Source: a virus. Taken from it: DNA of 23,726 nucleotides. Location: positions 1 to 23,726 of the IMG/VR virus record IMGVR_UViG_3300046002_005177; one strand, written 5' to 3'. The notes beneath the pieces are model-generated. The model had not been told where the DNA came from and searched no databases. It saw only the letters and a list, made by a program, of their open reading frames with translations. The position numbers and the translations under genes were made by a program. Below are positions 1-23,726 of the stretch, in pieces. The number at the start of each line of letters is the position of its first letter. The stretch's first letter is position 1.

Positions 1-605
1 ACATTCACTTGGATTGGGCATTTATCACCAACGAAAGAACATAAATCGTAGTTGTTCCATTCTCCTACCTTTCTAACTTGAACTGCAAATAATTTGCCTT
101 CAAATAAATCGAAAGGATTCGATGGCTCTCCGTACTCAGGTTGAAGTTGTGCTTCAACAAGTTCATTTAATTTTTTACCGAACTTGAAGATCATAATTTT
201 ACCTTCCATTTCTGGTTTGTTCTTGTCCTGTACGATTTGTACTAAAGAATAGTAATCCTCTTTTCTAGCAAATTTCTTAGCAAGCTCTTGATCTGCTGCA
301 GAATGTGAATTTTTTAATTTCCAGAAAAGATCTTTAAGGATTGACCTTTTTCCAACTGTTGAAGGACAATCAGCTGAGAAAGCATTTCCACTGATAGGGT
401 CGTTTAGGTAAACGTAGTACTTGTGGATTTTGGATTTTGCTGGATTAACTGGATTCGGGACGAATCTAATTAAAGCTTTGTAAACCCCGTCTTTACCATC
501 CTCTGGATAAGGTTTGTAAAATTCAAGGTCTTTTCCGCCTCCTTGTTTAGCGGTTGGTGTTACGAACGCCTCTGCGTCGAGATTGAAGATGTCTAAATTA
601 CTCAT
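1..605 (-). CDS. 32: gp32-like single-stranded DNA-binding protein (3' end beyond window)
   Basis: The reading frame starts with ATG at 605 and runs open off the left edge, giving 201 whole residues, MSNLDIFNLDAEAF onward. Recognisable gp32 core features are: an early VYKALIRFVPNP strand (about 41-52), matching the AVIRFLP region of T4 gp32; YYSLVQIVQDKNKPEMEGK (118-136), matching YWANILVVKDPAAPENEGK; the following FKFGKKL (140-146); and WNNYDLCSF (183-191), matching the FSNYDESKF region. In T4 this protein coats ssDNA cooperatively in replication, recombination and repair and represses its own mRNA. The T4 zinc-site ligands are not evident: one cysteine remains (C80, DCPSTVG) and the Cys-x2-Cys pair is replaced by SILKDLFW. 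The acidic C-terminal tail is outside the window. It lies downstream of a resolvase gene and has a long A-rich leader. Assignment to the family is confident; the symbol follows T4 usage. Confidence 0.9.
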   Translation of the reverse strand, partial: MSNLDIFNLDAEAFVTPTAKQGGGKDLEFYKPYPEDGKDGVYKALIRFVPNPVNPAKSKIHKYYVYLNDPISGNAFSADCPSTVGKRSILKDLFWKLKNSHSAADQELAKKFARKEDYYSLVQIVQDKNKPEMEGKIMIFKFGKKLNELVEAQLQPEYGEPSNPFDLFEGKLFAVQVRKVGEWNNYDLCSFVGDKCPIQVN

Positions 606-707
606 GTTTTTTTTAAATTTAATTTTTGATTTTGTGTTTTACTTTTTGTTTTCTATTTGTTTCTCTTGATTTTCTATTTTTCCATTAAATTTCTCTTTTT
701 TTTCTAC
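606..707 (-). promoter_or_regulatory. A-rich, nearly unstructured leader of the gp32-like gene (candidate translational operator)
   Basis: This is the only gap above 100 bases in the window. Read on the minus strand it is dominated by A with few G or C, and has recurring A-tracts broken by short motifs such as ATAGAAAA (twice) and AAAATCAA (twice), ending AAATTTAAAAAAAAC just before the ATG. In T4, gp32 binds an unstructured A/U-rich stretch of its own leader, nucleated at a 5' pseudoknot, and blocks initiation. The composition and position here fit such an operator, but I see no clear pseudoknot. I could not recognise a promoter with confidence, although a promoter separating this gene from the upstream operon could also sit here. 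Confidence 0.5.
674..685 (-). other. Three-codon leader mini-ORF (Met-Glu-Lys-stop)
   Basis: ATG GAA AAA TAG lies in the leader of the gp32-like gene. The 5' context GAAATTTA-ATGG is the same string that precedes the start of the 734-aa virion gene (at 22962), so it looks like a usable start in this phage. Any role, such as regulating ribosome access to the downstream gene, is inference. In such an A-rich stretch a chance ATG is quite possible. Confidence 0.25.
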
Positions 708-995
708 TTATATCTTTGTGATGTTGTATTCTTTTGTAATTAGCTTGCGTATACTGGGACTGTTTTGTGCTGAATGTGTTTTCATTAGAGCACTAGCTAT
801 GTCTTCGTAGCGAGCTTGTAAATGACCGTTACGATTATTATGACCTTTCGTTATCTTTCCGATAACATCAAATGAATTTAAAGATGTGGGGGATGCCTCT
901 CCTGCAGAGCGTAGATACTCTGACCTTTTAGAAAAATAGTTTAATTTACTAGAGGCTTGTTGTGTTTTCAGTTTTATAATTTCCTTTAATTCCAT
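708..995 (-). CDS. small basic protein of unknown function
   Basis: This 95-aa protein starts MELKEIIKLK and is rich in Lys, Arg, Ser and Asn, with no membrane segment or cysteine. The N-terminal 30 residues look helical; the C-terminal half (ARYEDIASALMKTH, then SIRKLITKEYNI) could form two short helices. I do not recognise a family. In T4 the genes upstream of 32 are 59, 33 and dsbA, so a small replication or late-transcription factor would fit the position, but I see no sequence match to any of them. Its first 47 bases overlap the end of the resolvase gene in another frame. The only other Met is at residue 71, so the start at 995 is required for most of the protein. The overlap, the downstream gp32-like gene and typical codon use support it being real. 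Confidence 0.7.
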   Translation of the reverse strand: MELKEIIKLKTQQASSKLNYFSKRSEYLRSAGEASPTSLNSFDVIGKITKGHNNRNGHLQARYEDIASALMKTHSAQNSPSIRKLITKEYNITKI

Positions 996-1656
996 AAATT
1001 TCCTTTAATTCTTTCTTTAAATACAATGTTATCCAAGTTGCGTCCACAATATCATCAATCGGTTTGTTAACTACCTTAGCTGGTGTTATCCACTCAGTTT
1101 TGTTAGTTTCTAATATATTAGCAAAAATTGCTAAATTTGTTTCATCCTCTTTGTAAATACATAGAGAATTATATAATTCGTCCTTTTTAGCATTACCCTT
1201 TAAGGCGAATTTTTTAATAGAGGTTGGAGAGAAAACGTGAAATTGATCAGCTCCAACCCTTTCTATTATTTTTTTCCTTAGCAATGCGGTAGCCATAGAG
1301 ATATCTATAAGTGCATTACCGTTAGAGGAGAAGCTTAATCCCTCCATAGCAACATGGAAATCTGAATCCCCCATAACTTCTTCTATACCAGACCAAAGTG
1401 AATCGACAATTTCTAGGAAGTAAACTATTTTGATTCTTTCCCTACCTGTATAATCATCAGGCAATTCCTTCTTATCAAGGAAGATAAATTTAAAATCCTT
1501 CTCCGTTTCTAAAATGGCAAAAGGTTTCTTTAAGCTCTTTCTTAGCGATTCCGGACTTCTGTCGGATCTTGTTAAAGATCCCCATGTATATTTACCATCT
1601 TTATAACAGCAAAATGCAGGTGAATTTATAGAAAAATCTATACCTACTATATTCAT
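949..1656 (-). CDS. RuvC-like Holliday junction resolvase
   Basis: This 235-aa protein has the RNase H-fold layout of RuvC endonucleases. The first acidic residue is in strand one (GIDFS, D7), the second is in AMEGLSF (E105), followed by a helix (IDISMATALLRKKI), the SPTSIKKFALKGNAKKDEL segment (143-161) typical of RuvC proteins before the last helix, and the closing acids in DDIVDATWI (D201/D202, D205). RuvC enzymes cut four-way DNA junctions; in phages they resolve recombination and replication intermediates before packaging. T4 itself uses the unrelated gp49 (endonuclease VII), so this would be a functional replacement (inference). It sits two genes upstream of the gp32-like gene. The C-terminus after about residue 215 overlaps the next gene and contains a short direct repeat. 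The ATG at 1656 is preceded by AAATTTTTTAT. Confidence 0.85.
   Translation of the reverse strand: MNIVGIDFSINSPAFCCYKDGKYTWGSLTRSDRSPESLRKSLKKPFAILETEKDFKFIFLDKKELPDDYTGRERIKIVYFLEIVDSLWSGIEEVMGDSDFHVAMEGLSFSSNGNALIDISMATALLRKKIIERVGADQFHVFSPTSIKKFALKGNAKKDELYNSLCIYKEDETNLAIFANILETNKTEWITPAKVVNKPIDDIVDATWITLYLKKELKEIYGIKGNYKTENTTSL
978..1011. repeat. 15-bp direct repeat, two copies 19 bases apart
   Basis: On the minus strand GAATTAAAGGAAATT occurs twice exactly (1011-997 and 992-978), separated by TATG. The upstream copy encodes ELKEI in the resolvase frame; the downstream copy encodes ELKEI in the frame of the 95-aa protein, directly after its ATG. It spans the overlap of the two genes. Confidence 0.85.
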
Positions 1657-1672
1657 ATAAAAAATTTACGGA

Positions 1673-1906
1673 TTAAGAAGGATGAACAATTTGGCCAACC
1701 GCTCCTGTGTATCCATAAACTTTAGAAAGCTTTTCGAAACAAGATTTCATTTGTGCATCTGTTAAGCAGCTTACTAAGTCGTTTAATACTCTTTGATCGT
1801 TACCTGCAGCAGATACCAAAAGGTTTTTCATTTGGTCTTTTTCACCACCTAGTGGCTGACCGTACTTCATTTCGTTTAATTCTTTTACGTCTGAAAACTT
1901 TTTCAT
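1673..1906 (-). CDS. small protein of unknown function
   Basis: This 77-aa protein starts MKKFSDVKELNEMKYG. It is probably largely helical in its middle (about 25-66, with LNDLVSCLTDAQMKSCFEKL) and ends in a Gly/Val-rich tail (YGYTGAVGQIVHPS). No signal peptide or membrane segment is seen, and there are two cysteines. The start follows an A-rich context (AAACACTAAAAATG). It lies 27 bases after the tail-tube-fold gene and 16 bases before the resolvase gene in the same direction, so it sits at the junction of the structural and DNA-metabolism genes. I do not recognise a family; position, start context and composition argue that it is expressed. Confidence 0.7.
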   Translation of the reverse strand: MKKFSDVKELNEMKYGQPLGGEKDQMKNLLVSAAGNDQRVLNDLVSCLTDAQMKSCFEKLSKVYGYTGAVGQIVHPS

Positions 1907-1933
1907 TTTTAGTGTTTAATTTAATTATATATC

Positions 1934-2482
1934 TTACTTAGCTTCAAGAACTATATCTAGATAGTTACATTTGAATCCTAAGCTAAATGATGTATATGTT
2001 GGGTTATTATTGGTGTAATTCAATTCTAGTTCAGAGAAAGACGTGAATAAAACCTCCTGGAAAGTTACTGACATAACTATATTACCCTCATTATCCATTA
2101 TTCTAAGCGGAAGTGATTGTACGAATACTTGATCGTTAGCAAAATTAAGGAAGTCCAAAACAGTATCGAGCATTATAAAATAATTTATAAATCCATCGGC
2201 CATCTTAAAATTCATCGTGAATTCCTTAGTGAAAAGATCCTGTATAGGGGTAGAGCTCTTATAAGCTATTTTTTTACCTAAATTCCTAACCTGCTCAACA
2301 GAATCTATGGAAAGCCCAGGAAATCCAACAGATTGTATTGTGCTATTTACATATTGGGAAACGTCATCAAATGGAATTGGTTGTTTCTTAATATAGTTCT
2401 CATACTTCTTTGTCACTCTTTCGGAAAAGAAACCTCTTGGGTAATTGAAGTAAAAACTATTTGATTTCGGATTGAGTAACAT
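1934..2482 (-). CDS. tail-tube-fold baseplate or tube protein (T4 gp19/gp54-like)
   Basis: This 182-aa protein has a pattern that can be laid over T4 gp19: a GFPGLSID turn (about 53-60, compare ALPAG in gp19), a beta strand then DLFTKEFTMNFKM, a helix with VLDFLNF (compare KFVDWQS), and a C-terminal strand pair SFSELELNYTNNNPTYTSFS (compare VGELQLDWDSNNEIQTFEV). gp19 forms the inner tail tube, and gp48 and gp54 carry the same fold at the tube/baseplate interface. The extra 50 N-terminal residues and the location beside probable baseplate genes favour a tube-initiator or baseplate role over the main tube protein (inference). The ATG lies within the final codons of an open frame that trails the upstream 787-aa gene. 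Confidence 0.6.
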   Translation of the reverse strand: MLLNPKSNSFYFNYPRGFFSERVTKKYENYIKKQPIPFDDVSQYVNSTIQSVGFPGLSIDSVEQVRNLGKKIAYKSSTPIQDLFTKEFTMNFKMADGFINYFIMLDTVLDFLNFANDQVFVQSLPLRIMDNEGNIVMSVTFQEVLFTSFSELELNYTNNNPTYTSFSLGFKCNYLDIVLEAK

Positions 2483-2609
2483 ATATTAAAGATTTTTTTC
2501 CTATATTTCTTGCCGCTGCGGCTGTTGTTATTAATGCATTTGTAGTCACAACTGGAGTTACACGATAGTAGATAGAGTCGCTGTAGAGAGAATACCATTT
2601 GCAGCAATT
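2457..2609 (-). other. open -1 frame following the 787-aa gene (possible frameshift extension)
   Basis: In the -1 frame relative to the 787-aa gene there are 50 open codons from 2609 to a TAG at 2457, with no ATG. The translation contains KWYSLYSDSIYYRV and then VTPVVTTNALITTAAAARN and GKKSLIYVTQSEIK. It is protein-like, and its third codon positions favour A/T as in neighbouring genes. It covers the whole 75-base gap (2483-2557) and overlaps 26 bases of the next gene. Possible explanations are ribosomal -1 frameshifting, an indel in the sequence, or a decayed C-terminus. No classic slippery heptamer is visible in the usable interval. Confidence 0.4.
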
Positions 2610-4921
2610 TTAAACTGATCCTTAGTTAATCCTGGGTATTGGATATATCCAGGTTTCCCTGGTGTTAAGAAGTAATCTACTATAGTCTGTTCAGCCCATC
2701 CGGTAGCAACAAACCCTTGCATCTGAGCAGCTAGTGCACCTATTAATGCTGATCCCGATAATTGCTGGTTGGTGTTACCACCACTTCTGTTACGTGCCGT
2801 TGCAGTTATTTCTCCTGTAAATGTTCCGATATTTCCGCTAAATGCAGGTTGAATACTTTGAACTATATTACTACGAGGTGCCTGTGTGATTGAACTAACC
2901 AACTGATTTACTGATGTTGTTGCAGTAGTAGTAGCAGTAGCAGTAGTAGGCGGAATAACATTGGTTGTGTCAGTAGGTAATACTATGACTTCTCCTTCTT
3001 TTTTCCAATATCCCCAGAATAAAACTGATGTCGATTCGTTAGATATTGGGGTTTGTGTTGTTAACGGAATCGAAGCAGCAGGTGTTCCATTAGAAGCTAT
3101 AGATCTTTGCTGTGAACTAGAGGAAACATTATCGGTATCTTGTACACTTTGTGGATTAGCAGTTGGATTAACAACCGCACTAACGACTGGATTAACAACC
3201 GCATCAACGACTGTATTAACGAGTGTATTAGACTGAGCAGTTACGTTACCGTTTGTTATAAAGAATCTTCTGTCACTAAAATTAAGAACTTTTGTTGATT
3301 GAGATTCATCAACTTTGAATGCAAGCTCTCCCAAAGCAGGTTTTGCTATGTTATTATCTTCTAATGCAAGAACATAGTTTTTATTTCCTGCATCGTCAAG
3401 GAACGCAATTTTATAAAGTCCGCTATTACTTAGATCTATTGCAACAGGTATACCGTTAGGCCCTTCTTTAACAAACTTGAATTTAAAATAATTGTCAAAG
3501 GGGGATATCGGGATTATAAGCTTACCCACACCCAAAGCGGTAACATTGGATGTTCCGTTGTTCTGAGTCAGATTCCCATTTATGAAAGTTAAATTTGCTG
3601 CCGTAGCAGTCACATAGTTTTGCTGAATGAAAACGTTTGTGTACTTAACAATTTCTTTAGGTACTGGAGTGTTATTAGACCCCACACTAATTGAAGATGC
3701 GGAATAAACCCTGTTGTATATTTTCTGAACCTGAGGCAGATTCTGAAGCTTTATCGGGGTTATCGTTGTTCCCCACTGTGCAGGATTATTTGAAGCATAA
3801 GTTGATATCCTAACGACTCTACTTTGATCTACACTGTTTATTAATGACATTGTGTATCTCAAAAAGAAAGAAGAAGAATATGCTGCATTTCTCACGATAG
3901 GTCTATAGTAATTAGGCGAATCATAAGCAGTTGTCTGTGTTGATTCAAATCTAGATGTCTCGATTATAGCAGCACCTATTTGCTCTAGTACTTCTATCTG
4001 ATGACTTATATAATAGCTATTTCCGATTGAATTTTGGAAAAGTATAAAATCTTCCACGAATCCTTCATTGTCCGTTGCGTAATACTCAAAGAATTGTCCT
4101 CTGCTTGATTCTTTTATAGTAGCTCCAATATTAGAGAAAGGATCTTCTTGCTCCAAAGAAAGAAGAGCGATTCTTGCAGAATCATATCTTGAATATCCCT
4201 CGAAATCTGTAGTGCTTTGTACCTGCCATGCAGAAATTCTTATAGGTGCATCGGAAACAAATCCATCTCCGCTCTGACTTATTAAAGAAGCTAAAGTTTG
4301 TGGTCTAAAGAAATCGGAAGCAGAAAGATACTTATAGTTCATATCTTTAAGATTCGGTATCTTTATCTGAAAGTACTTGTCATAAATATTAGATCCGATA
4401 ACTACTGGATTTGGATTAAGTTCATAATCTTGTTCAGTACCTTTCTTGAGTAGTATCTGTGAAGCAGTTACGTAATTTAAGTTCTGATCCTGAAATTCTA
4501 TTTTAAGAATTAAACCATCTATATTAGAAAGATTATATCCTGCTCTAATATGATATCTAACTGTGTCATAAATAACTAAAAGATTTGACGGAAATACTAT
4601 CGGAAGATCAACAGTGTTAGTTAGCTGATCTGAATAATCGTTGAAAGGTATTATTAAATTCGAATCCAGAGTAACAAAGGAGTTAGTACTTATCTGTACC
4701 ACACTATTGCTTGCTGTATTTTGAGTTATGCTATAATCATTATTAGGATTGAATACCTGTACAGCATTATCCTGATAACCATTAATAAGTTTATCATATC
4801 CTATTGTTGATGGGCCGCTGTTAACAAAGTAGTCCTCTGGCTGCGGTTGATCAGCATACATATACTCCATTAGGAGATATGGTGTAAGCTGAACGTATTT
4901 TGATGTTGTGCTGTAAGCCAT
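2558..4921 (-). CDS. large virion structural protein, probably baseplate or tail
   Basis: This 787-aa, beta-rich, Ser/Thr/Asn-rich protein has no signal peptide and few charged clusters, like baseplate and fibre proteins. The N-terminus is MAYSTTSKYVQLTPYLLMEY. Residues 1 to about 550 look like globular beta domains. From 564 to 586 there is an eight-residue tandem repeat (VVDAVVNP, VVSAVVNP), followed by a Ser/Gln/Thr-rich linker that includes a run of Thr and Ala (about 657-666). A compact C-terminal region (about 690-787) contains GALAAQMQGFVATGWAEQ and YPGLTKDQFKIAANG. The architecture is a globular head, flexible linker and C-terminal domain. The start has the context AATTTAAAATTAAATGG. 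I do not recognise a named family; the structural assignment rests on size, composition and neighbours. The C-terminal end may be longer through a frame change. Confidence 0.7.
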   Translation of the reverse strand: MAYSTTSKYVQLTPYLLMEYMYADQPQPEDYFVNSGPSTIGYDKLINGYQDNAVQVFNPNNDYSITQNTASNSVVQISTNSFVTLDSNLIIPFNDYSDQLTNTVDLPIVFPSNLLVIYDTVRYHIRAGYNLSNIDGLILKIEFQDQNLNYVTASQILLKKGTEQDYELNPNPVVIGSNIYDKYFQIKIPNLKDMNYKYLSASDFFRPQTLASLISQSGDGFVSDAPIRISAWQVQSTTDFEGYSRYDSARIALLSLEQEDPFSNIGATIKESSRGQFFEYYATDNEGFVEDFILFQNSIGNSYYISHQIEVLEQIGAAIIETSRFESTQTTAYDSPNYYRPIVRNAAYSSSFFLRYTMSLINSVDQSRVVRISTYASNNPAQWGTTITPIKLQNLPQVQKIYNRVYSASSISVGSNNTPVPKEIVKYTNVFIQQNYVTATAANLTFINGNLTQNNGTSNVTALGVGKLIIPISPFDNYFKFKFVKEGPNGIPVAIDLSNSGLYKIAFLDDAGNKNYVLALEDNNIAKPALGELAFKVDESQSTKVLNFSDRRFFITNGNVTAQSNTLVNTVVDAVVNPVVSAVVNPTANPQSVQDTDNVSSSSQQRSIASNGTPAASIPLTTQTPISNESTSVLFWGYWKKEGEVIVLPTDTTNVIPPTTATATTTATTSVNQLVSSITQAPRSNIVQSIQPAFSGNIGTFTGEITATARNRSGGNTNQQLSGSALIGALAAQMQGFVATGWAEQTIVDYFLTPGKPGYIQYPGLTKDQFKIAANGILSTATLSTIV
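2922..2949. repeat. in-frame trinucleotide repeat encoding a Thr/Ala linker
   Basis: A run of GTA/GCA-type triplets on the plus strand corresponds to Thr and Ala codons in the 787-aa gene. It is the kind of tract that changes length by polymerase slippage without breaking the frame. Confidence 0.75.
3165..3230. repeat. 24-bp tandem repeat (2.75 units) inside the 787-aa gene
   Basis: Units at 3165-3188 and 3189-3212 differ at only two adjacent bases (gcactaac versus gcatcaac). A partial, diverged unit follows to 3230. They encode the repeated VVNP/VVSA/VVDA octapeptides of the linker. The length is a multiple of three, so copy-number change keeps the frame. Confidence 0.85.
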
Positions 4922-4932
4922 TTAATTTTAAA

Positions 4933-5787
4933 TTATTTTCCGAATTGTAAAAACTTAGGTGAATAATGAATTCCAAATCCAATATAAAATCCAGGTGAAA
5001 GTCCAGCAGCAGATCCAGAAATTCCATATCCGACCTGAACCCCTAGTCCAAATTCCTTTCTAGCTGATTTTAAAGCTTTTCTAGTATCTGCATTGTCAGT
5101 TATATCAAAAGAGTTAATGTCATTAAAGGTTAATCCGGGGTAAGTTGTGGTTACTCTTGTCATCATTCTTTTGGTTTTGGGATCTCTGTATATTCCCGTT
5201 GTAATATCTATATTTTGTTCTAGATTTAGAGAGGTAAGTCCAGGCAAAATTGTAGATATGTATTTAGTTGAGTCCATGGGATCAACACGAAGACTTATCG
5301 TATATGGTGTTTTCCCTGTTATTTTTAGCTTATTATTTCCTGGCATCTGTGGATTATGTAAAAAGTTAATAGATTCGTCTCCATTTGGATCCTTTACAAT
5401 GGTGGATGCTATCTTAACACTATCTCTAATTTCAGTAACGATATTTATTACCGAGTTTGGTGTGTTTCCTCTTCCGCTAGATTTTAAACCTAATTGATGT
5501 ATTAGATCTTTTTGACTTTTGGAAAGTTCTGAAGCTTTTAATTCATAAGCTGATTTCTCCTGGATTAAATGTCCATTCTCGCTTTTAATAGTTCTTACAC
5601 TATCTAATGATGCCAAATAGTTATTGTGCTCTCTTTTAGCCTCTGCTTCCATATGGGCAGTCTCTCCGCATTGTTTTAAAAACATTAGAATCAAAACAAC
5701 AATTACAGCAAGCATTGAAAATCTGCTGCTTAGTACCGACGATACTTTTGAAAATGTATCTTTATTTAATAGTTTCATATACAGCAT
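4933..5787 (-). CDS. membrane-anchored coiled-coil protein with beta-rich C-terminus (spanin-like architecture)
   Basis: This 284-aa protein has one strong hydrophobic segment (about 24-38, FSMLAVIVVLILMF), preceded by basic residues, so the N-terminus is probably cytoplasmic. A hydrophilic, probably coiled-coil stretch follows (about 45-100), then a mixed region (about 110-235). The C-terminal end alternates Gly and hydrophobic residues (FGLGVQVGYGISG, 246-258, and PGFYIGFGIHYSP, 265-277), like strands of outer-membrane proteins. An inner-membrane anchor, periplasmic coil and outer-membrane-seeking tail is what a spanin acting in lysis would need, but homology is not shown. A tail-associated or secreted protein is the alternative. 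The start is uncertain: ATG 5787 overlaps the upstream gene by 26 bases, whereas Met4 (5778) overlaps by 17. It ends 11 bases before the 787-aa gene. Confidence 0.65.
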   Translation of the reverse strand: MLYMKLLNKDTFSKVSSVLSSRFSMLAVIVVLILMFLKQCGETAHMEAEAKREHNNYLASLDSVRTIKSENGHLIQEKSAYELKASELSKSQKDLIHQLGLKSSGRGNTPNSVINIVTEIRDSVKIASTIVKDPNGDESINFLHNPQMPGNNKLKITGKTPYTISLRVDPMDSTKYISTILPGLTSLNLEQNIDITTGIYRDPKTKRMMTRVTTTYPGLTFNDINSFDITDNADTRKALKSARKEFGLGVQVGYGISGSAAGLSPGFYIGFGIHYSPKFLQFGK

Positions 5788-6028
5788 CTTCTTTTTTCCA
5801 TTTCAGACCCATAGGATCCAACTGGCCTTCACCATATTTCACAGAAAGAGAATCTGAAAAATGTTTTTCCCTTCTTCTACACTCTTCGAGTTCCTGTATC
5901 AATTCTGAGGATCTGATCTCCATCTTCTTGATCGTTTCCTCTACTGTCATTATTTCACCATGAATTCTAATGAACTCTTGTGAAATATTTAAAACTTCTT
6001 CTTTTTCTCTTTTAGTTAGTTCTGTCAT
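5762..6028 (-). CDS. small coiled-coil protein of unknown function
   Basis: This 88-aa, highly charged protein starts MTELTKREKEEVLNI. Residues about 5-60 form an almost continuous helical heptad-like pattern (EFIRIHGEIMTVEETIKKME, then SELIQELEECRRREKHF), so it is probably a coiled coil. No membrane segment is present, so it is not an obvious holin. The start follows an A-rich stretch (AAAATAAAAACAAAGAAATG). It lies 22 bases after the fibre triplet and overlaps the next gene, which also has a coiled coil, suggesting translational coupling and perhaps a physical partnership (inference). No family recognised. Confidence 0.7.
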   Translation of the reverse strand: MTELTKREKEEVLNISQEFIRIHGEIMTVEETIKKMEIRSSELIQELEECRRREKHFSDSLSVKYGEGQLDPMGLKWKKEDAVYETIK

Positions 6029-6050
6029 TTCTTTGTTTTTATTTTAAAAT

Positions 6051-7802
6051 TTATGCTATGAAAGTGGGTGCGGTTTTGCCAATTAGTACTGCTTTCCCAG
6101 ATACTGAAACAATGCTTCCCACACTATATCTATCGGTCAATGTTATGTATCCACTAATACCGTCACACGTTTTCCAAAATAGTCTAGGATTTCCGTTTGT
6201 AGTACTAGCAGAGCCAACAAAGGTTAGATCAACATAGCAACTTTCGGTGGGAAACGCGTTCATTGAAGGCTGATATCTAAATCTCATAAAATATTGGATG
6301 GGCGCTACTGTTGTTCTTCCCCTCACTCCTGCTGTAAAATCCCAATAATTAAATACTAATCCAGCTATTTTATAAACTTGGCTAGAACTGGTAATATCAT
6401 TCAGGAATATTCTATATGTATTAGTATATCCTGCATTATAAAGTCCTTCCACATTTTGCTCATATGATGTTGGGATTCTAAGGAAAACCTCATAGCTAGC
6501 AGGAAGGTTATAAGCAGTAGGTGTAACTAGAATCAGATTACTGTCCCAAAGAGAAACTGAGGTTAAATCTATTACATTATAAACCGTTGGGGTAAATGAT
6601 GTGGGTGCTTCCCAAATTCTCGCATTCAAGGTAATTGTTGAGGCTCTGACCTCTTTTACTCTCTTGACCGGATAAAGATAAGGTCCTCCGGTAGCTCCCG
6701 GAGCCTGTCCTCCTGTAGAGCCAAATGTGGTCTGAATATGTTTTCCTGAAGAAACAGATCCTCTTGCTTTAGCCGAAAATATTGGTGCGTTCTTAAGATC
6801 GAAAAATTCAAAGACTGAATCCTGTACACTAGAACCTAGTATGTTTATACCTGCAGTGGATGTAGATACACCAGAGGGAGTGAATTTCCAAGCTTTAAAA
6901 ACAGGAAAACTGCCGAATGGAACGAGCCCATCTATTTGTATTTTTATAGGGATCCTAGAAATAAAGCTTGACGAGGAAAGTACTAGGTTAGAGGAAGATA
7001 TCGAAAGCTGTCCACCAACACCAATAGTCGTATTTGAATTCAGATAAAAATCGCCTGTTCCCCCTATAGTAACAGCGGAAGCTGAATCTATAACAGCTTG
7101 ATCCCCATATAGTATTGTTCTTGCTGTGTATGAATCTATAGTGATCCCGTCCTTTGCAGATAGCTCAAAGCTACCTGTTGAAGAGTATCTCAAAGAAGCA
7201 GAATTACCTGTTGTCGTCCAGTAGAAACCGGGTACACCCGATGATACTGCTCCTGTTTTAGAGAAAGTTAATATAGGTCTTGTTGTTTGATCATCAGTAG
7301 ATATCAATAACTTGCTTCTACTTGGATTTATTCCCGATATCGAGGGATAATCATCTCCAATAACTAAAGATGTATCAGATGCAGTTAAACCAGCACTTAT
7401 GCCTATTGCATACTTATCAGTTACACCTCCAGGACCTAGGATTGGTGAATATACAGAAAAATATGGTGACGTAAATAACGAATAGCCCGTATATAGCCAA
7501 GAACCTGTAGTCCCTAGATAATTTACCCGATAGTCACTAGTATTAGAATCTATCCATAGATCGAAAGGATTACCTGAAGTTGGTGAGTCATCAGATTTAT
7601 ACCAAAGGGTACCTCTTAAACCAGTAGCTCCAGTAGTTCCTTTTTTTCCTGATGGTCCATCATATCCAGCTGAACCCTTAGGTCCTTGATGCCCGTTGGG
7701 ACCAACTGCAAAAGAAATTATCTGATCAAAATTATAATTGATCTTTTTCTTTATTTCCGAAGCTGAATCACCAGCAAAAATGTATTTAGTATTAAAGTGC
7801 AT
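6051..7802 (-). CDS. collagen-like tail fibre protein, third of three paralogues in transcription order
   Basis: This 583-aa protein begins with a short anchoring segment containing KINYNFDQI (about 20-28), then eleven Gly-X-Y triplets (34-66) ending GLRGTLW. A DLWIDSNTSDYRVN segment follows, of the type after collagen repeats in many phage fibres. The middle part (about 90-260) shares the SKLLISTDDQTTRPILTF and PGFYWTTT pattern with the two upstream paralogues, and a later element (VFEFFDLKNAPIF) matches theirs too. The C-terminal part after about residue 390 seems unlike the other two and may be a separate receptor-binding or tip domain. Such fibres are expected to be trimeric and to be attached to the baseplate through the N-terminus (family knowledge). 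It starts 3 bases after the upstream paralogue stops. Confidence 0.8.
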   Translation of the reverse strand: MHFNTKYIFAGDSASEIKKKINYNFDQIISFAVGPNGHQGPKGSAGYDGPSGKKGTTGATGLRGTLWYKSDDSPTSGNPFDLWIDSNTSDYRVNYLGTTGSWLYTGYSLFTSPYFSVYSPILGPGGVTDKYAIGISAGLTASDTSLVIGDDYPSISGINPSRSKLLISTDDQTTRPILTFSKTGAVSSGVPGFYWTTTGNSASLRYSSTGSFELSAKDGITIDSYTARTILYGDQAVIDSASAVTIGGTGDFYLNSNTTIGVGGQLSISSSNLVLSSSSFISRIPIKIQIDGLVPFGSFPVFKAWKFTPSGVSTSTAGINILGSSVQDSVFEFFDLKNAPIFSAKARGSVSSGKHIQTTFGSTGGQAPGATGGPYLYPVKRVKEVRASTITLNARIWEAPTSFTPTVYNVIDLTSVSLWDSNLILVTPTAYNLPASYEVFLRIPTSYEQNVEGLYNAGYTNTYRIFLNDITSSSQVYKIAGLVFNYWDFTAGVRGRTTVAPIQYFMRFRYQPSMNAFPTESCYVDLTFVGSASTTNGNPRLFWKTCDGISGYITLTDRYSVGSIVSVSGKAVLIGKTAPTFIA

Positions 7803-7805
7803 ATG

Positions 7806-9521
7806 TTAAATTACTGTTGAACCTGTTGTGTACATTACCCCGCATCTATTTCCTATTATATTACCTCCATATGCGCTATAGTAGACTTTGAACCATCTAA
7901 CGCTAGAAGCAACTGAAGCTCCCTGATCTAGATTCATTATTGTAAAATCTATATGTGATGCTCCAACATTAATAGTTCCGGTTAAGTCTATGGCCTGAAA
8001 TGAACCAATTGGATCATCTGGTGCGACATTGAATGTGCTGGATGTATTTAAGCCAAGGAATCTAATAAACTTGGTTTCAGAATCGGTTCTAACCCTAAAG
8101 TTGATCGCCTCGTGATCGCCAAGCATATTGAGCCACCCCCCATTATTATTAGGGTTACTGCTACCACCCCCAGTCGCAGGAGTCCATAGGCAAATTCCAA
8201 CCTGGCTGCTAGGTCCATATGTAGAGGGGGAGATAACAAAATCAGTTCCGTTATTGCAGTTTATTCTTTGAGTTGAAGTTCCATCGGAATAAATTGCTCC
8301 TGGTATTGCAGTGTACCATTCGACATTTTCTTCTGAAGGTATTCCAATAGTTGTGGCGGTACCTGATACTGTCGAGGTAACAGGCTGAACAGATTGTATC
8401 GAATTGATTCTCTTATTATACCAAACTTCCCCATTAGCCTTAACATCAAATATATCTTCACTTAATGTGTAAGCTGAGAATAATCTGGAAACTCTGCTAG
8501 ATACTACCTCTGATCTATAAAATAAATTGTCAGCATTCGGCCTGGTACTTTCAAGCCAAAGCGGGGGTAGAGCACCGTTTAAACGGTTGGTAAAATTAAA
8601 AGTAACCGGCATTTCATAGTAGTTTCCTGCCGGAGTCATAAAATATCTTATATTTCTATTAGATAATAACAGGATTCCTGTTGATGTAGTATTTATTGTG
8701 AAATCACCTATGTTCGTTAACGAAAGACCCTGAGTTCCTGATAGGTTTAAATTAAAACCGGTAGATCTGTATCTTGAGTTATTCGCATCTTTACTAGTAG
8801 TAGAAAGTTTTAATTCTCCTAATGGAATATCGAAGAATAAAGAATCCCCGTTTTTCCAAGCAAGATTATATCTCGCTGATGGATTTGTTGATGAAAATGG
8901 CGTACTCCAGTAGAATCTTGGTGTCTTTGTATTAAAAGAAGTATTTGAAGAATAACGGCTCTTAGTGAACTCAATCAGATTTTTTCCGGTTGCCCCACCA
9001 TTAATTGCTATGACCAATTTTGAGTATTGTGGATTGGTAACCGATGAAGCTCCAGCCAATGGATCATCGCTAAGTACTAAAGTGTAATCAGCGGGATTCA
9101 CAGAGGTTAACACATATCCAATATATGAAGAATCTCCTGCGGAAGTAGGTAAATTCGGATAAGTTCTAAATAGATCTTGCGAAAGAATACCAAATCCATA
9201 CTGGCTCCATCCGGAAGATGAGTATTGATAGATTTGATTACCTGATCCGGCTTCTGTATTCAACCAGAAGTCATTATTAATATAGCCTGTTTGTCCCGGA
9301 TCTGTAGCCCCTATAGTCCATAGGCTTCCCCTACTACCAGGATCACCATAAGATCCGACAGGACCTGTCTTACCAGATTCCCCTTGTGGACCCAGATCTC
9401 CTATCTTTCCATAAGGACCCCCACCAAAAGTTAATATATCAGAAAAATTAGAGTTGGCCTTGTCAACTAAAACTTTTTGATTGTCTCCTTCTTCTATTCT
9501 TAGTAATTTTAAATCTGGCAT
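7806..9521 (-). CDS. collagen-like tail fibre protein, second paralogue
   Basis: This 571-aa protein has the same layout: an N-terminal segment with ANSNFSDIL (22-30), eleven Gly-X-Y triplets (35-67) ending GSRGSLW, then DFWLNTEAGSGNQIYQY and a SSSGW turn. The middle holds SKLVIAINGGATGKNLIEF and PRFYWSTP, and then the DIFDVKANGEVWYNKRI element. The C-terminal domain starting near EENVEWYTAIPG and ending RWFKVYYSAYGG resembles that of the upstream paralogue, with matching DG, VG-x-L and final VYY-x-AY patterns. It is probably a trimeric baseplate-attached fibre for host recognition. It begins after a 36-base gap, the largest in this block, in the context GTAGAAAAAGATG. Confidence 0.8.
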   Translation of the reverse strand: MPDLKLLRIEEGDNQKVLVDKANSNFSDILTFGGGPYGKIGDLGPQGESGKTGPVGSYGDPGSRGSLWTIGATDPGQTGYINNDFWLNTEAGSGNQIYQYSSSGWSQYGFGILSQDLFRTYPNLPTSAGDSSYIGYVLTSVNPADYTLVLSDDPLAGASSVTNPQYSKLVIAINGGATGKNLIEFTKSRYSSNTSFNTKTPRFYWSTPFSSTNPSARYNLAWKNGDSLFFDIPLGELKLSTTSKDANNSRYRSTGFNLNLSGTQGLSLTNIGDFTINTTSTGILLLSNRNIRYFMTPAGNYYEMPVTFNFTNRLNGALPPLWLESTRPNADNLFYRSEVVSSRVSRLFSAYTLSEDIFDVKANGEVWYNKRINSIQSVQPVTSTVSGTATTIGIPSEENVEWYTAIPGAIYSDGTSTQRINCNNGTDFVISPSTYGPSSQVGICLWTPATGGGSSNPNNNGGWLNMLGDHEAINFRVRTDSETKFIRFLGLNTSSTFNVAPDDPIGSFQAIDLTGTINVGASHIDFTIMNLDQGASVASSVRWFKVYYSAYGGNIIGNRCGVMYTTGSTVI

Positions 9522-9545
9522 CTTTTTCTACGGAATCTTAATAAG

Positions 9546-9564
9546 TTATTGTATATATCAATAA
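9546..9564. other. short AT-rich inverted repeat at the first/second fibre junction
   Basis: TTATTG and CAATAA are separated by seven A/T bases and overlap the stop codon of the 525-aa gene. It could form a weak 6-bp hairpin in the mRNA. It has no G/C-rich stem, so it is unlikely to be a terminator. Confidence 0.25.
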
Positions 9565-11135
9565 GTGAAAGATCCCCCAGAACCTCCGGTAGATCCAATG
9601 GCACCGATTGACGAGTAAGGTGCATAAGCACGGTAGTAAACTGTGGTTAGCCCAGATCCAGTCACGCCTCTAGCAATAGTAAGATCAACAGTTGGGGATA
9701 GGAAAGGTAGCGTTACCTTGGTCACGCAAGAAGCTGAAGCTCCTGTACCTACGCCAATAAATTTAAACCCAGAAGCTGATGTTGTTGGGGAATCAGAGCT
9801 ATTATGAACTGTTATATCTATAGATTCCCCCATTTGAAGTCCTCCTGACCCGCCCCATCCTAAATTTGGATCGTTATATAATCCTAATCCAACATGCTGG
9901 CCTGAGACTATAGCTGGATTAATTATCATGGTATTTCCGTCATTCAGTGGGGATCCTACTGTTGCAGAAGTTCTAGAAATAAAATACCAATTTATTATTG
10001 TTGAACTGCCCCCGCTTATTCCAGTAGTTCCTGCATTAATCCCAGCATAAGTTATACCCTCTATTGTCTTATTCATCTTAAGCTTACCTCTAGTTGAAAG
10101 CCAAACTTGATTTCCAGAGGAGTTCTCTAAAGTTAAGTGATAAACGCTTTGCGAAAGAGTGCTATGCGAGTCTCCTGTTCGGGTAGATCTAAATCCAGCG
10201 GTTCCCGATGGAGTTATCTGTGTGTGTGGGGTTTCTGATGCTGCGTAAGTTGTAGCCCTAATAGCATCTAAGAAACCCCCGGAGGAGCCAGAGGTATTAA
10301 GGACCTTACTGGTTACTAAAAGATTTCCTGTTGAATTTATATTATATCCACCGGTAGCATATATTCCGGAGCTAGAATCTAAACCATAGTTTATCTCAGT
10401 TCCCTTTTCTGATTCCATTTTAAGTGACAAAAAGTGAGATTGGAATCCACCCGATGCGCCAATCAGTAAACCAGCACCAGGAACTCTCATACCAAGAGAA
10501 TTATCTGTTGGTATAGTAGAAGGCCAATAAAAATATGGGTGCAGAGAATAATCAGCTATAGTTCCGTTAGCTACATCGCTTCTTGAAAATTCTAAAAGAG
10601 GTGAATCGTTTACAAGAGAGTCATTTGATATCGAAAATTTAGATAGCAATTCATTTACTACCCCATTTTCTGGAGTAACGTCACTTAATATAAATAAGTA
10701 GTTCTTAGGTAATACCTGTGACATTTGTATAGCAGTACCAGTTCCTCCTACGTAAGTACTACCTCCGCTATATAAAAAACTATCAGTTCTAAATAAACCC
10801 GCTCCTGTTCTCACATTATATCCTGTGGAATTCCATCCGGTTAGTTCTAATGTGTATATTTCGCTAGATGCTGAATCTATCCAGTAATCTCCTTCCTGTG
10901 CATATCCAGCAGGGGCTAGAGAAGAAACGAACCATCTCGTTCCCCTTGGACCGGTTAATCCAGTAGGTCCGAATGTTCCCGAATCACCTATTGCTCCTCT
11001 GTCACCAGTAGGTCCTAAAGTACCCTGACTTCCCCCATGTAATTCGACTACCTCATCGAAGTTATTATTAAGCTTATTTATTAGTCGGCTTTGTTCGTCG
11101 TTGTAATCTAAGGCCTGTATATTAGTATTTGGCAT
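9558..11135 (-). CDS. collagen-like tail fibre protein, first paralogue
   Basis: This 525-aa protein has NNNFDEV (23-29), eleven Gly-X-Y triplets (35-67) ending GPRGTRW, and a GDYWIDSASSEIYTLELTGW segment that is a clear example of the module after collagen repeats in phage fibres. The central region carries SKFSISNDSLVNDSPLLEF and PYFYWPST, then YHLTLENSSGNQVWLSTRGK, matching the elements in the two downstream paralogues. The C-terminal domain (INWYFISR to TTVYYRAYAPY) pairs with that of the 571-aa protein. It ends in a Gly/Ser-rich tail (GSTGGSGGSFTY). It starts 3 bases after the 1977-aa gene stops, so it is probably co-translated from the same message. Confidence 0.8.
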   Translation of the reverse strand: MPNTNIQALDYNDEQSRLINKLNNNFDEVVELHGGSQGTLGPTGDRGAIGDSGTFGPTGLTGPRGTRWFVSSLAPAGYAQEGDYWIDSASSEIYTLELTGWNSTGYNVRTGAGLFRTDSFLYSGGSTYVGGTGTAIQMSQVLPKNYLFILSDVTPENGVVNELLSKFSISNDSLVNDSPLLEFSRSDVANGTIADYSLHPYFYWPSTIPTDNSLGMRVPGAGLLIGASGGFQSHFLSLKMESEKGTEINYGLDSSSGIYATGGYNINSTGNLLVTSKVLNTSGSSGGFLDAIRATTYAASETPHTQITPSGTAGFRSTRTGDSHSTLSQSVYHLTLENSSGNQVWLSTRGKLKMNKTIEGITYAGINAGTTGISGGSSTIINWYFISRTSATVGSPLNDGNTMIINPAIVSGQHVGLGLYNDPNLGWGGSGGLQMGESIDITVHNSSDSPTTSASGFKFIGVGTGASASCVTKVTLPFLSPTVDLTIARGVTGSGLTTVYYRAYAPYSSIGAIGSTGGSGGSFTY

Positions 11136-11138
11136 TTT

Positions 11139-14100
11139 TTATATCTTAGCTATTCTTATGTTAAACATTAGAGAGTAATAGAAACCAACTTCTGTTGAAT
11201 ATTCAAACTCATATATTAAATCTGTGATTGGTGTTAATTTATAGTTGTTATCTATAAAATATTCCATTTTATATCGGTCAGTTGAAAACAAATCACCTCT
11301 AACTATTTCTGAAGTTGGTATTGTTGTATTTGCAGTCTTTTTAACATACAGGTCAAATACATCGCCTCTGTATATAGGAGAAATGTTTAAATCTATATAG
11401 GTATTAATATCATCATTTATCGATAAAGGATCGCCCACACCAAACTGTGATATCATATTATCTATGAACACCTTCTTTACGCCAGAATTCAGTAGATATC
11501 TTCTAAGTATCCTATCGACTCTTATTATGCCTTTTATTTTTCTCTGATCCGGAAAGTTCTGCCATATAACTTCAGCATTAGAAAATATCTTAAGATCAAG
11601 CTTATTGTAATCTACTCCCGAAAGATATGGGCCAACAGAACCTATACCAGTTCCTGAATCGCTCTTACTTATTTCCTGAACACTCTTAATAAAGCTGTCA
11701 ATTCTAGAATTTAACCTTTTTACGTTTGTGCTACCAGTATTTCTAGAAATTTCAAGAGTTATATAATTATTAGCCTGTATAGGGTCAGGTGTCTGCATAA
11801 CTTTAGAACCAAAGAAAGTTTTATATTCTTTCATAGCTCTAGTACCTGCTACAGGAGAACCGCTATTAGTGCTAATGTATCTGTCATAATATCCAGGATC
11901 CCACGAAGAGGAGAATATATTAAAGTCCTTCCTTGATATTGGGGTTAATCCTATTAAAGGGTAAACCGGACCTTGCGGATAGGAACTTGCAGCAGCTAAT
12001 ATATTAGATCCTTCTGAAACTTTGGTGTATCCTAGATTTCTTGAAATGCCAAAATATTTTTTATCCGGAGCAAAGTTACAGTTCCTGAAAGAAAGATCTA
12101 TCGAATCTGATCCTACTAATGTGTCTGTCTTATCCCGATCGAAGTGGATAACCTTTCTGAATATAGGTTCATATTCTCCCGAATATCTGGTCAAGATCGA
12201 AGGCCTAGTTGGATCAGGTGTTCTTATATTATATCCGGTTTCTACTCTTGAACCCTTTAGTGTTTGCGGTCCACTATAATCTTTAAAAACCAGAGATCCG
12301 CTGGGTTTAGTTATTTTAGTTGGTCTTTCAAAATAAAGTTCAAATCCATTACTAGTAGATATTGTTGAGCTTGAATCCGTATCAAATTCATAAGTCGTAT
12401 ACTTTATGTATGGTGAGCTTCTGTTGAATTTTTCAGCTATATACGAAACGGAGCATCTTGAAAGTAATCCTTTATAGTAGTTAGATCCTCCGCTTATTTG
12501 TGTAACAGGATTTCCCCTGTATATTGAGGATGGTCCGACAGGAACTGTTGTTGGACTAGATACAGAAAAAGGAATGCTAAATAGGTATGACGATGCGGTA
12601 GAAACTTTACCGAATTCTATGAAGGTTGGTCCAACACCAGTTGGCCATGGATATGTTGCCGTTGAGGTAAAAGACGTGATGAAGCTTCCTATTCCAGTAG
12701 AGCTTAAACCACCAGTAGCACCGTCTGGATTGGGGACATAAACTGTGTGTATTTCTTCTCTTAAATCGGTATCATATTCGGGATTTCTTACTATATTTAT
12801 TACCCCCGTTGGTCTGGTTGTATTAACTACGCTTCCTGATGATAGGGAAAGATCTAAAGCAGCACTCAATTTTATATCATCTATCGAAAAAAACTTCTGT
12901 GAGGATACCAAAGGAGATTCTAGCTTCTCTTTATCATTTAGGGTATAAAGAAGGGTGTAATCTAAAACCGGATCTGCTTGACCCATTTGGTTATCTGTTC
13001 CTGCAGTAACGCTAATTATTTCAATTTCTGTTGGGGTATTTGTGGTAAATGAATATTGGGTTCCCACGCTATTAGCTTCGATTATCACGATAGCATCCCC
13101 TGCAGTAGCAAGATCTGATGAAAATGAATAGTTAGCATTGAATGCAGAACTATCTAGTATTGGGATTACCGTACTAATAATAAAGTCATCTGCAAAAGAC
13201 TGCCCACCAAGTCCGGCAGTAACGATAAAGCTTAGAGTTCCAAGTGGGGTCACTGTTGAAAACGCTGCGGGATCTACTAAAAGCGTATTGGGAGTCCAAC
13301 CGGTAAATTTGAGAACTATCTTTGCTTTAGTACCAGGAACAATAATCGTTGTTCCATCATATCCAAGATCAAATGCTTTCTGATCCTTTATTACCACATC
13401 ACAAACAAAAAGTACAAACTTCTGCTGATCGTTTTCTATTACCTCATACTTAACTGGGGCCTGTATAGTTGTGCTGTCTTCTTTCACCGCTCTTAATATA
13501 GCAGAAAATTTATAATCTTCGTAACCCCTGAAATTTTTTATATACCTGTCGGATTCAACCGATCCGTCAAAAAAAGTATCAGATCTTTTTTTCAGAACTA
13601 TTTTACAACCTCTGAATATTGTCTCATAGTACCCTGAAGCTTCACTATAAACTATAGGTGTGAAAAGCTCTTTTGTATAAAATGTATTATCACTAAACTC
13701 TGAATCATAATCGGAAGGCTCAACTGTAAAATACGAAGAAAGATATAAAGCATCGTCCGGATCTGCGCTTCTAGCTTTATCCAGATCTATTTTATATGGA
13801 AGATAACTATTCTGATCGTTCATAAACTCCTTAGGGAAATATCTAGGTGGTTGTTCTAATAAAAACCATTCATGGGTTAGATATTTAGGATCAGGTGTTA
13901 TTCTCTCAAAACTCGGTGAAAAATTAGTAGGGGAGAAAGCTGGGCTGCTGTTTAGTCTATATCTATTTCCTCTGGAATCTGTACCTAAAGAAGATCCCCA
14001 TTTACTTATATAAGGAACTATTTTTGATATATTGGCTCTTTGCGTTGTGAAATTTTCTTTCAAATATTCGTATTCCGTATCCAGTTTACCGTAATAAAAA

Positions 14101-17072
14101 ACTTCCTCCTTAGTCGGATTTACGTTTTTAGGATCTAGCAGAATTCCCTGGATACCTATAAATCCATTAAAAGCTTCTAGGTCTCTAGTGTATACTATAT
14201 CAGAATATGATGCAGTTGGTGAAGTATAAGTAGCGTTAGAATATTGAGCAGGAAAAACAACGACATTCCCTGATGATGAAGTTCTTGACTGAATAGTGTT
14301 TAATACTGCAGATGCTGTGCTAAGATTTAAGCTGGGATCGGAAACAGAGAATGATGTAGATCCGGTAACTCCATAGAATAAATCTCCTGCATTATAGATG
14401 TTTCCGGTTCCCCCATAACTTATCTGTCCTCTTTTTACAAAATACGGAATATTAGGCTCTATCGAGTTTTCTGTGTTGGGGTTTATTTGGAAATATTTAT
14501 ACGTCTCAGGAATTGGTGAGTAGCTGTAATCAGAACTCCAAAAATCAAAATTAAATTCTTTGGTATCAAAGAAAGAAAATACACCTAAATTTAGAGATGC
14601 AGAATCATATACATTAAAAGAACTATCAGATCCTAGATTTACCTGAGAATATATGTCCTGTAGATTTAATACAAGCTTAAATTCAAAATCATTAAATCCC
14701 ATAACCTTTCGGGTAACCTGATCTATCGCAGGGTCATCAACATACTTATTGACTGAATCTATCATAGAGAATCCAGATTCGGTCTTAATGTAATATCCAG
14801 CTAAAACCTGATTTGAATACTTACTATCGAAAATTATTCTATTGTTTTTATTAACAGTTCCGCCGATAAAATTTACATTCTTCTTTATTTCTGAAGCATC
14901 GGTTCCGTTAATCTTAACATACCCGGGATAATTAAATGTCGAGTATTCTTTCCAACTGCTGGAAATATCAGGTGAAGTTGTGAATTGCATACCCCCGGTA
15001 GGACCGGTAGATCCTGCTATTGAATAATATGTATTATTATAAAGAACTATGTCATCAGATACGTAATTTGATTTATTATCCCATGATCCCTTATACTTCT
15101 TAATAAATTCAGGATAGTTGTCAAATATGGATATAGAATAGGAATTATTTCCATATAGTCCAGAATTCTTAACCCTAATAATAGAAGACGCATTTTGTTG
15201 CGCATAATCCATTGTTGAAGTATCGACATCAGCAAGTACCGACGAAAGGGCTAAAGCTATTTCAGAGCCTTCCTGAAGTAAATTACCACTTGTTGAATAT
15301 CCGAAAGCATTAAAGTAATAAGAATTCCCCGTAGAGTAATAAGATCCACCCGTCCATACCATCATTGATGAGTAATCTGCAGAGCTTATCAAATCATATC
15401 TTCTAGACCCATCTTTTCTTGATCCGTTTGGCCAGTATAACTTTAAAGTTAAAGGTATATTATTGTCGTACGACTTTAGAAATTCTATCTCGGTATAAGC
15501 TTTGCCTGCTTCTGCTGGCAAAACCCCTTTAATAGTAACAAGCTTATCATCGCTTCCTGTGAAGTTAAGTAGATCTATGGTCTGATTTTGTATTACCAGG
15601 GATCCTGAAGTTGCTCCTGTTGATCCCGTTGCCGAAAATTGGCCAGTGTTATAATCGAAAGGTCCATATGAATATTTGGGTTCAGAACCACCATACCCAC
15701 CGTAATCTTCGGTTCTTTTTAAGCTATAAAAACTGTCATTCTTATCAGTCAGATAAAATAATTTATTTGGGTCCAACAGATTAACATTATCCGATCCAGG
15801 TAAAAACCCGGTCGCATTTTCATAGAATAATCTAATTCCTGATGTAGCTCCTACTTTATAGGGTTGATTATTATAATAATACCCAACATTATCTCTTGAA
15901 GGTATTGGGGTGTTTTCATTTCCTGCTAAATTTCTATACTCGTAGAAGAATTCGCCATTCGTTCTAATTGTTGCAATATCATTTCTAGAAACGTACATTC
16001 CAACATATCTGTTTATCGTATATAAATCGGAATCAGCATCATCAAAGAAAAACTCAAGATTTAATAAGTTTGGACACACTATTCCATTTCTAGAAAATCC
16101 AGATGTTATATAATCTTCTAAATCAATCATAGGATCAGACTTAGCAGATGAAAGATACTGGTTTAAAAGTTCTCCTTTTTTTGTATAAATACCATCGGAT
16201 ACACTAACACCCTTATAGTAAGTGTATGAATCATAGCCCCAGCTTACCTCTAATGGTGAATTCGAAAATTGCTTATTGTTAAATATAGATCTTATGTATT
16301 TACCAATTTTTGTATCCTCTCTAAGATCAAAAGTTTTTATAGCGGTTGCATTATTTAATATCTTATCCTTGAAAGTTGATGCCACATCATTTACCAATGG
16401 TAGATTTTCAAGTTCTGCATAAACAGCAACCTTACCTGTACCGCTTATTATGGAATAAGTTGGATTATTTGTGTTACCTTGGAAGATTTGCCCATCGTAA
16501 TAATATAGATCATTACCCGCTGAATCCTTACCGTATGATATTTTAAATTCGGTTGTGGTATCATAATCTGCAATAACCTTATATTTCTTTCTTTGATTTA
16601 TTCGGGTAACATTTGTTGAGTATGGATAATCCAGCGGATTATCTAGCTTGAAGATAACGAAGAAATCTGGTATCTCGTTCTTAATCCAGATCGGAGCAAA
16701 ATAGCTAAAATCCTCCGGATAGTTTTTATCTATTAATGCAGAAGCACCACTAGCATAGAAGAAATCATATTGATCAGAAAAATATTGTGCTGGTTCATTT
16801 TCCCCATTTGTAAATTTACCAACCTGAAATATTATATCATTAGAAATTTTACCATTAGAGAAAAAAGTAGAGACGTCACTGGCATATGAATTTTCACCCG
16901 TTACGGTGTATTTTTTAAATGCGTCGTTACTCAAGGTATTATTAACGTCCATTGAGTTAAACCAAACACCACCTTGTGAATCTACTGAAATTTTAAAATT
17001 TCCAGTCAATTTTGGATTTGTTCTGATAACAGAAAAAGAAGAGTTATAATCAAAAAGTCTGGATTGAGACAT
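11139..17072 (-). CDS. giant virion structural protein with carbohydrate-binding-like insert
   Basis: This 1977-aa protein is the largest in the window. The N-terminus (MSQSRLFDYNSSFSVI then RTNPKLTGN, 17-25) precedes a long series of beta-rich, Tyr/Ser/Asn-rich regions with no signal peptide or membrane segment. A module at about 655-712 has the spacing of small chitin/cellulose-binding domains: an N-terminal Trp (W664, GSWDNKSNYVSDDIVLYN), TYYSIAG, a Gly-Pro-Thr-Gly loop and a closing Trp (W707, SSWKEYS). A Gly/Thr-rich segment (about 475-500) and several later repetitive beta regions suggest elongated domains. It sits directly before the fibres and after two other large virion proteins, so a baseplate or proximal-fibre scaffold is likely. 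No T4 counterpart is recognised. The final residues (YSLMFNIRIAKI) are hydrophobic and probably form a strand. Confidence 0.75.
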   Translation of the reverse strand: MSQSRLFDYNSSFSVIRTNPKLTGNFKISVDSQGGVWFNSMDVNNTLSNDAFKKYTVTGENSYASDVSTFFSNGKISNDIIFQVGKFTNGENEPAQYFSDQYDFFYASGASALIDKNYPEDFSYFAPIWIKNEIPDFFVIFKLDNPLDYPYSTNVTRINQRKKYKVIADYDTTTEFKISYGKDSAGNDLYYYDGQIFQGNTNNPTYSIISGTGKVAVYAELENLPLVNDVASTFKDKILNNATAIKTFDLREDTKIGKYIRSIFNNKQFSNSPLEVSWGYDSYTYYKGVSVSDGIYTKKGELLNQYLSSAKSDPMIDLEDYITSGFSRNGIVCPNLLNLEFFFDDADSDLYTINRYVGMYVSRNDIATIRTNGEFFYEYRNLAGNENTPIPSRDNVGYYYNNQPYKVGATSGIRLFYENATGFLPGSDNVNLLDPNKLFYLTDKNDSFYSLKRTEDYGGYGGSEPKYSYGPFDYNTGQFSATGSTGATSGSLVIQNQTIDLLNFTGSDDKLVTIKGVLPAEAGKAYTEIEFLKSYDNNIPLTLKLYWPNGSRKDGSRRYDLISSADYSSMMVWTGGSYYSTGNSYYFNAFGYSTSGNLLQEGSEIALALSSVLADVDTSTMDYAQQNASSIIRVKNSGLYGNNSYSISIFDNYPEFIKKYKGSWDNKSNYVSDDIVLYNNTYYSIAGSTGPTGGMQFTTSPDISSSWKEYSTFNYPGYVKINGTDASEIKKNVNFIGGTVNKNNRIIFDSKYSNQVLAGYYIKTESGFSMIDSVNKYVDDPAIDQVTRKVMGFNDFEFKLVLNLQDIYSQVNLGSDSSFNVYDSASLNLGVFSFFDTKEFNFDFWSSDYSYSPIPETYKYFQINPNTENSIEPNIPYFVKRGQISYGGTGNIYNAGDLFYGVTGSTSFSVSDPSLNLSTASAVLNTIQSRTSSSGNVVVFPAQYSNATYTSPTASYSDIVYTRDLEAFNGFIGIQGILLDPKNVNPTKEEVFYYGKLDTEYEYLKENFTTQRANISKIVPYISKWGSSLGTDSRGNRYRLNSSPAFSPTNFSPSFERITPDPKYLTHEWFLLEQPPRYFPKEFMNDQNSYLPYKIDLDKARSADPDDALYLSSYFTVEPSDYDSEFSDNTFYTKELFTPIVYSEASGYYETIFRGCKIVLKKRSDTFFDGSVESDRYIKNFRGYEDYKFSAILRAVKEDSTTIQAPVKYEVIENDQQKFVLFVCDVVIKDQKAFDLGYDGTTIIVPGTKAKIVLKFTGWTPNTLLVDPAAFSTVTPLGTLSFIVTAGLGGQSFADDFIISTVIPILDSSAFNANYSFSSDLATAGDAIVIIEANSVGTQYSFTTNTPTEIEIISVTAGTDNQMGQADPVLDYTLLYTLNDKEKLESPLVSSQKFFSIDDIKLSAALDLSLSSGSVVNTTRPTGVINIVRNPEYDTDLREEIHTVYVPNPDGATGGLSSTGIGSFITSFTSTATYPWPTGVGPTFIEFGKVSTASSYLFSIPFSVSSPTTVPVGPSSIYRGNPVTQISGGSNYYKGLLSRCSVSYIAEKFNRSSPYIKYTTYEFDTDSSSTISTSNGFELYFERPTKITKPSGSLVFKDYSGPQTLKGSRVETGYNIRTPDPTRPSILTRYSGEYEPIFRKVIHFDRDKTDTLVGSDSIDLSFRNCNFAPDKKYFGISRNLGYTKVSEGSNILAAASSYPQGPVYPLIGLTPISRKDFNIFSSSWDPGYYDRYISTNSGSPVAGTRAMKEYKTFFGSKVMQTPDPIQANNYITLEISRNTGSTNVKRLNSRIDSFIKSVQEISKSDSGTGIGSVGPYLSGVDYNKLDLKIFSNAEVIWQNFPDQRKIKGIIRVDRILRRYLLNSGVKKVFIDNMISQFGVGDPLSINDDINTYIDLNISPIYRGDVFDLYVKKTANTTIPTSEIVRGDLFSTDRYKMEYFIDNNYKLTPITDLIYEFEYSTEVGFYYSLMFNIRIAKI

Positions 17073-17096
17073 ATTTTAAGCTCGTATTATGTTTTA

Positions 17097-20000
17097 TTAA
17101 AAATTAAGTGCTTTAACGCCGCTATCAAAATTAGGAGCTACTAAAGTGTCATTTTGGTAAGATCCGCTGACCTGAACATCAAAAGAGAATGAGTCATCGT
17201 TTCTTATTTGTATATCTATACCTATTTTCTTCGTGTAAGTTATATTGGATAAATTTCCTGCCTTTCTCCAACCTCCAATATATCCCAATTTATCAACTGC
17301 TCTAAATTGGAATATGACTGGAATGTTTATAGCATTTGTTTCTCCTTCTCCTAGATACGTAACAGATAATGCGGTTGTTCCAGGTACCTGTAATACAGTA
17401 TTTGAAATAGGGCCAAGATAAAGATAAGCACCACATGAATATTTACCTATTAGATATTCATCGTTAGAAGAAAACCCTAATTTATCAGCATACATATTAT
17501 CTTCCCTAGCAGCAGTTGCCCCTGTTGCAAAATCTATCGGGGTTCTTGATGCTTGCTGAACCCAATATTGAGGTAAAGTTGTATCGCCCCAGAATGTTTG
17601 TGTGTGTCTGAAAGGTGCATAGCTTACTGAAGTTGAGCTGTAAGGCTTAACCAGCTCAGAATAACTTGTGAAAGAATACGTGCTACCTACAGATAGAAGA
17701 TAAGGATGACCTGTGTGTATACAGAATTCCGATAACTGTCCATTACCAACTGGTGATCCACCAGTAGAACCTGTAAATGTTCCATTCCAAACTGCTGCTG
17801 CAGTTCCGCCTATTACCGTAGCATAACTTGAAGATAAAGTAGGATCATAGGGGGTAAATATCGTTCCATTCTGAGGATAAACCCCGGGCGATCCAAAGTT
17901 ATTCTGACTAGAAGAAGAAATCCCATTGTATGTATAAGATGAGCTGTATGAGTTAGAAAAATATTGTCCTAAATCAGCCAATGTTGAATTATAATAAAGT
18001 ACTTGATTGAATCCAATATTTCTGTATCTAGGATAAAGGTATTGTGAATATGCACTCGATGAAGCATAAGGAGGTGCCTGTCTAAAATCTGTTGAACTCT
18101 CAACATCATTAGTTACTAGAGCTGTTAGAGATATAGGACCGTCCCCATATCTTAGATTAGTGTTATATCCCTCGGGAAATGCAGAAGATATAGAAGAAGG
18201 TGCTGCAGTTTCCAATCCTCCAGGAATTATCGAAGCAAGTTCAACAGGGGAAGCTTGTGCGTTAAATAACTGGATACTATATGATATAGAAGCTATCTTA
18301 CCTGCATCCGTAGTAGTTGCGCTAGTGAAAATCTCATTATAAAATCCTGCATTAAGTTTGATAGTAGATCCTTTAGAAACATTTATCTTGTTATTACTTG
18401 AATCTACAATGTAAACCTGTAATACTCCTTTAGCGTTACTTAATTCGGCTTTCATTAATGTTAACTGATTCTGAAGATCTGTTAACTTATCAAATAGGTT
18501 TAAAACGGTTCCTGAATTAGTATAGAATCCGCTGGCAATGCCTACTGCATTATGATAATAAGTTGTCTCTCCTACTGTGAATTGTTCAGATAGATGCGTT
18601 GGAAGTCCTTGAGCATTTAATTCTGCTTGCATTCTAGTGACTGCAGAGTCTTCGGTATTAGTTCTTAGTGCTACATCTACGCCGGTAACTGATAAATTAT
18701 CGGGAAATGAAATTATAACCGACTGGGAATAATCGGAAGTTAATGGGTTATCTGGCCAACCTGCTTCAGAGATTGAAGCGATTTGAATTTCTACCCTTTC
18801 GCCTTTTGTGATAGCTAGATCTAACTGATTAATATTTTGAACATCTGAATTACCCGGATCTTCAGGTGCCCAAATGTAAACTCCTTTCCTAGGATCATAA
18901 ACTTTTTTCCTAATATCAGTTTTATATTCCGTCCAGTTTGAGAATGAAGCATTTTTTCTAGTTCCGTCGTTATCTAGAAATTCTATCTGATCGTTAGGCT
19001 GTGCAGATCCGCTATCGCTTAGATATCTATATCTAACTTTAAATTGAATAACTTCTTGAGCTCCTGTAGATGGACTAATTTGTGGTGAAGGAAATGCCCA
19101 AAATCCTCTAACTCTATATTTAGGTGGTGTTATTATTTGCGGAACATCCACACTTAAAGTTTTAACCTCAGAGACTAGAGATGCATAAAGTTCCACCTTC
19201 TTAACTCTCTCCTGAATCAATGAGCTTAGGTTTGCTCTAACAGCCTGTACATTAACCCCAATAGGAGTTGTTTTTTGTCCGGTTACACTAACCGGGCTTA
19301 AATTAGATCCTAATATAGGACTAGAATTTACATTTGTTAACTCTAAGGATCCTTCATTTATAGAAGAAAGTCCAGTATTTAATTGAAGCTTAGCTTGGTT
19401 GATAGATTCATCTAACTGATTTATCTCGCTCTTTAGGGAAGACTTCATCGATAACTTGTCATTAACAACCCTTATTGGGGTTGAATCAGTTACCTGTTTA
19501 TTTATCTGTATTACTTTGAAATTAGTCTGGGCAATAGCGGGTGAAGATGGGACTAATCCCTCAATAGCAGGAACTTTATTTTCTTTCGCCGCTCCTAAAA
19601 ATATCTTACCTAAATCAGATACCTCGCTTAGATAATATGTTTCTAGATTCACTACCGTACCGCTAGAATTTTTAGTCTGAAGCTCATTGCTCCAAAACAC
19701 TATTCCTGTTGACCAAACTGCTCCGACAATATTAAAGTTATCATCTATGGCTTTAAAGAAAATCCCTTGTCTTTCATTGTATCCTATGTTAACTTGTGCA
19801 GATCTAGGACCAAAATCTGTTGATGCTATAGAAAGGGTTTTTCCGATCATAATAGGCTGATATCCAGAAACTCTTTTAGCTTGAATTGATGATTGGTCCC
19901 TATTAACCTCGGTTACTTGATATTGTGTTCCATCCTGTGTAGAAATCTTATCACCTACGTTAAGTGATCTGCCATCAACAAATGTACTGAGAGTATCCGT

Positions 20001-20744
20001 ATAAGTGAGTTTATCTAGCTTATAATTTCTTCTAGTTTCCTGAAATTGATTTCCAGCTGTATCTGTTATAGTAACTAGATCGTCATAGAAACCAGTTACA
20101 CTAAATTCTCCGACAAATCTTATTGTTCTAAGTGGCAGCTGCTCGATTGATTCGTCAACAAAATACCCAATACCATTATCTGTTAAGTCCTGAATGAATT
20201 GGTTATAAGAAAGATCATTTCTCCCCTTTAAGCTAGTATCGAAATAGTTTTTCTGATCATCAGTTGTAGTGTTAGCAATTATTCTCTTAACTACTATTCT
20301 ATCTGCCGCATCAGGAACTTGTCCAGTTACATTTACATTTATGTATAATAAAGGGGTCAAGAAACTCTCGAAGAACCAATTATCCTTAACATCGAATGTG
20401 CTAGGTACATCTAGATTTGTTAATCTAGCTGGTTCTTTCAAAGGTTCACTTTTGTAAACCTGAGAGTATGTTCCGTCTGGATTTCTAACCGTTGCCGAGG
20501 ATTCACTAATACCTGCTAAAGCCTGTATGTTATTGTCTATCCTTTGAATCTCACCTCTTAAAAATCCATAAGAAGGGATATTTTGATTTTTCGGTAAATT
20601 GTTTTCGTCAAGGAATTCTATCGTAACCGTGTTATTAGTTGATACCGCAACTTCATTTAAACCGTTTATGATCTCTAATGAATTTTTTTGCAGTCTCAGA
20701 AACTGAGCTATTAGCGAACTTATTGAATTTTGTGTGCCTGCCAT
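17097..20744 (-). CDS. large virion structural protein with coiled coils and fibronectin-III-like segment
   Basis: This 1215-aa protein starts MAGTQNSISSLIAQFLRLQK in the context TTAAAAATTAAATGG. The N-terminal 90 residues are partly helical, followed by beta-rich domains. Probable coiled coils lie at about 433-460 (LKSEINQLDESINQAKLQL), 508-531 (QERVKKVELYASLVSEV) and 748-775 (KLTDLQNQLTLMKAELSNAK). Between the last two, about 535-680 resembles fibronectin III-type domains of tail proteins: KYRVRGFWAF, FKVRYRYLSD, and then RVEIQIASISEAGWPDNP. The C-terminal third is Tyr/Ser/Gly-rich and ends in a beta region (IDIQIRNDDSFSFDVQVSGS). A trimeric, elongated baseplate or fibre component is the likely role. 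I recognise no specific gene. Confidence 0.72.
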   Translation of the reverse strand: MAGTQNSISSLIAQFLRLQKNSLEIINGLNEVAVSTNNTVTIEFLDENNLPKNQNIPSYGFLRGEIQRIDNNIQALAGISESSATVRNPDGTYSQVYKSEPLKEPARLTNLDVPSTFDVKDNWFFESFLTPLLYINVNVTGQVPDAADRIVVKRIIANTTTDDQKNYFDTSLKGRNDLSYNQFIQDLTDNGIGYFVDESIEQLPLRTIRFVGEFSVTGFYDDLVTITDTAGNQFQETRRNYKLDKLTYTDTLSTFVDGRSLNVGDKISTQDGTQYQVTEVNRDQSSIQAKRVSGYQPIMIGKTLSIASTDFGPRSAQVNIGYNERQGIFFKAIDDNFNIVGAVWSTGIVFWSNELQTKNSSGTVVNLETYYLSEVSDLGKIFLGAAKENKVPAIEGLVPSSPAIAQTNFKVIQINKQVTDSTPIRVVNDKLSMKSSLKSEINQLDESINQAKLQLNTGLSSINEGSLELTNVNSSPILGSNLSPVSVTGQKTTPIGVNVQAVRANLSSLIQERVKKVELYASLVSEVKTLSVDVPQIITPPKYRVRGFWAFPSPQISPSTGAQEVIQFKVRYRYLSDSGSAQPNDQIEFLDNDGTRKNASFSNWTEYKTDIRKKVYDPRKGVYIWAPEDPGNSDVQNINQLDLAITKGERVEIQIASISEAGWPDNPLTSDYSQSVIISFPDNLSVTGVDVALRTNTEDSAVTRMQAELNAQGLPTHLSEQFTVGETTYYHNAVGIASGFYTNSGTVLNLFDKLTDLQNQLTLMKAELSNAKGVLQVYIVDSSNNKINVSKGSTIKLNAGFYNEIFTSATTTDAGKIASISYSIQLFNAQASPVELASIIPGGLETAAPSSISSAFPEGYNTNLRYGDGPISLTALVTNDVESSTDFRQAPPYASSSAYSQYLYPRYRNIGFNQVLYYNSTLADLGQYFSNSYSSSYTYNGISSSSQNNFGSPGVYPQNGTIFTPYDPTLSSSYATVIGGTAAAVWNGTFTGSTGGSPVGNGQLSEFCIHTGHPYLLSVGSTYSFTSYSELVKPYSSTSVSYAPFRHTQTFWGDTTLPQYWVQQASRTPIDFATGATAAREDNMYADKLGFSSNDEYLIGKYSCGAYLYLGPISNTVLQVPGTTALSVTYLGEGETNAINIPVIFQFRAVDKLGYIGGWRKAGNLSNITYTKKIGIDIQIRNDDSFSFDVQVSGSYQNDTLVAPNFDSGVKALNF

Positions 20745-20757
20745 TTAATTTTTAATA

Positions 20758-22962
20758 TTATTGGTTGTTTGTTAAACTTTTTCCTACTATATCTACTTGG
20801 AATTTTAGATTTTTATCGTCGATACAAACGATTTCAAAAACTGGCATATAATCATATCCAGAAAATGCGCTATTATCAAGCGAAACTATCAATGTAGAAT
20901 ATGAGACCCCAGAAGGATTGCTTAATGGATATAGGCCATCAGCATTAGTTAATATATTTATTATAAAACTACCTGGATATACCTGATCACCAAAAGATAT
21001 TCTAAATCTTTGTCCTAATTTCCATCTAGCATTAGAACTGTCTTTTAATCTTATTGCTAAATCCCCGGTTAGAGTTAAAGGTGTGCTATTATTAACGTGT
21101 TTGAAATAATTAGAGTAGTTAATTAAAGGGATTTCGTTTAGTCCGCTTTGAGTTAATGTTCCTTTACTTTGGGTATTTGAAATGTTAAAATCTTGAACTG
21201 CATTTATTACAGAAAGCTGATTTGGTACGCTTCTGTCTACTATAATACCTGCTCCTTGTTTAACTAAGTCAAGATCATATGATATTTCAACGCTAGTTTG
21301 ATTATTTAATATAGACCTTACTAAATCATAATTCTGATCAATAAGTCCCATTATAGACTGTGTATTGTTGAATAAAGCCTGGTTTGCAGCTAATGTTTGT
21401 TCTATACTTTCTATTCTTCTGTCCATGTTGATAGCAGTAGGACTACTTAGTGTTATATTCTCTAAGTTAGTTACTCTGTTGCTTAGCTCTATGAAATCTG
21501 AAGAAGCGTTATTCAACGTTGAACTTGCATCTTGTAGAACATTCATAGCATCCATAAACATCGAAAGAGAGAATGGTGAATAATCATTAATCGCCTGTTC
21601 TACTCCAGTCTGGTCAACATCAGTATCAAATTTAAGATTGATCTTAAATCCATATGAATTACCGTTTAATTTTGTTACTGGATTAGGTCTATATTTCTTT
21701 AGTCTGGGGATGTAAATATCACCACCTTCACTATTTACATCATCTAAAAATAAGACTCCATATAAGTTCGTAGCGGACGTTGCAGGATTTGCCGGATCAT
21801 ATACATCATAATAGATCAATACTGCGTTAAACTCAAAGTCTGCTGAGTCTGCGGTGGCGTTAAATTCTTCCAATGTAGAGATACTGGGATCCGTTAATAT
21901 CTGTTGATATGAATTAGGGTCAAAATCAATACCGACAGAATCTAATTTGCTTCTAGTGTAAACTAGAGTGTTAGAATTATCAGTCTTAGTAAGAATATAA
22001 TTAGAGGGATCTGTAAAAAGCGAATCTGAAAAATAAGTGTTTGCAGTGTCTCTTGGTGAATACCAATTACCAGCTATCGAAGATCCATTTACTCCGGTAT
22101 CATAATAACTAGCAGTAGGAGTTCCTAAAACATCATCATCAAAAATTGCTAATGTTGTTAATCCGCTAGGATTTGTTTCGTCGTAATTTCTACCAAATAG
22201 ATATTCATCATTTAAAGGATTACTCGGATTGTTAGTCCATTGATAATCAGGATAATAGTTTTTATCAGTTACGTTCTTAAATAAAACGTATGGTGTATTT
22301 CCGTCCTTTGTTGGGATGTAAACATAAACCTCAGAATATGCATTGGTTGAATTCTTTACCGAGTTAACTATATCCAAACTACCAACATACTGAACTAGTC
22401 TACCATAGGGCGCTCCTGTCATGCCGTAAGCTCCAGTAGTTCCATAAGCTGCGTCACCTTCAACATATCTTTTTTGAGTTATCGGAACGTCATTGACAAT
22501 GGTAACGGTATTCTGATCTAATACGGGAGAAACCTCAGTGGAATTAGCTGATCTGTATCTGATCGCTCCGATTTCTTTTAACCATTTAAAAAATATTCTT
22601 TCTGAAATATTTTGCTTTAGCGATGAATCATATTGATCGTCACCCGTTATAGTGGACTCTACGTTTAAACAATAGCTCTGAAAACTTTGAGAGAAATCTA
22701 TGTTTGCATCGCCAGTTATAATTTGTTGGGTGTTGTTTGCCCAATCAAGAAATGCGCCATCAGGTCCATTTAATCTTACATAGTTGGTTTGACTAGATGA
22801 ACTATTATCTATATTAGGTATGTTCAGTAATGCAAACTTAGAAAATCTAAATTTACTATCAGAGTTATTGAATGTAAATGAAAGATCCTCAGCAGATGAA
22901 GAGAATGTATAAAATGTTCCGCCTTGTACTTGTAAAGGTCTTATAAATGGTGTCTTTGCCAT
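20758..22962 (-). CDS. virion structural protein with C-terminal-half coiled coil
   Basis: This 734-aa protein starts MAKTPFIRPLQVQGGTFYTF, preceded by AAAAGAAATTTA. The first half is beta-rich and contains a short Gly/Thr/Tyr stretch (about 171-188, YGTTGAYGMTGAPYG) like an interrupted collagen segment. Residues about 467-559 form a helical region, with FIELSNRVTNLENITL and RRIESIEQTLAANQALF showing heptad spacing, which suggests trimerisation. The C-terminal domain (about 600-734) is beta-rich, with RWKLGQRFRISFGDQVYPG. It lies 13 bases before the 1215-aa gene in the same direction. It is probably a baseplate or tail-fibre-network protein; I do not recognise a T4 counterpart. Confidence 0.72.
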   Translation of the reverse strand: MAKTPFIRPLQVQGGTFYTFSSSAEDLSFTFNNSDSKFRFSKFALLNIPNIDNSSSSQTNYVRLNGPDGAFLDWANNTQQIITGDANIDFSQSFQSYCLNVESTITGDDQYDSSLKQNISERIFFKWLKEIGAIRYRSANSTEVSPVLDQNTVTIVNDVPITQKRYVEGDAAYGTTGAYGMTGAPYGRLVQYVGSLDIVNSVKNSTNAYSEVYVYIPTKDGNTPYVLFKNVTDKNYYPDYQWTNNPSNPLNDEYLFGRNYDETNPSGLTTLAIFDDDVLGTPTASYYDTGVNGSSIAGNWYSPRDTANTYFSDSLFTDPSNYILTKTDNSNTLVYTRSKLDSVGIDFDPNSYQQILTDPSISTLEEFNATADSADFEFNAVLIYYDVYDPANPATSATNLYGVLFLDDVNSEGGDIYIPRLKKYRPNPVTKLNGNSYGFKINLKFDTDVDQTGVEQAINDYSPFSLSMFMDAMNVLQDASSTLNNASSDFIELSNRVTNLENITLSSPTAINMDRRIESIEQTLAANQALFNNTQSIMGLIDQNYDLVRSILNNQTSVEISYDLDLVKQGAGIIVDRSVPNQLSVINAVQDFNISNTQSKGTLTQSGLNEIPLINYSNYFKHVNNSTPLTLTGDLAIRLKDSSNARWKLGQRFRISFGDQVYPGSFIINILTNADGLYPLSNPSGVSYSTLIVSLDNSAFSGYDYMPVFEIVCIDDKNLKFQVDIVGKSLTNNQ

Positions 22963-22986
22963 TAAATTTCTTTTATTTTTATTCTA

Positions 22987-23726
22987 TTAAACAGTTACGT
23001 TAGTAGCAGATAAAACGATCCAAGAACCATTCTCAGTTGCTTGTCCCTGACCAATTCTAGTTTCCCATTGTAGGGTTACAGCTGAACGGTAAGCTTTACT
23101 AGCAGCTACTGTTATACCGGCAGAATCATATCCCCCGTAGTTGGCACTGGTGTTGAATCCTGTATAGTAACTTGACGATGTTCCAGTTACCCCAGTGTAA
23201 ATATATCCTGTTGCTGCCGAGGTATTAATGATGGTTACCCTAGTTCCTTGTGGGATGTTAGGTAATGTTCCACCTACTGGAGATGTACCATCAACAACTT
23301 TCATAAAGAATCCTGTAGGTCCGCAGTTTGCATAGATAATATCTTCTAAACCTGTTATCGCATAAGGAGCGTTTACTGAGGTTATATAACCACCTCCGCC
23401 AATTCCTGATGCGTTTGAGACAAATGCTGTACCTGCTGTTAATCCAGTTTTTGCAGTGGTATTCGAACTTATTATATGTCCGTTTGTTCCTAATGTAAAT
23501 GCTCCATTAGAGCTAAAACTTCCATTGAAGCTAGATGTTCCGCCTGCTACGAAAATAGAGGATGTACCTAAAGTTATAGTTCCGTTAAGAACTACCGCTC
23601 CAGATGCTGTTACATCGGTAGATTGTAAACTTACAAACGAAGCTGCGCCTAAATTATTTACCGATGCGGTTGGTATTCCTGTAGAAGGAATTGATAAAGC
23701 ATCAAATGATCCAATTTTTGCCTGAA
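22987..23726 (-). CDS. C-terminal part of a fibre-like virion protein (5' end beyond window)
   Basis: The frame is open from the right edge to a stop at 22987, giving 245 residues with no internal stop, so an apparent start at 23304 is not needed. The visible N-terminal part (QAKIGSFDALSIPSTG onward) shows repeated Gly/Ser/Thr turns every 8 to 12 residues (LNGTITLGTSSIFVAGG, FNGSFSSNGAFTLGTNG), as in beta-helical or spiral fibre shafts. After about residue 110 it becomes a globular C-terminal domain with IPQGTRVTIINTS, KAYRSAVTLQWETR and a final GSWIVLSATNVTV strand, a layout common at fibre tips. It precedes the 734-aa gene by 24 bases and is probably the fibre or adhesin at the head of this block. 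Confidence 0.75.
   Translation of the reverse strand, partial: QAKIGSFDALSIPSTGIPTASVNNLGAASFVSLQSTDVTASGAVVLNGTITLGTSSIFVAGGTSSFNGSFSSNGAFTLGTNGHIISSNTTAKTGLTAGTAFVSNASGIGGGGYITSVNAPYAITGLEDIIYANCGPTGFFMKVVDGTSPVGGTLPNIPQGTRVTIINTSAATGYIYTGVTGTSSSYYTGFNTSANYGGYDSAGITVAASKAYRSAVTLQWETRIGQGQATENGSWIVLSATNVTV

Follow-up and report, generated by a model that had tools for sequence, protein, structure and literature searches.

The window analyzed here, the 23,726 nucleotides of the viral IMG/VR record IMGVR_UViG_3300046002_005177 (positions 1 to 23,726), raises the question of why three adjacent fiber genes, C, B and A, keep collagen-like stretches of one length while drifting far apart elsewhere. 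All three are minus-strand ORFs, at the coordinates given in an initial annotation of this DNA (Table 1). In each, 11 uninterrupted Gly-X-Y triplets (33 residues) are followed by a tryptophan, and in all three proteins this W lies 42 residues from the F of the upstream NxNF motif.

Table 1. Features of the fiber tandem and its neighborhood in the window.
Feature	Position	Strand	Remark
Fiber C, 525 aa, first in tandem	9558..11135	-	begins with ATG, 3 bp past the end of the 1977-aa gene
Fiber B, 571 aa, second in tandem	7806..9521	-	start 36 bp past the stop of C
Fiber A, 583 aa, third in tandem	6051..7802	-	start 3 bp past the stop of B
C residues 1-34, N-terminal helix and NxNF, putative anchor	11034..11135	-	helix 15-26 in model
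C residues 35-67, 11 Gly-X-Y triplets	10935..11033	-	invariant length
B residues 35-67, 11 Gly-X-Y triplets	9321..9419	-	
A residues 34-66, 11 Gly-X-Y triplets	7605..7703	-	
C residues 68-116, W / P / D-x-W / W module, putative trimerization domain	10788..10934	-	
A residues 67-115, post-collagen D-x-W module	7458..7604	-	
C residues 117-525, beta-rich shaft and head	9561..10787	-	predicted model
A residues 381-567, predicted beta domain at tip	6102..6662	-	pLDDT
1977-aa gene, immediately upstream of C	11139..17072	-	syntenic with PAU gp265
1215-aa gene	17097..20744	-	conserved in PAU, pT24, PTm1, Lak and LR756500 phages
284-aa gene on the other flank of the tandem	4933..5787	-	served as synteny anchor
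182-aa tail-tube-like protein, phrog_45	1934..2482	-	E 2e-10

Contextual information from the neighboring genes, namely the tail-tube-like gene and the block common to PAU and pT24, suggests that C, B and A are virion proteins, most likely encoded within the virion module of a large tailed phage, in a block arranged like an operon. The 1977-aa protein probably has a structural role; for the 1215-aa family, a sequence search of the PDB returned just keratin (E 0.4). The best PHROG matches of C, B and A are tail fiber families, chiefly across the collagen part, and the run of several Gly-X-Y triplets that characterizes phage collagen-like tail fibers is present in each. The Pfam Collagen model (PF01391) scores 20.8, 16.7 and 18.5 bits in the three fibers (E-values 3e-4 to 6e-3), below its gathering cut-off of 27.2; the repeat is short. 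Across 64 family members, Pfam detected Collagen in 57 and four other families in one member each. Pfam includes models of PfN, Pf2 and PfC, the domains of the E. coli prophage (EPcl) collagen fibers, none of which was found beside the collagen of A, B and C, where only Collagen was matched. NCBIfam yielded only collagen adhesin models, far under their cut-offs, and a PDB sequence search with C gave four weak matches (E at least 0.045), three of them to collagen or a collagen fusion. Searches of phage records found nothing with C and, with A and B, no more than a short piece of LR756500.1, so relatives were taken from IMG/VR; a scan of genome contigs recovered two distant loci, with a fiber found in neither, and our search of the open-access literature found no publication on this fiber locus.

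The proposed tandem triplication is borne out, in that three adjacent homologous genes share NxNF, the 11 triplets, RG-x-x-W and the D-x-W module, both in the ORFs and in family alignments. One alignment (A4, 64 rows) combines 31 C, 11 first copies of two-gene loci and 22 B, drawn from 34, 16 and 36 thinned sequences and leaving aside three short C of 394-396 aa; here, N23, N25 and F26 of NxNF are invariant. These motifs and the inner landmarks vary little or not at all in A4 and in a second alignment (A5, 41 rows) of 27 of 28 A and 14 of 15 second copies (the 1159-aa A excluded), in which RG is frequently RA. Within the post-collagen module, W4, P11, D19, W21 and W37 are invariant (A6, 51 rows). 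Beyond these elements, the three genes had been described as very divergent. The drift is indeed extensive, but profile comparison past the collagen aligned 409 columns between C and B, 469 between B and A, and 413 between C and A, indicating that homology between the three extends through almost the entire protein; their middle domains are likewise related. The link between C and A beyond residue 270 depends on B and the two-gene relatives. Direct hhalign comparison of the tails from residue 270 also produced many matches to A of 8-30 columns, which were taken as artefacts of gappy columns.

Fibers were compared on 131 stretches with 267 module-bearing ORFs, of which 220 have exactly 42 residues from F to W (153 different 33-mers), raw counts that are not independent, since one phage is represented by many nearly identical contigs. 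Glycine occupies its position at 99-100% in triplets 1-10 and 77% in triplet 11, and the X and Y residues are near random (median pairwise identity 0.18). The register from F to +42 is kept in all copies of all 38 complete three-gene loci, and W itself stands at +42 in all copies of 35. The triplet number, taken strictly, is less constant than the length: 13 of the 38 loci have 11/11/11, and in the other 25 the uninterrupted run differs from 11 in one copy or more; this is almost always A, where loss of the last glycine leaves 10 triplets without altering the spacing. It is therefore the length in residues that stays the same.

This constraint is real and specific. Among the 28 genomes with all three copies that were left after thinning, the collagen segment is equal among paralogues in every one, as against 0-3 of 28 for each of the next six inter-landmark segments. 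Similarly, family alignments of 35 C, 35 B and 29 A sequences, thinned from 51, 50 and 40, contain no gap interval in residues 27-67 across their 99 sequences, compared with 10, 12 and 8 in residues 68-110; at the rate of these following 43 columns, about 29 would be expected (calculated by hand). The N-terminal 26 residues are nearly indel-free too (M-to-F is 25-27 in every three-gene copy except one), indicating that the whole base, rather than the collagen alone, is fixed in length. The best reading of these data is that the stalk is under purifying selection on its length, not on its sequence. Mere inheritance by copies of common ancestry, with triplet indels rare and length free of selection, would also account for an indel-poor N-terminal part; however, the near-random X and Y residues, the 30 gap intervals in the 43 columns that follow against none in residues 27-67, and the changes of length along deep branches make it very unlikely.

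Other clades have collagen of 24, 30, 39 or 43 residues, the last in both copies of one two-gene clade. Length changes only between deep clades, with none within the 33-residue multi-gene part over a summed 57.5 changes per column, nor among single-gene loci across 11.1 changes per column. A second-copy fiber whose frame is broken (86 aa; 3300027770_000074) lies outside these length classes, as does the fiber of pT24. The 33-residue collagen also occurs in 23 of the 31 complete loci with a single gene, in which the fiber has no paralogous partner beside it, so that this length is maintained with no need for matching paralogues. This constancy in single-gene relatives would also fit a limit set by folding, in which the flanking trimeric domains need a certain helical phase or stability and no external ruler is involved, as would the discrete lengths of the other clades and the near confinement of glycine loss to the distal end with spacing kept. 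Nevertheless, there are other homologues with the same flanking motifs that have 8 or 10 triplets, and collagen length varies within one architecture in E. coli prophages (PMC3368898); we consider this explanation doubtful. A common rotational phase of 8, 11 and 14 triplets was considered and dropped as number play.

Homotrimers are the default for phage fibers, and collagen XVIII-type domains, to which the post-collagen module may be related (see below), are homotrimeric. A different possibility is that C, B and A contribute one chain each to a single heterotrimeric fiber in the manner of C1q, so that their lengths must match, with single-gene relatives representing the homotrimeric ancestor. 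The presence of up to three genes in strict order, on one strand and closely spaced, the equality of collagen but not of other segments in all multi-gene loci, and the confinement of length changes to deep branches, with none within the 33-residue multi-gene clades, all accord with this proposal. Two precedents point the same way: in the virophage DSLV2, three consecutive tail proteins form a 1:1:1 heterotrimer (PMC12724248), and the collagen-like genes of Pasteuria ramosa are arranged in ordered triplets (PMC13233619). The tripartite DSLV2 tail resembles our locus in its three consecutive genes, but there the heterotrimer has been demonstrated and the paper does not use the word collagen; the Pasteuria triplets are paralogous, tandem and on one strand as here, but are bacterial and multiplied genome-wide, whereas we describe one phage locus. 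Against chain mixing, single-gene loci have the same length and likewise do not change it, the collagens show no charge complementarity, all three being positive on average (the 33-mers have mean net charges of +1.5, +1.5 and +2.6), and the three proteins show no correlation in total length (31 distinct length triples). A ranges from 548 to 1159 aa, with C and B varying much less; a C of 394-396 aa lies next to B and A of 559-576 aa in 5 of 40 genomes, and an A of 1159 aa next to a C of 532 aa in 2 of 40. The uncorrelated totals and the wide range of A speak for separate tips. The suggestion that equality is needed for chain matching is not supported in its original form, and such a heterotrimer appears rather unlikely. 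Its obligate form, reached by stepwise duplication from a homotrimer through a two-chain to a three-chain fiber in parallel to C1q, would have the collagen length frozen among three separately evolving chains that need register, in line with the collagen being matched among paralogues in all genomes, as no other segment is; we regard it as improbable.

With the architecture, homology, synteny and length invariance observed, we favor, with moderate confidence, three paralogous homotrimeric fibers with collagen stalks, whose selected, fixed length acts as a ruler, even though a heterotrimer would predict equal paralogue lengths as well. C, B and A would each form their own homotrimer, with the NxNF-bearing helix at the N-terminus attaching it to the particle, and the ruler may be matched to some counterpart. 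The 33-residue triple helix would be a rigid stalk of about 9.6 nm, at the 2.9 A per residue used in PMC3368898. The W / D-x-W module would hold the three chains in register and nucleate the triple helix, and the beta-rich terminal head may bind a host receptor or a partner. Every head would then lie at one distance from its anchor, each duplicate inheriting the ruler while the heads drift; the three fibers may possibly stand in parallel.

The putative trimerizing role of the module is suggested by the predicted model of C, in which residues 63-116 match the fold of the collagen XV/XVIII trimerization domain, although weakly (Z 4.0 with rmsd 2.4, and Z 3.8 with rmsd 2.8, over 49-50 residues), with this domain absent from the fold matches listed for A. 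The profile of the module (A6) gave ten weak PDB matches (E at least 0.46), with no collagen domain among them, which weakens the assignment. Collagen XVIII-type domains are known to trimerize collagens (PMC5126661). As in C, the domain of these multiplexins is small and directly follows the triple helix, but it belongs to an animal protein and has no sequence match to the phage module. The C model has a mean pLDDT of 67, with residues 331-510 mostly at 70-91; A 381-567 falls in blocks mostly at 83-92 with dips to 53, and has weak PDB matches (Z up to 4.5). Whole-model Foldseek searches of the PDB gave no match at E < 0.001, and those against viral models nine matches (E up to 0.001, low TM-scores), mostly to uncharacterized or fiber- or collagen-named proteins. 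The best whole-model matches from VIA (Z 4.5 for A, 5.0 for C) include phage tailspikes or capsid spike and Hsp70 substrate domains alike, and we make no claim on head fold or function.

Fiber genes at the same locus occur in LR756500.1, Sphingomonas phage PAU (gp266) and Tenacibaculum phage pT24 (BPT24_179, 'tail collar domain'). They share an NxNF-like motif, a short collagen, RG-x-x-W and the same neighbors, but consist of one long gene (877-1789 aa) in place of three, with 8 triplets in LR756500 and an interrupted run beginning with 4 triplets in PAU and pT24. In the EPcl fibers, the collagen stalk likewise lies between N-terminal and C-terminal trimerizing parts, but its length varies by multiples of three within an architecture (PMC3368898), whereas it is fixed here. 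FibU of S. aureus phage 80alpha, a baseplate fiber, has a short collagen-like stretch (residues 178-208), but differs in its Ig-like N-terminal domain and in appearing as dimers in the map (PMC7048315). Collagen stretches in phage and bacterial fibers are usually regarded as length-variable spacers; here, about 150 different 33-residue collagens hold one length through deep divergence and gene duplication, which offers a clean natural setting for studying how fiber length is determined and whether paralogous fiber chains can mix. If the fibers were heterotrimeric, they would represent a rare case of natural chain selection in viral collagen.

With respect to the origin of the tandem, a quick tree of 263 of the 267 fibers (4 under 240 aa dropped), thinned to 146, sorts the positions into clades, with A joining the second copy of two-gene loci (SH-aLRT 99). 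On its topology, it suggests stepwise tandem duplication from one gene to C and A, and then to C, B and A. The history is not fully clean, since three second-position copies cluster with C rather than B. The two-gene clade with 43-residue collagen stands apart in the tree and probably reflects a separate duplication that inherited the length of its own ancestor. A search of 12 long records over their full length found exactly three full-module matches in each of the nine with the tandem, two of which also show weak partial matches to the collagen, and a single full-module match in each of the three with one gene.

The tandem family of collagen-stalked phage fibres represented by C, B and A obeys a real and unusually strict length rule. 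As the initial annotation had described for these adjacent genes, A, B and C each combine an NxNF motif with 11 uninterrupted Gly-X-Y triplets and a W. Eight residues lie between motif and triplets, and the distance from F to W is 42 residues.

Searches for relatives started from C, its 284-aa and 1215-aa neighbours and the N-terminal module, and 153 stretches were compared (loci on 138 IMG/VR contigs, 12 phage records, two MAG contigs and the window), of which 131 contain a fibre; 267 ORFs match the N-terminal profile. Complete loci, flanked by the 1977-aa gene and, at the opposite end, by the 284- or 787-aa gene, number 93, with three fibre genes in 38, two in 24 and one in 31, although these counts include near-copies of one phage and are not independent. 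In the phage record LR756500.1, gene order is preserved, with one fibre of 1789 aa.

The +42 register is kept in all copies at all 38 three-gene loci; W itself occupies this position in all three copies at 35, and at the other three it is replaced by I or F in A. Strict counts of 11/11/11 are found at 13 of the 38; at the remaining 25 one or more copies depart from 11, in nearly every case A, which has 10 uninterrupted triplets because its last Gly is replaced. The proposed conservation of triplet number thus holds for length in residues and less so for the strict count. Both copies have 42 residues at 11 of the 24 two-gene loci; at 13 the distances are 50 and 52, but each copy has 43 residues from the first Gly to W, the difference lying in the F-to-Gly linker (7 or 9) alone. 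Among the 31 single-gene loci, the distance is 42 in 23, 48 in two and 33 in two, and four are without W, the first aromatic residue lying near 47-49. Hence stalk length varies between deep clades (24, 30, 33, about 39 and 43 residues), not within them.

The 220 fibres with 42 residues from F to W include 153 different 33-mers. Gly frequency is 99-100% at triplets 1-10 and 77% at triplet 11; at X and Y, the median pairwise identity is 18%, with values under 30% in 81% of pairs. Alignments of the C, B and A families contain no gap interval in residues 27-67, whereas residues 68-110 have 10, 12 and 8, and later residues have more; at an equal per-residue rate, about 29 would be expected in residues 27-67, by a hand estimate that takes no account of shared ancestry. 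Gap intervals are nearly as few in the N-terminal 26 residues (1, 0 and 0), so that the fixed unit comprises base and stalk. The F-W distance is equal among the three copies in 28 of 28 dereplicated genomes with all three, and the six inter-landmark segments that follow are equal in 1, 0, 3, 0, 0 and 0 of them. This fixed stalk contrasts with the E. coli prophage collagens described in PMC3368898, where collagen lengths differ by multiples of three among proteins of one architecture.

Equal shafts had been taken to suggest, for example, one heteromeric fibre or three parallel ones; a heteromer exceeds the evidence because the length rule holds also at loci with a single fibre gene. A heterotrimer of the C, B and A chains would fit the number and order of the genes and their matched stalk, and a virophage tail (PMC12724248) and the ordered collagen-gene triplets of Pasteuria (PMC13233619) offer precedents, but given the single-gene loci we regard it as unlikely. 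We lean somewhat towards separate homotrimers of C, B and A, which accord with the single-gene stalks and with the lack of correlation between total lengths (40 genomes, 31 distinct length triples; Spearman 0.16, 0.29 and 0.20; p 0.39, 0.12 and 0.29). Furthermore, some genomes have a C of 394-396 aa or an A of 1159 aa beside other fibres of unchanged length, and mean collagen charge is positive in all three. A weak positive correlation between C and B collagen charges (0.38, p 0.02) favours neither assembly.

Single-chain structure models of C and A have mean pLDDT values of 67 and 63, a modest confidence as would be expected for intertwined trimers. Both models place a helix within residues 14-28; next come a low-confidence collagen part, a small beta module (about 68-121), further beta structure and an end domain that is modelled better. 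Directly behind the collagen, residues 63-116 of C match the human collagen XVIII trimerisation domain (Z 4.0 and 3.8, low by the tool's yardstick; rmsd 2.4 and 2.8 over 49-50 residues); the small size and the place of this part fit. This domain was neither listed in the fold search for A nor found by the sequence profile of the module. For the heads, the matches were to tailspikes, a capsid spike and Hsp70 domains; all had Z of at most 5 and were not used.

After the collagen, profile comparison aligned 409 columns between C and B, 469 between B and A and 413 between C and A, contrary to the notion that the three are unrelated outside the shared module. From residue 270 on, alignment continues over 226 columns for C-B and 282 for B-A; a direct C-A match in this part is an artefact, the link running through B. 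These alignments indicate that C, B and A are one family with diverging heads. A quick, unrooted maximum-likelihood tree, built without the collagen from the 146 rows left after thinning, sorts the copies by position: third copies join the second copies from two-gene loci (SH-aLRT 99), second copies (93) and first copies (94) each form a group, and single-gene rows lie outside. Three second-position rows among the first copies and several unsure long rows are exceptions. The 43-residue two-gene loci, joined by some single-gene rows, group elsewhere (98) and thus look like a separate duplication. The simplest reading is that one gene gave rise to C and A, and these to C, B and A; the tree being unrooted, loss instead of gain would fit too. 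No further full module was found outside the tandem in 12 long records searched whole; partial matches occur in other collagen ORFs of a 430-kb record and once in a 373-kb record. Away from the tandem, 3300034116_002156 (430,120 bases) has another ORF, about 1161 aa long, in which several stretches are collagen-like.

The window, a virus record of 23,726 bases, has 14 ORFs of at least 90 aa; those that are long lie on the minus strand. In reading order, the end of a gene of about 300 aa and the 734-aa, 1215-aa and 1977-aa genes precede C, B and A; after these come the 284-aa and 787-aa genes, a tail-tube-like protein of 182 aa (phrog_45, E 2e-10) and one resembling RuvC. Relatives of the 1215-aa protein occur in 31 phage records, including Prevotella Lak phages, Sphingomonas PAU, Tenacibaculum phages (e.g., PTm1, PTm5 and pT24), Chryseobacterium MA9V, Flavobacterium MaF61 and uncultured huge phages. 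Close relatives of the window itself are on contigs as long as 348,582 bases. Accordingly, the window comes from a tailed phage of large size, whose host most likely belongs to the Bacteroidota. Gaps of 3, 36 and 3 bp separate the 1977-aa gene, C, B and A, which by spacing look like one operon; promoter- or terminator-like matches in the region are no more numerous than in shuffled sequence.

Coordinates of the fibre genes and other features (window positions unless a prefix names another stretch)
Feature	Coordinates	Strand
C	9558-11135	minus
B	7806-9521	minus
A	6051-7802	minus
1977-aa gene	11139-17072	minus
284-aa gene	4933-5787	minus
RuvC-like gene	949-1656	
RuvC-like gene of L006	L006:19245-19910	
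Extended B, L005	L005:11609-13609	
Extended B, L010	L010:11617-13620	
Extended B, L012	L012:11581-13587	
ORF with collagen-like stretches, 3300034116_002156	G002:C1:94552-97470	

The last 700 or so residues of the 1977-aa protein resemble an exchangeable cassette: the match in the relative L010 is full-length (85%), and in eight other close relatives the best segment covers only residues 1-1257 or 1-1242. The RuvC-like gene shows 73-95% identity in seven close relatives versus 37% in L006, as if replaced there by another allele. The 284-aa protein weakly matches DUF6808 and DUF6549 and is conserved beside the fibres in relatives as far as LR756500.1 (35%). The second fibre copy of 3300027770_000074 is broken after three triplets (86-aa ORF), by sequencing error or gene decay, and in three close relatives B is longer by about 100 aa at its C-terminus.
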